64,000 nt of DNA, from positions 806,001 through 870,000 of the forward strand of contig NZ_JACCCO010000001.1 of assembly GCF_013409935.1 (NCBI RefSeq), read 5' to 3'. Both the position numbers and the translations under genes were made by a program. This DNA comes from Streptosporangium sandarakinum (GTDB lineage: Bacteria; Actinomycetota; Actinomycetes; Streptosporangiales; Streptosporangiaceae). Shown here piece after piece: positions 1 to 64,000 of the stretch. How positions within the stretch are numbered: the stretch's first letter is position 1; each line of letters begins with the position of its first letter. The notes under the pieces were generated by a model. It had not been told where the DNA came from. It saw only the letters and a program-made list of their open reading frames with translations, and did not search any database.

Positions 1-121
1 GCAAAACCGGGAAGGTCAGGACATGCTCACGCCCTGGCGGGCACTCCCGCGCGGGCCTTCACCTCCGGCCCGAGGCCGGAGCACCGACCCGCATTTCGGT
101 AGCGGCACGCGACGGCGATCC

Positions 122-196
122 GTGGGGCCCGGCACCTGGTGCCAGGCCCCACCGGCGTCCGGCGGGCGTCCCCGCCGGGTGCCCGCGCGGGCACCC
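122..196 (-). terminator. Cluster of three hairpins after the CBS gene
   Basis: Three inverted repeats lie almost end to end. Positions 122-152 pair with one mismatch around a CTG loop, 159-178 form a perfect 8-bp stem with a four-base CGTC loop, and 177-196 are a perfect 20-bp palindrome that shares two bases with the second stem. The CBS gene on the minus strand stops at 245, so termination of that gene is the simplest role. No T-tract is visible, which is common for actinobacterial terminators. The rest of 1-244 shows nothing else I can support. Confidence 0.45.
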
Positions 197-244
197 GTCC
201 GGCGGCGCGGCGGGCCGGGTGGAACGGGAGCAGGGCGGAGCCGT

Positions 245-673
245 TCAGCGGTGGAGGTAGTCCACCAGGTACGCCTTCTCGGTCTCCAGCGCCTCGATGG
301 CGCTCTTGACCACGTCACCGATGCTGACGATCCCGGCGAGCCGGTCGTCCACCACCACCGGCACGTGCCGGATGCGGTGCGTGGTCATGGTCTGGCGCAG
401 GTCCTCCACCTTGACGCCGGGGCCGCAGGTGCGGACCTCGGTGGTCATGATGGCCGACACGGGCGCGTCCAGCACGGCGGCGCCGCGGTCGTTGAGACCG
501 CGGACCACGTCGCGCTCGGAGACGATGCCGCTGATCGAGGAGCCGTCGTCGGAGACCACCGCGGCGCCGATGTTGTTGTCGGCCAGTACGGCCAGCAGCT
601 CCGTCACCGTCGCGCGGGGGCGGACGGTGACCACGTGGTTTCCCTTTTTGGCGAGGAGCGCACCGATGAGCAT
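245..673 (-). CDS. CBS-domain pair protein
   Basis: A 142-residue soluble protein made of two CBS motifs, the adenosine-nucleotide-sensing modules that form a Bateman pair. The first motif covers roughly residues 8-63 and ends in the typical GIVSERDVVR stretch. The second covers about 73-130 and contains HIRHVPVV followed by GIVSIGDVV. There is no catalytic domain, so it probably binds AMP, ATP, NAD or a related ligand as a stand-alone regulator. The ATG at 673 is chosen over a GTG at 682 because AGGTGG lies five bases upstream and homologues begin MLI-x-x-LL. Its neighbours do not reveal a partner. Confidence 0.85.
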   Translation of the reverse strand: MLIGALLAKKGNHVVTVRPRATVTELLAVLADNNIGAAVVSDDGSSISGIVSERDVVRGLNDRGAAVLDAPVSAIMTTEVRTCGPGVKVEDLRQTMTTHRIRHVPVVVDDRLAGIVSIGDVVKSAIEALETEKAYLVDYLHR

Positions 674-792
674 CGAGACCACCTGGGTGTGCGGGCTGGG
701 TGGGGGTGTCTGTTTCCTGCCCGGCGGGCTTCCGGGCTAAGCCTCCGCCCGTGCCCTGTCCCGGTGGCGGGGCCGTCCGTCACGGCCGCCGG

Positions 793-916
793 GGACCGGT
801 GCCTCGTGACGCGGGTCCGGCGTGTCGCGAAGAGGGACCGGTGCCTCGTGACGCAGGGTCGGCGTGTCATGACGAGGGACCGGCGTGTCGCGACGCGGGG
901 CCGGTGTGTCACGGTG
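793..916. repeat. About three 42-bp degenerate tandem repeats
   Basis: Units start at 793, 835 and 877 with GGACCGG and each contains CGTGACGC or CGCGACGC. Each 42-bp unit is itself two similar halves of about 21 bp. The array lies upstream of the CBS gene and just beyond the decayed genes at 909-1443. No coding frame through it looks real. Confidence 0.7.
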
Positions 917-1022
917 CGGGCAGCAGCCGGCGGTACGCCTCGTCGGTGTCGCGCGTCCTGGCGACGAGCTCGTCGGCGAGCTCGGAGAGGCGTCGCAGCA
1001 GCGGTCGGGCGGCCAGGGACAT
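909..1022 (-). pseudogene. Short gene remnant, 37 codons
   Basis: An open frame reading MSLAARPLLRRLSELADEL and ending in RRLLPAP before a TGA. It has a clean amphipathic helical pattern and actinobacterial codon use, unlike the repeat next to it, so it looks like the C-terminal end of a lost helical protein. It is head to head with the binding-protein remnant that starts near 1024, and the two sequences meet abruptly, which suggests a rearrangement joint. I do not recognise the family. A chance open frame is possible. Confidence 0.3.
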
Positions 1023-1023
1023 G

Positions 1024-1443
1024 ACATCGAGGCCGACCAGATGTTCACCGTCCCGATGGCCTGGGCCACCGGGCTGCTGGGGAGCAGGCCCATCCAGGTG
1101 ACCGCCACCATCTACGACATCGACATGATCAACGGGGTGGACTTCCCGGTCGGGAAGAAGGGGATCAGGAAGGGGACAGGATCGGCCACCTGTACTTCGA
1201 GGGGGACTACTACTTCGAGGGGGACTACGGCGAGAGCGCGCTGAACGGCTCCAGGTACGCCGCGGAGAAACTCGGCCTGGAGATCGTCGAGCAGAAGATC
1301 AAGGCGACCGACCAGGACATGAGCGCCCAGGCCGCCGCCTTCAAGGCCGAGGGCGTCAAGAGGGACGCGATCGGCGGCGCCGTGGTGTTCGAGGAGGCGT
1401 CGGTGTCGGGCCTGGCGAAGGAGTACCGGGTACCGGTCGGCTG
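1024..1443 (+). pseudogene. Branched-chain amino-acid ABC substrate-binding protein, fragment
   Basis: Central part of a periplasmic-binding-protein (Peripla_BP_6, LivK-like) gene. In one frame it reads VPMAWATGLLG and then IYDIDMINGVDFPVGKKG. Near 1180 the frame shifts and continues with IGHLYFEGDY, GESALNGSRYAAEKLGLEIV, then ATDQDMSAQAAAFKAEG, ending at a TGA at 1441-1443. The signal peptide, the lipobox and the N-terminal third are missing. The frameshift and an 18-bp tandem duplication inside it show that it is not functional. Intact family members are roughly 400 residues long; about 140 codons remain here. Confidence 0.75.
1193..1228. repeat. 18-bp perfect tandem duplication in the pseudogene
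   Basis: TACTTCGAGGGGGACTAC occurs at 1193-1210 and again at 1211-1228, duplicating the residues YFEGDY that are normally present once before GESAL. This is a typical slippage event in a gene no longer under selection. Confidence 0.9.
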
Positions 1444-1659
1444 ACCGTTCACACGAAGCGGGTCACCGGCCGGCCGGACGGTCCGGCGAAGCGGGACCGT
1501 CCGGCCGCGTGAGGAGCGCCGGATACCGGCCGCCCGGCCGGGTGGGAATCGTCGGGTGACGGCCGTCCGATGCGGCCCGCGTCCCCGCATCGGGGATGCG
1601 GGCCGCATCTCCCGGCGGTAGCGTGTGAAATACCACAAGCCTTCGCCCCCGGGGATCCG

Positions 1660-3078
1660 ATGACCGACAAGCTGAACACCGGCAGCCATGACCTGCCGGT
1701 CTCCGACGCACTCGCCGAGTTCATGACGACCGGCTGGGCCGACAGCCGCCGCGACGACGTGGCGGCGCTGCCGGTGGCCGCCTACACGGCCAAGCGGCGC
1801 GCCGCGCTCGCGGCGCGGTTCCCCGGCGAGCGCCTCGTCATCCCGTCCGGCACGCTCAAGGTCCGCAGCAACGACAGCGACTACCGGTTCCGCCCGCACA
1901 GCGCGTTCACCTACCTCACCGGCGACCAGGAGCCCGACGACGTCCTGGTGATCGATCCGTCCGGGGAGGCGACGCTGTTCCTGCGTCCCCGCTCGCCGCG
2001 CTCGGCCCCCGGGGCGGCCGGGCAGGAGTTCTACCGCGACCGCCGCTACGGGGAGTTCTGGGTGGGCCGCCGCCCCGACCTCGCCGAGGCCGAGGCGCTC
2101 TACCTCCTCGACTGCGCGCCGATCGACCGTCTGGACGACGCGCTCGGCGGCCCGGCGCGGGTGCTGCGCGGGGTGGACGCCTCGGTGGACGCCCGGGTCG
2201 CCCCGCACGACGGGGACGCCGAGCTGGAGGCGTTCCTTTCGGAGATGCGGCTGATCAAGGACGAGTGGGAGGTCGCCGAGCTGCAGTTCTCGGTGGACGC
2301 GACCGTGCGCGGCTTCGAGGACGTCGTCCGGGCGCTGCCCGCGGCGCTGTCCCACCGGCGCGGCGAGCGCTACCTGGAGGGGGTCTTCGGCCTGCGGGCC
2401 CGCCTGGAGGGCAACGCGGTCGGCTACGAGAGCATCGTCGCCTCCGGCGCCCACGCGTGCGTGCTGCACTGGATCCGCAACGACGGCCGGCTGAACCCCG
2501 ACGACCTGCTGCTGCTCGACGCGGGCGTGGAGACCGACGGCCTCTACACCGCCGACGTCACCCGGACCATGCCGATCTCCGGACGGTTCAGCCCGGTCCA
2601 GCGGCAGGTCTACGAGCTGGTCTACGAGGCCCAGAGCGCGGCGATCGACGCGCTGCGGCCCGGGGCGCGGTTCCGCGACTTCCACCGGACGGCCATGCGG
2701 GTCATCGCCGAAGGGCTGCGCGACTGGGGCGTGCTGAAGATCAGCGCGGACGAGGCCATGGAGACCGGCAGCGGCCTGTACCGCCGCTACACGCTGTGCA
2801 GCAGCGGCCACATGCTCGGCATGGACGTCCACGACTGCGCCAGGGCCCGCGCGGAGGTCTATCTGGACGGAGTGCTGGAGGAGGGTCAGGTGCTCACCGT
2901 CGAGCCCGGCCTCTACCTGCAGCCGGACGACCTGACGCTGCCGCCGGAGCTGCGGGGCATCGGCGTGCGGATCGAGGACGACCTCGTCATCACCGCCGAC
3001 GGCGCCCGCCTGATGTCGGCCGGGCTGCCCCGTCACCCCGACGAGGTCGAGGGCTGGATGGCCGCGCTCTCCGCCTGA
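1660..3078 (+). CDS. pepP: Xaa-Pro aminopeptidase (aminopeptidase P, M24 family)
   Basis: A 472-residue cytosolic metallopeptidase that removes N-terminal residues preceding proline. The N-terminal creatinase-like domain (about 40-180) is followed by the pita-bread catalytic fold (about 215-460). The five metal ligands are visible: D287 in LLLLDAGVE, D299 in TADVTRT, H384 in SSGHMLGMDVHD, E415 in TVEPGLY and E439 in GVRIEDD. The length is normal for PepP. The ATG at 1660 is chosen because upstream codons in the frame are low-complexity, although the ribosome site is weak. It is followed by repeats and stands alone, so it is probably its own transcription unit. Confidence 0.93.
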   Translation: MTDKLNTGSHDLPVSDALAEFMTTGWADSRRDDVAALPVAAYTAKRRAALAARFPGERLVIPSGTLKVRSNDSDYRFRPHSAFTYLTGDQEPDDVLVIDPSGEATLFLRPRSPRSAPGAAGQEFYRDRRYGEFWVGRRPDLAEAEALYLLDCAPIDRLDDALGGPARVLRGVDASVDARVAPHDGDAELEAFLSEMRLIKDEWEVAELQFSVDATVRGFEDVVRALPAALSHRRGERYLEGVFGLRARLEGNAVGYESIVASGAHACVLHWIRNDGRLNPDDLLLLDAGVETDGLYTADVTRTMPISGRFSPVQRQVYELVYEAQSAAIDALRPGARFRDFHRTAMRVIAEGLRDWGVLKISADEAMETGSGLYRRYTLCSSGHMLGMDVHDCARARAEVYLDGVLEEGQVLTVEPGLYLQPDDLTLPPELRGIGVRIEDDLVITADGARLMSAGLPRHPDEVEGWMAALSA

Positions 3079-3099
3079 CCGCCCGCCGTACGACGACCT

Positions 3100-3235
3100 C
3101 CGTACGGCATGCCCAGGCCGCGTCCGTACGGCGCACCCAGGTGGCGGCGTCCGTACGGCGTGCCCTGACCGGCGGCGCGCCCAGGCAGCGGCGTCCGGGC
3201 GGCGTGCCCAGACGGCGGCGTCCGGGCGGTGCGGA
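3100..3235. repeat. Degenerate tandem repeats of about 30 bp
   Basis: Four imperfect copies built on GGCGGCGTCCGTACGGCGTG lie directly after the aminopeptidase stop codon. In the later copies GTAC is replaced by GGGC. Nothing suggests they are translated. Confidence 0.6.
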
Positions 3236-3264
3236 ACCATGACTGCCCGGCCGAGGCGTACAAA

Positions 3265-3288
3265 ACGTACCAAATTAGGACGGTACGT
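3265..3288 (+). promoter_or_regulatory. Inverted repeat in an AT-rich island, candidate operator
   Basis: ACGTACC at 3265-3271 and GGTACGT at 3282-3288 are perfect inverted copies with a 10-base spacer, inside a locally AT-rich stretch (3259-3280) that contrasts with the GC-rich surroundings. It lies about 145 bases before the preferred TTG start at 3434 and is the only promoter-like sequence in the gap. Confidence 0.4.
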
Positions 3289-3433
3289 GACGTGCCGGGC
3301 ACGCTCCGCCAGGGAAGACTTGCCGTGGAGGGCCGCCGTACGGGGGCCCGGAGGCGATACGGCGAGCCCCGCCGCCCGCCGGTCGCCGCACCGCCGCGAT
3401 CGGGAGCAGGGCCGCCGTGATCAGGAGCAGCAG

Positions 3434-4540
3434 TTGAGCCAGGCGCCTCGGCAGCCGGGCGAGGGGGCTGCTCCCCGGGGAGCGGGCCCGGACCGCGGCG
3501 GGGCCCCCGACCACGGCGAAGCTCCCGGCCACGGCGGGACCCCCGATCACGGCAAAGCTCCCGGCCACGGCGGGCCCCCTGGCCACGGCGAAGCTCCCGG
3601 CGGTGACCTGGTCTTCGGTGACGGGGGACCCCCCACCCAGCCGAGCCCTGAGGCCAGGCCCGGCCGGACGGACCCGGGGCACCCGGCCGCCCGTCACGCG
3701 GCCGCGGCCCGAGCGGGTCCGCACCGGTCGAGCGCCGATCCGGACCGGATGGAACCGAATATCGGCCCGGACCGGATGGAACCGGACATCGGTCCGGTCC
3801 GGATGGAGCCGGACCGGGCGAGCCCCGATCCGGGCCGGGCGGACGCGGGCACGGCGGCCCCGCACCGGGCGGACGCGGGTCCGGCGGCTCCGGGCGGGAC
3901 GGCCGCGGCCCGGGTGGGCAGGGGTCCGGTGGCCCCGGGCCGGGTGACCACCCGCCGGGCCGGCGTCATCGCGGCGGCGGCCGTGGCGGGGATGCTCGCG
4001 ACCACCGTGACGGCCGCGTTCCAGTGGAGGACCGCCGACCGGCTCCGGCAGGAGGACTCCGAGCGCACGGCGGTGGCGGCGCGGGCGCGCGAGTTCGCCG
4101 CGGCGCTGCAGTCCTACGACTACGCGGACCTGCGGGCCTGCCGCGACCGGGTCCGCGCCGTGTCCAGCGAGCGGTTCGAGAGGACCTACGACGAGGTCTT
4201 CGCGAGGCTCAGGGACGCGATCATCTCGCTGCGGGCGCGCTCGGCCGCCTCGGTGCGGGACGTCTACGTCTCCGGGGTCACCCCGGAACGGGCGAGGGCG
4301 ATCACCGTGGTGGACTCCACGGTCACCAGCACCGCGGGCACCCGGCGGCTCCTGGGCACCTACATGCGGCTCGACCTGGTCAGGGCGGGCGGGCGCTGGG
4401 AGGTCGACGGCACGACGGTCATGGGCGCGGCCGACGAGCTGGTCACCGACCCCCAGGGCCGGACCGTGACGCCGTCCCCCGGCCCTCCCGGGAACTCCCC
4501 GGGGGACGACTCCGCGGGCGACTCCGGAGAGGACGAGTAG
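3434..4540 (+). CDS. Mce-associated-like membrane protein with repetitive N-terminus
   Basis: About 368 residues. The first ~175 are low-complexity and rich in Gly, Pro, Arg and Asp, including a 12-residue repeat of the DHGEAPGHGGTP type. A single membrane helix (AGVIAAAAVAGMLATTVTAA) follows. The C-terminal extracytoplasmic domain resembles the NTF2-like fold of Mce-associated proteins: an FAAALQSYDYADL start, an ERFERTYDEVFARL helix, then strands ending in GGRWEVDGTTVMG. The family assists Mce lipid importers, but no mce genes are nearby, so the role is unknown. TTG 3434 is preferred because AGGAG lies six bases before it and an AT-rich operator-like island precedes it. An in-frame ATG at 3239 would add 65 arginine-rich residues. 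Confidence 0.6.
   Translation: MSQAPRQPGEGAAPRGAGPDRGGAPDHGEAPGHGGTPDHGKAPGHGGPPGHGEAPGGDLVFGDGGPPTQPSPEARPGRTDPGHPAARHAAAARAGPHRSSADPDRMEPNIGPDRMEPDIGPVRMEPDRASPDPGRADAGTAAPHRADAGPAAPGGTAAARVGRGPVAPGRVTTRRAGVIAAAAVAGMLATTVTAAFQWRTADRLRQEDSERTAVAARAREFAAALQSYDYADLRACRDRVRAVSSERFERTYDEVFARLRDAIISLRARSAASVRDVYVSGVTPERARAITVVDSTVTSTAGTRRLLGTYMRLDLVRAGGRWEVDGTTVMGAADELVTDPQGRTVTPSPGPPGNSPGDDSAGDSGEDE
3511..3600. repeat. 36-bp in-frame repeats
   Basis: CACGGCGAAGCTCCCGG or a close variant recurs at a 36-base period (3511, 3547, 3583). In frame this gives a 12-residue repeat with GHGE/DHGK spacing. A second, 30-base repeat carrying CCGGATGGAACCG follows at about 3745-3830. Both lie in the disordered N-terminal part of the 3434 protein. 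Confidence 0.75.
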
Positions 4541-4555
4541 GACCCGGGTCCCGCC

Positions 4556-5545
4556 TCAGGAGTCGCGGCCCGCCACCCGGTGGTGGCCGCGGGACGGCCT
4601 GCCCGGGGTGGGGTCGAGGAAGACGTGCGAGATCGACGGGAAGCGCTCCCGGAGCCGCTCCTCCACCCGGTCGGCGGCCCGCTCCAGGACGGCCCCCGTG
4701 GTCTCGTCGAGGAAGTCGACGCGGGCGGCGACCATCACCTCGCCCGGCCCGAGCATCATGGTCAGCAGCTCCACCACGTTCTCGATCTCGGGCTGGGCGA
4801 GCATCTCCCGCTCGATCTCCTTCCTGATCCGCTCGGGCGCGGCCTGGCCCATCAGCAGGGAGGCGTTGGCGTAGATGAGGTGGGCGGCGACGCCCAGCAG
4901 CAGCAGGCCGATGGCCACCGAGGCGACGCCGTCCCACACGGGGTCGCCGGTCATCTCGTAGGCCAGCAGGCCGCAGGCGGCGATCACCAGGCCCGCCAGC
5001 GCGGCGGCGTCCTCGAAGAGCACGGCCTTGACCGCGGTGTCGGAGGTCCGGGCGACGTAGCGCTGCGGGGTGACCCTGACCCGGGCGGCCTCCGAACGCA
5101 CCTGCGAAAGCGCCTTGAAGAAGGAGACCGACTCGATCACGAACGAGATCACGAGGACGGCGTAGGAGACCCGCAGATCGGCGAGTTCCTCGCCGTTGAT
5201 GATCTCCTGCACCCCGTGGGTGATCGAGAAGCCGGCACCGCCGATGAGGGTGGCGAAGGCCGCCATCAGCGCCCAGAAGAACCCCGCCATACCGTGCCCG
5301 AACGGATGGCGGGCATCTGGAGGACTGTCGGCCCGGCGGACCGCGACGAACAGCAGCGCCTCGGTGACCGTGTCGGCGGCGGAGTGCGCGGCCTCGGACA
5401 TCATCGCCGCCGAGGAGCTCATCAAACCGGCGACCAGCTTGGCGATGGCGATCGCGAGGTTGGCGAGACCGGCCACGACGACGGTGCCGAGGCTCTCCGA
5501 CCCGGGCTTCTCCTGGCCGTCCTTGTCCGCTTCGGGATCGTTCAC
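4556..5545 (-). CDS. Cation diffusion facilitator family transporter
   Basis: A 329-residue membrane protein of the CDF (ZnT/CzcD-like) family, which exchanges divalent metal ions such as Zn2+, Mn2+ or Fe2+ for protons. It has an N-terminal transmembrane block beginning at VVVAGLANLAIAIAKLVAGL, the metal-site region MSEAAHSAADTVTEALL (HxxxD pattern), the HPFGHG signature after the second helix, and a C-terminal cytosolic ferredoxin-like domain from about residue 235. The start is GTG 5545, with GGAG six bases upstream. Earlier in-frame ATGs would add a disordered leader with no ribosome site. It converges with the 3434 gene, the stop codons lying 15 bases apart. Metal specificity cannot be read with confidence. 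Confidence 0.85.
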   Translation of the reverse strand: MNDPEADKDGQEKPGSESLGTVVVAGLANLAIAIAKLVAGLMSSSAAMMSEAAHSAADTVTEALLFVAVRRADSPPDARHPFGHGMAGFFWALMAAFATLIGGAGFSITHGVQEIINGEELADLRVSYAVLVISFVIESVSFFKALSQVRSEAARVRVTPQRYVARTSDTAVKAVLFEDAAALAGLVIAACGLLAYEMTGDPVWDGVASVAIGLLLLGVAAHLIYANASLLMGQAAPERIRKEIEREMLAQPEIENVVELLTMMLGPGEVMVAARVDFLDETTGAVLERAADRVEERLRERFPSISHVFLDPTPGRPSRGHHRVAGRDS

Positions 5546-5700
5546 TGGAATCTCCGCTGTCTGGCCACTGTACGCCCGGTGTCTCGTTCCTCCCAGCCGG
5601 AGGGCGAAACCTCGCAGGCCGGGGGTGGAACCTCCGGGAATAGTTGAATCTTCACCCATGTTGCGGAGAAAAAAGGGACACAAGCCGCTTAGGAGTACAT

Positions 5701-6291
5701 ATGTCGCTCACCCTTTCCCCCGAAGCACAGGCCCTCCTCTTCCGCGACGCCCGTACGGCGAACACCTTCAGCGACGAGCCGGTCACCGAGGAGCAGGTGC
5801 GGGCGATCTACGACCTGGTGAAGTACGCCCCGACCGCCATGAACGGCCAGCCCCTCCGCATCGTCCTGGTGCGCTCCGCCGAGGCCCGGGAGCGTCTGGT
5901 GTCCCTGATGGCCCCCGGCAACCAGGCGAAGACCGCCGCCGCCCCGCTGGTCGCCATCCTCGCCGCCGACCTGGACTTCCACGAGGAGCTGCCGAAGGTC
6001 TTCCCGCACGCGGCGGGCGCCAGGGAGCGGTTCGCGGCCGACGAGGCGAGCCGTGCCCGCACCGCCACGTTCAACGCGGCCCTGCAGGTCGGCTACTTCA
6101 TCCTCGGGGTCCGCGCCGCGGGTCTGGCCGCCGGGCCGATGGCCGGCTACGACGCCGACGGCATCGACAAGGAGTTCCTCGACGACGCCCACACCGTCAT
6201 GGCGGTGGTCAACATCGGCAGGCCCGGGGAGAACGCCTGGTTCGACCGCCTTCCCCGCCTCCCCTACGACGAGGTCGTCACCACCGTCTGA
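5701..6291 (+). CDS. Nitroreductase family protein, malonic semialdehyde reductase-like
   Basis: A 196-residue flavin-dependent reductase closest in pattern to RutE/HadB-type malonic semialdehyde reductases: N-terminal ALLFRDARTANTFSDEPV, then IYDLVKYAPTAMNGQPLRIV for FMN binding, and C-terminal GRPGENAWFDRLPRLPY. Enzymes of this kind use NAD(P)H to reduce malonic semialdehyde or related quinones and nitro compounds. The start ATG at 5701 has a clear AGGAG at 5691-5695. No rut genes surround it, so involvement in pyrimidine breakdown is not supported. It may be a general detoxifying reductase. It is followed by repeats and a MarR regulator that could control it. Confidence 0.8.
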   Translation: MSLTLSPEAQALLFRDARTANTFSDEPVTEEQVRAIYDLVKYAPTAMNGQPLRIVLVRSAEARERLVSLMAPGNQAKTAAAPLVAILAADLDFHEELPKVFPHAAGARERFAADEASRARTATFNAALQVGYFILGVRAAGLAAGPMAGYDADGIDKEFLDDAHTVMAVVNIGRPGENAWFDRLPRLPYDEVVTTV

Positions 6292-6420
6292 GAACCGCCC
6301 GCCCGGGAGCCGCCCGCCTGCGGACCGCCCGCCCGCGAGCCGCCCGCCCGCCCGCGACCCATCCGTCCGTGAACCGCCCGAAGGATGGAACCGTACGGAA
6401 GACGGAACCGTACGGAAGAC
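6292..6420. repeat. Short repeats between nitroreductase and marR
   Basis: CCGCCCGCC-type units repeat from 6292 to about 6357. A perfect 17-bp tandem repeat, GGAACCGTACGGAAGAC, follows at 6387-6403 and 6404-6420, each copy containing the palindrome CCGTACGG. The repeated palindrome just upstream of a MarR gene could be a binding site, but it could equally be slippage. The remainder to 6591 shows nothing clear. Confidence 0.6.
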
Positions 6421-6591
6421 GCCCGCCCCGCCGGTGTGGCGCGTTCCCTGCCCGGGGAAAGGGCGTTCCACTGTTTTCCGGTAAGTTCTGATCCATGGAC
6501 GGGGAGCGGAACCGACACGGCGGGCGCGGCGGGCACGGCGGGCGCCTCGCCCGGGCCGTCCCGTGTGGCGGGGAGAGAAGGTGAGCGACCG

Positions 6592-7071
6592 GTGAACGAC
6601 GAGGAGACCCGCTGGCTCAGCTCCATGGAGCAGCGCGCCTGGCGCGCCTACCTCGACGCCTACCGGCTCCTGGAGCACCGTCTCGATCGCGAGCTGCAGT
6701 CCTTCGGGCTGTCCATCAACGACTACCAGATCCTGGTCAACCTGTCGGAGAGCCCCGAGCACCGGATGCGCATGAGCGACCTGGCGAGCGCGACGATCCA
6801 GTCCCGCAGCCGCCTCTCCCACCAGATCTCCCGGATGGAGGCGGCCGGGCTGGTCACCCGGGAGAACTGCGCCGACGACCGGCGCGGCACCTTCGCCGTG
6901 CTGACCGAGCACGGCTGGGCCACCATCCAGAAGGTCGCCCCGCACCACGTGGCCAGCGTTCGGCGGCACTTCATCGACCTGCTCACCGACGACCAGCTGC
7001 ACGCGCTGGAGTCCGCCTACGCCCCGGTGGTCGAGCACCTCAAGAGCCTGCGGACGGCGAGCGGAGGCTGA
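6592..7071 (+). CDS. MarR family transcriptional regulator
   Basis: A 160-residue winged-helix regulator. The dimerising N-terminal helix reads WRAYLDAYRLLEHRLDREL. The recognition region is RMRMSDLASATIQSRSRLSHQ, followed by the wing RMEAAGLVTRENCADDRRGT, with its typical D-x-R. MarR proteins usually repress their own gene and a neighbour and respond to phenolic or oxidant ligands. The nitroreductase just upstream on the same strand is a possible target. The start is GTG 6592. The ribosome site is not ideal (AAGG about ten bases upstream), and an ATG at 6628 (MEQRAW) is an alternative that would lose 12 residues. Confidence 0.87.
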   Translation: MNDEETRWLSSMEQRAWRAYLDAYRLLEHRLDRELQSFGLSINDYQILVNLSESPEHRMRMSDLASATIQSRSRLSHQISRMEAAGLVTRENCADDRRGTFAVLTEHGWATIQKVAPHHVASVRRHFIDLLTDDQLHALESAYAPVVEHLKSLRTASGG

Positions 7072-7442
7072 CGGGCCCCGGGGCCCCGGGATCGATCCTT
7101 CCGGGGCGGGTGTCGGTGAGACCGCTGTCACCGGGTACACGCGATCGCGTCAGCCCGATTCAGGCATTCATTGCGCGACAGGGATGATCAGCGGCGTCGA
7201 CGGCCTGGGTCCTGGTCAGCGAGCGTAGCGGCGACGGCTTCGGTGCCGGGCCGGGCCGGACGTGAACACCCAAGGTACGCGGGTTCCGGCGGCCGGGCAG
7301 GGCCATGGGCACGGAGGCCGGCCGTCCTCGGCGTTGAGGATGCTTTCCCGCCGGGTCGCCTCGATGTCCGCGCCGGAAATCGGCGTGAAGAAAACCTGCC
7401 GAGCGGCGAACACCGGGCGACAGTCGCCTTCGGAAGGACGCC
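7072..7442. other. 371-bp gap without a recognisable gene
   Basis: No open frame here has the codon bias of its neighbours. The last stretch carries GGAAGG at 7431-7436, the ribosome site of the truncated sigma-factor gene. The rest shows nothing I can name. It adjoins a decayed locus and may itself contain worn remnants. Confidence 0.5.
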
Positions 7443-7690
7443 ATGGCTGCACCACCTGACGCCAACGATGTGATGGAAGACGTCACCGTGGTCGAGCGGT
7501 CGCTGGACGATCCCGAGCTTTTCTCCCTCCTGTACGACCGGTACTTCACGGAGATCTACCGTTATCTGGCCGCCCGGCTCGGCGGCGAGCAGGCCGAGGA
7601 CCTGGTCGCGGACTCCTTCCTGCTCGCGTTCGACGGCAGACGCGACTTCGACCCGCGGCGGGGCTCCGTACGGTCATGGTTGTGGGGAAG
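7443..7690 (+). pseudogene. ECF sigma factor, 5' fragment
   Basis: Starts at ATG 7443 behind GGAAGG and encodes the start of an extracytoplasmic-function sigma factor. Region 2 is recognisable as FSLLYDRYFTEIYRYLAARL, then EQAEDLVADSFLLAF and RGSVRSWLWG. Immediately after SWLWG, where the helix IATNLVARHRR-like segment should follow, the sequence changes to an unrelated subtilisin gene in another frame. All of region 4, needed for -35 recognition, is missing, so the product cannot act as a normal sigma factor. The upstream signals look intact, so a short peptide may still be made. Confidence 0.75.
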
Positions 7691-8523
7691 GCGGCACAGG
7701 CGCTCAGTGGAGCACCGAAGGCCAGGGAACCGGGCGGGATGGGACTGGCCACCACGAGCGTCTCCAAGGCGACGGCGGGCCGGACCTGGCAGAGCCTGGT
7801 CGGCGGCGCCCGATCACCGGCCGCGGGCAGGTCGAAGATCTGGCTGGACGGGAAGCGGCCCATCACCCTTGACCGGAGTGCCAAGCAGATCGGGGCCCCG
7901 CAGGCGTGGCGACAGGGGCTGACCGGGGCCGGTGTCACAGTCGCCGTGCTCGACTCCGGTTACGACGCCACCCATCCCGATCTCAAGGACGTGGTCACGC
8001 GGTCGCGGAACTTCTCCGACGAACCCGACGTCACCGATGGCATCGGCCACGGCACCCATGTCGCCTCCATCGTGGCCGGAGCCGGAGAGAGGTATCGGGG
8101 CGTCGCGCCGGGCGCGAAGATCGCGCTTGGCAAGGTCGGCGGAGAGTACGCCAGCGAATCGGCCATATTGGCGGGCATGGAATGGGCCGCCGCCGAGGTC
8201 GAAGCGAAGATCATCAACATGAGCATCGGCGGTCCGGACACACCCGGCATCGATCCGCTGGAGCACGCCGTCAACACCCTGTCAGCGCGTACGGGAGCGC
8301 TGTTCGTCATCGCGGCGGGCAACGACGGAGCACCCGGCTCGGTCAGCAGCCCGGGCAGCGCCGATGCGGCACTCACGGTCGGCGCGGTCGACGGGTCCGA
8401 CCGGATGGCCGAATTCTCCAGCCGCGGCCCCCGGCTGGGCGATCATGCGATCAAGCCCGAGGTGACCGCTCCCGGCGTCGGCATCATGGCGGCGGCCGCG
8501 CAGGGCACGGCGGACGGCCCGTA
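7691..8523 (+). pseudogene. Subtilisin-like S8 peptidase, internal fragment
   Basis: The frame begins inside a propeptide (ATAGRTWQSLVGG, then IWLDGKRPITLDRSAKQIGA) and runs through most of a peptidase S8 domain. The catalytic Asp (AVLDSGYD), His (GHGTHVASIVAG) and oxyanion Asn (VIAAGNDG) are present. It ends after APGVGIMAAAA, before the GTSMA motif with the nucleophilic Ser. Signal peptide, propeptide start, catalytic Ser and C-terminus are all missing. Its 5' end is fused to a truncated sigma factor and its 3' end to unrelated DNA, so at least two deletion or rearrangement events are needed. Confidence 0.85.
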
Positions 8524-8580
8524 CGTCGGGCAACACCGTCGGTCAGACCGTCCACCGCGCCTACGCGGTCGGATAGCCCT

Positions 8581-8650
8581 CCCCGCGGGGTGGTTCCTCC
8601 AAAGGCGTGAGCCTCGTTGGCCGCGGAGGAGCCGCCCTGCTTCGCAGGCA
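8581..8650 (+). other. Structured element, possible mobile-element end
   Basis: A palindrome CCCCGCGGGG at 8581-8590 is followed by a 9-bp stem (8592-8600 with 8625-8633, one G-U pair) closing a 24-base loop, and then by a small CCTGC/GCAGG hairpin at 8636-8648. It begins about 60 bases after the subtilisin fragment breaks off. The compact multi-hairpin design is what transposon ends and structured RNAs look like, for example the tail of TnpB-type elements. No transposase frame is visible, so this is a guess. Confidence 0.25.
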
Positions 8651-8775
8651 TCCGACTCCAGGACCGCGGTGCCGGTCCGTTAGGAGCGCTCCCGCCCGCG
8701 CCGGGCCGTCCGCGCGGGAACCGGGGAAGGCGAAACCGATATCGCTCCGGCATCGTCCGGCGGCTCCGCGATCGT

Positions 8776-8781
8776 TACTAT
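8776..8781 (+). promoter_or_regulatory. -10 hexamer TACTAT for a leaderless mRNA
   Basis: TACTAT ends six bases before the ATG at 8788, so transcription would begin at or next to the start codon. No ribosome site precedes that ATG, and no convincing -35 is seen. Confidence 0.45.
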
Positions 8782-8787
8782 CCGGCC

Positions 8788-9468
8788 ATGCCTGGTCGCC
8801 GGATCCCCCTCACCGCGGTGCTCGCCGCGGTGCTCGCCGTACTGTCCCTGACCGCCGCGTGCGGCGGCTCCGACGGGCCGAGCCTGCCCGGCGGACCGGA
8901 GCTGGTGCGGAAGTCGGCGGAGGCGATGCGGGCCGTCACGTCCGTTGCCTTCGCCCTGGAGACCGAGGGCAGCCCCGCCGTGCCGGTCAAGAAGGCGACC
9001 GGCCGCCTCAGCGGCACCGGCGACGCCGACGGCACCATCCAGCTCAGTCTGATGGGCACCCTCCAGGAGATCCAGTTCGTCCTCCTCGGCGAGACCGTCC
9101 ACTTCAAGGGCGTCACCGGCGGCTTCCAGAAGATGCCGCGCAGCCAGCTCGCCACGATCTACGACCCGTCCGCCATCCTCGACCCGGACAGAGGGGTCGT
9201 CCAGCTGATGTCCGGGGCGGTGAACCCCCGGACGGAGGCCGCGGAGAAGGTGGACGGCTCCGACGCCTACAAGGTCTCGGCCACGCTCCCCCACCGGATC
9301 CTCGTCACGATGGTCCCGGGCCTCGGCCAGGACGTGAACGGCACGCTCTGGATCGACCGCGCCACCAGCCGCCTGCTCAGGGCCGACCTGCCGATGGACG
9401 GCGGGAAGGTCACCGTCGCCTTCCACGACTACGGCGTGCCGGTGCGGATCACCGCGCCGGCCGGGTGA
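8788..9468 (+). CDS. lprG: LppX/LprAFG family lipoprotein, LprG-like
   Basis: A 226-residue secreted lipoprotein. Its signal peptide ends in the lipobox LTAAC (Cys25 lipidated), and the mature part has the LppX_LprAFG fold with a hydrophobic pocket ([18 protein letters not shown], then [20 protein letters not shown]). In mycobacteria LprG carries triacylated glycolipids and triacylglycerides across the cell envelope and works with the efflux pump P55 encoded next to it. Here an MFS pump starts only four bases after this gene, the same arrangement, which supports the call. The ATG at 8788 fits a leaderless transcript; upstream codons in frame are not signal-like. Confidence 0.85.
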
Positions 9469-9472
9469 CCCG

Positions 9473-11044
9473 GTGACCACCCCCGCCCAGGCCCCCTCCC
9501 CCGCGTCCCGGACCGCCGGGCGCCGCGTCGTCCTCGGCGTCGGCGGCGTCGCGGTGCTGCTGGCCGCCCTGGACGCCTACGTCGTGGTGACCATCCTGAT
9601 GGACGTCGCCGGGGACGCCGAGGTGCCGCTCAACCACCTGGAACGCGCCACCCCGATCGTCACCGGCTTCCTGCTCGGCTACGTCGCGGCCATGCCGCTG
9701 CTCGGCGGCCTGTCCGACCGGTACGGCAGGCGCCCGCTGATCCACCTGTGCCTCGCGGGCTTCGCGGCCGGCTCGGTCATCACCGCGCTGGGCGACACCG
9801 TCCCCTGGCTGACGGCCGGGCGGGCGCTGCAGGGCGTCGCGGGCGGCGCGCTGCTGCCCGTCACCATGGCCCTGGTCGCCGACCTGTGGGGCGACCGCGA
9901 CCGCCCGCTCGCCCTCGGCGCGCTCGGCGCGGCCCAGGAGCTCGGCAGCGTGCTCGGCCCCCTGTACGGCGCGGCCCTCGCCGCCGCGGTCCCGGTGTCC
10001 CTGCGGCTGGGCGGCCTCCCGCTCGGCGGCTGGCGGTCGATCTTCTGGCTCAACGTCCCGCTGGCCGCCGTGGCCGCGCTGGCCGTACGGCGGGCCGTGC
10101 CGCCCCGCGACCGCGCCGCGTCCCCGGCCGCCCGCGTCGACCTCGTCGGCGGGCTGCTGCTGGCCGCCGCGCTGGGCCTGCTCGTGGCGGGACTGTACAA
10201 CCCCGACCCGGGGCGGTCGGTCCTGCCGCCGTGGGGGCCGGCCCTGGTCGCGGCCGGGGTGGTGGCCGCCGCCGGGTTCGCCGTATGGGAGCGGCGGGCC
10301 CGGGTCCGCCTGTTCGACCTGGCGGGGGTGGCGCGCACGCCCTTCTTCGCCACGCTCGGGGTGAGCGCGCTGACCGGCGCGGCGCTCATGGTCACGCTCG
10401 TGGACGCGCAGCTGACCGCGCAGACCCTCCTCGGGCTGGACGCGCTGGACGGCGCGCTGGTGCTGTCGCGCTTCCTGGTCGCGCTCTGCGTGGCCGCCCT
10501 GCTGGGCGGTCCGCTGGTCCGCCGGTACGGCGAGCGCGCGGTGGCGGTCGCCGGGCTGGCGGTGGCCGCGGCCGGTTACCTCCGCATCGGCGGGTGGCCG
10601 CTCGACCTGGCCTCCGCCGGTCTCCGGGTGGACGTCGACCTCGTCGTGGCCGGGCTCGGCCTCGGCGTGGTGATCGCCCCCGTTTCTTCGGCGGTCCTGC
10701 GGGCCGTGCCGGCGGCCCGGCACGGCGTGGCGTCCGCGGCGGTGGTCGTGGCCCGGATGATGGGCATGCTGCTGGGGATCGCGGCGCTGTCGGCCTGGGG
10801 GTTCCACCGGTTCCAGTCGCTCACCGCGAACCTGGACACGCCGCTGCCGTTCGGTGTGGACCCCGCCGTCTACGCCCGGCGGCTCGCCGCCTACGAGGCC
10901 CAGGTCAAGGCGGCCCTGCACACCGAGTACGGCGAGATCTTCCTGATCACCGCCGTCCTGTGCGTGGTCGGCGCGCTGGCCGCGACGCTGCTGCCGCGCG
11001 GCCGTCCCGTCCCGGCGGAGCCGGGACGTCCCGGGGAACCGTGA
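9473..11044 (+). CDS. MFS efflux transporter, P55-like
   Basis: A 523-residue, roughly 14-helix MFS transporter of the drug:H+ antiporter type. The loop motif [12 protein letters not shown] after helix 2, [20 protein letters not shown] in helix 4, and a long hydrophilic loop near [11 protein letters not shown] match the P55 (Rv1410c) group. P55 exports lipids and various drugs together with LprG, whose homologue lies four bases upstream, so the two are almost surely cotranscribed. GTG 9473 follows directly after the lprG stop at 9466-9468. The gene converges with the orphan rpoB. Confidence 0.87.
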
Positions 11045-11168
11045 GTCCTCCGCACGGTGATCCCCTCGCCTCGGCGAAACCCGTCGTCCCGGGTGGCCCT
11101 GAGCCTGCCACGAGCGGGGCGAGCACGTCGTGCGTACCCGCCCCACCGGCACGCGGAGGCCCCACGGC

Positions 11169-11199
11169 GTGACCGGGCCCCGCGGAGGGACCCGGTCAC
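11169..11199. terminator. Terminator between p55 and orphan rpoB
   Basis: GTGACCGGG at 11169-11177 pairs perfectly with CCCGGTCAC at 11191-11199, and CCC/GGG in the loop can extend the stem. It sits between two convergent genes and may serve both strands. No T-tract. Confidence 0.6.
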
Positions 11200-11212
11200 G
11201 TCGTAGGAGACG

Positions 11213-14683
<3,471 letters not shown>

Positions 14684-14779
14684 CAGGCGTCCTTCCGGAG
14701 AGCACGGATGGAATCGAACTGCGCGCACGCCAAAACGCCCCGGCGGGATCCAGGGCGTCGAAGGGTAGCGCGAGGCAGC

Positions 14780-14809
14780 AGCATAACGCAAATAGGAAAC
14801 GGATGTCCA
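14780..14809 (-). promoter_or_regulatory. Promoter of the rpoB paralogue
   Basis: On the minus strand, TGGACA (14809-14804) and TATGCT (14785-14780) are separated by 18 bases. The start point would be near 14773, giving a leader of about 90 bases before the TTG. A second TTGACA at 14828-14823 has no good partner. The -10 is identical to that of rpsA in this window. Confidence 0.6.
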
Positions 14810-14833
14810 CACCTATTAGGTATGTCAACCTCG

Positions 14834-14854
14834 GTGGCATCTTCAGGATGCCAC
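14834..14854 (-). other. Hairpin upstream of the rpoB promoter
   Basis: GTGGCATC and GATGCCAC form a perfect 8-bp stem around TTCAG. It lies just upstream of the -35 region and could be an operator, or a second terminator that insulates rpoB from der. Confidence 0.4.
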
Positions 14855-14910
14855 AGGCGGATCGAACCCGTCAACTCTCACGGTCGTCCGGGGCGTCCCG
14901 CGAAAGACGA

Positions 14911-14940
14911 CGGGCGGCCCGGCGCGTGCCGGGCCGCCCG
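14911..14940 (-). terminator. Terminator of the der operon
   Basis: A perfect 13-bp GC stem (14911-14923 with 14928-14940) around a GCGT loop, starting 17 bases after the der stop. It ends the long minus-strand cluster and separates it from the rpoB paralogue. Confidence 0.8.
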
Positions 14941-14957
14941 TGACACCGCGACGGCGG

Positions 14958-16376
14958 CTACTTCCGCTTCGTCCCCGAGGGCTGCCGCTTCTCTCGGATC
15001 TTCATGGTGACCTCGATCGGGGACCCGGCGAAGCCGAACTCCTCGCGGATCCGCCGCTCGACGAAACGGCGGTAGGTCTCCTCCAGGAAGCCGGAGGTGA
15101 ACAGCACGAACTTGGGCGGCTCCGTCGACGCCTGCGTGGCGAAGAGGATCTTCGGCTGCTTGCCGCCCCGGACCGGCGGCGGGGTCGCCGCGACCAGCTC
15201 GGTGAGGAAGGCGTTGAGCCGCGCCGTCGGGACGCGGGTGGACCAGGAGTCCAGCGCCTTCTCCAGCGCCGGGACGAGCCGGTCGACGTGCCAGCCGGTC
15301 ATGGCGGAGATGTTGACCCGCAGCGCCCACGGGACGCGGACGAGCTGGCGGTCGATCTCCTTCTCCAGGTAGTAGCGGCGGTCCTCGTCGACGAGGTCCC
15401 ACTTGTTGAACGCCACCACCATGGCCCGGCCGGACTCGATGACCAGGGAGATGATCCGCAGGTCCTGCTCGGTCAGCACCTCGCCGGCGTCGATGAGCAC
15501 GACCGCGACCTCCGAGCGCTCCAGCGCGGCCCGGGTGCGCATGCTCGCGTAGAAGTCGGCGCCCTTCAGCTCGCGGTCGCGGCGGCGGATGCCGGCGGTG
15601 TCCACGAAGCGCCACGTCCGGCCGCCGAGCTGGATCAGCTCGTCCACCGGATCGCGGGTGGTGCCGGCCATCGGGTCGACGAGGACGCGCTCCTCCCCCG
15701 CGAGCTTGTTCAGCAGCGAGGACTTGCCGACGTTGGGCTTGCCGACCAGCGCCACCCGGCGCGGGCCGCGCTCGGCCTCGAAGGTCTGCTTCGGAGTCTC
15801 CGGCAGCGCGTCGAGGATCACGTCGAGCAGGTCACCGCTGGCCCGGCCGTGCAGGGCCGAGACCGGGTACGGCTCGCCAAGGCCGAGGGACCACAGCGCG
15901 GCGGCCTCCAGCTCCATCTGCTGGTTGTCGACCTTGTTGGCGGCGAGGATGACCGGTTTGCCGGAGCCGCGCAGCACGTGGCCGACGATCTCGTCGGCGT
16001 CGGTCACGCCCACGGTCGCGTCCACCACGAACAGGATCACGTCGGCCAGGTCGGCCGCGATCTGCGCCTGCTCGGCGATCCGCAGCGCCATGCCGGTCGC
16101 GTCGGGGTCCCACCCGCCGGTGTCGACCACCGTGAACCTGCGCCCGCGCCAGGCCGCGTCGTAGGTGACCCGGTCGCGGGTCACACCCGGCACGTCCTCC
16201 ACGACCGCCTCGCGGCGGCCGATGATCCTGTTGACCAGGGTGGACTTGCCCACGTTGGGACGGCCCACCACGGCCACGACCGGCTGCGGACCCAGATCGG
16301 GGCCCGCCTCCGGGGAGCTGTCGTCGGTACCCGGATCGGTCAGCTCAGCCTCGATCCAGCCGCTTTCTTCACTCAC
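14958..16376 (-). CDS. der: GTPase Der (EngA), 50S ribosome assembly
   Basis: A 472-residue protein with two tandem GTPase domains and a C-terminal KH-like domain, the unique Der architecture. G1 of the first domain is GRPNVGKST (38-46), with DTGG and NKVD following. The second domain has GKPNVGKSS near residue 212, DTAG and NKWD. Der binds 50S precursors and is needed for late large-subunit maturation. An acidic ~30-residue N-terminal extension is typical of actinobacteria. The GTG start overlaps the cmk stop by four bases (16373-16376), so translation is coupled. Last gene of the cluster. Confidence 0.97.
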
Positions 16377-17029
16377 ACTTTTTCCTTAATCAGACGGAGC
16401 ACCTCGGCGATGACCTCTTCCAGGTTCAGCGCCGTGGTGTCGAGCTCGACGGCGTCGGCCGCCTTCGCCAGCGGGTCGGTCTTCCGCGTCGAGTCCAGGG
16501 TGTCGCGCCGGGCCATCGCGGCCTTCTGCGCCTCCACCGTGGTGCCGGTGAGCTCCGCCGTACGGCGAAGCGCCCGGGCGTCCGCGCTCGCGGTCAGGTA
16601 GATCTTGACCGGGGCCTCGGGGGCCACGACCGTGCCGATGTCACGGCCCTCGACGACGATGTCGCCCGCCCCGATGATCTCGCGCTGCTCGGCCACCAGC
16701 CGGCGCCGCACCTCGGGCACCGCGCTGACGGCGGAGACCGCCGCGGTGACCTCAGCCGTCCGGATGGGCCCGGCGGCGTCGACGCCGTCGACGGCGACCG
16801 TGGGCGCGTCGGGGTCGGTGCCCATCGAAAGGACCGGTTCCGAGGCCCTGGCCGCGATCGCCGCGGGGTCGGTGAGATCGACCTCTCCCTGCAGCATCCA
16901 CCACGTGATCGCCCGGTACATCGCCCCGGTGTCGAGATAACGCAGCCCCAGCGCCCGCGCGACCCCGCGCGACGCGCTCGACTTGCCCGACCCCGAAGGG
17001 CCGTCCATGGCGACGACCAGTCCGGCCAC
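16373..17029 (-). CDS. cmk: Cytidylate kinase
   Basis: A 218-residue NMP kinase that phosphorylates CMP and dCMP with ATP. It has the P-loop GPSGSGKSS (10-18), [10 protein letters not shown] for the nucleotide-binding helix, [11 protein letters not shown] for CMP recognition, and a lid region with [14 protein letters not shown]. The length matches the short actinobacterial form. GTG 17029 has GGAGAG eight bases upstream. The cmk-der pair with a 4-base overlap is a widely conserved arrangement, and CTP synthase at the head of the same cluster adds to a nucleotide theme. Confidence 0.96.
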
Positions 17030-17154
17030 GGCGCCTCTCCCTTACAGCCCGCTTCAGTTGTCTGTACGAGGCTACCGGCAGCCGGGCCGCAACCTCGCAT
17101 CGGAGGCCGGGCGAGGTCCGGGCGGCGGTCAGGAAACCGGCGCCGGCGGACCAG

Positions 17155-17180
17155 GTCAGGTGCCGGGGTCAGGTGCCGGG
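17155..17180. repeat. 13-bp tandem repeat after tyrA
   Basis: GTCAGGTGCCGGG occurs twice in tandem (17155-17167, 17168-17180), and a third partial copy runs into the prephenate dehydrogenase stop region at 17182. It looks like duplication of the gene end. Confidence 0.8.
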
Positions 17181-17181
17181 G

Positions 17182-18297
17182 TCAGGGCAGGCGCCAGCCG
17201 TGGGCGCGCAGCGCCTCCGACAGCGCCGGCACCGCCTCCGGCTGCACCAGCAGGTCCGCCGCGCCCAGCGGCAGGCCGGGGGCGTGCTCCAGCCGGACGT
17301 CCTCGATGTTGACGCCGGCGTCCCTGGCCACCTGGAACAGCCGGGCCAGCTCGCCCGGACGGTCGCCGATGATGACCTGGACGGTCGCGTAGGCGCGCGC
17401 CGGGCCGCCGTGCTTGCCGGGGATGCGGCCGGTGCCCGTGACGCCGCGGCGCAGCAGCTCGGTGACCCTGCCCATGGCCTCCGGGTCCGCCGGGGCGTCC
17501 CCCGCGCCCGGGGCGTTTCCGGCGGCCGGGCCCGCCGAGGCGCGCAGCGAGGCCGCGGCGGCGGCGAGGTCGGCCGCCACCGCCTCCAGCACGTCGGCCA
17601 CCGGCAGCGCGTTGCCCGACAGGATGCCCGTCCACAGGTTCGGGTCTCCGGCCGCGATGCGCGTGACGTCGCGGACGCCCTGCCCGGCCAGGCCGAGCGC
17701 GGCGGCCGGGGCCTCGGCGAGCCGGGCGGCCACCGCCGAGGCGGTCACGTGCGGGGCGTGCGAGACGACCGCGACGGCCCGGTCGTGCTCGACCGCGTCG
17801 ACCTGCACGGCCTCGCCGCCGCAGAGCTTGATCAGCAGACGTAGGGCCTCCACCGCGTCGGGTGAGGTCTTCCCCGTCGGGCACAGCGCCCAGGGGCGGC
17901 CCAGGAACAGGTCCGCGCGGGCCGCCGCGGGGCCCGAACGCTCCCGGCCCGCGAGGGGGTGCCCGGCGACGTAGGTGGCCAGGTCGCAGCCGATCTCGGC
18001 GGCCTGCCGGAGCGGTAGCGCCTTGACGCTGGCGACGTCGGTGTAGAAACGGGCCGCCCCGGCCCGCTGCAGCTCGGCGAGCTGACCCGCCACCACCTGC
18101 GGCGGGACCGCGATGACCGCCATGTCCACGCGCTCACCGGCCCACTCGACGCCGGCGCCCAGCTCGCGGGCCAGCCGTACGGCGGCCGGGTCGCGGTCGG
18201 CGAGGTGGACGGTGACGCCCTGCCCGCGCAGGGCGAGGGCCACCGACGTGCCGATCAGGCCGGTGCCGACGACGAGGACGTTTTCGAGGCCGCTCAC
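17182..18297 (-). CDS. tyrA: Prephenate dehydrogenase with ACT domain
   Basis: A 371-residue enzyme converting prephenate to 4-hydroxyphenylpyruvate with NAD+, the tyrosine branch of aromatic synthesis. The Rossmann motif is VVGTGLIGTSVALAL near the N-terminus. The catalytic region has YVAGHPLAGRERSG, with the conserved His and Arg, and VSHAPHVTASAVA. An alanine-rich linker (about 255-285) leads to a C-terminal ACT domain (GDRPGELARLFQVARDAGVN), which in this family gives feedback control by tyrosine. A chorismate mutase gene lies immediately upstream, so the two consecutive steps are encoded together. The start is GTG 18297. Confidence 0.94.
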   Translation of the reverse strand: MSGLENVLVVGTGLIGTSVALALRGQGVTVHLADRDPAAVRLARELGAGVEWAGERVDMAVIAVPPQVVAGQLAELQRAGAARFYTDVASVKALPLRQAAEIGCDLATYVAGHPLAGRERSGPAAARADLFLGRPWALCPTGKTSPDAVEALRLLIKLCGGEAVQVDAVEHDRAVAVVSHAPHVTASAVAARLAEAPAAALGLAGQGVRDVTRIAAGDPNLWTGILSGNALPVADVLEAVAADLAAAAASLRASAGPAAGNAPGAGDAPADPEAMGRVTELLRRGVTGTGRIPGKHGGPARAYATVQVIIGDRPGELARLFQVARDAGVNIEDVRLEHAPGLPLGAADLLVQPEAVPALSEALRAHGWRLP

Positions 18298-18412
18298 GTC
18301 TGTCCTTAGGGTGCTAAGACCCGCGGCGGGGCCGGCGGGATCTCCGCGGGGATCGCGGCGGAGGCCGCCGCCCGGATCCCCGTCCGGATCGCCGGGCGGA
18401 CCGCCGCCGGGC

Positions 18413-18772
18413 TCACTGGGCGATGTCCACCCGCAGGGCGGCAGCGCCGCGCAGGTAGACGTGCTGGATCTCCCGGCGCGGCCGGTCGGTCTCCACGTGG
18501 GCCATCAGCCGGACGACGCGGGGCAGCGCGCCCGGGACGCCGATCTCGGAGGCGCAGATCAGCGGGACGTCGTGGAAGCCGAGCTTGCGGGCGGCCAGCG
18601 CGGGGAACTCCGCGGTCAGGTCGGGGGTGGCGGTGAAGATGACGCTGATCACGTCGTCGGTGGTGAGCCTGTTGCGCTCCATCACCTCGGTGACCAGCTC
18701 GGTGACGCCGGACAGGATGGACTCCCGGTCGTTCCCATCGACCTGGACCGCCCCGCGGATCGCCCGCACCAT
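18413..18772 (-). CDS. aroH: Chorismate mutase, AroH class
   Basis: A 119-residue monofunctional chorismate mutase of the trimeric AroH type first described in Bacillus, not the helical AroQ type. The signature residues are visible: VRAIRGAVQV with Arg at the start, TDDVISVIFTATPDLTAEFPA, and ASEIGVPGALPRVVRLMAHV. It turns chorismate into prephenate, the substrate of the dehydrogenase next downstream, with a 115-base gap between them. The start is ATG 18772, with AAGGAGG about seven bases upstream. It is cotranscribed with the segregation genes upstream, with no obvious terminator between. Confidence 0.93.
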   Translation of the reverse strand: MVRAIRGAVQVDGNDRESILSGVTELVTEVMERNRLTTDDVISVIFTATPDLTAEFPALAARKLGFHDVPLICASEIGVPGALPRVVRLMAHVETDRPRREIQHVYLRGAAALRVDIAQ

Positions 18773-18855
18773 CGCCGTTCCTCCTTTGCGTGCCCGCCGG
18801 ACCCGCCCGAGACGGGACGGGTCCGGCGGACCCCGAACGCGTGTGTATCCGAAGG

Positions 18856-20748
18856 TTACAGGCCGACGGCGGCGTAGAGCTCGCCGACTTCCCTGAGGGT
18901 CAGCGCCCGGACCGTGCCCGGCTTGAGGCGGCCGAGCTTGACCGGGCCGAACTCGATGCGGGCGAGGTCGATGACCGGGTGGCCGACCTCCTCCAGCATG
19001 CGGCGCACGACGTGCTTGCGGCCCTCATGCAGGACGATCTCCACCAGCGCCTGCTGGCCGTGCTCCTGGACCACGCTGAAGGAGTCGGCCCGGGCGATGC
19101 CGTCCTCCAGCTCGATGCCCTTCTGCAGGCGGCGGCCGAGGTCGCGCTCGATCTTGCCCGGCACCTTCGCCCAGTACTTCTTCTGCACGCCGTAGCTGGG
19201 GTGGGTGAGCCGGTTGGCCAGCTCGCCGTCGTTGGTGAGCAGGATCAGGCCCTCGGTCTCGGTGTCGAGGCGGCCGACGTGGAAGAGCCGCTCGGTGCGG
19301 TCGGCGACGTAGTCGGCCAGCGAGGGGCGGCCCTCGGGGTCGGACATGGTGCTGACGATGCCGATCGGCTTGTTGATCGCGAGGTAGACCAGGTCGGGCA
19401 TGGTCGGCAGGCGCTTGCCGTCCACGTGGATGACCTGCTTGGCCGGGTCGACGCGGGCGCCGAAGCGGCGGACGACCTGACCGTCGACCGTCACGCGGCC
19501 CTCGCCGATCATCTCCTCGCAGGCCCGGCGGCTGGCCACGCCCGCCTGGGCGAGGACCTTCTGCAGCCGGACGCCGCCGGGGACCTCGGTGGTGTCGCGC
19601 TCGTCGGCGTAGCCGGCCTCGTAGAAGTCGGGGTCGCGGCGCGGCTGGCGGGCGGTCTTGAACCGGTCGTTCTCGACCCCGCCGGGCCTGCGCCCGGTGG
19701 ACGCCCCGGACGCGCGGCCGGCCGTACCGCGGCGCTCGCCGTACGAGCCGGACCGGGCGCCGCCGATCGTCTGGACCTCGTCCCGTCGGCCGGTCCTGCC
19801 GTACCGGGCACGGGAACCGCCGCGGGGGGCGTCGTCACGGCGCGGACCGCCGGAACGGTCGTCACGGCGCGGGGCGTCGAAGCGCTCCTCGCGGCCGGAA
19901 CCGCCGAAGCGGTCCTCGCGGCGCGGGCCACCGGAACGCTCGTCACGACCGGAACCGCCGAAACCACCGGGGCGGTCGTCACGGCGCGGGCCACCGAAGC
20001 GGTCACGCGAACCACCGCGCTCGGCCCGGAAGCCCCCGCGGTCGTCACGCCGGGGCGCGTCGGAACGGAACCGGGGCGCGTCGGAACGGGATCCGCCGCG
20101 CTCATCGCGGCGGAAGCCGCCGGAACGGTCGTCGCGACGCGGCGCGCCGGAACGCTCGTCACGACCGGAACCGCCGGGACGGTCGTCACGGCGCGGGCCA
20201 CCGAAGCGGTCACGCGAACCACCGCGCTCGGCCCGGAAGCCCCCGCGGTCGTCACGCCGGGGCGCGTCGGAACGGTCGTCACGGCGGAAGCCGCCGGAAC
20301 GGGATCCGCCGCGCTCATCGCGGCGGAAGCCACCGGAACGGTCGTCACGACGCGGGCCACCGGAACGGTCGTCACGGCCGGAACCGCCGAAACCACCGGG
20401 ACGGTCGTCACGGCGCGGGCCGCCGGGGCGGTCGTCGCGGCCGGAGCCGTACCGGCTCCGCGAACCGCCGCGCTCGGCCCGGAAACCCTCACGGTCGTCA
20501 CGCCGGGGCCCGTCGAACCGGTCGTCACGCCGGGGCCCGTCGAACCGGTCGTCGCGGCGCGGGCCGCCGGAGCGGTCGTCGCGGCGCGGCGCGTCGGAGC
20601 GGAAACCGCCCCGGGATCCGCCGCGGAAGCCGCCGGCCCCGGATGCTCCTCGGGTGCCGCCGCCTCCGCGGGGGCCGCCGCCGCGCGGTGCTCCGCCGCG
20701 GCCTCGACCGCGTCCATCACCGGACGGGGTGCTACGCCTGTCGTTCAC
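18856..20748 (-). CDS. rluB: rRNA pseudouridine synthase (RluB/RsuA family) with long RG-rich extension
   Basis: A 630-residue protein. The last ~245 residues are a standard RsuA/RluB enzyme: an S4 RNA-binding domain (RLQKVLAQAGVASRRACEEM) and a catalytic domain with the nucleophilic Asp in HVGRLDTETEGLILLTNDGE. By family it should modify a uridine in 23S rRNA. The first ~385 residues are disordered and built from PRRDDR-SGG and GGFRAERGGSR units, resembling RGG-box RNA-binding tails. The GTG at 20748 overlaps the scpB stop by four bases, so the extension is translated unless a downstream start is used. The scpAB-rluB order is conserved in actinobacteria. Confidence 0.92.
   Translation of the reverse strand: MNDRRSTPSGDGRGRGRGGAPRGGGPRGGGGTRGASGAGGFRGGSRGGFRSDAPRRDDRSGGPRRDDRFDGPRRDDRFDGPRRDDREGFRAERGGSRSRYGSGRDDRPGGPRRDDRPGGFGGSGRDDRSGGPRRDDRSGGFRRDERGGSRSGGFRRDDRSDAPRRDDRGGFRAERGGSRDRFGGPRRDDRPGGSGRDERSGAPRRDDRSGGFRRDERGGSRSDAPRFRSDAPRRDDRGGFRAERGGSRDRFGGPRRDDRPGGFGGSGRDERSGGPRREDRFGGSGREERFDAPRRDDRSGGPRRDDAPRGGSRARYGRTGRRDEVQTIGGARSGSYGERRGTAGRASGASTGRRPGGVENDRFKTARQPRRDPDFYEAGYADERDTTEVPGGVRLQKVLAQAGVASRRACEEMIGEGRVTVDGQVVRRFGARVDPAKQVIHVDGKRLPTMPDLVYLAINKPIGIVSTMSDPEGRPSLADYVADRTERLFHVGRLDTETEGLILLTNDGELANRLTHPSYGVQKKYWAKVPGKIERDLGRRLQKGIELEDGIARADSFSVVQEHGQQALVEIVLHEGRKHVVRRMLEEVGHPVIDLARIEFGPVKLGRLKPGTVRALTLREVGELYAAVGL
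19830..20640. repeat. In-frame repeats encoding PRRDDR-type units
   Basis: About 800 bp of imperfect repeats at roughly 24-30 bp spacing, with GGTCGTCACGGCGCGGGCC-like cores read on the plus strand. Larger duplicated blocks are also visible: the FRAERGGSRDRFGGPRRDDR segment occurs twice. Such tracts are prone to length change by slippage. Confidence 0.85.
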
Positions 20749-21305
20749 TGCTTCTGCTCCTCTAGGTTTTCCACGTCGTCGGGAAGGAACGGTGCCAGTT
20801 CGGGAAGCTCCTCAAGCTCCCGGAGGCCCATCCGTTCGAGAAAGTACGAGGTCGTGCGGTAAAGAAGGGCCTGGCTCTCGGAGTCGGTGCCGGCCTCCTC
20901 GACCAGCCCCCTCGCCACCAGCGTGCGCATCACGCCGTCGCTGTTGACGCCCCGGATCGCCGCCACCCTGGCCCGGCTGACCGGCTGGCGGTAGGCGACC
21001 ACGGCCAGGGTCTCCAGCGCGGCCTGGGTGAGCCGCGCCTGCTGGCCGTCGCGGACGAACCGCTCCACGAGGGTCGCGTGCTCGGCCCGCGTGTAGAACC
21101 GCCAGCCGCCCGCGACCTCTCTCAGGTCGAAACCCCGTCCGGCGGCGGTGTATTCCGCCGACAGCGCGCGCAACGCGGCGGCGATCTCCGGAACGGGGCG
21201 TTCGAGCACCTGGGCGAGGGTCCGCTCGGCGACCGGTTCGTCCACCACGAGCAGGATGGCCTCCAGCCCGGCGCGCAGGCCGGCCTCGGGCGCCACGTCG
21301 GTCAT
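20745..21305 (-). CDS. scpB: Segregation and condensation protein B
   Basis: A 186-residue protein with two winged-helix domains that binds the ScpA-SMC complex during chromosome condensation. Typical segments are LRAGLEAILLVVDEPV at the start, VAGGWRFYTRAEHATLVERF, then ETLAVVAYRQPVSRARVAAI RGVNSDG in the second domain. The ATG start overlaps the scpA stop as ATGA at 21302-21305, and its own stop overlaps rluB, so the three genes are translationally coupled. Confidence 0.95.
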   Translation of the reverse strand: MTDVAPEAGLRAGLEAILLVVDEPVAERTLAQVLERPVPEIAAALRALSAEYTAAGRGFDLREVAGGWRFYTRAEHATLVERFVRDGQQARLTQAALETLAVVAYRQPVSRARVAAIRGVNSDGVMRTLVARGLVEEAGTDSESQALLYRTTSYFLERMGLRELEELPELAPFLPDDVENLEEQKQ

Positions 21306-22150
21306 GAAGCTTCTTTCCTGCCGCTCTCGTCGTAGTCGTCCGCCACGGCGATGTCGCCGTCGTCGCTGCCCGTCCAGGTCACGTGCAGCTCTCCCAGGGG
21401 CTCGATCTGCTCGAAGGAGACGGCCGCCTCCCGGTAGAGCTCCAGGACGGCCAGGAAACGCGCGACGACCTCGAAGGTGCCGGCGCAGTCGGAGGTGAGC
21501 GCCCGGAACGTCGCCCGGCGGATCCGCCTCAGCCGCTCGACAAGGATAACCGCCTGCTCGCGGACATTGGCGAGCGGCTGGTAGATGTGGGCGACCGACA
21601 CCGAGGGCGGCGCCTTGGGGGTGAAGGCCCGCCGCGCGATCTCCGCGAGGCGCTCGGGGCCGATGCCCAGCACCAGTTCGGGCAGGAGGCCGGCGAACCG
21701 CGCCTCCATGGGGACGAGCCGGGGGAAGCGCAGCGCCTCCTCGGCCATCCGGCCGGAGAAGACCTTCGCGACCTCCTTGTAGGCCCGGTACTGCAGGAGG
21801 CGGGCGAACAGCAGGTCGCGGGCCTCCAGCAGGGCGAGGTCCTCCTCATCGTCCACCTCACCGGACGGCAGCAGCCGGGCCGCCTTCAGGTCGAGCAGGG
21901 TCGCCGCGACGAGCAGGAAGTGGCTCGTCTGGTCGAGGTCCCACTCCGGCCCCCTGGCCCGGATGTAGGCGATGAACTCGTCGGTTACCTGGCTGAGGGA
22001 GACCTCGGTGATGTCCAGCTTGTGCTTGGCGATCAGGCCGAGCAGCAGGTCGAAGGGGCCCTCGAAGACCTCCAGGCGGACCCGGAAGATGTCGGCGGCC
22101 GGTTCCGGCCGCCCGTCCGGCTGTGGCTCCGGCTGCGGCTGCTCGGTCAT
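21302..22150 (-). CDS. scpA: Segregation and condensation protein A (kleisin)
   Basis: The kleisin subunit that bridges SMC heads with ScpB, about 282 residues from ATG 22150. It has the hallmark VRLEVFEGPFDLLLGLIAKH near the N-terminus, then DEFIAYI and a helix-rich middle, with a C-terminal winged helix (IVLVERLRRIRRATFRAL-like region). In-frame starts at 22183 and 22219 would add a Gly/Ala-rich leader. None has a strong ribosome site, so the start is uncertain. It is followed by scpB with a 4-base overlap and preceded by parA. Confidence 0.93.
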   Translation of the reverse strand: MTEQPQPEPQPDGRPEPAADIFRVRLEVFEGPFDLLLGLIAKHKLDITEVSLSQVTDEFIAYIRARGPEWDLDQTSHFLLVAATLLDLKAARLLPSGEVDDEEDLALLEARDLLFARLLQYRAYKEVAKVFSGRMAEEALRFPRLVPMEARFAGLLPELVLGIGPERLAEIARRAFTPKAPPSVSVAHIYQPLANVREQAVILVERLRRIRRATFRALTSDCAGTFEVVARFLAVLELYREAAVSFEQIEPLGELHVTWTGSDDGDIAVADDYDESGRKEAS

Positions 22151-22323
22151 CCCGTCATTGTCCCGCACCCCGGCCGCGCTCATCGCCCCCGGCGCGCCAC
22201 CGCGCCCGTTCCCCGGCACGCCGCGGCGTCCGACGTCGTCCGTGCCCGTCGCGCCCGCCGTCCCGGGTCGCGTTCACCGGCCCCGGGTGCCCCGCCCGCG
22301 GCCGCTCTCCGCCGTACGGCGGG

Positions 22324-23283
22324 TCACCGTTCCTGGGCGCGCTCCTCGGCGCTCCACCTGGCCAGGACCTCGCGGGCCAGCTCGCGGTAGGCGCTGGCGC
22401 CGAGCGAGGAGGGGTCGAAGCTGGTGATGGGCTCGCCGGCCACCGTGGCGTCCGGGAAGCGGACCGTACGGTTGATCACGGTGTGGAACACCTTTTCGTC
22501 GAACGCCTCGACCACCCGGGCCAGCACCTCGCGGCCGTGCAGGGTGCGCGCGTCGTACATGGTGGCGAGCAAGCCCTCGATGACCAGGTCCTCGTTGATG
22601 CGCTGCTGGACCTTCATGATGGTGTCCATGAGCAGCGCGACGCCGCGCAGCGCGAAGAACTCGCACTCCAGCGGGACCATGACGCCGTGCGCGCAGGCCA
22701 GCGCGTTGATCGTGAGCAGGCCCAGCGAGGGCTGGCAGTCGATCAGGCAGACGTCGTACTCGGGCAGCAGCGGCTTGATCACCCGGCCGAGCACCTGCTC
22801 ACGGGCGACCTCGGTGACGAGCTGGACCTCGGCCGCGGACAGGTCGATGTTGCTCGGCAGCAGGTCCATGCCCTCGACGCCGGTCTCCATCAGGACTTCC
22901 CTGGCGGTGATCTGCGGGTCCATCAGGAGGTTGTAGACCGTCAGGTCGAGCTGGTGGGGGTTGATGCCCAGGCCGACCGACAGGGCGCCTTGCGGATCGA
23001 AGTCGACCAGCAGCACCCTCAGCCCGGCCTCGGCCAGCGCCGCGCCCAGGTTGATGGTGGTGGTGGTCTTGCCGACGCCGCCCTTCTGGTTCACCATGGC
23101 CACGATGCGCGCCGGTCCGTGCACCGTACGCGAGGGCGGGTCGGGGAAGACCGGGCGAGGCCGCCCGGTGGGGCCGAGGACTCCCCCCGGGTGAGGGGTC
23201 CCCGCGGTCTTGGTGTCGCCCCAGGGATTCTCGGGGTTTCCGGGGGTCGTTCCCCGAGCAGAACCGTCGGTGGTCACAGTCAC
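22324..23283 (-). CDS. parA: ParA/Soj family ATPase
   Basis: A 319-residue deviant Walker ATPase, with KGGVGKT at 67-73, Walker A' VLLVDFDPQGALSVGLG and Walker B-like YDVCLIDCQPSLGLLTINAL. It has an N-terminal Pro/Gly-rich extension. No parB follows. In actinobacteria this copy sits between xerD and scpA and is separate from the origin-proximal parAB, so it may be a segregation accessory that acts with SMC-ScpAB rather than at parS. The start is GTG 23283, with GGGAGG eight bases upstream, preferred over an earlier in-frame start at 23364. Confidence 0.92.
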   Translation of the reverse strand: MTVTTDGSARGTTPGNPENPWGDTKTAGTPHPGGVLGPTGRPRPVFPDPPSRTVHGPARIVAMVNQKGGVGKTTTTINLGAALAEAGLRVLLVDFDPQGALSVGLGINPHQLDLTVYNLLMDPQITAREVLMETGVEGMDLLPSNIDLSAAEVQLVTEVAREQVLGRVIKPLLPEYDVCLIDCQPSLGLLTINALACAHGVMVPLECEFFALRGVALLMDTIMKVQQRINEDLVIEGLLATMYDARTLHGREVLARVVEAFDEKVFHTVINRTVRFPDATVAGEPITSFDPSSLGASAYRELAREVLARWSAEERAQER

Positions 23284-23382
23284 CAGTTGAACCTCCCTGA
23301 CGGCCTCGAACCGGACCGTCCGGACGGACACTATGGCGTCAACACGTATGCGGCAAGGCGGCACGCCCGAACGCAGGCAAGC

Positions 23383-24309
23383 TCAATGCCGCGCGCGGGG
23401 GCGCGCGGCGGCGTACGCCTCCCGGAGCTTGTCGACCGTGACCAGGGTGTAGACCTGCGTGGTCGTCACCGAGGCGTGGCCGAGCAGCTCCTGAACCACC
23501 CTAACGTCCACACCCCCGTCCAGGAGGTGTGTTGCGAACGAATGTCGCAAGATATGCGGGGAGATTCCGGCCAGTCCCCCGCGCTCGGCGGCGGCCTGGA
23601 GCACCTCCCAGGCGCCCTGGCGGGTCAGCCGGCCGCCCCTGGCGTTGAGGAACAGCCCCGGACCGCCCCCGCCCTGGGCGGCGATGCGGGGGCGCCCCCG
23701 GGTGAGATAGGCGCCCAGCGCCTCCCTGGCGAAGCGGCCCAGCGGCACCGCGCGGACCCGCCCGTCCTTGCCGCGCAGCCGTACCCGCTGGGTCTCGGCG
23801 CCCAGGTCGAGGTCGTCCACGGCGAGCCCGACGGCCTCGGAGATGCGGGCGCCGGTGCCGTACAGCAGCTCCAGCAGCGCCCGGTTGCGCATGGTGAGCG
23901 GCGCGCCCTCGGGCCCGGCGGCGGCGATGAGCCGCTCCACCTCCGCCACGCTGATCGCCTTGGGCAGTCGCCGCAGGCGGCGCGGCGGGCGCACCGCGTG
24001 CGCGGGGTCCTGCCGGGACAGGCCCTCGCGCAGCGCGAAGCGGTGCAGGCCGCGTACGGCGGAGGCGGCGCGCGCCACGGAGCTGGCGACGAGGGCCTGG
24101 TGGTCCTCGTCGCCGTCCCTGAGCGCGGTCAGGAAGGCCGTGACGTCACCCTCGACGACCTCGCCGAGGGTGACGCGGCCGCGACTCCTCAGGTGCGCGG
24201 TGTAGCGCAGGAGGTCACGGCGATAGGAGGCCAGTGTGTTGGCGGCCAGCCCCCGCTCCACCGCGAGGTGGGCGAGGTAGCTCTCGAGGACGGCCTCCGT
24301 CTCGCTCAG
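23383..24309 (-). CDS. xerD: Tyrosine recombinase XerD
   Basis: A site-specific recombinase that resolves chromosome dimers at dif with XerC. All catalytic residues are present: Arg in [12 protein letters not shown], Lys in [15 protein letters not shown]-x-x-R in [12 protein letters not shown], His in [11 protein letters not shown], and Tyr in QVYTLV. The conserved N-terminal helix [20 protein letters not shown] is encoded only if translation starts at CTG 24309. An in-frame stop lies directly upstream, GGGAGG sits five bases before the CTG, and the next usable codon (GTG 24261) would delete the helix. With CTG the protein is 308 residues, the normal size. Confidence 0.93.
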
Positions 24310-24321
24310 GGTGTCCTCCCG

Positions 24322-26768
<2,447 letters not shown>

Positions 26769-26859
26769 TCAGAATATCAAACGGCCGCCGCGAACCGCCC
26801 CGTCACCTGCCCTGCCCCGCATTTCCCAGGTAAACCCTCGAACGGTAACTTATCCCCCT

Positions 26860-27648
26860 ATGTCACTACATGGGGTGTTGAGGCGCGCCCTCGGCACTCT
26901 TGTCCACCGCGGCTGGTCCGCGCTCCGCGCGGCCGGCGCGGTCACCCCGGCCAGCCCCGGCGGCTACCGGTTCCGCCGCCTGGGCGAGGGCGCCTGCCTG
27001 GCCTTTCCCGTCGGCGCCGTCTTCGGCGAGCAGTGGATCGAGATCGGCGAGCACACCCTCGTCGGCGAGCGGGTCTCCATCTCCGCCGGCATGGGTCCCG
27101 GGGTGGACCTCGGCCCCGACAGCGTCGTGCGGATCGGCGGCCACTGCTCCATCGGCCGGGGCGGCCACATCGTCGGGCACCAGTCGATCGACATCGGCGA
27201 CCACGTCTTCACCGGCCCCTACGTCTACATCACCGACCAGAACCACGTCTACGACGACCCCGAGACCCCGATCGGCCGCCAGTGGCCCCGCAACAACCCC
27301 GTGGCGATCGGCTCCGGCTCCTGGCTGGGCACCGGCGCGATCATCCTGCCGGGCACCCGGATCGGCCGGCAGTGCGTGGTCGCCGCCGGGGCCGTGGTCC
27401 GCGGCGAGTTCCCCGACCACAGCGTGATCGCCGGCGTCCCGGCGAGGGTGGTCCGCCACCACGTCCCCGGCCACGGCTGGCTGCCGCCCCACCTCGCCGC
27501 CGGGGTCGCCGACCGTGCCGGATCGGCGGACGCCGGGGACGGCACCGGCCCGGGCGGCATCGGTCCGCACGGCATCGGTTCGCACGGCATCGGTTCGAAC
27601 GGCGCCGGCACTCCCCCGGAGCCCGCCGAACCCGTCGGCACCGGCTGA
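26860..27648 (+). CDS. Hexapeptide-repeat acyltransferase
   Basis: A 262-residue left-handed beta-helix protein of the LbetaH acetyltransferase group. Isoleucine-rich hexapeptide turns run from about residue 50 to 190 (IEIGEHTLVGERVSIS, VVRIGGHCSIGRGG, IDIGDHVFTGP). The donor-site segment is VYITDQNHVYDDPETPIG and the terminal GVPARVVR is the classic end of such enzymes. The acceptor, perhaps a sugar or antibiotic precursor, cannot be told. A Gly/His/Ile repeat tail (GGIGPHGIGSHGIGS) follows. TAACTT lies eight bases before the ATG and there is no ribosome site, so it may be leaderless. It is divergent from pyrG. Confidence 0.85.
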   Translation: MSLHGVLRRALGTLVHRGWSALRAAGAVTPASPGGYRFRRLGEGACLAFPVGAVFGEQWIEIGEHTLVGERVSISAGMGPGVDLGPDSVVRIGGHCSIGRGGHIVGHQSIDIGDHVFTGPYVYITDQNHVYDDPETPIGRQWPRNNPVAIGSGSWLGTGAIILPGTRIGRQCVVAAGAVVRGEFPDHSVIAGVPARVVRHHVPGHGWLPPHLAAGVADRAGSADAGDGTGPGGIGPHGIGSHGIGSNGAGTPPEPAEPVGTG

Positions 27649-27780
27649 TCCCGTCGGTACGGGTTGTCCCGTCAGCGCCGACCGATCCCCTCGGCGCCGG
27701 CTGATCCCGGAGACTCCGCGGGACCATGGAGCCTCCGGGGCGCCGTCGGCGGGGACGGCCCGCGCCCGGCGGGCCGTCCG

Positions 27781-29262
27781 CTACCCGCGCCGGCCGCCGG
27801 GCAGGAGACACACCAGCACCGTCGCCACGAGCGCGGCGGCACAGGTGAACACCGAGGACATCGCCAGCGCGTGCGCCGCGGCCGTGGCCGCACCCCCGGC
27901 GGAGGGGTGGAAGGAGCCGAAGAACACGACCCCGATGATCGCGACGCCGAGCGCGCCGCCGACCTGCTGGGCGGTGGAGAGCACCCCGGAGGCGAGACCG
28001 GCGTCGCGCGGGTCGATCCGCGCCAGGACGGCGTTGAGCGAGGGGGTGATGACCAGCCCCCCGCCGACGCTCTGCAGCATGAGGGTCGGGATGACCGCTC
28101 CCGGCGCGAACCGTACCCCCGACAGCAGGACGATCGCGGTCGAGGCGTACCCGGCGGCGAGCACGACCGCGCCGGTCATCAGCACGCGGCGGCCGTACCT
28201 CGGCACGAGCCTGCCCGCGACCATGCTGAAGACGAAGAACATCGCCGCCGCCGGCGTGTAGGTCAGCCCGGCCCCGAGCGCCGTCATGCCCAGCCCGTCC
28301 TGCAACGACACCGACAGGACGAGGTAGTACGAGGTGATGCAGGCGTAGAGGACGAGAACGAGGACGAGGCCGACGGAGAACGGCCGCCTCGAGAAAAGGG
28401 AGAGCCGCACCAGGGGGTCGCCGCCGCGCTCGCCGACCCTCCGCTCGACACGGGCGAACACCCCGAAGAGCACGGCACTCGCGGCGAAGCAGGCCCATGT
28501 CCACCGGGGCCATCCGGCCTCGCGGCCCTCGATGAGCGGGAAGATCGCCAGGGACGACGCGACGGTGAGGAGCACGACCCCGGGGACGTCGATCCGGCGC
28601 GCGCGGGTCCCCCATGTCTCGGGGACCCGCACGGCCGCCGCCAGGATCACGGCGAGTCCGACGGGGAGGTTGATCCAGAAGATCGGCCGCCATCCGGAGC
28701 CGAACAGGTCGGCGCCGATCAGCAGGCCGCCGACGAGCTGACCGCTGACGGTGGCCAGTCCCATCACCATGCCGAGAACGCCGAAGACGCGGTGGCGGCC
28801 CCGCTCCGGGACCAGCGCGGTGATGACGGCGAAGACCTGCGGGACCATCACCCCGGCGCCCAGGCCCTGGGCGAGTCGCGCCGCGATGAGGCCGTTCGCC
28901 GTTCCGGCCAGGGCGCAGGCGACCGAGGCCAGCGTGAAGATCGCCGCCCCCAGGACGAAGACGCGCCTGCGCCCGTACAGGTCGCCGAGTCGCCCCCCGG
29001 TGATGAGGAGCACCGCGTAGGTGAGCTGGTAGCCCGCCAGCGTCCACTGCAGCTGGCCGCCGGACGCGCCGAGGTCGGCCTGGATCACCGGCTCGGCGAC
29101 GATGACGATGAACGAGTCGAGGATCGCCATGAACGTGCCGGCCATCATGATCGAGACCACCTGCCACGGCACGCCGGACGACGTCGGCGACCGCGCGGCG
29201 TCGGCCGGGGACGGGAGGAGGGGGTCGGAGAGCTCCGCTGGGGACTCCGTGATCTCATTCAT
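27781..29262 (-). CDS. MFS multidrug efflux transporter (DHA2, EmrB/QacA-like)
   Basis: A 493-residue, 14-helix drug:H+ antiporter. The motif LDSFIVIVAEPVIQADLGAS marks helix 1, GGRLGDLYGRRRVFVLGAAI the helix 2-3 loop, and RLAQGLGAGVMVPQVFAVIT helix 4 (motif C region follows). It probably exports toxic compounds or an own metabolite. The ATG 29262 lies 53 bases from a divergent TetR gene, with a clear palindromic operator between, so repression by that TetR and release by the substrate are expected. An in-frame upstream start is rejected because it would run through the operator. Confidence 0.9.
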   Translation of the reverse strand: MNEITESPAELSDPLLPSPADAARSPTSSGVPWQVVSIMMAGTFMAILDSFIVIVAEPVIQADLGASGGQLQWTLAGYQLTYAVLLITGGRLGDLYGRRRVFVLGAAIFTLASVACALAGTANGLIAARLAQGLGAGVMVPQVFAVITALVPERGRHRVFGVLGMVMGLATVSGQLVGGLLIGADLFGSGWRPIFWINLPVGLAVILAAAVRVPETWGTRARRIDVPGVVLLTVASSLAIFPLIEGREAGWPRWTWACFAASAVLFGVFARVERRVGERGGDPLVRLSLFSRRPFSVGLVLVLVLYACITSYYLVLSVSLQDGLGMTALGAGLTYTPAAAMFFVFSMVAGRLVPRYGRRVLMTGAVVLAAGYASTAIVLLSGVRFAPGAVIPTLMLQSVGGGLVITPSLNAVLARIDPRDAGLASGVLSTAQQVGGALGVAIIGVVFFGSFHPSAGGAATAAAHALAMSSVFTCAAALVATVLVCLLPGGRRG

Positions 29263-29271
29263 AAAATAAAC

Positions 29272-29291
29272 ATACGGTCGTACGTACGTAT
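29272..29291. promoter_or_regulatory. Palindromic operator of the TetR/MFS pair
   Basis: A 20-bp near-perfect palindrome (8 of 10 half-site positions match) with outer arms ATACG and CGTAT and centre CGTACG. It lies 9 bases from the MFS start and 23 from the tetR start, overlapping the likely promoter of the pump. Confidence 0.75.
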
Positions 29292-29314
29292 TCTGCAACG
29301 GGAGGTGTGGCAGG

Positions 29315-29989
29315 ATGAGGCCGATGAGCGATCTCGTACGGCGACCGGGCCGGGACGCCGGCGCCGGCCCCTCCGTCCGGGCGGACGAGACGGTGACCGA
29401 CCGCCGCCTGCTGCGCGGCGTCCAGGCCAGGCGGACGATCGCCCGGCACGCCGTCGACGTGGCCTCACTCGAAGGGCTCGAAGGGCTCAGCTTCGGCCGG
29501 CTCGCCACCGACCTGGAGCTCAGCAAGAGCGGGGTCCAGACGCTGTTCGGGACGAAGGAGAACCTGCAGCTCGCCGCCGTCGAGATCGCGCACGAGGTGT
29601 TCACCGAAGAGGTCGTCCGTCCCGCGGAGACCGCGCCCCGGGGGACGGCCCGGCTGCGCGCGCTGGTCGAACACTGGATCGCCTACGCGGAGACGCCGCT
29701 GTTCCCGGGTGGGTGCTTCTGGGTGGCGAACCTCGCCGACTTCGACAGCCGGCCGGGGCCGGTCCGCGACGCGCTCTTCCGCCACCGGGGCGACTGGCTC
29801 GCCCATCTCACCGGTGAGCTGCGCCACGCCGTCCGGTCCGGGGAGATCTCCGGTCCGGACGCCGACCTGGCCGCCTTCCAGATCGACGCGGTGCTCTGCG
29901 CGGCCAACACCGCGCTGCGCCTCGGCGAGGGGGACGCCGTGGACAAGGTCCGCCGCGTGGTCGACGCACTCCTCTCCCCTGCCGCCTGA
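29315..29989 (+). CDS. TetR family transcriptional regulator
   Basis: A 224-residue repressor. After a ~35-residue arginine-rich extension comes the HTH domain: RRTIARHAVDVASLEGLEGL, then the recognition part LATDLELSKSGVQTLFGTKE. The ligand domain carries FPGGCFWVANLADFDSRPGPV, a pattern of the TetR_C group that controls efflux pumps. ATG 29315 has GGAGG nine bases upstream. Divergent from the DHA2 pump with the palindrome between them, it almost certainly represses both itself and the pump. The inducer is unknown. Confidence 0.92.
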   Translation: MRPMSDLVRRPGRDAGAGPSVRADETVTDRRLLRGVQARRTIARHAVDVASLEGLEGLSFGRLATDLELSKSGVQTLFGTKENLQLAAVEIAHEVFTEEVVRPAETAPRGTARLRALVEHWIAYAETPLFPGGCFWVANLADFDSRPGPVRDALFRHRGDWLAHLTGELRHAVRSGEISGPDADLAAFQIDAVLCAANTALRLGEGDAVDKVRRVVDALLSPAA

Positions 29990-30184
29990 CCGTACGGTCC
30001 CGCCGGGAAGCACCCCGGACGACCATCGGCCTCGCCCGGGAACCGCCCCGGACGACCATCCGGCCCCACCGGGCCCACGGCACGGCCTCTGCCGCGGTCC
30101 GTGTGTCCGCCCCTCCGCCCGGGGCACGGGATCTTTCCGCGGGGGTGGTTCGTTGGGGGAAGGGCGACAGACGGAGGAGGCACG

Positions 30185-30775
30185 ATGCTCGCGGCACTGA
30201 CGGGTCTGGGGCTGTCCACGGCGGCCGGGCTCAACGCCTACATCCCGCTGCTGGTCGTCGGCGTGCTCGCCAACCTCACCGACGAGGTACGGTTGCCGAA
30301 CGAGTTCGCCTGGCTGTCCAACGGCTGGGTGCTCGCGATCATCGGCGTGCTGCTGCTCGCCGAGATCGTGCTCGACAAGGTCCCGGCGGTCGACAGCGTC
30401 AACGACATGATCCAGACGGTCGTCCGCCCGGCCTCCGGCGGCGTGGTGTTCAGCGCCACCGAGGCGGCGGCCCGGCTCGACGGCTCGACCTGGATGAGCC
30501 ACAACCCCTGGCTGAGCTGGGTGCTGGGCATCGCGATCGCGCTGGCCGTACACCTGATGAAGTCCACCGCCAGGCCGGTCGTCAACGTCTCGACCGCCGG
30601 GGTGGGCGCCCCCGTGGTCAGCACCCTGGAGGACGCCGGCTCGCTCGGCATGAGCCTGGTCGCCGTCTTCCTGCCGGTCCTGGTGATCGTCGGGGTGGCG
30701 ATCCTCGCCCTGCTCGGCTGGTGGGCGATCCGCAGGGTACGGCGCCGCCGCGCCCTGCGCCGAAGTCCGGCCTGA
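30185..30775 (+). CDS. DUF4126 membrane protein
   Basis: A 196-residue integral membrane protein of the DUF4126 group with about four to five helices. The start LTGLGLSTAAGLNAYIPLLV is characteristic, as is ILDKVPAVDSVNDMIQTVVR in the loop after helix 2, with a basic C-terminus (RRVRRRRALRRSPA). Function is unknown. ATG 30185 has GGAGGAGG just upstream. It is followed after about 170 bases by another small membrane-anchored protein that may share its transcript. Confidence 0.82.
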   Translation: MLAALTGLGLSTAAGLNAYIPLLVVGVLANLTDEVRLPNEFAWLSNGWVLAIIGVLLLAEIVLDKVPAVDSVNDMIQTVVRPASGGVVFSATEAAARLDGSTWMSHNPWLSWVLGIAIALAVHLMKSTARPVVNVSTAGVGAPVVSTLEDAGSLGMSLVAVFLPVLVIVGVAILALLGWWAIRRVRRRRALRRSPA

Positions 30776-30948
30776 CACCGGCCCCGGCCCCGCCCGGTTC
30801 CACCCGGCGCCCCGTCCCACCGGCCGGCCCGGCGCCGGACGGGACGGGAGCCGGACGGCCCGGACGGCCGGACCCTCCCGCCCATGGCTCCGCCCCGGCC
30901 GTGCTCCCGGGGATATGCTCGAAGAATCCGTCTCGCCCCCGTCAGGAG

Positions 30949-31563
30949 GTGGCTCCCATCGGCACTTTCATCACCATCGCGCTGGTGATCCTGCTGTTCG
31001 TCCTTCTCGCCTCGGCGGCCGGGATCTACCTCCTGGTCAAGGTCGGCAAGAAGGCCACCAAAGAGGCCCGCAAGGTCGGCGACCGGGTCGCCACCCACGT
31101 GGCGTCGATGGGCACCGGCGAGGCCGCCGAGGCCGAGCGGATGCGCATCGACCTGCGCCGGGAGGTCTCCCTGGCCCGCCAGGCCGTCGAGCAGGCGTTG
31201 CGTGACGGCTGGGGCCTGGGCGACCTGCCCCACCTGATGGCCGAGATCGCCGTGCAGGCCGACCAGCTCGACGCCCAGCTCGGCCTCTACGCCCGGCACG
31301 CCCGCATGCCGTCCAACTCCGACCGCCACTCGTTCGGCCTGCTGCGCGACCACCACGCCAAGCTGACCGATTCCTGCTCCCGTATCAGGGCCGACCTGCT
31401 CAACGACCAGATGACGCACTCGGCCGGGGTCATCGCCGACCTCCAGAGCCGCACCGACCTGGAGATCGAGGCCCGCCGCCGCGCCCCCGACCCGCTGGAC
31501 CAGATCGACGAGCTCTACCGCCGCACGATGCTGAGCCGCCCCCAGCGGGAAGAGCCCCGCTGA
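30949..31563 (+). CDS. Small membrane-anchored coiled-coil protein
   Basis: About 200 residues, not assigned to a named family. One N-terminal helix (FITIALVILLFVLLASAAGI) is followed by a basic stretch (VGKKATKEARKVGDRVATHV) and a long helical, probably coiled-coil, cytosolic part with many Arg, Glu and Leu residues. The start is unclear. GTG 30949 is next to its own AGGAG, too close for normal use, whereas an ATC at 30958 would sit eight bases from AGGAGG. Homologous proteins starting at GTFITIALV would settle this. No function can be stated. Confidence 0.65.
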   Translation: MAPIGTFITIALVILLFVLLASAAGIYLLVKVGKKATKEARKVGDRVATHVASMGTGEAAEAERMRIDLRREVSLARQAVEQALRDGWGLGDLPHLMAEIAVQADQLDAQLGLYARHARMPSNSDRHSFGLLRDHHAKLTDSCSRIRADLLNDQMTHSAGVIADLQSRTDLEIEARRRAPDPLDQIDELYRRTMLSRPQREEPR

Positions 31564-31609
31564 GAAGTGCGGAGCGTGTCATCATGAACGCGCACCGCTC
31601 GTAGACGGG

Positions 31610-31872
31610 ATGGCCCGAGGAGGCCGGCGGATGACCACGGCGCTTCCGGAGTGGCTCGACCCCGGCCCGCCCGGCGGGTGGACGGCCGACATGCTCGACC
31701 GCCTTCCTCCTGACGTGCCGAGGCATGTGTCGTCTACGCCTTCGAACTGGAGCCCTCCGTCAGGGCGTACATGCCGACCGGCATCCACCGGGGACGGCTG
31801 CGGACGTACGTCGGATTCGACGTGGACATCGACCTAGACCTGAGCACGTACATGGGAGGCAAGGCTCCGTAG
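31610..31872 (+). pseudogene. Uma2-type endonuclease family, internally deleted
   Basis: The first part reads MTTALPEWLDPGP and WTADMLDRLPPDVPRHV, the usual start of actinobacterial Uma2 (PD-D/ExK-fold) proteins. Directly after, in a different frame, comes VYAFELEPSVRAYMPTGIHR and VGFDVDIDLDL, the usual Uma2 C-terminal end. The ~100 residues between them, which hold the catalytic Asp, Glu and Lys, are gone. One internal deletion with a frameshift near 31723 explains this. Not functional. Confidence 0.75.
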
Positions 31873-32004
31873 GAGCCCCACGCCCCGGTTCCACCGTACG
31901 GCGGCCCTCTCCCTGCCGCGGGCGGCGTCCCGGCTCTCCCGCCCGAACGGGGTGTCCGTTGGTGCGCTGAAAAGGTGTCGTGCCGGATTTGGGATGATCG
32001 GCCG

Positions 32005-32874
32005 GTGATCCCTCCCCCTACGGAAGCCGGCCGGGCATCGACACGGGAACGTGTACGCCGCATCCTCGAAACCCCCCGCCTGCAGCGGGTCGTCATCGCC
32101 GTCATCGTCCTCAACGCGGTCACCATCGGCTGCGAGACCTCCTCGCTCCTCGTCGACCGGATCGGCGGCCTGCTGCACGTGGTCGACCGGGTCACCCTGG
32201 CCGTCTTCACCGCCGAGCTCGCCGCCCGGCTGTACGCCTACCGTGGGACGTTCTTCCGTGATCCGTGGAACTGGTTCGACACGCTCGTCGTGGCGGTCTC
32301 CTTCGCCCCCGCGTCAGCCTCCACCTCGGTGCTGCGCACGTTGCGGATCGTGCGGGCGCTGCGCCTGGTGTCGGCCGTACCCAGCATGCGGAAGGTCATC
32401 GGCGCCCTGATGGCGGCCGCCCCCGGCATGCTCTCGATCGTCGGCCTGATCATCCTGCTGGTGTACGTCTCGGCGGTGCTGGCGACGCATCTGTTCCGCG
32501 ACACCGCTCCGCAGTACTTCGCCGAGCTTCCCACCTCGCTGTTCACCCTGTTCCAGGTCATGACCGGCGAGGGATGGCCCGACATCGCCTCCGAGGTGAT
32601 GGGGCAGAAGCCCTGGGCGTGGGTGTTCTTCGTCGGCTACATCCCGCTGACCACCTTCGTGGTGCTGAACCTGTTCATCGCCGTCGTCGTCAACGCCATG
32701 GACGACCAGACCACCTCGGCCGAGGAGCAGCGCGTCGAGGACACGCTCACCGTCATCGCCGGGGAACTGGCCCGCCTGCACGCCAAGATCGACGAACTGC
32801 AGGCGTCCGCCGGTGACCGGCACCCCGGCGGGAAGGCCGCGGCGGAGTCCTCCGACATGGCCGGGCCCCGCTAG
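32005..32874 (+). CDS. Voltage-gated cation channel (NavBac/Cav-like, ion transport family)
   Basis: A 289-residue single-repeat, six-helix channel that should form a tetramer. S1 starts near RVVIAVIVLNAVTIGCE. S4 has arginines at three-residue spacing (SVLRTLRIVRALRLVSAVPS), the voltage sensor. The pore loop reads LFTLFQVMTGEGWPDIA, followed by S6 (FVVLNLFIAVVVNAMDD) and a coiled-coil tail. The filter TGEGWPD differs from the sodium-selective TLESWAS of NaChBac and resembles filter segments of eukaryotic calcium channels. The start is GTG 32005, with a weak ribosome site. It stands alone and converges with uvrB. Confidence 0.9.
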   Translation: MIPPPTEAGRASTRERVRRILETPRLQRVVIAVIVLNAVTIGCETSSLLVDRIGGLLHVVDRVTLAVFTAELAARLYAYRGTFFRDPWNWFDTLVVAVSFAPASASTSVLRTLRIVRALRLVSAVPSMRKVIGALMAAAPGMLSIVGLIILLVYVSAVLATHLFRDTAPQYFAELPTSLFTLFQVMTGEGWPDIASEVMGQKPWAWVFFVGYIPLTTFVVLNLFIAVVVNAMDDQTTSAEEQRVEDTLTVIAGELARLHAKIDELQASAGDRHPGGKAAAESSDMAGPR

Positions 32875-32992
32875 CCCACGGACCAGATCATGCCGTTGCT
32901 GAACGACGTCGCCTCCCCGCCATGGGGGTTCACAGCGGGAAGGACCTCCTCGGGCCACCCCAGAGGTCTCGCTCCCGGGGCGGCCGGTCGGC

Positions 32993-35104
<2,112 letters not shown>

Positions 35105-35248
35105 TCCACCCACTGTAGGCGGGCCCACCGACATTTCCGTCCGCCCGCCCGGCCGGCCGACCGCGGCCCGGCGTGCGCGGACGGCGCGGGGATCCTCAGT
35201 GCCGAGCCAGGCCTCACGGGCGCGGCCCGGCGCGCGTGTACGGCGCGC

Positions 35249-35305
35249 GGGCCGCGCGTCCACGATCCGCCCCGGCCGTACGGCGGGCCGCGCGTCCACG
35301 ATCCG
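35249..35305. repeat. 21-bp direct repeat upstream of uvrB
   Basis: A 21-bp sequence starting GGGCCGCGCG and ending ACGATCCG occurs at 35249-35269 and 35285-35305, a 36-base period. The remaining gap to 35590 includes an AT-richer stretch (35540-35565) that may hold the promoter of the SPFH operon, and CGGAGGTC as its ribosome site. Confidence 0.75.
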
Positions 35306-35590
35306 TCCGGCCGTACGGGCACCTTCGGCCCTCCGGGCGCGTTGGGCGTAAAGAGAGCGTAAAAAGGCGTCCGAACGGGCGAGGACGCGGGACGGAGACA
35401 CGGGGTTGACGGGTGGCTTCCAGGATGGGCCGGACGGCTTCAATCCGGTGGCAAGCCGACGTCAAGCCCGGCGGACTTCACTGCCGGATACGGCTCCACC
35501 ACCCGGCGCCTCGCCGTGATACGCCGAACAGAATCCCCCAAAGACTGATATATCGGACTATCTCGTACGACTAACCCCCCCGGAGGTCAG

Positions 35591-37291
35591 ATGTCCCGGT
35601 CACAACAGGTCATGCGGACCGCTGCGGCGGCCGCCCAGGCGATGGGACAGGGAGGTGACCCACGCCAGATGGCCGGCCAGGCCATGGGCCGGCTGGCGGG
35701 CCAGTTCACCGGCCAGGCGCCCGGCGAGAAGGGCTTCGCACTCGATCCGGCCGACTTCGCCGCGGCCCGCGACCAGGACATCTCCACCGGGACGGTCATC
35801 GAGGCCCGCAGCGCCTCGCTGGCCGAGGCCGGTGAGATCCTCAGCCGGAGCTTCACCGCGGCCGGGCCGGACGGACGGCCCGCCCATGTGATCTCCCCGG
35901 TGGTGATCCCCAAGGGGACGACGGCGCGGTTGATCGTCCCGCTGGTGGTCCTGGCCGTCCTCGGCCTGGCCGGGCTGGTGGCCACGGGGCTGCCCGACGG
36001 CGCGCGGGTGCTGTTCGGCCCGCACTACTGGCTGGTCCTGGTGCTGGCCGCCGCGTTCCTGTGGTGGCGGCGCAGCGTGGTCATGGTCCCCGAGGGCGCC
36101 AAGGCGCTGATCACCAAGTTCGGCAAGCTCGTGCAGATCGCCGAGCCGGGCCGGGTGACGCTGTTCAACCCGTGGAAGCGGGTCAGCTACATCGTCAACA
36201 CCACCCGTGAGTACCCCTTCAACGCGCCCATCAGCGAGGCCCCGACCCAGCAGGGCGTCAAGGCGAGCGTCGACCTGTTCCTGCAGTTCCGCATCGAGGA
36301 CCCGGCCGAGTTCATCTTCGTCCTCGGCTCGGTCGGCGGCTTCCAGGCCAAGCTGCAGAACGCCATCAGCGAGGTCACCCGCTCCCTCATCTACGCCCAG
36401 CGCGCCGAGGAGATCTACGACCTGGTCGGCGAGAGCACCCTGGGCATGCTGGACAGCCTCAACCAGCAGTTCCTGCCCGCCGTACGGCTCACCGACGTGA
36501 ACATCACGCACGCCGAGCCGACGAGCCAGGAGTACCGGATGGACCTCGCCGCCCCCGAGATGATCAGGGTGGCCAAGGAGGCGTACACCTACGAGTACGA
36601 GCTGCAGCTGCGCAAGGAGCAGAACGAGGGAGACCTCGTCAGGGAGCTCGCCGGGCTGCAGGAGCAGCTGTCGGCCATCCAGGCCGAGATCGCCGGATAC
36701 CAGGCCCGGATGGACACCGCGCTGGAGCGCGCCTCCTACCAGGCCAAGGCGCAGGCGAGCCAGCGGCTGGTGGAGGCGGAGTCCACCGCCAAGGCCAACG
36801 CGGCGCTGCTGGAGGCGCAGGCGCTGGACATCCGGGCGCTGAGCGCGGCCCAGGCGCCGGAGATCCTGGACTACCGGTTCCAGCAGGACCTGCTCGACAA
36901 GCTGGAGGCGGTGGCCGCCCACCTGCCCCGGATGGTGCAGGTGGGCGAGCGGCCCGACATCGACCTGCTGACCCTGGCCAGGCAGCTCGTCGGCAGCCGG
37001 GACACGCAGCTGTTCTCCGAGCAGGACATGGCGGCCATCAGGGCGCGCGTCACCGAGATCGGCAGGCGGGTCGAGGAGCGCGGGTCGGAGATCGCCGCCC
37101 TGCTGAACCCGGCTCCGGAGACCGGCGGCGCGAGCGGCGGGACAGGCGGGACAGGCGGCACCGGTACGGCGGGCGGGACCGGCCCGGCCGGGACATCGCA
37201 GGCGGGGCGGGTGGAGCCGTCGGAGCGGGCGCTCCGGGCGGCCGAGGCGCAGGGCGGGCCGGCGGCCCGGGAAGGTGAGGACGTGCGATGA
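35591..37291 (+). CDS. SPFH/Band 7 (flotillin-like) membrane protein A
   Basis: A 566-residue membrane scaffold protein. A Gln/Ala/Gly-rich N-terminal part (1-100) is followed by two adjacent hydrophobic helices (about 118-158) and the SPFH domain (about 165-340: VPEGAKALITKFGKLVQIAE, SVDLFLQFRIEDPAEFIFVL). A long Ala/Glu/Gln coiled coil (about 345-430) and a Gly/Thr-rich tail end it. SPFH proteins form ring-like assemblies that organise membrane domains or proteases. It overlaps the next SPFH gene by four bases, so the two are probably made in fixed ratio, as hetero-oligomers like HflK-HflC. No NfeD-type partner is present. Confidence 0.85.
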   Translation: MSRSQQVMRTAAAAAQAMGQGGDPRQMAGQAMGRLAGQFTGQAPGEKGFALDPADFAAARDQDISTGTVIEARSASLAEAGEILSRSFTAAGPDGRPAHVISPVVIPKGTTARLIVPLVVLAVLGLAGLVATGLPDGARVLFGPHYWLVLVLAAAFLWWRRSVVMVPEGAKALITKFGKLVQIAEPGRVTLFNPWKRVSYIVNTTREYPFNAPISEAPTQQGVKASVDLFLQFRIEDPAEFIFVLGSVGGFQAKLQNAISEVTRSLIYAQRAEEIYDLVGESTLGMLDSLNQQFLPAVRLTDVNITHAEPTSQEYRMDLAAPEMIRVAKEAYTYEYELQLRKEQNEGDLVRELAGLQEQLSAIQAEIAGYQARMDTALERASYQAKAQASQRLVEAESTAKANAALLEAQALDIRALSAAQAPEILDYRFQQDLLDKLEAVAAHLPRMVQVGERPDIDLLTLARQLVGSRDTQLFSEQDMAAIRARVTEIGRRVEERGSEIAALLNPAPETGGASGGTGGTGGTGTAGGTGPAGTSQAGRVEPSERALRAAEAQGGPAAREGEDVR

Positions 37292-38568
37292 GCGCGGAGT
37301 TCTCCAAGATCAAGGAATCCCTGGCCTCCTGGTCGGAGATCCGCCAGCTGCTGCGCGGCGGCGAGTCGGGCCGGCTGGTCCCGGTGGTCATCCCCAAGGA
37401 CCGCCGCGGCTTCGCCTGGCTGACGCTGCCGTTCGCCGCGCTCTACCTCGCCGGCACGGCGGTGCTGGCCGGCGGGTTGATCTCCTTCCTGGCCGCGGTG
37501 GGCGCGGTGGTCCTGCTGCTGGCCTCGCTGGTCTGGGTGTGGCGACGGGCGATCATCGAGATCGAGGAGGGCACCACCGGCGTGCGCAGCCGCTGGGGCG
37601 CGATCACCGGCACCCTGCCCCCGGGCCGCCACTACCTGTGGCTGCCGTGGGACCGGGTGGACGCGGTGGTGGACACCTCCACCGAGATCCCCTACTCGGC
37701 GCCGATCGTGGCCTGCCCGACCGCGGAGAACGTGCCGCTGAAGTCGATCGAGTTCTTCCTGAAGTTCCGCATCGTCGACCCTGTGGCCTTCGTCCGGACG
37801 ATCGGGGCGAGCAACTTCGACCTCGTGCTGAGCAGCGCCGTACAGGACGCCATCCGCCAGCGCAGCCGCAGGGTGCACACCGAGCGCGCCTACGACCTGC
37901 GCGGGTCCGACGTCGGCGACATGCAGGAGCTGCTGACCCGCCAGCTCGGCCGGTACGGCGTGCGGATCACCGGCGCCAACATCCCCGACGTGCAGCTGCC
38001 CGACGCCTACCAGCAGCACCTGGCCACCCGGGAGAAGGTCGCCAAGGAGCTGTCGGCGTTCGAGCGGGAGTGGGAGCTCACCCGCAAGCGGCGGATCGAC
38101 ACCCTGCTGATGGAGATCGAGCGCGCCAAGAAGACGCGGGACGCGCGGATCGTGGAGGTGCGGGCCGCCGCCAACACCGCCCGCAAGGACGTCGCCCGCA
38201 TGCTGGAGGAGCACGAGACCGAGGCCCAGCGGGTGCGCTGGGAGATCGAGGCGAAGGGCCGGGCCGAGCTCACCTCCGCCGAGAACGAGGCCCGGGGGCT
38301 GCGCAGGCTGGCCGACTCCTACCGCGACAACCGGGCCGTGCTCCAGTACGAGCTGGCCCGCCGCCGCCTCGACGTGGGGGCCAGGCTCGCCGAGAGCGCC
38401 CCGCGTCCCCTGGTGGTCCGCACCGACGGCACCTCCGGCGACTCGTCGGCGCTGTCCACGATGCTCCTGGCCCAGCTCCTGCCGCGGATCGGCGGCATCG
38501 GCGACGGCGGCGCCGGGAGCGGGAACGGTGTGAACGGCCAGGGCAGGCCGTCCACCCAGCCCGGCTGA
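37288..38568 (+). CDS. SPFH/Band 7 (flotillin-like) membrane protein B
   Basis: A 426-residue paralogue of the upstream protein with the same order: two membrane helices (FAWLTLPFAALYLAGTAVLA and a second near 70-90), the SPFH domain (IEEGTTGVRSRWGAITGTLP, FFLKFRIVDPVAFVRTIGAS), then a highly charged coiled coil (KELSAFEREWELTRKRRIDT onward) rich in Arg and Glu. The ATG overlaps the upstream TGA (ATGA, 37288-37291). The stop is followed by 34-bp repeats and then a Spo0M gene on the same strand. A role in membrane stress or envelope organisation is inferred from family and context. Confidence 0.85.
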   Translation: MSAEFSKIKESLASWSEIRQLLRGGESGRLVPVVIPKDRRGFAWLTLPFAALYLAGTAVLAGGLISFLAAVGAVVLLLASLVWVWRRAIIEIEEGTTGVRSRWGAITGTLPPGRHYLWLPWDRVDAVVDTSTEIPYSAPIVACPTAENVPLKSIEFFLKFRIVDPVAFVRTIGASNFDLVLSSAVQDAIRQRSRRVHTERAYDLRGSDVGDMQELLTRQLGRYGVRITGANIPDVQLPDAYQQHLATREKVAKELSAFEREWELTRKRRIDTLLMEIERAKKTRDARIVEVRAAANTARKDVARMLEEHETEAQRVRWEIEAKGRAELTSAENEARGLRRLADSYRDNRAVLQYELARRRLDVGARLAESAPRPLVVRTDGTSGDSSALSTMLLAQLLPRIGGIGDGGAGSGNGVNGQGRPSTQPG

Positions 38569-38680
38569 GCCCGTCCCGGATGAGCCCGTCCCGGCCGGAC
38601 CCCGCCCCGGCCGGGGCGTCCCGCCTCGGTTCCGTCCCGGCCACGCGCGTCCCGGCCGGGCGCGCCCCGCTCCAGCCCCT

Positions 38681-38759
38681 TTCCGACCCGCGCCCCCTGA
38701 CCGGGCGCGTTCCATCGCAGACCCGTTCCGACCCGCGCCCCCTGACCGGGCGCGTTCCA
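38681..38759. repeat. Two 34-bp direct repeats before spo0M
   Basis: A 34-bp unit starting TTCCGACCCGCGCC and ending GCGCGTTCCA occurs at 38681-38714 and 38726-38759, an exact copy with a 45-base period. Each holds GCGCCC/GGGCGC arms that can fold. They end about 30 bases before the Spo0M start and could be paired operators. Confidence 0.8.
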
Positions 38760-38790
38760 CCTCACATCAGATGACATCCGGGGAGTACCC

Positions 38791-39564
38791 ATGGTTTTCC
38801 GCAAGCTGATGGCCGCGTTCGGCGCGGGCGTCGAAGTCGACACGATCCTGCAGAACTCCCACGTCCGCCCCGGCGAGATCCTGCGCGGGCGGGTCGACTT
38901 CCGCGGCGGCGGCTCCGAGCACCAGGTCGAGGGCATCTTCATCGACTTCACCGCGGTCGTCGAGGTCGAGAGCGGCGACAACGAGCACCACGCGACCTAC
39001 AGCTTCCTGCGCGAGCAGGTGGCCGGGCCGTTCCGGCTCGCGGCGGGCGCGGCCCACTCGGCGCCGTTCGAGATCGCCGTCCCGTGGGAGACCCCGATCA
39101 GCGCCGTCGGCGGCCACCCGCTGCGCGGCATGCGGCTCGGCGTGGCCACCGAGCTGGCCCTGGCCGGGGCGCTGGACAAGGGCGACCTCGACCCGCTGTT
39201 CGTCAATCCGCTGCCCGCCCAGGACAACGTGCTCGGCGCGCTGAGCCGGATGGGCTTCCACTTCAAGAAGGCCGACCTGGAGCGGGGCACGCTGCGCGGC
39301 TCGCGGATGCCGTTCTTCCAGGAGATCGAGTACCACGCGGGCCACGAGTACGGCCGGCACTTCAGCGAGCTGGAGCTGACGTTCATCACCGGGCCGCACT
39401 CGATGGACGTCATCCTGGAGGCCGACAAGCGCGGCGGCTTCCTGTCCTCCGGCGGTGACACCTACGACCGGTTCACGGTCCGGCACGACGACCACCCGGG
39501 CCAGGTGGAGCAGTCGCTGCGCGCGGGGCTGGAGTCGATGGCCCGCAGGCGCGGCTGGTTCTAG
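38791..39564 (+). CDS. spo0M: Sporulation control protein Spo0M (arrestin-like)
   Basis: A 257-residue Spo0M family protein with an arrestin-like double beta-sandwich: VFRKLMAAFGAGVEVDTIL at the start, VRPGEILRGRVDFRGG, and VPWETPISAVGGHPLRGMRL linking the two halves. The C-terminal tail is HPGQVEQSLRAGLESMARRR. In Bacillus Spo0M affects sporulation and membrane or cytoskeletal processes; its mechanism is unclear. Here it follows two SPFH proteins, which also act at the membrane, so the three may form one membrane-organisation unit. The ribosome site GGGGAG lies seven bases before the ATG. Confidence 0.9.
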   Translation: MVFRKLMAAFGAGVEVDTILQNSHVRPGEILRGRVDFRGGGSEHQVEGIFIDFTAVVEVESGDNEHHATYSFLREQVAGPFRLAAGAAHSAPFEIAVPWETPISAVGGHPLRGMRLGVATELALAGALDKGDLDPLFVNPLPAQDNVLGALSRMGFHFKKADLERGTLRGSRMPFFQEIEYHAGHEYGRHFSELELTFITGPHSMDVILEADKRGGFLSSGGDTYDRFTVRHDDHPGQVEQSLRAGLESMARRRGWF

Positions 39565-39625
39565 GACCGGCCCCCGCGGCCGGGTCCCGCCCGTTCCGTG
39601 CCTGGAGCGCGGCGGGATCCGGTCC

Positions 39626-39631
39626 TACTAT
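39626..39631 (+). promoter_or_regulatory. Possible -10 (TACTAT) of the 39753 operon
   Basis: TACTAT lies in the gap between Spo0M and the next operon, giving a leader of about 115 bases. No good -35 is visible, so this is a weak call. Confidence 0.3.
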
Positions 39632-39752
39632 GACGGCGGGGACATCCGACCCGGGCGGGACCGCGGGCGAAGCGTGAACCGAGGCGGATCGGGCGGGACC
39701 GCGGACGGGCCGGTGGGCCCGGTGAACGGGCGGGCGGACGGGCGGAGCGCGC

Positions 39753-40763
39753 ATGGGTCGGATGGCACGGTTCGGGACATGGCTCGGCAAGAACGCCGAC
39801 GGTTTCATCGCCCTGCTCCTCGCGGTGGGCGTCGGCGTGGTGGGCCTGCTGGACGACGCCATCGACAAGGCCGTGCGCGACCAGGTGATCGAGTCCGGGA
39901 CCCTGCTGGTGCTGGCCCTGCTGACCACCGCGATCCTGCGTGACCGCTGGCGCCAGGAGCCGGCCGAGACGGCGATGCGGGAGAGCTTCGCCAGGACCTC
40001 CACGCTGCCGGAGCGGATGCAGCGCCTGGAGGGCGTGGTCTCCGAGGCCGGGCGGGCCCTCGCGGACCTGTCGGTCGTCAAGGTCCTCAACGGCGCGGAG
40101 GAGATCGCCAAGGCGCACGCGGAGGCGCGCGCCGGCACCGACCGCTGGACCTTCAAGGGCGGTACGGGCACGTACCTCCGCGCGGTGACGCTGCCCGAGT
40201 GCGTGGCGGCCGCGCGGGCGCAGCGGCGCGCGCTGCTGATGCGCCTGGAGATCATCGACCCGGCCGACGAGCGGGTCTGCGAGGCGTACGCCCGCTTCCG
40301 CCGGTCGATGTCGCAGGAGCCGGACGGCACGGGCGAGGTCTGGACGGCCGAGCGCACCCGCAAGGAGGCGTTCGCCACCATCCTCGCGGGCTGCTGGTAC
40401 CACCAGCGGTTCGGCCTGCTGGAGATCCACATCGGGCTGTCGGCCACGATGACGACGTTCCGCTGGGACCTGTCGGCCTCCTCGCTGATCATCACCGGGG
40501 AGGACCCGCGGCGGGCGCTGCTCGCCGGGCGGCGGTCCTTCTACTACGACAGCTGCACCACCGAGCTGATGGCCAGCCTGGAGCAGGCCAGGCGGGTGCC
40601 GATCGAGCTGGCCAGGTCGGTCCCGCTCGGCGACGAGCCGACGATCGAGGAGGTGCGCAAGCTGTTCGAGACCCTCGGCCTGCCCCTCCCCCGGTCCTAC
40701 ACCGACAGGGATGTCGCCGACCTCACGCGCAAGGCGCTCCGGGCCAAGAATCCCTACCCCTGA
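39753..40763 (+). CDS. Membrane protein of unknown function
   Basis: A 336-residue protein that I cannot assign. Two N-terminal helices (GFIALLLAVGVGVVGLLDDA and GTLLVLALLTTAILRDRW) are followed by a short coiled coil (RMQRLEGVVSEAGRALADL) and a soluble domain of ~210 residues. That domain contains WTFKGGTGTYLRAVTLPEC, LLMRLEIIDPADERVCEAYA and FYYDSCTTELMASLE. It has the look of an enzyme or ligand-binding fold facing the cytosol. The ATG 39753 has GGAG six bases upstream, with ATG 39762 an alternative. Its stop is nine bases from the next ATG, so it heads a three-gene operon with a cupin and an inositol-phosphatase-type enzyme. Confidence 0.7.
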   Translation: MGRMARFGTWLGKNADGFIALLLAVGVGVVGLLDDAIDKAVRDQVIESGTLLVLALLTTAILRDRWRQEPAETAMRESFARTSTLPERMQRLEGVVSEAGRALADLSVVKVLNGAEEIAKAHAEARAGTDRWTFKGGTGTYLRAVTLPECVAAARAQRRALLMRLEIIDPADERVCEAYARFRRSMSQEPDGTGEVWTAERTRKEAFATILAGCWYHQRFGLLEIHIGLSATMTTFRWDLSASSLIITGEDPRRALLAGRRSFYYDSCTTELMASLEQARRVPIELARSVPLGDEPTIEEVRKLFETLGLPLPRSYTDRDVADLTRKALRAKNPYP

Positions 40764-40772
40764 CGGGACGAG

Positions 40773-41507
40773 ATGAGATACCAGGAGCTGTACGAGGAGA
40801 TGACCGGCGGCCGCGGGGGCGAGGCCCTGCGCGGCTGGGCCGGGCGGGTGCTGCGGGACATCGCGTCGGGCGCCTCCCCGGTCGCCGGGGTCCGCCATCC
40901 GCTCGGGTTCCTCTGCCTGCCGCTGGAGCGGACCGGGGAGTACGGCGTGTGCCTGCACATCTGGTCCGGCGCGCTGCCGCGCGCCGCCTCCACCACCTCC
41001 CAGATCCACTGCCACAGCTGGGACCTGGTCAGCCACGTGCTGTACGGCCGGGTGGAGAACGTGCGCGCCGACGTCGGCGACGCGGGCGGCGGCGCGGGGG
41101 ACGGCGCCGCGGGCGCGGCCGGCGGGACCCCCGGGCACACCGGAGAGGCCGCGGCCGGAGACGGTGGGACGACCGTCCCGCCCGGGGCCACCCACCGGGT
41201 CTTCGAGGTCGTCAGCGACGCGGGCGGCGACCGTATCCTGCCGACCCCGCGCACCGTCCGGTGCGCCCCCGGGGTGAGCGAGGTGTACGGGCCGGGCGAG
41301 ACCTACACGCTGCCCGCCGGGGTGTTCCACTCCAGCGTCGTGCCCGGCGGGGAGACCGCCACGATCGCGCTGGGCCACGGCCGTCCCGGCCGCAGCGACC
41401 TGTCGCTCGGCCCGCTCGGGCTCGGCGCCCACCTGGTCCCCCGCCACCGCTGCGACGCGCGGGAGACCGCGCGGGCCGCGCTGCACGCGGCGGGACGCCT
41501 GTCCTGA
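40773..41507 (+). CDS. Cupin-fold protein of unknown function
   Basis: A 244-residue protein with cupin-like motifs. STTSQIHCHSWDLVSHVLYG resembles the first cupin box (H-x-H and a glycine after a spacer), and TYTLPAGVFHSSVV the second (the P-x-G-x-x-H pattern). Between them is a Gly/Ala-rich insert (about residues 108-135) that looks disordered. The pattern recalls cysteine-dioxygenase-like metal cupins, but the substrate is unknown. It is tightly linked to the membrane protein before it (nine bases) and precedes the phosphatase-family gene by 56 bases. Confidence 0.65.
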   Translation: MRYQELYEEMTGGRGGEALRGWAGRVLRDIASGASPVAGVRHPLGFLCLPLERTGEYGVCLHIWSGALPRAASTTSQIHCHSWDLVSHVLYGRVENVRADVGDAGGGAGDGAAGAAGGTPGHTGEAAAGDGGTTVPPGATHRVFEVVSDAGGDRILPTPRTVRCAPGVSEVYGPGETYTLPAGVFHSSVVPGGETATIALGHGRPGRSDLSLGPLGLGAHLVPRHRCDARETARAALHAAGRLS

Positions 41508-41563
41508 CCGCCCACCGGGCGGACCGGCGGGCGCCGGCCCACGACACGACCGAGGAGGACCAC

Positions 41564-42505
41564 ATGGTTCGGCAGACGAGCGAGGGCCGCCCCGGGGACG
41601 GCGCCGTGGAGCGGGACGGGGAGCACGCCGGGGACGGCGCCGTGGAGCGGGACGGGGATCGCGCCGCCGCGCCGACGGATCTGGAGCGCGCCCGCCGGGT
41701 CGCCGTGGACGCCGCGCGGGCGGCCGGCTGGCTGATCACCGAGGGCACCCGGGCGGCCCTCGTGGTCAACCCCAAGGGCGACGACGGCGACGTGGTCACC
41801 GACCTCGATCTCTCGTCGGAGAGGCTGCTGGTCGGCCGGGTCCTCTCGGCGTTCCCCGGGCACGCGGTGATCTCCGAGGAGGCGGGCGTGCTGGGTGAGG
41901 CCGGGTCGGAGTGGACGTGGGTCATCGATCCGCTCGACGGCACCAACAACGTGGCGATCGGCCTGCCTCTGTACGCCGTGGGCCTGGCGCTGTGCCGCGG
42001 CGGGCGGCCCGAGCTGGGGGTCGTGCACGAGCCGGTGACCGGCCGTACCTGGTCGGCCGTGCGGGGCCGGGGCGCGGTCGGCCCGGCGGGCCCGCTGTCG
42101 GCTCCGCCGTACCGGCCCGGCCGCTCCGGCCCGGTGCTGGCCTGGGTCCAGGGGTACGGCGTGCGGCGCGGCGACCCCGTGGCCACGGCGCTGAAGGCGG
42201 CGCTCGACCTGCGTGCCCGCCGGGTGCTGCGGCTGTGGGCCCCGCTGCTCGCCTGGGTGATGCTGGCCCGGGGGGACATCGACGGGATCGTGGGCTACCG
42301 GACCGGGGTCGTCGACCTGCCGGGCGGCCTGCTGATCGCGCGGGAGGCCGGGGCGGTGGTCGGCGGCTTCGACGGCGCGCCGTTCGACCGCGTCCCGCTG
42401 GACGGGAGCGGGTGCGACTTCGTCGCCGGGCGGGCCGGGCTGCGGGAGGAGCTGCTGGAGGAGGTCCTGAAGGAGGCCGGGGCCGTCCGGAAGGCCGCGC
42501 CGTGA
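41564..42505 (+). CDS. Inositol monophosphatase family protein
   Basis: A 313-residue Mg2+-dependent phosphatase of the FIG superfamily (inositol monophosphatase, CysQ, fructose-1,6-bisphosphatase). Metal-site motifs are intact: AVISEEAG with the catalytic Glu pair, and WVIDPLDGTNNVAIGLPLYA. The C-terminal motif is GVVDLPGGLLIAREAG, where the usual Trp before Asp is Val, which may alter substrate choice. The first ~40 residues carry a duplicated GDGAVERDG unit. Possible substrates are an inositol phosphate or 3'-phosphoadenosine nucleotides. GAGGAGG lies before ATG 41564. Last gene of the three-gene unit. Confidence 0.85.
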   Translation: MVRQTSEGRPGDGAVERDGEHAGDGAVERDGDRAAAPTDLERARRVAVDAARAAGWLITEGTRAALVVNPKGDDGDVVTDLDLSSERLLVGRVLSAFPGHAVISEEAGVLGEAGSEWTWVIDPLDGTNNVAIGLPLYAVGLALCRGGRPELGVVHEPVTGRTWSAVRGRGAVGPAGPLSAPPYRPGRSGPVLAWVQGYGVRRGDPVATALKAALDLRARRVLRLWAPLLAWVMLARGDIDGIVGYRTGVVDLPGGLLIAREAGAVVGGFDGAPFDRVPLDGSGCDFVAGRAGLREELLEEVLKEAGAVRKAAP

Positions 42506-42569
42506 CCCCCGCCGACTCCCACGGCCCCCGCCGGATTCCCCGCTGACCCCCCACGGACCCTCGCGGACG

Positions 42570-43760
42570 TCAGGCGGTGAGCAGCAGCGCGGCCACGGCG
42601 GCGGCCACCCCGGTCACCGCCAGCCCGGCCCCGGCCAGCACGAACGTCAGCGGCGGCACCCGCACCGCGCGGCGGCGGCACCACTCGAACCACAGCAGGG
42701 TGGCCAGCGACGCCCAGGGGGTGATCACCGGCCCGATGTTGGTGCCGATGAGCAGGGCGAGGAGCTGGTCGCGGTTGCCGGGCGGGACGACCTCCTCCAC
42801 CGCGGTGTAGGCGGGCAGGTTGTTGATCAGGTTGGCCAGCCCGCCGCCGGTGACCGCCGCCCGGTAGGCGCCGCCGGTGTCGCCCGCCGTGCCGGTCAGC
42901 GCGCCCATGAGGCCGGCCAGGCCGTACCGGCTCAGGGTGGGCACCACCAGGAACAGGCCGGTGACGAAGACCAGGAGCTGCCAGGGGAACAGGGAGAGGG
43001 TGAGCTTGGACCGGTCGCGCCAGGCGAAGGCGGCGATCATCAGCACCGCCGCGGCGAGGGCGGCGAGCTGGATCGGCAGCTCCAGCAGGAGCGCGGCGAT
43101 GAACAGCACGCACACCGTGGCCGCGACCCGGAACAGCAGCGGGTCGGCGACCGGGACGGGACCGGGCGGGACGTAGCGGCCGGCGCCGCGCCGGCCGCGC
43201 CGCCAGAAGAACACCCACAGGAAGACCATGGTGACCGCGATCGAGGCGGCCTGCGGCAGCCAGAGCCGCCCGGCGAACTCCTTGGTGGACATGCCCAGGC
43301 GGTCCATGGCGAGAAGGTTCGTCAGGTTCGACACCGGCAGCAGCAGGCTCGCGGTGTTGGCCAGCCAGACGGTGGTCATGGCCAGCGGCAGCGCGGCGAT
43401 GCCGGTCCTGGCGGCCAGGGCGAGCATGACCGGCGTCAGCAGCACGGCGGTGGTGTCGAGGTTGAGGAACATGGTGACCAGGGCGGCGAAGGCGGTGCAC
43501 AGCAGGAACAGCGCCGCGTAGTTCCCCCGCCCGGCCGCCGCCAGCCTCGCCGCGATCACGTCGAAGACCCCGGCCTCCTTGACGAGCTCGGCCATCACGA
43601 TCACCGCGCCGAGGAACAGCAGGATGGGCGCTATCCGCGTCAGCTCGGCCCGGGCGTCCCCGATGGGCAGCAGGCCGGTCAGGACGGACAGGAGACCCAG
43701 CGCCAGCAGGCCGATCCGAATCCAGTCCAGAACGCTCAGTCGCCGCAGCACACCGACCAT
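42570..43760 (-). CDS. ArsB/NhaD-type ion transporter
   Basis: A 396-residue membrane protein with about 11 helices from the ion-transporter superfamily that includes ArsB, NhaD, CitM and SLC13 members. Family marks are AALVTMFLNLDTTAVLLTPV in the first half and GGGLANLINNLPAYTAVEEV in the second, the paired re-entrant regions (L-N-x-D-T-T and N-N-L-P-A). ArsB-like proteins export arsenite; others move dicarboxylates or Na+/H+. No ars regulator, reductase or ATPase is adjacent, so the substrate is open. Divergent from the TIR-NACHT gene, with 114 bases between the starts. Confidence 0.82.
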   Translation of the reverse strand: MVGVLRRLSVLDWIRIGLLALGLLSVLTGLLPIGDARAELTRIAPILLFLGAVIVMAELVKEAGVFDVIAARLAAAGRGNYAALFLLCTAFAALVTMFLNLDTTAVLLTPVMLALAARTGIAALPLAMTTVWLANTASLLLPVSNLTNLLAMDRLGMSTKEFAGRLWLPQAASIAVTMVFLWVFFWRRGRRGAGRYVPPGPVPVADPLLFRVAATVCVLFIAALLLELPIQLAALAAAVLMIAAFAWRDRSKLTLSLFPWQLLVFVTGLFLVVPTLSRYGLAGLMGALTGTAGDTGGAYRAAVTGGGLANLINNLPAYTAVEEVVPPGNRDQLLALLIGTNIGPVITPWASLATLLWFEWCRRRAVRVPPLTFVLAGAGLAVTGVAAAVAALLLTA

Positions 43761-43874
43761 GATCCACGAGGCCGGTCAAGATCGCACGTCCGTCCTTGAT
43801 CGAACCCCTTCGTATCGCCGGTACGGCGGGCGATACTGGACTCCCGTTGGACGGCGGCGAGGGGTGTGATCGCT

Positions 43875-46800
43875 ATGGCGCGCGACGACAGGCCGATCGA
43901 CATCTTCGTCAGCTACTCCCCCGCCGACGAACGCTGGGCGTCGTGGATCGCCTGGGAGCTGGAGGCCGCCGGTTACCGCACGATGATCCAGGCGTGGGAC
44001 TTCGTGCCGGGGACCCAGTTCATCGAGTTCATGGACCGCGGTGTCAGCGAGGCCGCGCTGGTGGTCGCGGTGCTGTCGCGCAACTACCTCAGGTCGCGCT
44101 GGGGGCGGATGGAGTGGCAGGCCGCGCTGCGCGCCGACCCCGACAACCCCTCCAACAAGCTGGTCACGATCCGGCTGGAGGACTGCCCGCTGGAGGGGCT
44201 GCTGGCCACGATCACCTGGGTGGACCTGGTCGGGGTGACCGGCGCCGACGAGGCGCGGGCGCTGCTGCTGAACCGGATCGAGCAGGCGCTGGCCGGCCGT
44301 GCCAAGCCACTGGACCGGCCGTCCTTCCCCGTCGGCCCGGCCCTCACCGGCGGGACGGCGGCCGTCCCCGGCGAGGTCCCGGCGGCGCCGTCCCGGCACG
44401 GGCCGGCGCGGGCCCGCCGTACCCCGGTGGCGCCGCCCGCCTACCCGGCCGGGCCGCCGGCGCGGGGCCCGCGCGGGCCGGTGACGCTGCTGCACGTGGC
44501 GGGCCCCCGGTTCGGCCGGGGGCTGGCCGCCGAGGACGAGCCGCTGACGGCCGAGGAGCTGCAGCCGCGGATCTGGGCCGACCTGACCCGGATGCGGGAC
44601 GCCGGGGCGCCGCGGCCCGACCTGATGATCGTGACCGGTGACCTCACCGAGTCGGGCAGCCGCCGCGAGTTCGGCGAGGCCGCGGCGTTCCTGACCGGGC
44701 TGCGGGTGCTGCTCGGCCTGGAGCCGCAGCGGCTGGTGGTCGTGCCCGGCCCCCGCGACGTCACCAAGGCCGCCTGCCGGGCCTACTTCAGCAACTGCGA
44801 GGCCGACGACGTGCGCCCGCAGCCGCCCTACTGGCCCAAGTGGCGGCACTTCGCCGCCCTGTTCGAGGAGCTCTACCTGGGGCTCGACGGGCCGGAGTTC
44901 GACAGCGCCCAGCCGTGGACGCTCTTCGCCGTCCCCGACCTCAAGGTCGTGGTGGCCGGGCTCAACTCCACGATGGCGATGAGCCACCGCGAGGAGGACG
45001 GCTACGGCTTCGTCGGCGAGGCGCAGGCCGCGTGGTTCGCCGAGCGGCTGCGGCCGTTCGAGGAGGCGGGCTGGCTGCGGGTCGGCGCGGTCGGCCACCC
45101 ACCCGTCACCCCCCACCTGCGTGACGCCGCGACGGTCGAGCGGCTGCTGGCCGGGCGGCTCAACCTGCTGCTGCACGGCACCGGCGGCACGCGCGGCGCG
45201 TCCGCCGCCGACGGCCCGGAGGCGGGGGGCGGCGCCGGGCCGAGGGACGCGCTGCGCCTGCCCGCCCTGGCCCCGGGACGCCACCGGATCATCGAGGTGA
45301 CCGCGGACGGCCTGCGCCGCTGGGACCGCGACCGCGACGACCCGGCGCCCACCGAGGAGGTGACGCGCCGGTGGCACGCGACGGGGCTGACGTTCGCCCC
45401 GGCCGACTCCCCCGAGGGCCTCGCCGGCCCCGCCGCCCTGCCGCCGGCCGGGCCCGGCCCGGCCGGGCCGGAGCGGGCGCCGTCCCCGTCGATGCTGCTG
45501 CTCGACCGGATCGCCGAGGTGTGCGAGGCCCGGCACGACCGGGTCAAGATCAGGAAGATTCCCGGCGAGGTTCCGCAGCTGCTGGTCACCTACCCCGAGG
45601 ACGGCTTCGTCCGGCAGCTGCGGATCGGCGCGCACGCCGGGGAGCCGACCCGGCGCGAGGTGGAGGCGTTCGCCGGCCAGGTGCACGCCTCCGGGATGGA
45701 GCACGGCGCCGAGCTGGTCTACCAGGGGCCGCCGCCGTCGCCGGCGCTGCGCGAGGAGACGGCCCGGCGGGGGCTGCGGCTGCGCAGCTTCACCGAGTTC
45801 CAGGGGCTGATGGACCTGACGGGATACGTCGCCGACCAGACGGCGCGGCTGCGCGCCGACCGGCGCTACCCGCCGGAGCTGTACGTGCCGCAGCGGTTCC
45901 GGGAGCTGGACCGCCCCGGCGGGCAGGTCCGGGAGGGCCTGACCGACGAGCTGATGCGGCTGCTGGCCGCCGACCACGGCCGGTTCCTGCTGCTGCTGGG
46001 CGACTTCGGGCACGGCAAGACCTTCGCGCTGCGCGAGCTGGCCCGGCGGATCCCGGTGGAGCTGCCGCACCTGGTGCCGATCCTGATCGAGCTGCGCTCC
46101 CTGGACAAGGCGCACTCGGTGGACGGGCTGGTCGCCGCGCACCTGGCCGGGCACGGCGAGGACGTCATCGACCTGAAGGCGTTCCACTACATGCTCCGCC
46201 AGGGCCGCGTGGTGCTGCTGTTCGACGGGTTCGACGAGCTGGTCACCCGGGTGACCTACGACCGCGCCGCCGACCACCTCGACACGCTGCTGCAGGCGGC
46301 CGAGGACAAGGCGAAGATCGTCGTGGCCGGCCGTACCCAGCATTTCAAGTCCAGCGCGCAGGTGCTGACCAAGCTCGGCGAGAGGGTGGGGCTGCTGCCG
46401 CAGCGGCGGCTGCTGAGCATCGAGGACTTCACCCGGCCGCAGATCCGCTCCTACCTCGTCAACCGCTACGGCGGCGACGAGGACGCGGCGGGCGACCGGT
46501 TCTCGCTGATGAGCGACATCGGGGACCTGCTGGGCCTGGCGAGCAACCCGCGGATGCTCGGCTTCATCGCCGACCTCGACGGGCAACGCCTGGCCACCGT
46601 CGCCCGGGCCCGGCACACCATCAGCGCGGCGCTGCTGTACGAGGAGATCATCGGCTCCTGGCTCACCTTCGAGGAGCATCGGGTACACGGCGTGCCGGGC
46701 GCGACCACCGGGCTGCGCGCCCGGCAGCTGCGCGAGGCGGTGACGGCGCTGGCGCTGCGGCTGTGGGAGAGCGGCGAGGCGTACCTGCGGCCCGCCGAGC

Positions 46801-49634
46801 TGGCCGAGGCCGCCGAGACGCTGACCGGCCTGGCCGACGGGCAGCTGACCGGCGGGCAGACCGCGCACGCGGTCGGGACGGGCAGCCTGCTGGTCCGCAC
46901 CGAGGAGGGCCTGTTCGGGTTCATCCACTCCTCCGTCGTGGAGTGGCTGGTCGCCCGGCACGTCGCCGCGACGTTCCCCGCCCCGGCGGCGCTCGCCCGC
47001 AGGCCGCTGTCGCAGCTGACGGTGGAGTTCCTGTGCGACCTGGCCGACGTGCGCGCCTGCCGGTCCTGGGCGGCCGGGGTGCTGGCCGACCCGGACGCCG
47101 GCGACGTCTCCCGGGCCAACGCCGTCAGGATCACCACCAGGCTGCGCACGCCCGCGATGACCGACCTGCGGGGCGCCGTGCTGCGCGGCGAGGACCTGTC
47201 CGAGCGTGACCTGCGGGAGGTCGACCTCACCGGCGCCGACCTGACCGACGCCGTCCTCGCCGGGACCGACCTGTCGCGCGCCGTGCTGCGCGGCGCGCGG
47301 CTGACCGGGGCCCTGCTGGACGAGGCCAGGCTCACCGGCGCCGACCTGCGCGGCGCCGACCTGACCCGGGCCCGGCTGGCCAGGGCGGACCTGCGGGACG
47401 CGGCGCTGGCGGGCAGCCGCTGGCAGCGGGCCGCGCTGATCGACGTCACCGGTACGGTGACCGGCGTCCCGGAGCTGCGCGGCGCCGCGATCGCGCCGGG
47501 CCACCCGGTGGAGACCGAACTCGCCCCGGCGGCGATCGGCGTGCCGTACGGTTACCACTTTCAAAGCGGCAGGCTGCCCGAGCCCGTCGCCTACAGCCCC
47601 GACGGCGAGACCGTGGCGATCGGCGGCGACGACGGCGGGGTGCTGCTGTGCGACAGCTCCACGGGCCTGCCGATCAGGAACCTGCGCGGCCACCGCGGGC
47701 GGGTCTACGCCGTCACCTTCGACGACTCGGGCGACCTGCTGGCCACCGGGGCGAGCGACGGCACGGTCCGGCTGTGGGACCCGGTCACCGCGCAGGCGTC
47801 CCACGTGCTCACCGGGCACCGCGACGGGGTGTGGCCGGTGCTGTTCGGCCCCGGCGGCCGGCTGGTGGCGGCCGGCGGCGCCGACGGCGTGGTGCGGCTC
47901 TGGGACACCGCCACCGGCCTGCCGTACCGGGAGCTGGCCGGGCACCGGGCGCCGATCTACACCGCGGCGTTCGACGCGGGCGGCGGCACGCTCGTCACCG
48001 GCGACGCCGGCGGGACGATCCGGATGTGGGACGTGCGGTCCGGCGCGCTCGTCCGGACCCTGACCGGCCACCGCGGCCGGGTCTATCGCCTCGCCTACGA
48101 CCCCGGCGGCACGCTCCTGGCGGCCGGGGGCCGCGAGGGCGCGGTGCGGATCTGGGACCCCCGCGACGGGCGGGTCCTGCACGAGCTGACCGGGCACGCC
48201 GGCCGCGTCTACGCGCTGGCCTTCACCCCGTCCGGGCGGCTGCTGGCGACCGGCGACACCGAGGGCGAGATCCGGCTGTGGGACCCGGTCACCGGCGCCT
48301 CGCGGGGCGTGCGCGCCGGCCATCGCGCGGCGGTCTACCAGGTCGCGTTCAGCCCCGACTCAGCGCTGCTGGCCAGCGCCGACTCCGACGGCGCGGTCCA
48401 CCTGCGCGACGTCTCCGACGACCGGGGCCGGGTGGAGCTGACCGGGCACCGCGGCTCGGTCTGGCCGTTCGCCTTCCGGCCCGACGGCGGCCAGCTCGCC
48501 ACCGTCAGCAACGACGGCACGGCCCGGCTGTGGGACCCGGTCACCGGGCAGTGCCGGCACGTGCTGCGCGGCCACGGGCGGAAGATCACCTCGGTGCGGT
48601 TCAGCGGCGACGGCAGCATGCTGGCGACCAGCGGCAACGACGGGGTCGTGCGGATCTGGGAGCCGCGCACCGGCCGCCGCCTGCGGGAGCTCACCGGGCA
48701 GGCCGACCGGCTCATCTCCGCCGACTTCAGCCCGGCCGGGCCCACGCTCGCCACCGCCAGCAACGACGGCGGGGTGCACTTCTGGAACGCCGCCACCGGC
48801 GACTACGAGCGGGAGCTGGACGTCGAGACCGACCACGTGTGGGCGGAGGCGTTCAGCCCCGCCGGGGACCACATCGCCACCGCCAACGACGACGACAGCG
48901 TCTGCGTCTGGTACCGGCCGAGCGGCCGGCGGGTCGTCAGGCTCGCCGACCACCACGGCCGGGTCCGCTCCATCGCGTTCAGCCCGGACGGCGAGCGCCT
49001 GGCGACCGGCTGCGACGACCGGCTGGTGCGGATCTGGGAGATCGGGAGCGGCGAGTGCGTCGCCGTCCTGGAGGGGCACACCGACCGGGTGTACGCGGTG
49101 ACCTTCAGTCCGGACGGCCGCGAGCTGCTCAGCGCCGGCAACGACGGCCAGGCCCTGGTGTGGGACCTGCGGCGGGAACGCCCGGAGCTCCGGCGCGCCC
49201 TCACCCGTGGCTCCGGGCGGCTGTGGGCCGCCGCCTGCAGCCCGGACGGCTCACTGCTGGCCACCGGCGGCGACGACCTGTCGGTGCGGCTCTGGGACGC
49301 CCGCACCGGCCGGCACCTGCACTCCCTCACCGGGCACACCCGGCGGATCTGGTCGCTGGCCTTCGCCCCCGGCGGGGACCTGCTGGCCAGCGCGGGCGAC
49401 GACGGCGTGGTGATCCTGTGGGATCTGCGCCCCGGTACGGCTCCCGCCCGGCGGGTCTCGCTCCTGGGACTGGCCGAGGGGTGGGCGGCCATCGCGCCGG
49501 ACGGGCGGTACAAGCTGGTGGGCGACGTGGCGGGCCAGTTCTGGTACGCCGTGGGGACCCGCCGGTTCGAGCCGGGGGAACTGGACGCCTACCTGCCGGT
49601 GGCCGGCCGGATCCCGCTGGACGCCGAGTTCTGA
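43875..49634 (+). CDS. TIR-(phosphoesterase-like)-NACHT-pentapeptide-WD40 STAND protein
   Basis: A 1,919-residue multidomain protein. TIR domain ~7-150 (DIFVSYSPADERWASWIAWE; putative NADase Glu in RWGRMEWQAAL). Calcineurin-phosphoesterase-like domain ~203-475 with only MIVTGDLTESG kept of its metal motifs. A small alpha/beta linker domain ~545-690. NACHT NTPase with Walker A GDFGHGKT (709-716) and Walker B VVLLFDGFDEL (D784). Pentapeptide repeats ~1095-1190, then 15 WD40 repeats ~1235-1854. STAND proteins of this build bind a trigger with the repeat region, oligomerise through the NTPase and activate the N-terminal effector; bacterial TIR effectors often destroy NAD+. ATG 43875 has GAGGGG ten bases upstream; GTG 43866 is an alternative. 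Confidence 0.92.
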   Translation: MARDDRPIDIFVSYSPADERWASWIAWELEAAGYRTMIQAWDFVPGTQFIEFMDRGVSEAALVVAVLSRNYLRSRWGRMEWQAALRADPDNPSNKLVTIRLEDCPLEGLLATITWVDLVGVTGADEARALLLNRIEQALAGRAKPLDRPSFPVGPALTGGTAAVPGEVPAAPSRHGPARARRTPVAPPAYPAGPPARGPRGPVTLLHVAGPRFGRGLAAEDEPLTAEELQPRIWADLTRMRDAGAPRPDLMIVTGDLTESGSRREFGEAAAFLTGLRVLLGLEPQRLVVVPGPRDVTKAACRAYFSNCEADDVRPQPPYWPKWRHFAALFEELYLGLDGPEFDSAQPWTLFAVPDLKVVVAGLNSTMAMSHREEDGYGFVGEAQAAWFAERLRPFEEAGWLRVGAVGHPPVTPHLRDAATVERLLAGRLNLLLHGTGGTRGASAADGPEAGGGAGPRDALRLPALAPGRHRIIEVTADGLRRWDRDRDDPAPTEEVTRRWHATGLTFAPADSPEGLAGPAALPPAGPGPAGPERAPSPSMLLLDRIAEVCEARHDRVKIRKIPGEVPQLLVTYPEDGFVRQLRIGAHAGEPTRREVEAFAGQVHASGMEHGAELVYQGPPPSPALREETARRGLRLRSFTEFQGLMDLTGYVADQTARLRADRRYPPELYVPQRFRELDRPGGQVREGLTDELMRLLAADHGRFLLLLGDFGHGKTFALRELARRIPVELPHLVPILIELRSLDKAHSVDGLVAAHLAGHGEDVIDLKAFHYMLRQGRVVLLFDGFDELVTRVTYDRAADHLDTLLQAAEDKAKIVVAGRTQHFKSSAQVLTKLGERVGLLPQRRLLSIEDFTRPQIRSYLVNRYGGDEDAAGDRFSLMSDIGDLLGLASNPRMLGFIADLDGQRLATVARARHTISAALLYEEIIGSWLTFEEHRVHGVPGATTGLRARQLREAVTALALRLWESGEAYLRPAELAEAAETLTGLADGQLTGGQTAHAVGTGSLLVRTEEGLFGFIHSSVVEWLVARHVAATFPAPAALARRPLSQLTVEFLCDLADVRACRSWAAGVLADPDAGDVSRANAVRITTRLRTPAMTDLRGAVLRGEDLSERDLREVDLTGADLTDAVLAGTDLSRAVLRGARLTGALLDEARLTGADLRGADLTRARLARADLRDAALAGSRWQRAALIDVTGTVTGVPELRGAAIAPGHPVETELAPAAIGVPYGYHFQSGRLPEPVAYSPDGETVAIGGDDGGVLLCDSSTGLPIRNLRGHRGRVYAVTFDDSGDLLATGASDGTVRLWDPVTAQASHVLTGHRDGVWPVLFGPGGRLVAAGGADGVVRLWDTATGLPYRELAGHRAPIYTAAFDAGGGTLVTGDAGGTIRMWDVRSGALVRTLTGHRGRVYRLAYDPGGTLLAAGGREGAVRIWDPRDGRVLHELTGHAGRVYALAFTPSGRLLATGDTEGEIRLWDPVTGASRGVRAGHRAAVYQVAFSPDSALLASADSDGAVHLRDVSDDRGRVELTGHRGSVWPFAFRPDGGQLATVSNDGTARLWDPVTGQCRHVLRGHGRKITSVRFSGDGSMLATSGNDGVVRIWEPRTGRRLRELTGQADRLISADFSPAGPTLATASNDGGVHFWNAATGDYERELDVETDHVWAEAFSPAGDHIATANDDDSVCVWYRPSGRRVVRLADHHGRVRSIAFSPDGERLATGCDDRLVRIWEIGSGECVAVLEGHTDRVYAVTFSPDGRELLSAGNDGQALVWDLRRERPELRRALTRGSGRLWAAACSPDGSLLATGGDDLSVRLWDARTGRHLHSLTGHTRRIWSLAFAPGGDLLASAGDDGVVILWDLRPGTAPARRVSLLGLAEGWAAIAPDGRYKLVGDVAGQFWYAVGTRRFEPGELDAYLPVAGRIPLDAEF

Positions 49635-49664
49635 CGTCCGGCCCCGGGCCGCGCGGGCCTCCCG

Positions 49665-49726
49665 CGGTGGGAGGGCCTCTCGCGGTGGGAGGGCCTCTCA
49701 CGGTGGGAGGGCCTCTCACGGTGGGG
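49665..49726. repeat. 18-bp tandem repeat, about 3.5 copies
   Basis: CGGTGGGAGGGCCTCTCA or a one-base variant occurs at 49665, 49683 and 49701, with a partial copy from 49719. It fills the gap after the TIR-NACHT gene. Confidence 0.9.
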
Positions 49727-49770
49727 CGGGCGCCAGAGCGGTCCGGCGGACGGGCTCCGGGCGACGCGGG

Positions 49771-49812
49771 GGGCTCAGGTGCGGGCGCGGACGGGCTCAG
49801 GTGCGGGCGCGG
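49771..49812. repeat. 20-bp direct repeat at the coaE end
   Basis: GGGCTCAGGTGCGGGCGCGG occurs at 49771-49790 and 49793-49812. The second copy includes the coaE stop codon, so the first is a duplicate of the gene end placed downstream. Confidence 0.85.
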
Positions 49813-50396
49813 GTGGTCAGCTCGGCCCAGACCTCCTCGGCGCGGGCCGTCAGCTCCTCCAGCGATCCCTCGTTCGGCACGACGATGTCGGCGACCTTGA
49901 GCCGGTCCTCACGGCTCGCCTGGGCGGCGATCCGGGCCTCGGCGTCCTGCCGGGCCATGCCGCGCAGCTCCACCAGCCGGGCGATCCGGACGTCGTCGGC
50001 GGCGTCCACCACCACGACCACGTCGTACATGGGGGCGAGACCGTTCTCGGCGAGCAGCGGGACGTCGTAGACCACGATCGCGTCCGCGTCCGCCCGGTCC
50101 TGCAGCTCGGCGACGCGCGCGCCGACCAGCGGGTGCACGATGCCGTTGAGGACGGCGAGTTTCTCGGGGTCGGAGAAGACGATCGAGCCGAGCTTCGGCC
50201 GGTCGAGCGTGCCGTCGGCACGGAGGATCCCGGCGCCGAACGCCTCGATGACCCGGGCCAGCCCCTCGGTGCCGGGTTCGACCACCTCGCGGGCGATCCG
50301 GTCGGCGTCGATCACCACGGCCCCCAGGGAGGCCAGCCGCCGCGACACCTCGCTCTTGCCGGACCCGATTCCGCCGGTAAGTCCCACCTTCAGCAT
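49797..50396 (-). CDS. coaE: Dephospho-CoA kinase
   Basis: A 199-residue P-loop kinase that performs the last step of coenzyme A synthesis, phosphorylating the 3' hydroxyl of dephospho-CoA. The P-loop is [17 protein letters not shown] at the N-terminus, [14 protein letters not shown] gives the substrate Asp, and [13 protein letters not shown] is the typical mid-protein motif. ATG 50396 is preferred: a TATGCT hexamer ends seven bases upstream, so the mRNA is probably leaderless. The long bifunctional C-terminal extension seen in mycobacterial CoaE is absent. Next to rpsA, as often in actinobacteria. Confidence 0.95.
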
Positions 50397-50403
50397 GACG
50401 GGC

Positions 50404-50409
50404 AGCATA
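50404..50409 (-). promoter_or_regulatory. -10 hexamer TATGCT for a leaderless coaE
   Basis: On the minus strand, TATGCT ends seven bases before the coaE ATG, and no ribosome site is present. The -35 region is not recognisable. Confidence 0.5.
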
Positions 50410-50486
50410 ACGCGGCGGGCGGCGGGAGCGGACTCGGCCGGGCTGCCTCCGCGTGCGCCGACCCCGGCGGACGGGTCCCGGGCGGG

Positions 50487-50936
50487 TCAGGGTTCGCGGC
50501 GCAGGTGGACCAGCGTGAGATGGTCGCTCATCCGCTCCCGGCGGGTCTCGCGGTAGCCGTGACGCCGGTACAGCCTGAGGTTGCTCTCCGACAGGTGACC
50601 GGTGAACAGGTCGAACGCCCGCGCGGAGGCGGCCTCGGCGTGGAGGGCGGCCAGCAGCGCCCCGCCGACGCCGCGGCCCTGGGCGTCGGGTGCGACCACG
50701 AGGCGGCCGACCAGGCAGGTGGTGCCGGACATCCTCCCGCGGACCGCGCCGACGATCCGTTCCCCCTGGCGGGCGACGAGGACGACGCCGGTCTCGACGG
50801 CCGCGCGGACCTGCTCGGCCGACTCCACCAGCGGCGGGATGAACGGATCCCCGTAGAGCTGGGCCTCGCTGACGTAGGCGGCCCGCTGCACGGTCAGGAT
50901 CTCTCCGGCGTCCCCGGGTCCGGCCCGTTCGATCAT
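50487..50936 (-). CDS. GNAT family N-acetyltransferase
   Basis: A 149-residue single GNAT domain. The acetyl-CoA motif A is LVVAPDAQGRGVGGALLAAL, and motif B is SNLRLYRRHGYRE near the C-terminus. Such small enzymes acetylate amino groups on antibiotics, amino acids or proteins; the acceptor here is unknown. ATG 50936 gives the usual MIERAGPGDAGEI start, and GTG 50942 two codons earlier is equally possible. It lies between coaE and rpsA on the same strand, after the rpsA terminator. Confidence 0.87.
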   Translation of the reverse strand: MIERAGPGDAGEILTVQRAAYVSEAQLYGDPFIPPLVESAEQVRAAVETGVVLVARQGERIVGAVRGRMSGTTCLVGRLVVAPDAQGRGVGGALLAALHAEAASARAFDLFTGHLSESNLRLYRRHGYRETRRERMSDHLTLVHLRREP

Positions 50937-51034
50937 GGTCACGGCCGCCACCCTACGGCACCGCCGTACCGTACGGCGGGGGCGGGTCTTCACGGTCCGG
51001 GCGCGGTTCCGCGGCCGGAGGCGGCCGGAACGTG

Positions 51035-51063
51035 AAAAAGGACCCCGCCGAAGCGGGGTCCTT
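51035..51063 (-). terminator. Intrinsic terminator of rpsA
   Basis: A perfect 11-bp stem (51038-51048 with 51053-51063) with a TTCG-type loop is followed on the minus strand by TTTTT. It begins 44 bases after the rpsA stop and is the clearest classical terminator in the window. Confidence 0.9.
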
Positions 51064-51106
51064 CCTCACATCACTCGCTCAGGGCCTGCGCCCGGCGGGA
51101 CCGGTG

Positions 51107-52594
51107 TCAGCTCTGGCCGCCGGCGAGCTTCTCGCGCAGAGCGGCGAGAGCCTCGTCGGAGGCGAGGGCGCCGGCCGCCGGAGCGGAGGAACCGCCGCCG
51201 CTCGAACCGGCCGACTGGGTCTCACCGGTGTAGGACGTCGGAGCCGCCTCGGCCTCGGCGTCGGCCTTGCGGGCCTCCTCGATCTGGCGCTTGTGGGCCT
51301 CGAAGCGGTTCTGGGCCTCGGCGTACTGCCGCTCCCACTCCTCGCGCTGCTTGTCGAAGCCCTCGAGCCACTCGCCGGTCTCGGAGTCGAAGCCCTCGGG
51401 GTAGATGTAGTTGCCCTGGTCGTCGTAGGTCGCCGCCATGCCGTACAGCGTGGGGTCGAACTCGACGTCGGCGCCCATCGCGGACTCGTTCGCCTGCTTG
51501 AGCGACAGCGAGATCCGGCGACGGTCGAGGTCGATGTCGATGATCTTGACGAAGATCTCCTCGCCGACCGTGACGACCTGCTCGGGGATCTCGACGTGAC
51601 GCTCGGCCAGCTCGGAGATGTGGACGAGGCCCTCGATGCCCTCCTCGACCCGGACGAACGCACCGAACGGCACCAGCTTGGTGACCCGGCCGGGCACGAC
51701 CTGGCCGATCTGGTGGGTACGGGCGAACTGCTGCCAGGGGTCCTCCTGCGTCGCCTTGAGCGACAGGGAGACCCGCTCGCGCTCCATGTCGACGTCGAGA
51801 ACCTCGACGGTGACCTCCTGGCCGACCTCGACGACCTCGGACGGGTGGTCGATGTGCTTCCAGGACAGCTCCGAGACGTGCACCAGACCGTCGACGCCGC
51901 CGAGGTCGACGAACGCGCCGAAGTTGACGATCGAGGAGACGACGCCCTTGCGGACCTGACCCTTCTGCAGGGTGTTGAGGAACGTCTGGCGAACCTCGGA
52001 CTGGGTCTGCTCCAGCCAGGCGCGGCGGGACAGGACCACGTTGTTGCGGTTCTTGTCGAGCTCGATGATCTTCGCCTCGAGCTCGCGGCCGACATACGGC
52101 TGCAGGTCGCGGACCCGGCGCATCTCGACCAGGGACGCCGGCAGGAAGCCACGGAGGCCGATGTCGAGGATGAGACCACCCTTGACGACCTCGATGACGG
52201 TGCCGGTGACGATGCCGTCCTCGTCCTTGATCTTCTCGATCGTGCCCCAGGCCCGCTCGTACTGAGCGCGCTTCTTGGACAGGATCAGACGGCCTTCCTT
52301 GTCCTCCTTCTGGAGGACGAGCGCCTCGACGTGCTCGCCAACCTCGACGACATCCGCCGGATCGACATCGTGCTTGATCGAGAGCTCACGCGAGGGGATG
52401 ACACCCTCGGTCTTGTAGCCGATGTCGAGCAAAACTTCGTCTCGATCGACCTTGACGACGGTGCCCTCGACGATGTCGCCGTCGTTGAAGTACTTGATGG
52501 TCAGGTCGATCGCTGCGAGGAACTCTTCCTCGGACCCGATGTCGTTGACCGCTACCTGCGGGGTGCTCGAGGTGGCCTCAGTGCTGCTCGTCAT
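51107..52594 (-). CDS. rpsA: 30S ribosomal protein S1
   Basis: A 495-residue S1 protein with four S1/OB-fold RNA-binding domains (roughly 36-105, 123-190, 210-278, 295-364), as in other actinobacteria; E. coli S1 has six. Repeated marks are GTVVKVDRDEVLLDIGYKTE, GLILDIGLRGFLPASL, VNFGAFVDLGGVDGLVHVSE and LVPFGAFVRVEEGIEGLVHI. The acidic C-terminal tail ends in AALREKLAGGQS. S1 helps bind mRNA to the 30S subunit, which matters less for leaderless mRNAs. ATG 52594 sits after a ~148-base leader from a strong promoter. Confidence 0.97.
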   Translation of the reverse strand: MTSSTEATSSTPQVAVNDIGSEEEFLAAIDLTIKYFNDGDIVEGTVVKVDRDEVLLDIGYKTEGVIPSRELSIKHDVDPADVVEVGEHVEALVLQKEDKEGRLILSKKRAQYERAWGTIEKIKDEDGIVTGTVIEVVKGGLILDIGLRGFLPASLVEMRRVRDLQPYVGRELEAKIIELDKNRNNVVLSRRAWLEQTQSEVRQTFLNTLQKGQVRKGVVSSIVNFGAFVDLGGVDGLVHVSELSWKHIDHPSEVVEVGQEVTVEVLDVDMERERVSLSLKATQEDPWQQFARTHQIGQVVPGRVTKLVPFGAFVRVEEGIEGLVHISELAERHVEIPEQVVTVGEEIFVKIIDIDLDRRRISLSLKQANESAMGADVEFDPTLYGMAATYDDQGNYIYPEGFDSETGEWLEGFDKQREEWERQYAEAQNRFEAHKRQIEEARKADAEAEAAPTSYTGETQSAGSSGGGSSAPAAGALASDEALAALREKLAGGQS

Positions 52595-52748
52595 GTGTGG
52601 AAGTGCTCCGAACGCGGACAGATGTCGATGTGGCGAACACGCAGCAGGCCTCTTACCGATCAGCCGGAGAATCCGGAGGATTACGCCGACTTGATCGAGC
52701 GCGAGCCCACTCGGTCCGAGACACGCACGAGCCCACAGCGCAGCGATC

Positions 52749-52777
52749 AGCATATGAGACCAGACGAGCCTGGTCAA
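52749..52777 (-). promoter_or_regulatory. Promoter of rpsA
   Basis: On the minus strand TTGACC (52777-52772) and TATGCT (52754-52749) are 17 bases apart, close to the consensus for the main sigma factor. The start point would be near 52742. Confidence 0.8.
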
Positions 52778-52799
52778 TCCGGGGGCACGACACGCCGGG

Positions 52800-52830
52800 G
52801 GTCCGGACCGGAAATCAGCTGATCCGGACC
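52800..52830 (-). terminator. Terminator of the polysaccharide deacetylase gene
   Basis: GGTCCGGA (52800-52807) and TCCGGACC (52823-52830) form a perfect 8-bp stem, starting 15 bases after the stop codon and ahead of the rpsA promoter. The loop is long (15 bases). Confidence 0.5.
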
Positions 52831-52844
52831 GTGATCGGGGTCGC

Positions 52845-53981
52845 TCAGTAGACGATCACCCGTCCCCTGTTCCGGGAGCTGATCTTACCGCGAAGTCCTT
52901 TGGGAACGGAGATGTGGGCCGGATCACCGTCGGCGGTGTAGCGCCGGTCGGGGTGGTCGCGCAGCCACTCCAGCCAGTACTGCGAGCACCATCGACGACA
53001 TTCGCCTTTTTTACCGTTGCTTTGGATCCGCTGGATGGCCCGCCAGTCGTATCCCTTGGTGAACGGCGACTCCGACGGCTGCGCCCCGGCCAGGAAGACG
53101 CCCTTGAACCGGTAGGTGACGCCGTCCCACTTGCCGGCCTGCACGATGGACCTCTTGCGCGGCATCGCGCCGTAGGGCAGGGCCAGCGTCTCCGACGGCC
53201 CGACTCCGAGCCGGCCGAGCAGCCGCTCGGTCCGCGCGAGCTGCTCGGCGACCTTCTTCTTCGGCATGGCGGGGAGGTAGGGGTGACGCCAGGTGTGGTT
53301 GGCGACCTCGAACCCGTGGGAGGCCAGCCAGTCCACCGCGCGCTTCTGGTCCTTCTCCGCGCGCAGCCCGAACGGCTCGCGGTTGACCCAGAAGGTCGCC
53401 ACCGGGCGGAAGCCCGGGTACCTCCTGGCGACGTCGTAGATGACCCCGACGGCGGTGTCCTTGACCGGCGCGCCGGAGTCGTCCAGCGCGAAGTGGCTGG
53501 AGTGGCCGTCGTCGAAGGTCAGCACGACCGGGTGCTTGCCGGCCGGGATGTCCATCCGGCCGGTGACGAACTCGCGCGCGGTGACCGGCACGTAGTCGTC
53601 CTCGGCGAGCCTCTCCAGCTCCTTGCGCAGCTGGGCGGGCGTGCGGTCGATGGAGGCGGCGCGCTTGGCGACGATCCGGTGGTACATCAGCACCGGGACC
53701 ATTCCGGCCTCGTTGGCCCCGACCTGCCGGGCGAACTCCGGGGTGGCCGGGACGGGCGGCGGCAGCTCGACCGACGGCAGGGCGGGGTCCGCGGACTCCG
53801 CGGAGCCCGGAGACCCCGAGGGGTCCGGCGCGGCGGACGGCGAATCCGTCGCCCGCCCCCTCGTCCAGTCGGCCACCGGCGTGGTCGCCGGGGGCAGCAC
53901 CAGGAGCGCCACCACCGCGACGGCCACCACCAGCACGTTCACCAGCATGATGACCTGTGCGAACGGCGTCAGACTCCGCAC
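52845..53981 (-). CDS. Membrane-anchored polysaccharide deacetylase (NodB/CE4)
   Basis: A 378-residue extracellular enzyme anchored by one N-terminal helix (VIMLVNVLVVAVAVVALLVL). A Pro/Ser/Ala linker (about 35-85) leads to the NodB domain. The first metal motif TFDDG and the H-x-x-x-H motif (ANHTWRHPYL) are intact, and LALPYGAMPRKR matches the later catalytic region. CE4 enzymes remove N-acetyl groups from peptidoglycan or other polymers, using a metal. Two cysteines (CRRWC) near the C-terminus could form a disulfide. ATG/GTG 53981 leads directly into the basic signal-anchor start. It stands alone upstream of rpsA. Confidence 0.9.
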   Translation of the reverse strand: MRSLTPFAQVIMLVNVLVVAVAVVALLVLPPATTPVADWTRGRATDSPSAAPDPSGSPGSAESADPALPSVELPPPVPATPEFARQVGANEAGMVPVLMYHRIVAKRAASIDRTPAQLRKELERLAEDDYVPVTAREFVTGRMDIPAGKHPVVLTFDDGHSSHFALDDSGAPVKDTAVGVIYDVARRYPGFRPVATFWVNREPFGLRAEKDQKRAVDWLASHGFEVANHTWRHPYLPAMPKKKVAEQLARTERLLGRLGVGPSETLALPYGAMPRKRSIVQAGKWDGVTYRFKGVFLAGAQPSESPFTKGYDWRAIQRIQSNGKKGECRRWCSQYWLEWLRDHPDRRYTADGDPAHISVPKGLRGKISSRNRGRVIVY

Positions 53982-54067
53982 GAAACCCCCGTGACGTCGA
54001 AGATGTCGGCTCGATGACCCACCCTAGAGCAGATCCGGGCGGGCCGGACGATCCCGACCGCCGGGGC

Positions 54068-56785
54068 TCAGTGACCGGCGTCCTCCCAGGTGCGCCCGAC
54101 GCCCACGGAGACCTCCAGCGGGACCCGCAGGGAGTAGGCGGCGTTCATCCGGCCGACGACCAGGTCACGCAGCGTGTCGAGCTCTCCGGGCGCCACCTCG
54201 AACACGAGCTCGTCGTGGACCTGGAGCAGCATCCGCGACCGCAGACCGGCATCCTTGACCGCGCGGTGGACGCCCAGCATGGCGACCTTGATGATGTCGG
54301 CCGCCGACCCCTGGATCGGGGCGTTGAGCGCCATCCGCTCGGCCATCTCGCGGCGCTGGCGGTTGTCGCTGTTGAGGTCGGGGAGGTAGCGGCGGCGGCC
54401 CAGGATGGTCTCGGTGTAGCCGTCCTGCCGGGCCTGCGCGACGATCGCGTTGAGGAAGTCGCGGACGCCGCCGAACTCCTCGAAGTACTCCTCCTTCAGG
54501 CCCCTGGCCTCGGCCACCGGGATGTTCAGCTGCGCCGACAGCCCGTAGTCGGACAGGCCGTAGGCCAGGCCGTAGTTCATCGCCTTGATCTTGGCGCGCA
54601 TCTCCCCGGTGACCTCGCCGGGGGCGATGTCGAACACCCGCGCGGCGGTGGCCTTGTGGAAGTCGTGACCCGACTCGAAGGCCGCGATCAGCGACTCGTC
54701 GCCGGACAGGTGCGCCATGATCCGCAGCTCGATCTGGCTGTAGTCGGCCGTCAGCAGCGTCTCGTAGCCGGAGCCGACCACGAAGCCCTGCCGGATCCGG
54801 CGGCCCTCCACGGTGCGGATCGGGATGTTCTGCAGGTTGGGCTTCTCGGAGCTGAGCCGCCCGGTGGCCGCGACGATCTGGTTGAAGGTGGTGTGGATCC
54901 GCCCGTCGTCGGCGACCTCCTTGATCAGGCCCTCGACGGTGACCTTGAGCTTGGCCTGATCACGGTGACGGAGCATGATCGTCGGCAGCTCGTGGTCGGT
55001 CTGGGTGGCCAGCCAGGCCAGCGCGTCGGCGTCGGTGGTGTAGCCCGTCTTGGTCTTCTTGGTCTTGGGCAGCCCGAGCCTGACGAACAGGATCTCCTGC
55101 AGCTGCTTGGGCGAGCCGAGGTTGAACTGCTCGCCGACGCAGGCGTGCGCCGCCTCCACGGCCTGCTTGACCGCGGCGCCGAACTCGGCCTCCAGCCGGC
55201 CGAGGTGGTCGCCGTCGGCGGCGATCCCGGCCCGCTCCATCTCGGCCAGCACGCCCACCAGCGGCAGCTCCACGTCGCGCAGCAGGCCGGCGCCGCCGCG
55301 CGTCTCCAGGAACGCCTCCAGCGCGTCGGCCAGCTCGGCCACGGCCAGCGCCCGCAGGCCCAGGTCGCGGGCGGCCTCCTCCTCAAGGTCGTCGAACAGG
55401 CTCGCCTGGCCGCCGTCGTCGGCCTGGCCGCGCAGCTCCCGCTGGAGGTAGGAGCGCGCCAGGTCCTCCAGCGGGAAGGCGCGCTGCCCCGGCATGGCGA
55501 GGTAGGCGGCCAGCGCCGTGTCGCACGTCAGGCCGCGCAGCTCCATCCCCTGGGACCACAGCGCCAGCATGGGGCCCTTGGCGTCGTGGACGGCCTTGGC
55601 CGCCGACTCGTCGGCCAGCCACGCCCGCAGCGCCGCCTCGTCGGATTCGGTGAGCGCCACGGGGTCGACGAAGGCCGCCCGGCCCGGCGCGCCGTCGCCC
55701 GGCACGGCGATCGCGATGCCGTCCAGACGGCCGGCGCCCTTGGCGTAGGAGCCGGTGAAGGCCAGGCCCGCGCGGTGGCCCGGGCCGGTGGGCAGCGCCG
55801 CGAGCCAGGCGGCGACCTCGTCGGGGCCGAGCCGCACGACGTCGACCTCGAACGCCTCGCCGTCCTCGCCCGTGGCCTCGGCCGCGCCGAGCGTCTTGAA
55901 CAGCCGGTCGCGGATCTCGCCGCGGAACTCCAGCGTGTCGAGGATCTTGTCGATCTCCCCGCGGTCCCACCGGCCGATCGTCAGCGCCGTGACGTCCTGC
56001 TCCAGCGGCGCGTCGCGCAGCAGGTGGGTGAGGCGGCGGTTGAGCAGCACCTGGTCGAGGTGGGCCCGCAGCTTGTCGCCGACCTTGCCGGTGACCTCGT
56101 CGACCCGGTTCACCAGCTCCTCCAGCGAGCCGAACTCGCGGATCCACTTGGCGGCGGTCTTCTCCCCCACGCCCGGGATGTTGGGGAGGTTGTCGCTGCT
56201 GTCGCCGCGGATCGCGGCGAAGTCGGGGTACTGCACCGGGGTGAGGCCGTACTTCTCCTCGACGGCCTCGGGCGTGAACCTCGTCATGTTGCTGATCCCC
56301 ACCCGGGTCATCAGCACCGTGATCCGGTCGTCGACGAGCTGCAGCGCGTCGCGGTCGCCGGTGACGACCAGCACGTTCATCCCCTGGTCGGCGGCGCGGG
56401 TGGCGAGCGTGGCGATCAGGTCGTCGGCCTCGTACCCCGGCAGCGACATGTGCGGGACGTGCAGCGCGTCGAGCATCTCGTGGATGAGGCTCATCTGGCT
56501 GCGGAAGCTGTCGGGGCTCGCGCTGCGGTTGGCCTTGTAGGGGGTGTACTCCTCGTGCCGGAACGTCGGCTCCGACCGGTCGAAGCAGACCGCCACGTGC
56601 GTGGGCTGCTCGTCGCGGAGCACGTTGACCAGCATCGACGTGAAACCGTAGACCGCGTTGGTCGTCTGCCCGGTCGTCGTGGAGAAGTTCTCCTCCGGCA
56701 GGGCGTAGAACGCCCGGTAGGCCAGGGAGTGACCGTCCAGCAGCAGCAGACACGGACGAGAGGGGGTCGCTTCGTTCTTCGGCAC
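54068..56785 (-). CDS. polA: DNA polymerase I
   Basis: A 905-residue polymerase. The 5'-nuclease domain (about 1-300) is intact: LLLLDGHSLAYRAFYAL, LPGYEADD, VVTGDRDALQL and RGDSSDNLPNIPGVGEKTA. The middle 3'-5' exonuclease-like domain lacks the DxE and other acidic ligands, as in other actinobacterial PolA, so it should not proofread. The polymerase domain has the catalytic DYSQIELRI (motif A), the O helix RRKAKAMNYG-like region (MRAKIKAMNYGLAYGLSDYG) and QVHDELVFE (motif C). It fills gaps in repair and removes Okazaki primers. GTG 56785 is preceded six bases upstream by TAGGCT, so the mRNA may be leaderless. Confidence 0.97.
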   Translation of the reverse strand: MPKNEATPSRPCLLLLDGHSLAYRAFYALPEENFSTTTGQTTNAVYGFTSMLVNVLRDEQPTHVAVCFDRSEPTFRHEEYTPYKANRSASPDSFRSQMSLIHEMLDALHVPHMSLPGYEADDLIATLATRAADQGMNVLVVTGDRDALQLVDDRITVLMTRVGISNMTRFTPEAVEEKYGLTPVQYPDFAAIRGDSSDNLPNIPGVGEKTAAKWIREFGSLEELVNRVDEVTGKVGDKLRAHLDQVLLNRRLTHLLRDAPLEQDVTALTIGRWDRGEIDKILDTLEFRGEIRDRLFKTLGAAEATGEDGEAFEVDVVRLGPDEVAAWLAALPTGPGHRAGLAFTGSYAKGAGRLDGIAIAVPGDGAPGRAAFVDPVALTESDEAALRAWLADESAAKAVHDAKGPMLALWSQGMELRGLTCDTALAAYLAMPGQRAFPLEDLARSYLQRELRGQADDGGQASLFDDLEEEAARDLGLRALAVAELADALEAFLETRGGAGLLRDVELPLVGVLAEMERAGIAADGDHLGRLEAEFGAAVKQAVEAAHACVGEQFNLGSPKQLQEILFVRLGLPKTKKTKTGYTTDADALAWLATQTDHELPTIMLRHRDQAKLKVTVEGLIKEVADDGRIHTTFNQIVAATGRLSSEKPNLQNIPIRTVEGRRIRQGFVVGSGYETLLTADYSQIELRIMAHLSGDESLIAAFESGHDFHKATAARVFDIAPGEVTGEMRAKIKAMNYGLAYGLSDYGLSAQLNIPVAEARGLKEEYFEEFGGVRDFLNAIVAQARQDGYTETILGRRRYLPDLNSDNRQRREMAERMALNAPIQGSAADIIKVAMLGVHRAVKDAGLRSRMLLQVHDELVFEVAPGELDTLRDLVVGRMNAAYSLRVPLEVSVGVGRTWEDAGH

Positions 56786-56791
56786 ACCAAA

Positions 56792-56797
56792 AGCCTA
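56792..56797 (-). promoter_or_regulatory. -10 hexamer TAGGCT for a leaderless polA
   Basis: Minus-strand TAGGCT ends six bases before the polA GTG. GGAG lies too far upstream (14 bases) to serve it. The -35 is weak. Confidence 0.4.
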
Positions 56798-56847
56798 GTC
56801 TCCTGGTGCGACAGAAAACCTGGGTCGGTACGACAGGAGGCATCCCC

Positions 56848-57276
56848 TTGACCATGACGGACCCCGACGAGGTCGCCCGCCGGCTGTGGGAGCGGCTCGG
56901 CGCCTCCCAGGCCGACACCCTGATCGGCCGGATGGGCATCGAGATCGTCGAGGCCGGCCCGGACCGGGTGGTCGGCCGGATGCCGGTCAAGGGCAACGTC
57001 CAGCCGTACGGCCTGCTGCACGGCGGCGCCTCCTGCGTGCTGGCCGAGACCCTCGGCTCGGCCGGGGCGGCGCTGTTCGCCGGGCCCGGCCGGATCGCGG
57101 TGGGCGTCGAGATCAACGCCTCCCACCACCGCTCGGCCACCTCCGGCCACGTCACCGGCGTCGCCACCCGGATCCACGGCGGCCGCACGCTCGCCACCTA
57201 CGACATCCGGATCACCGACGAGCAGGACCGCCTGGTGTGCACCTCGCGCCTGACCTGCGTGCTGCGCGACCGCTGA
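56848..57276 (+). CDS. PaaI-type hotdog thioesterase
   Basis: A 142-residue hotdog-fold acyl-CoA thioesterase of the PaaI/MenI-like group. VVGRMPVKGNVQPYGLLHGG carries the family pattern with the catalytic-region H-G-G, followed by VLAETLGSAGAALFAG with the acidic residue, and GVEINASHHRSATSGHVTGV. It splits CoA thioesters; the 1,4-dihydroxy-2-naphthoyl-CoA step of menaquinone synthesis is possible, but no men genes are near. TTG 56848 is chosen because GGAGG lies seven bases before it; ATG 56854 is two codons later and spaced less well. Divergent from polA. Confidence 0.9.
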   Translation: MTMTDPDEVARRLWERLGASQADTLIGRMGIEIVEAGPDRVVGRMPVKGNVQPYGLLHGGASCVLAETLGSAGAALFAGPGRIAVGVEINASHHRSATSGHVTGVATRIHGGRTLATYDIRITDEQDRLVCTSRLTCVLRDR

Positions 57277-57423
57277 CCCCGTACGGCCCCGCGCCGTCCG
57301 CGCCTCCGGCGGTCCTCCCGGGCCACGCGGGGCCGGCGGGCCGGCGGGCCTCCAGGCGCGTGCCCGCTCCGCGCGGGACCGCCGATCCTTTACGTTGCGA
57401 GGCCGGATCCGGGCCGTACATCT

Positions 57424-57453
57424 TTGCACTATCGGCACATGGGTCGCTACGGT
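57424..57453 (+). promoter_or_regulatory. Candidate promoter in the gene-free gap
   Basis: TTGCAC (57424-57429) and TACGGT (57448-57453) are 18 bases apart and point into a stretch with no open frame that ends at a strong hairpin. It may drive a small RNA. Confidence 0.4.
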
Positions 57454-57551
57454 GGGTGACAGCGGTGCCCGCGGGGAGGCCGAGTAGAAAACGCGCAGGG
57501 TCGGGGAAGCTCTGCACGGCGCCAAAGGCCTCCCCCGGGCCCCGGGAACGG

Positions 57552-57587
57552 CCTCGCGGCCCCGCACCGGGGTGCGGGGCCGCGAGG
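57552..57587. terminator. Strong hairpin between thioesterase and gluA
   Basis: A perfect 15-bp stem (57552-57566 with 57573-57587) around CCGGGG. It ends 24 bases after the gluA stop on the minus strand and can also terminate plus-strand transcripts. The surrounding gap 57277-57611 has no gene. Confidence 0.8.
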
Positions 57588-57611
57588 GCCGTGCCGGACG
57601 TGCGGGACGCC

Positions 57612-58373
57612 TCAGACGTCGGTGTGGGTCGGGTCCAGCACCCGGCGCAGGAACGCCTTGGTGCGCTCCTGCTGCGGGTCGCCGATCACCTGGGCGGCCG
57701 GGCCGTCCTCGACGATCACGCCGCCGTCCATGAAGACCACCCGGTCGGCTACGTCGCGGGCGAACGCCATCTCGTGGGTGACCACGAGCATCGTCATCCC
57801 CTCCTCGGCCAGCTTGCGCATGACCGCCAGCACGTCGCCGACCAGCTCGGGGTCCAGCGCCGAGGTGGGCTCGTCGAAGAGCATCAGCGCCGGGTTCATG
57901 GCCAGCGCCCGGGCGATGGCCACCCGCTGCTGCTGGCCGCCGGACAGCTGCGCCGGGTAGGCGTCGCACTTCTCGGCGATGCCCACCTTCTCCAGGTTCT
58001 CCCGGGCGACCCGGTCGGCCTCGGCCTTCCCGCGCTTCAGCACCCGCCGCTGGGCGATCATCACGTTCTCCAGCACCGTCATGTGCGGGAACAGGTTGAA
58101 CTGCTGGAAGACCATGCCGACCCGGCGGCGGGCCGCGTCGAGGTCGACGTCGGGGTCGGTCAGCTCGATGCCCTCCAGGACCACCCGGCCGGAGGTGGGC
58201 TGCTCCAGGAGGTTCACGCACCGCAGCAGCGTCGACTTGCCCGACCCCGAGGGGCCGATGACGCAGACGACCTGGCCGGGCTCGACGGAGAAGTCGATGC
58301 CCTTGAGGACCTCCAGCTCGCCGAACGACTTGTGCAGGTCGCGGATCTCGACCGCGTGCTCCACCCCGCTCAC
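57612..58373 (-). CDS. gluA: Glutamate-type amino-acid ABC transporter ATP-binding protein
   Basis: A 253-residue ATPase of the polar amino-acid uptake class (GluA/GlnQ). Walker A is [20 protein letters not shown], the signature is [17 protein letters not shown], Walker B is [14 protein letters not shown], and [20 protein letters not shown] holds the H-loop. It powers import through the permease encoded just upstream. GTG 58373 overlaps the permease stop as GTGA (58370-58373). A strong hairpin follows the stop, so it is the last gene of a three-gene operon. Substrate assignment to glutamate or glutamine is by family. Confidence 0.93.
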
Positions 58374-59221
58374 CGTCCCTTCGCCTGACGACGTTCCAGC
58401 CGGGAGGCGAGGTAGCCCAGCGGGATGGTGACCAGGAGATACGTGATGCCGACCACCAGGATGGGGGTGGCGTTGGCGTAGGTGGAGGCCATGTCGTTGC
58501 CGAACTTCGTCAGCTCGACGTACTCGCCGGACACGCCGAGGAACAGCACCAGCGAGGAGTCCTTGAGCAGCGCCACGAACTGGTTGGTCGTCGGCGGGAT
58601 CACGATCCGCACCGCCTGCGGGATGACGATGCTGACCATGGCCCTGGCGTGCGACATGCCCAGCGAGCGGGCCGCCTCCATCTGCCCCTTGGGTACGGCC
58701 TGCAGGCCCGCGCGGAGCGTCTCGGCCATGTAGGCCGCGCCGACGACCGTCAGGCCCAGGATGCCCTGGCCGTAGGTGCCGCCCGGAACCTCGAAGCCCG
58801 GCAGCGCCAGCGGCAGGAACAGGATGAGCAGGAAGATCAGCAGCGCGGGCAGCCCGCGGAAGATCTCGATGTAGGCGACGGCGATCCACCGGTAGGGGCG
58901 CACCGACGACATCCGCATCAGGGCGAACACCAGGCCCAGCAGGAAGGCGAAGACGAAGCCGCCCACCGAGTAGATGATCGTGTTCTTCAGCGCGACCGTG
59001 AACAGGTCCGGGAACATCTCCCCGGCGACCTCGCCCTTGGCGAAGTTCTGGCCGAGCGGGCCCCACTCGACGCGCAGCGCGAGGAAGACCACCAGGGCCG
59101 CCAGCACGACGTACTGGACGGCCCGGCTGATCCGTTGCTTCTTGCGGGGGCTGAGGCCCGCCCGGCCGGAGGGGGTTCCGGCCGGACGGGACGGCTCAGC
59201 CGCCTTGAGATGGTCGGTCAT
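58370..59221 (-). CDS. Polar amino-acid ABC transporter permease
   Basis: A 283-residue inner-membrane permease of the HisM/GlnP class. After a ~35-residue charged leader, the first helix is [15 protein letters not shown]. The core begins at [20 protein letters not shown], and the EAA loop is [20 protein letters not shown] (E-A-A at the expected place). Only one permease gene is present, whereas the corynebacterial gluABCD system has two, so it probably works as a homodimer. ATG 59221 lies three bases after the binding-protein stop. Confidence 0.92.
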
Positions 59222-59224
59222 GGA

Positions 59225-60088
59225 TCAGCCGAGCTCTCCGGGCTTCTTGCCGAACCACTTCATGAAGATCTCGTCGTAGGTGCCGTCCGACTTGGCGGCG
59301 GCGATCGACTCGTTGATGGTCTTCAGCAGGACGGGGTCGGCGTTCTTCTTCAGGCCGATGCCGTACTGCTCACCGGTGTCGAGGCTGGCGACCATCTCGA
59401 ACTTGTCGGCGATCTCCGGCTTCTTCAGCCAGGTCAGCACGACCGGCAGGTCCTGGACGATCACGTCGACCTGGCCCGACTGCAGGCCCAGCAGCTCCTT
59501 GGGCGAGTCGGCGAACTCCTTGGGGTTGAGGCCCTGCTTCTTGACGTAGTCGAGGCCCGTGGTGGAGGCCTGCGCGCCGAGCCGCAGGTTCTTGCTCTTG
59601 ACGTCGTCGAGGGAGGCGGCGCCGCTGCCCTTCTTCGCCAGCAGCGCCTGGGTGGCGTCGAAGTAGGGGTCGGAGAAGTCGATGTTGGCCTTGCGCTCCG
59701 GCGTGATCGTCATGCCGGCCGCGGCCGCGTCGCACTTGCCGGTCGCCATCGCCGCGCCGCTCTTGATGACGGCGAAGTCGATGTCCACGATCTCCTGCGT
59801 CAGGCCGAGCTTCTTGGCCGCCAGGTCCATGATGTCGACGTCGAAGCCGACGGTCTTGTCGCCCTGCTTGAACTGGAAGGGCTCATAGGGGAGGTTGGTG
59901 CAGACGGTCAGCTTGCCGGGGTTGACCACCTTGACGCCGCCCGCGGCGGACGCGTTCGACGAGGCGCTCCCGCTCGAAGCGGTGGTGTCGCCACCGTCAC
60001 CGCCACAGGCCGACAGGCCGAGCGCGCCGGCGACGACCATGGCGCCCACCGCCAGCGTCCGACGGCGGAGAACAGAACTCAGGCCCAC
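59225..60088 (-). CDS. gluB: Polar amino-acid ABC transporter substrate-binding lipoprotein
   Basis: A 287-residue binding protein. The signal peptide (LRRRTLAVGAMVVAGALGLS) ends in the lipobox LSAC, with a Ser/Gly-rich linker behind it. The mature SBP_bac_3 domain runs from LTVCTNLPYEPFQFKQGDKT, with VGFDVDIMDLAAKKLG and CDAAAAGMTITPERKANIDF, the typical ligand-site segments. It catches glutamate, glutamine or a similar amino acid outside the cell. GTG 60088 has AAGGAGG five bases upstream, better than earlier in-frame starts. First gene of the operon. Confidence 0.93.
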   Translation of the reverse strand: MGLSSVLRRRTLAVGAMVVAGALGLSACGGDGGDTTASSGSASSNASAAGGVKVVNPGKLTVCTNLPYEPFQFKQGDKTVGFDVDIMDLAAKKLGLTQEIVDIDFAVIKSGAAMATGKCDAAAAGMTITPERKANIDFSDPYFDATQALLAKKGSGAASLDDVKSKNLRLGAQASTTGLDYVKKQGLNPKEFADSPKELLGLQSGQVDVIVQDLPVVLTWLKKPEIADKFEMVASLDTGEQYGIGLKKNADPVLLKTINESIAAAKSDGTYDEIFMKWFGKKPGELG

Positions 60089-60463
60089 AACGGCCTCCTT
60101 ACGGATCGGTGTCGCATCCGGAAACAGATACCTCAGTGCTGGGAATGCTTTCCCAGCCGCATGGCCATGCAGATCACCGATACGACACAATTCGGACAAC
60201 AGTCACGTTCGAAGCCGCCCGGTCGCCGCCTGTTCCGGCATCGATCCCGGCGCCTCCTTCATCCGACGGCCAACGCCCGGTTTCGCGCCGGCCTATAAGA
60301 ACGGCGGCCGGTCAGGCCGCGTCCCAGAACAATGTAAACGAACTATATTCGCACTTCAGAGCGGTGTGTCCCCGTTCACACGCTCCCCGCCGGGCGCCCC
60401 GGGCCACGGAAGCCCGCCGGGACCGGCCGCCCCGACGCGGTTCACGTGCCCGCGCCGGACTCA
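60089..60463. other. Regulatory gap between gluB and the 60500 lipoprotein
   Basis: 375 bp with unusually AT-rich patches and no gene. On the minus strand, TATAGT at 60347-60342 with GACACA 17 bases upstream (60370-60365) is a candidate gluB promoter with a leader of about 245 bases. A perfect hairpin (GCGGCC/GGCCGC) lies at 60304-60320 inside that leader. I see no known riboswitch consensus. Confidence 0.4.
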
Positions 60464-60492
60464 TTGATCTCCGCGACCGCCTCGGTTACGTT
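60464..60492 (+). promoter_or_regulatory. Promoter of the 60500 lipoprotein (leaderless)
   Basis: TTGATC (60464-60469) and TACGTT (60487-60492) are 17 bases apart, and the -10 ends seven bases before GTG 60500, so the mRNA should begin at the start codon. Confidence 0.65.
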
Positions 60493-60499
60493 GCCCGGT

Positions 60500-61057
60500 G
60501 TGCGCAACCCCCCTACCGCGTTCGCCGGTGCCGCGCTGACCGTGCTCCTGCTCTCCGCCTGCTCGGCGGCGGACCCACCGGCCCCCGCGGCGACCGCCTC
60601 CCCCGCGCCCGCCTACGACCTGCCGACCCGCCACGTACGGCCCGGCGAACGGGCCGTGCACGCCGCCCCGGTCACCGACGGCGACACCCGCTTCCAGGTC
60701 ATCGGCCTGCAGACCGGCCTCGACGGCTTCGTCGGCAGCCACGGCGAGTGGCAGGCCAAGGGCCAGTACGTGGTCGTGCGGATCGTCGCCGAGAACCCCG
60801 GCCGCACCAACTCCCGGTTCGACGCCAAACGCCAGCGGCTCCTCACCGCCGACGGCACCGCCCACGCCATCAACGCCTTCGCCCAGGCCATCAAGCGCCA
60901 GCCCGACACCCTGCCCCTCGGCGCCGAGGTCAGGATCGAGATGGACCTGTGGTTCGACATCCCCAAGGACGCCCGGGTCACCGGCATCCGCCTGTTCGGC
61001 GACCCGCCGCTCGGCGTCGGCGGCACCACCAAGGGCGCCGAGGTGCCGCTCCGCTGA
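60500..61057 (+). CDS. Secreted lipoprotein, DUF4352-like
   Basis: A 185-residue lipoprotein with signal peptide and lipobox LLSAC (Cys21), a Pro/Ala linker, and a beta-rich domain. The domain contains TRFQVIGLQTGLDGFVG, GQYVVVRIVAENPGRTNSRF, and WFDIPKDARVTGIRLFGD, which match the immunoglobulin-like DUF4352 (TelA-like) pattern. The function of such proteins on the cell surface is unknown. GTG 60500 is fixed by the promoter spacing; an in-frame start 18 codons earlier would spoil the signal peptide. It converges with livF. Confidence 0.82.
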   Translation: MRNPPTAFAGAALTVLLLSACSAADPPAPAATASPAPAYDLPTRHVRPGERAVHAAPVTDGDTRFQVIGLQTGLDGFVGSHGEWQAKGQYVVVRIVAENPGRTNSRFDAKRQRLLTADGTAHAINAFAQAIKRQPDTLPLGAEVRIEMDLWFDIPKDARVTGIRLFGDPPLGVGGTTKGAEVPLR

Positions 61058-61079
61058 CCCCCGGGGACTCCGGGGGTCA
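61053..61079. terminator. Bidirectional terminator between lipoprotein and livF
   Basis: A perfect 11-bp stem (61053-61063 with 61069-61079) around GGACT. It includes the lipoprotein stop codon and lies 33 bases after the livF stop. Confidence 0.75.
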
Positions 61080-61112
61080 GCGGGGCGGCGGAGGGCGGAG
61101 AGCCGCGGGACG

Positions 61113-61898
61113 TCACGCCTCCGGCGCGCCGCTCCGCTCCTCGGGCACGGCCCGCTCCTGGGACACGGCCGGCTCCTCCGGCGCGTCGTGCCCCAGGCCG
61201 CCGCCGAGATAGGCGGCCTGCACGTCCGGGTCGTTCAGCAGGTCGGCTGCGGGCGCGCTCTTGACCACCTTCCCGGTCTCCAGCACGTACGCCCGGTGCG
61301 CCAGCTTCAGCGCCTGCTGGGCGTTCTGCTCCACCAGCAGCACCGTGGTGCCCCGGCGGTTGATCTCCTCGATGATGGAGAAGATCTGCTGCACCATCAG
61401 CGGCGCCAGACCCATCGACGGCTCGTCCAGCAGCAGCACCTTCGGCTTGGCCATCAGCGCGCGGCCGATCGCGAGCATCTGCTGCTCACCGCCGGACATC
61501 GTGCCGGCCGCCTGGTTGCGGCGCTCGGCCAGCCGCGGGAACAGCTCGTACGCCTCCGCCAGCTCGGCGGAGAAGCTGCCCGAGCGGGTGTAGGCGCCCA
61601 TCAGCAGGTTGTCGTGCACCGTCATGCCGGGGAAGACGCCACGGCCCTCGGGGGCCTGCCCCAGGCCCGCCACGACCCGCTTGTGGCCCGGCATCCTGGA
61701 GATGTCCTTGCCGTCGAAGACGATGCTGCCCGACGTCAGGCCCCGCAGGCCCGAGATCGTCTTCAGGGTCGTGGTCTTGCCCGCCCCGTTCGCCCCGATG
61801 AGCGTGACGATCTCACCCTCGTTCACCTCGACCGAGATGCCCTTGAGGGCCTCGATCTTGCCGTAGTGGACGTGGATGTCCTTGACCTCAAGAAGCAT
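61113..61898 (-). CDS. livF: Branched-chain amino-acid ABC transporter ATP-binding protein LivF
   Basis: A 261-residue ATPase of the LivF class. Walker A is IGANGAGKTTTLKTISGLRG, the signature is MSGGEQQMLAIGRALMAKP, and Walker B is VLLLDEPSMGLAPLMV. A Glu/Pro-rich C-terminal tail of ~25 residues is extra. The ATG at 61898 lies inside the end of livG (11-base overlap). With LivG it hydrolyses ATP for uptake of leucine, isoleucine and valine, or of related compounds such as urea or amides, which this family also moves. Last gene of the operon. Confidence 0.94.
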   Translation of the reverse strand: MLLEVKDIHVHYGKIEALKGISVEVNEGEIVTLIGANGAGKTTTLKTISGLRGLTSGSIVFDGKDISRMPGHKRVVAGLGQAPEGRGVFPGMTVHDNLLMGAYTRSGSFSAELAEAYELFPRLAERRNQAAGTMSGGEQQMLAIGRALMAKPKVLLLDEPSMGLAPLMVQQIFSIIEEINRRGTTVLLVEQNAQQALKLAHRAYVLETGKVVKSAPAADLLNDPDVQAAYLGGGLGHDAPEEPAVSQERAVPEERSGAPEA

Positions 61899-62712
61899 CT
61901 GCGGGAGCCCCCAAATACGCCTCGACGACCCGGGGGTCGTTCCGCACCTCATCCGGCAGCCCGTCGGCGATCTTCTGGCCGAAGTCCAGCACCGCGATGC
62001 GGTCGCTGATGCCCATGATGAGGCTCATGTCGTGCTCGATGATCAGAATCGTCCGGCCGGCGTCCCGGATGTCCCGGATCAGCTGCTGCAGCGCCACCTT
62101 CTCCGCCGGGTTCATGCCCGCGGCCGGCTCGTCCAGCAGCAGCAGCTTCGGGTCCGTCGCCAGCGCGCGGGCGATCTCCAGCCGCCGCTGGTCACCGTAG
62201 GGCAGGTTCTTGGCGTAGTCGTGCGCCCGATGGGAGACCCCGACGAAGTCGAGCAGCTCCATCGCCAGCGCCCGGCCCTCCCGCTCGGCCTGCCGGTGCC
62301 AGGGCAGGCCCAGCGCCACGCTGACCATGCCCGCGCGGTGGTGGACGTCGGAGCCCACCATCACGTTCTCCAGCGCCGTCATGTTGTGGAACAGGCGGAT
62401 GTTCTGGAACGTCCGGGCGACACCGCGCTTCGTGATCTTGAAGCGCTTGAGACCGCTGATCCTCTCGCCCCCGAACAACACCTGACCCTCCGTGGGCCGG
62501 TACACCCCGGTCACCACGTTGAAGACCGTCGTCTTGCCCGCGCCGTTCGGACCGATCAGGGCGAAGATCTCCCCCTCACCGATCGTCAGGCCCACGTCCT
62601 TCAGCGCCGTGACACCGCCGAACCGCATCGTCAGCCCCTGCAGCTCCAGCAGCGCGCGACGGCCCTCCCGGCCCGCCTCCGCGTTCGCCCCCGTGCTCAC
62701 CTCGGTGCTCAC
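61888..62712 (-). CDS. livG: Branched-chain amino-acid ABC transporter ATP-binding protein LivG
   Basis: A 274-residue ATPase of the LivG class: LTMRFGGVTALKDVGLTIGE, Walker A LIGPNGAGKTTVFNVVTGVY, the LivG-specific signature LPYGDQRRLEIARALATDPK, and Walker B LLLLDEPAAGMNP. A short unstructured N-terminal stretch of ~20 residues precedes the fold. GTG 62712 overlaps the livM stop as GTGA (62709-62712), so the genes are translationally coupled. Confidence 0.94.
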   Translation of the reverse strand: MSTEVSTGANAEAGREGRRALLELQGLTMRFGGVTALKDVGLTIGEGEIFALIGPNGAGKTTVFNVVTGVYRPTEGQVLFGGERISGLKRFKITKRGVARTFQNIRLFHNMTALENVMVGSDVHHRAGMVSVALGLPWHRQAEREGRALAMELLDFVGVSHRAHDYAKNLPYGDQRRLEIARALATDPKLLLLDEPAAGMNPAEKVALQQLIRDIRDAGRTILIIEHDMSLIMGISDRIAVLDFGQKIADGLPDEVRNDPRVVEAYLGAPADAS

Positions 62713-63857
62713 CTGGAGGCCACCTCCTCACCGTGCGACTCCGGCCCGGGCACCTCGGCACCGAGCGTCCCCATCCCGCCGGAGCCCTCCTTGAACTCCG
62801 CCTTGCGCTGCCGCGACGGCAACAGCCCCTCCGGACGGAAGATCATCAGCGCCACGAGCACCGCACCGAAGATCAGCATGCGGTAGTCCTTCAGCTCCCG
62901 GAAACGCTCAGGCAGCCACGCCACCACGAACGCCCCCAGCATGACGCCCGGCAGATTGCCCGAACCGCCCATGACCACGGCCGCCAGGATCGTCGCCGAC
63001 AGCAGGAACTGGAAGTCGTTCGGATTCAGCGACACCGACTTCGCCGCCCACAGCACACCCATCGCGCCACCGATCGACGCGCCGATCGCGAACGCCAGCA
63101 TCTTGAACCGGAACGTCGGCACGCCCATCACCTCGGCCGCGTCCTCGTCCTCACGGATCGCCGCCCACGCACGCCCGACCCGGCTCTTCTCCCACCGCTT
63201 CACCAGAATGATCACGATGACCGCCAGCGCCACCAGCAGGTAGTAGTACGGCCTCGGGTCCAGCACGCCGTACTTGAAGATCTTGACGCCGAACAGCTCG
63301 AAGTCATCACTCAGGTTCGGCGGGTGCGGAATGCCGCTGATGCCCGTCGGACCGCCGATCGAGTCGGTGTTACGGGCCGTGATCCGGATGATCTCACCGA
63401 AGCCCAGCGTGACGATCGCCAGATAGTCACCGCGCAGCCGCAGCGTCGGGGCGCCCAGCGTGATGCCCGACAGGGCGCAGATCCCGATGCCCACCACCAG
63501 GATCACCCAGAAGTCCCAGCCCATCTTGGTGCCCAGCAACGCCATCGCGTAGCCGCCCACCGCGTAGAACGCGACGAAACCCAGGTCGAGCAGACCCGCC
63601 TGGCCCACCACCACGTTCAGGCCGATCGCCAGCACCACGTACGTGCCGATCGGGAAGAACAGGATCGTCGCCCAGTCGGTGTCGGGCGACATGAAACTGC
63701 CGATGCTCTCCGACGGCAGCAGCAGCGCAAAGACGATCAGCAGCAGATAGACGATCCACCGCTGCCAGCCCGGCGCCCGCAGCCACCGGTCGTGCACGAC
63801 GTCACCGAAGTGACCCAACTGATGGCGGAAACCCGCCGAGGAAGTCTTCTTGTTCAT
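62709..63857 (-). CDS. livM: Branched-chain amino-acid ABC transporter permease LivM
   Basis: A 382-residue permease with about 9-10 helices. The family pattern is GLNVVVGQAGLLDLGFVAFY in the first half and GRAWAAIREDEDAAEVMGVP (the EAA-like coupling loop) in the second, with MGGSGNLPGVMLGAFVVAWL near the end. A ~35-residue cytosolic N-terminus and a Gly/Glu-rich tail are extra. ATG 63857 overlaps the livH stop as ATGA. It pairs with LivH to form the channel. Confidence 0.94.
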   Translation of the reverse strand: MNKKTSSAGFRHQLGHFGDVVHDRWLRAPGWQRWIVYLLLIVFALLLPSESIGSFMSPDTDWATILFFPIGTYVVLAIGLNVVVGQAGLLDLGFVAFYAVGGYAMALLGTKMGWDFWVILVVGIGICALSGITLGAPTLRLRGDYLAIVTLGFGEIIRITARNTDSIGGPTGISGIPHPPNLSDDFELFGVKIFKYGVLDPRPYYYLLVALAVIVIILVKRWEKSRVGRAWAAIREDEDAAEVMGVPTFRFKMLAFAIGASIGGAMGVLWAAKSVSLNPNDFQFLLSATILAAVVMGGSGNLPGVMLGAFVVAWLPERFRELKDYRMLIFGAVLVALMIFRPEGLLPSRQRKAEFKEGSGGMGTLGAEVPGPESHGEEVASR

Positions 63858-64000
63858 GCGCGCGCCTGCTGGAGTGATTCACCGAGGATTCCGGTGGGAC
63901 GGAACATCAGGACCAGGATCAGGATCGTGAAGGAGATCACGTGCTTCCAGTCGGAACCGACGAGGATCGCACCGTAGTTCTCCACCAGACCCAGCACGAT
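63854..64000 (-). CDS. livH: Branched-chain amino-acid ABC transporter permease LivH, C-terminal end
   Basis: Only the last 48 codons are in the window, and the gene continues past the right edge. The visible part reads VLGLVENYGAILVGSDWKHV, then SFTILILVLMFRPTGILGES, the typical LivH ending (last helix followed by FRP-x-G-I-L-G). The TGA overlaps the livM start by four bases. The binding-protein gene of this operon is not in the window. Confidence 0.88.
   Translation of the reverse strand: MVLGLVENYGAILVGSDWKHVISFTILILVLMFRPTGILGESLQQARA

Follow-up and report, generated by a model that had tools for sequence, protein, structure and literature searches.

A TIR-STAND protein of Streptosporangium sandarakinum, encoded within the 64,000-nucleotide stretch of DNA that was analysed (the window), carries a TIR domain with its putative catalytic glutamate, a NACHT module with intact Walker motifs and, between them, a metallophosphoesterase (MPE) fold from which most of the metal-binding residues have been lost, and its gene lies in a conserved cassette with genes for a CitMHS/ArsB-like transporter, a PLD-fold protein and a cupin-like protein (Table 1). 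The domain order, the loss of the MPE ligands and the conservation of the TIR and NACHT residues extend across a clade of relatives, and in some genomes the cassette is missing or has decayed as a whole, with others holding it at different sites. Our preferred reading, to which we give a probability of roughly 0.55, is that this cassette-encoded protein would act as a triggered NAD+-cleaving switch whose phosphoesterase domain is largely stripped of metal ligands. The mechanism that the sequence makes most likely is one in which the WD40 propellers would bind a phage- or stress-derived trigger, the NACHT module would then bind ATP and oligomerise, and the clustered TIR domains would cleave NAD+, leading to cell arrest or death; the cassette partners may act with the switch, as co-effectors or brakes.

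Table 1. Genes of the cassette and predicted domains of the TIR-NACHT protein, in window coordinates.
Feature	Coordinates	Strand	Evidence or remark
336-aa PLD-like protein, predicted membrane protein	39753..40763	+	PLD fold match, hydrophobic stretches
Cupin-like protein	40773..41507	+	motif-based; Pfam Cupin_2 0.15, below cut-off
Inositol monophosphatase family gene, usual cassette neighbour	41564..42505	+	Pfam Inositol_P 3.9e-40
CitMHS/ArsB-like transporter, divergent neighbour	42570..43760	-	Pfam CitMHS 4.6e-37
Divergent intergenic region, transporter / TIR gene	43761..43874	.	114 bases
TIR-pseudo-phosphoesterase-NA-iREase3-NACHT-pentapeptide-WD40 protein	43875..49634	+	1,919 aa
TIR domain	43896..44288	+	aa 8-138; Pfam TIR_2 1.5e-34
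MPE fold, most of catalytic metal set gone	44466..45374	+	aa 198-500
NA-iREase3 (NACHT-associated inactive restriction-endonuclease fold)	45498..45818	+	aa 542-648; PF22739 2.6e-38
NACHT NTPase	45984..46460	+	Walker A GDFGHGKT (709-716), Walker B FDGFDE (783-788)
Pentapeptide-repeat stalk	47157..47444	+	aa about 1095-1190
WD40 repeats	47547..49454	+	14 scored by Pfam

The sequence-only reading of this open reading frame, for which an alternative GTG start codon lies at 43866, had described a chain of five modules, and domain matches support all five: TIR, MPE fold, NACHT, pentapeptide and WD40. The NA-iREase3 domain had been overlooked, and in place of the 15 WD40 repeats counted earlier Pfam scores 14, a number compatible with the two seven-bladed propellers then envisaged. 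Foldseek and VIA return MyD88, SARM1 and the SPARTA TIR as structural matches of the TIR domain, and the NACHT model scores 42.3 bits against a threshold of 26.7. The phosphoesterase-like fold that had been placed between TIR and NACHT is present, an assignment resting on NCBIfam and a structural model; a phmmer search of the PDB with the MPE part gave nothing better than an E-value of 0.16, with Lmo2642 at 0.32. The observation as first noted is partly confirmed.

Residue conservation was followed in an alignment of 156 proteins, comprising the window protein and the proteins listed from the first two of three homologue searches (best 120 of 635, best 120 of 1,219 and best 120 of 438); since these lists hold the best matches only, the MPE, TIR and Walker counts describe near relatives. 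Walker A K715 and Walker B D784, D787 and E788 are conserved in 156/156 of these proteins, among the matches listed, as expected from the earlier claim of an intact NACHT module. By its Walker A and B motifs the window protein is a NACHT-type STAND NTPase, in which ATP-driven oligomerisation upon trigger binding is predicted. The conserved TIR glutamate noted before (Glu80, 44112-44114) is retained in 146 of 147 aligned rows among the matches listed, so that the protein has both the TIR fold and the catalytic residue that define TIR NADases, NAD+ hydrolysis itself being putative. The domain matches and these conserved catalytic residues together uphold the sensor-switch-effector layout proposed for the protein.

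The same residues bear on the idea that the TIR is a non-catalytic scaffold and that the output lies elsewhere, for example in membrane proteins, for which the cassette, with its transporter and predicted membrane protein, would offer a route. Against it stand the near-invariant glutamate (146/147 among the matches listed) and the selection on the domain: in the three informative comparisons, with the genes at loci L032, L034 and L036, dN/dS of the TIR (0.12-0.25) was in each case the lowest of eight parts, compared with 0.22-0.33 for NACHT, 0.37-0.47 for WD40 and 0.32-0.43 for the whole gene, polA giving 0.28-0.30 as a reference. We regard a purely structural TIR as improbable.

The MPE presents the opposite picture of conservation. 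In the window protein the motif I aspartate is replaced by G210, position 212, the next ligand, is an arginine, GNHD has become GPRD and GHxH is gone, with motif II Asp256 and motif IV His408 retained. Across the 156-protein set, among the matches listed, glycine replaces the motif I aspartate in 152/152 aligned rows, arginine occupies position 212 in 152/152 and the GNH asparagine remains in 3/154. The set was then enlarged by the 120 proteins of the third search (best 120 of 438), which used the MPE of a TIR-less relative as query; an MPE segment is present in 274 of the resulting 276 proteins, the exceptions being P0144 and P0153. Among the matches listed, the motif I aspartate, GNHD and GHxH, the metal-ligand motifs I, III and V, are jointly absent from 146 of 147 TIR-positive rows, the window protein included, so that the Metallophos fold persists without them; the single row with all three is P0264. 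Of the 127 rows in which TIR was undetected, again among the matches listed, 110 keep all three motifs, 9 are mixed and 8 have none; these 8 proteins of 1,187-1,763 aa may be N-terminally short, because their MPE matches begin at residues 1-67. When a looser GHxH pattern is accepted at any point of the segment, 120/127 TIR-negative and 3/147 TIR-positive rows match among those listed (P0264, P0075 and P0101). In the motif-intact TIR-negative group the second motif I ligand is glutamine instead of histidine in 116/127 rows (among the matches listed), and for this reason the enzyme activity of that group is itself putative.

Beyond the order, 17 of the 28 matching places in the class were fetched as loci. 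The motif I aspartate and GNH asparagine are gone in all 15 of the loci L151-L165, and the motif V HxH is absent in 11 of these, L158-L161 retaining it; L166 and L167 retain the full motif set. Five of the loci (L158-L161 and L165) have a TIR of a different type, with SWVREEW or SWVTEEW around the glutamate, an MPE without motifs I, II and III, and no cassette match. From these sequences the MPE domain of the TIR-bearing clade looks like a pseudoenzyme. That it might still be an enzyme with an unusual metal site, making the protein a dual effector, draws on the motif II aspartate (121/147) and motif IV histidine (145/147) of the TIR-positive rows, on the loose GHxH in 3/147 including P0264 (all among the matches listed), on the HxH of L158-L161 and on a dN/dS of the MPE part below 1. 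The joint loss of motif I aspartate, GNHD and strict GHxH in 146/147 of the matches listed, together with the loss of motif I aspartate and GNH asparagine in 15/15 class-level loci, makes a catalytic second effector highly improbable. A two-arginine phosphate pocket (R212 and R294) was also considered as a sensor site and was dropped because position 294 is histidine in 54/154 rows among the matches listed and position 212 varies outside the order, being glycine in L152 and L153 and aspartate in L154.

A tree of the iREase3-NACHT region, built from 66 rows chosen among the 263 that were long enough for use, and drawn with midpoint rooting only, places the main TIR-positive rows with a dead MPE in one clade (100/100, stem 0.83) that sits among TIR-negative lineages. 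Within this clade P0144 bears NNH7 and no detected TIR or MPE, from which it appears that N-terminal modules still exchange. P0264, on a long branch, represents a separate TIR gain with an intact MPE; at class level TIR was undetected in L162 and L167, and L166 combines TIR with an intact MPE. The cases of P0264 and L166 argue against TIR gain as a sufficient cause of MPE death. The parsimonious reading is that the effector was replaced and that the former active site then decayed, the order of events being deduced from the sequences: the ancestor would have used an intact phosphoesterase as its effector, the TIR would then have taken over this role, and the old phosphoesterase may have been retained purely for its fold, as a spacer or a regulatory interface. 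With the motifs lost in 146/147 TIR-bearing rows and intact in most TIR-less ones, among the matches listed, the family offers a clear case of effector replacement within one STAND chain.

The gene had been thought to stand alone, a claim that comparison of its neighbourhoods overturns. Within the order, 40 occupied loci of our own choosing were fetched from 39 of 146 positive genomes, and four of them (L065-L068), distant forms with no TIR and no cassette match, were set aside. Of the remaining 36 cassette-clade loci, 35 have the transporter gene (L045 has no match), 32 the 336-aa PLD-fold gene and 32 the cupin-like gene; coaE follows downstream in 31, as far as the fetched DNA reaches. The four loci without the 336-aa gene reflect cuts: G061, G054 and G062 have the gene some 9-10.5 kb away from the MPE part on its upstream side, and G192 has it on another contig. 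Upstream of the cassette the window holds two Band_7/SPFH genes and a Spo0M gene (35591-39564), which mark the other border of the usual slot, spo0M - cassette - coaE. No RNA family reached its gathering threshold between window positions 38000 and 53000.

In the 336-aa protein two hydrophobic stretches near the N terminus start at residues 15 and 44, and a PLD-like domain follows at about residues 105-285. Despite the PLD fold match, the HxKxxxxD (HKD) motif of PLD superfamily enzymes occurs in 0 of 31 aligned rows, and the protein has no Pfam match at 1e-3, no PADLOC match and no PDB sequence match; a divergent relative gives a weak CcmD match (0.0037) over a hydrophobic stretch. The next product we take to be cupin-like from its motif, Cupin_2 scoring weakly (0.15 and 0.066) in two of five such proteins scanned.

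A second scan of named genomes, anchored on the 336-aa gene and yielding 54 loci with species partly shared with the first set, found cupin, transporter, MPE and NACHT matches in all 46 loci over 19 kb and TIR in 45 of them; one of the 46, L092, is decayed. Of the 8 shorter loci, most of which end at contig ends, all have the cupin, 6 the transporter, 4 a TIR match and 2 an MPE match. One of them, L105 from Sphaerisporangium corydalis, reaches coaE with the cassette beside it but has no TIR gene. Across 318 genomes, 140 have both the 336-aa gene and the MPE part (among them G261 and G285, whose MPE matches are short pieces), 6 the MPE part alone, 11 the 336-aa gene alone and 161 neither, counts that share ancestry and are not independent events. 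The MPE-only genomes are G040, G201, G305 and G308, the sources of L065-L068, G240, at 45% identity like these, and G252. Those with the 336-aa gene only comprise five with divergent copies and no nearby TIR gene (L142-L146), G281 with the decayed L073, G196, which matches L105, and G015, G025, G132 and G185. The divergent 336-aa gene forms a pair with the cupin gene in L142-L146, lying between coaE and spo0M in L144 and L145; in L147 the TIR gene stands head to head with a divergent 336-aa gene and no transporter match between, and L063 has two copies of the 336-aa gene close to its TIR gene, one on each strand. Beyond the order, 8 loci (L151-L157 and L164) carry the same TIR type at identities of at least 61%; all 8 have a CitMHS-family gene, divergent and upstream in 4 and co-directional and downstream in 4, with cupin in 7/8 and the 336-aa gene in 5/8. 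The other 9 of the 17 class-level loci gave no cassette match.

Such neighbours might be hitchhikers, the TIR protein working alone and merely sharing a conserved insertion slot with them. The TIR-less pairs of PLD-like and cupin genes in L142-L146 fit this idea, as do the seven class-level relatives with a dead MPE and no cassette match (L158-L163 and L165), and both groups count against our preferred reading; L071 and L072, which keep the transporter only, and L045 without it point the same way. Against this, all five loci without coaE in the fetched DNA (L035, L059, L060, L063 and L064) retain the transporter and the 336-aa gene, and four of them the cupin; the CitMHS-family gene accompanies the TIR gene in 8/8 fetched loci of the same TIR type outside the order, in both arrangements; and pairwise distances between TIR-NACHT proteins correlate with those between the transporters (r 0.84). 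Hitchhiking is unlikely. The linkage is of interest because it pairs a TIR-STAND protein with a conserved transporter of CitMHS type and a predicted membrane protein of PLD fold, and because other families of the class show this pairing again with their genes in a different order.

Many relatives lack the cassette or carry decayed remnants of it, and such differences occur even inside a single genus. A further 17 loci (L071-L087) were taken from 16 genomes of the order in which no intact TIR gene is present; of these, eight (L076-L081, L083 and L086) have spo0M and coaE with no transporter, 336-aa, cupin or TIR-gene match, L071 and L072 have the transporter alone beside coaE, L073 and L074 are decayed-looking with partial cassette members, L075 has a lone transporter, and L082, L084, L085 and L087 have coaE without spo0M or cassette matches. 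One genome, G287, holds a second copy (L035) whose TIR protein and transporter are 86-87% and 87-88% identical to the copies of genus g17, compared with 59% and 65% to G287's own, a relationship that makes horizontal transfer likely; the 336-aa gene of L035 is only 61-67% identical to the genus-g17 copies. Over 29 loci, pairwise distances of the TIR-NACHT protein follow those of coaE (r 0.60) and rpsA (r 0.62), with coaE and rpsA correlating at 0.67. Carriage on phages or plasmids was examined with the MPE part only as query and set aside: no match was obtained in 50,697 phage records, and the sole match in the plasmid collection was NZ_LT559118.1 (Nonomuraea), an 11.85 Mb record that is probably a chromosome. 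The joint absence or decay of the cassette members, the nearly fixed length of the WD40 array and the lack of a phage match for the MPE part fit a mostly vertically kept, dispensable STAND system better than a mobile single-gene Avs.

The WD40 segment measures 624-647 residues in 132 of 143 full-length TIR-positive members, whose mean identity to the window protein is 78% for TIR, 83% for NACHT and 63% for WD40; the repeats are thus constant in number yet less constrained. Repeat copies of TIR-negative relatives reach a maximum lag identity of 0.78, compared with 0.49 in TIR-positive proteins, the medians being close (0.38 and 0.32). The TIR-less L065 and L066 have WD40 copies that stay almost identical over long stretches, which looks like recent amplification; the repeats of the window protein, by contrast, are diverged. 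The sequence-only reading had held that housekeeping contexts without repeat variation would speak against an immune sensor, and what was found lies halfway: coaE is downstream in 31/36 loci and WD40 length is near-fixed, but the WD40 part changes faster than TIR and NACHT, and in other genomes the cassette is absent, decayed or elsewhere. The interpretation as a STAND immune sensor is partly supported.

These observations allow that the same switch serves a physiological purpose, inducing cell death or dormancy in multicellular actinomycetes under stress or during development, and is not an antiphage system. The downstream coaE, the WD40 length, the occurrence of mostly one match per genome in 146 of 318 genomes, the distances that track coaE and rpsA, and the lack of any phage or true plasmid match for the MPE part all accord with it. 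A near-constant WD40 length and a frequent core-locus position are unlike fast-evolving sensors and, like the lack of a phage match for the MPE part, count against our preferred reading; the two features favour an internal-stress role more than the features of a typical Avs would. Conversely, the dispensability of the cassette even within one genus, its second, probably transferred copy in G287 and the weaker constraint on WD40 than on TIR and NACHT tell against a physiological role, and absence, decay and transfer favour a conflict system. We consider the physiological switch possible, though not probable. Since the system is mostly vertically kept, it becomes testable whether such switches serve the life cycle of their hosts besides phage defence. 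More speculatively, and with some doubt on our part, the cassette could encode an undescribed multi-gene actinobacterial 'membrane resistosome', in which a core-locus TIR-STAND receptor, its MPE effector replaced by TIR and the dead enzyme kept as a scaffold, would relay its signal, through an NAD-derived product or through its own assembly, to a CitMHS-type transporter and a dedicated membrane protein of PLD fold, as a long-kept death or dormancy switch of mycelial bacteria.

Returning to the TIR-STAND switch that we prefer, its likeness to known systems is partial. Avs proteins are large STAND NTPases with an N-terminal effector and a C-terminal sensor, an organisation that the window protein shares; it differs from them in its conserved cassette and often core locus, and none of its 9 PADLOC rows up to E 1 (PADLOC-DB of 2023) is an Avs model, the best being HEAT-ARM_XIII, which covers the WD40 part, and bSEFIR, which covers the TIR. 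NCBIfam equivalog scores are far below their cut-offs (EruA 23.2 against 1000 bits, HyoA 8.6 against 1200, DS9_1 45.8 against 420, Thoeris type III 14.2 against 220), DS9_1 phosphoesterase being the nearest named model for the MPE. With no Avs model among those PADLOC rows and a gene that travels with its cassette, the earlier view of a single-gene Avs-like system is rejected. PADLOC applied to 10 picked flanking proteins from seven loci outside the coaE slot gave two matches, one at 5.7e-12 to an oxidoreductase model and the other weak, at 1.5e-4. The TIR-less MPE-iREase3-NACHT-pentapeptide-WD40 proteins (L065-L067 and relatives) have the same C-terminal chassis and a homologous MPE, and differ in lacking TIR, in MPE motifs that are intact in most (110/127 rows among the matches listed), and in that some carry a trypsin-like domain (PF13365) and some very similar WD40 copies. 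A literature search at the level of titles and abstract openings, covering few subscription papers, found no description of a fusion of a dead calcineurin-type domain with TIR or of the cassette. Among NACHT-type STAND antiphage proteins, to which bNACHT25 and the NCBIfam families EruA and HyoA belong, the bNACHT proteins are described in the accessible part of PMC12169576 as following a tripartite logic of N-terminal effector, central NACHT and C-terminal sensor; this order is common to the window protein, which differs in its TIR effector, pseudo-MPE, WD40 array and gene cassette, and which scores below the EruA and HyoA cut-offs. In their accessible portions, which contain no mention of the cassette, Kaur et al. 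(PMC8195603, PMC7159879) report STAND proteins whose N-terminal effectors, TIR, calcineurin and trypsin domains among them, can be exchanged; as far as those portions go, TIR and calcineurin-type domains replace each other there before the STAND module, whereas the window protein holds both in one chain, the calcineurin-type domain being dead across the clade.
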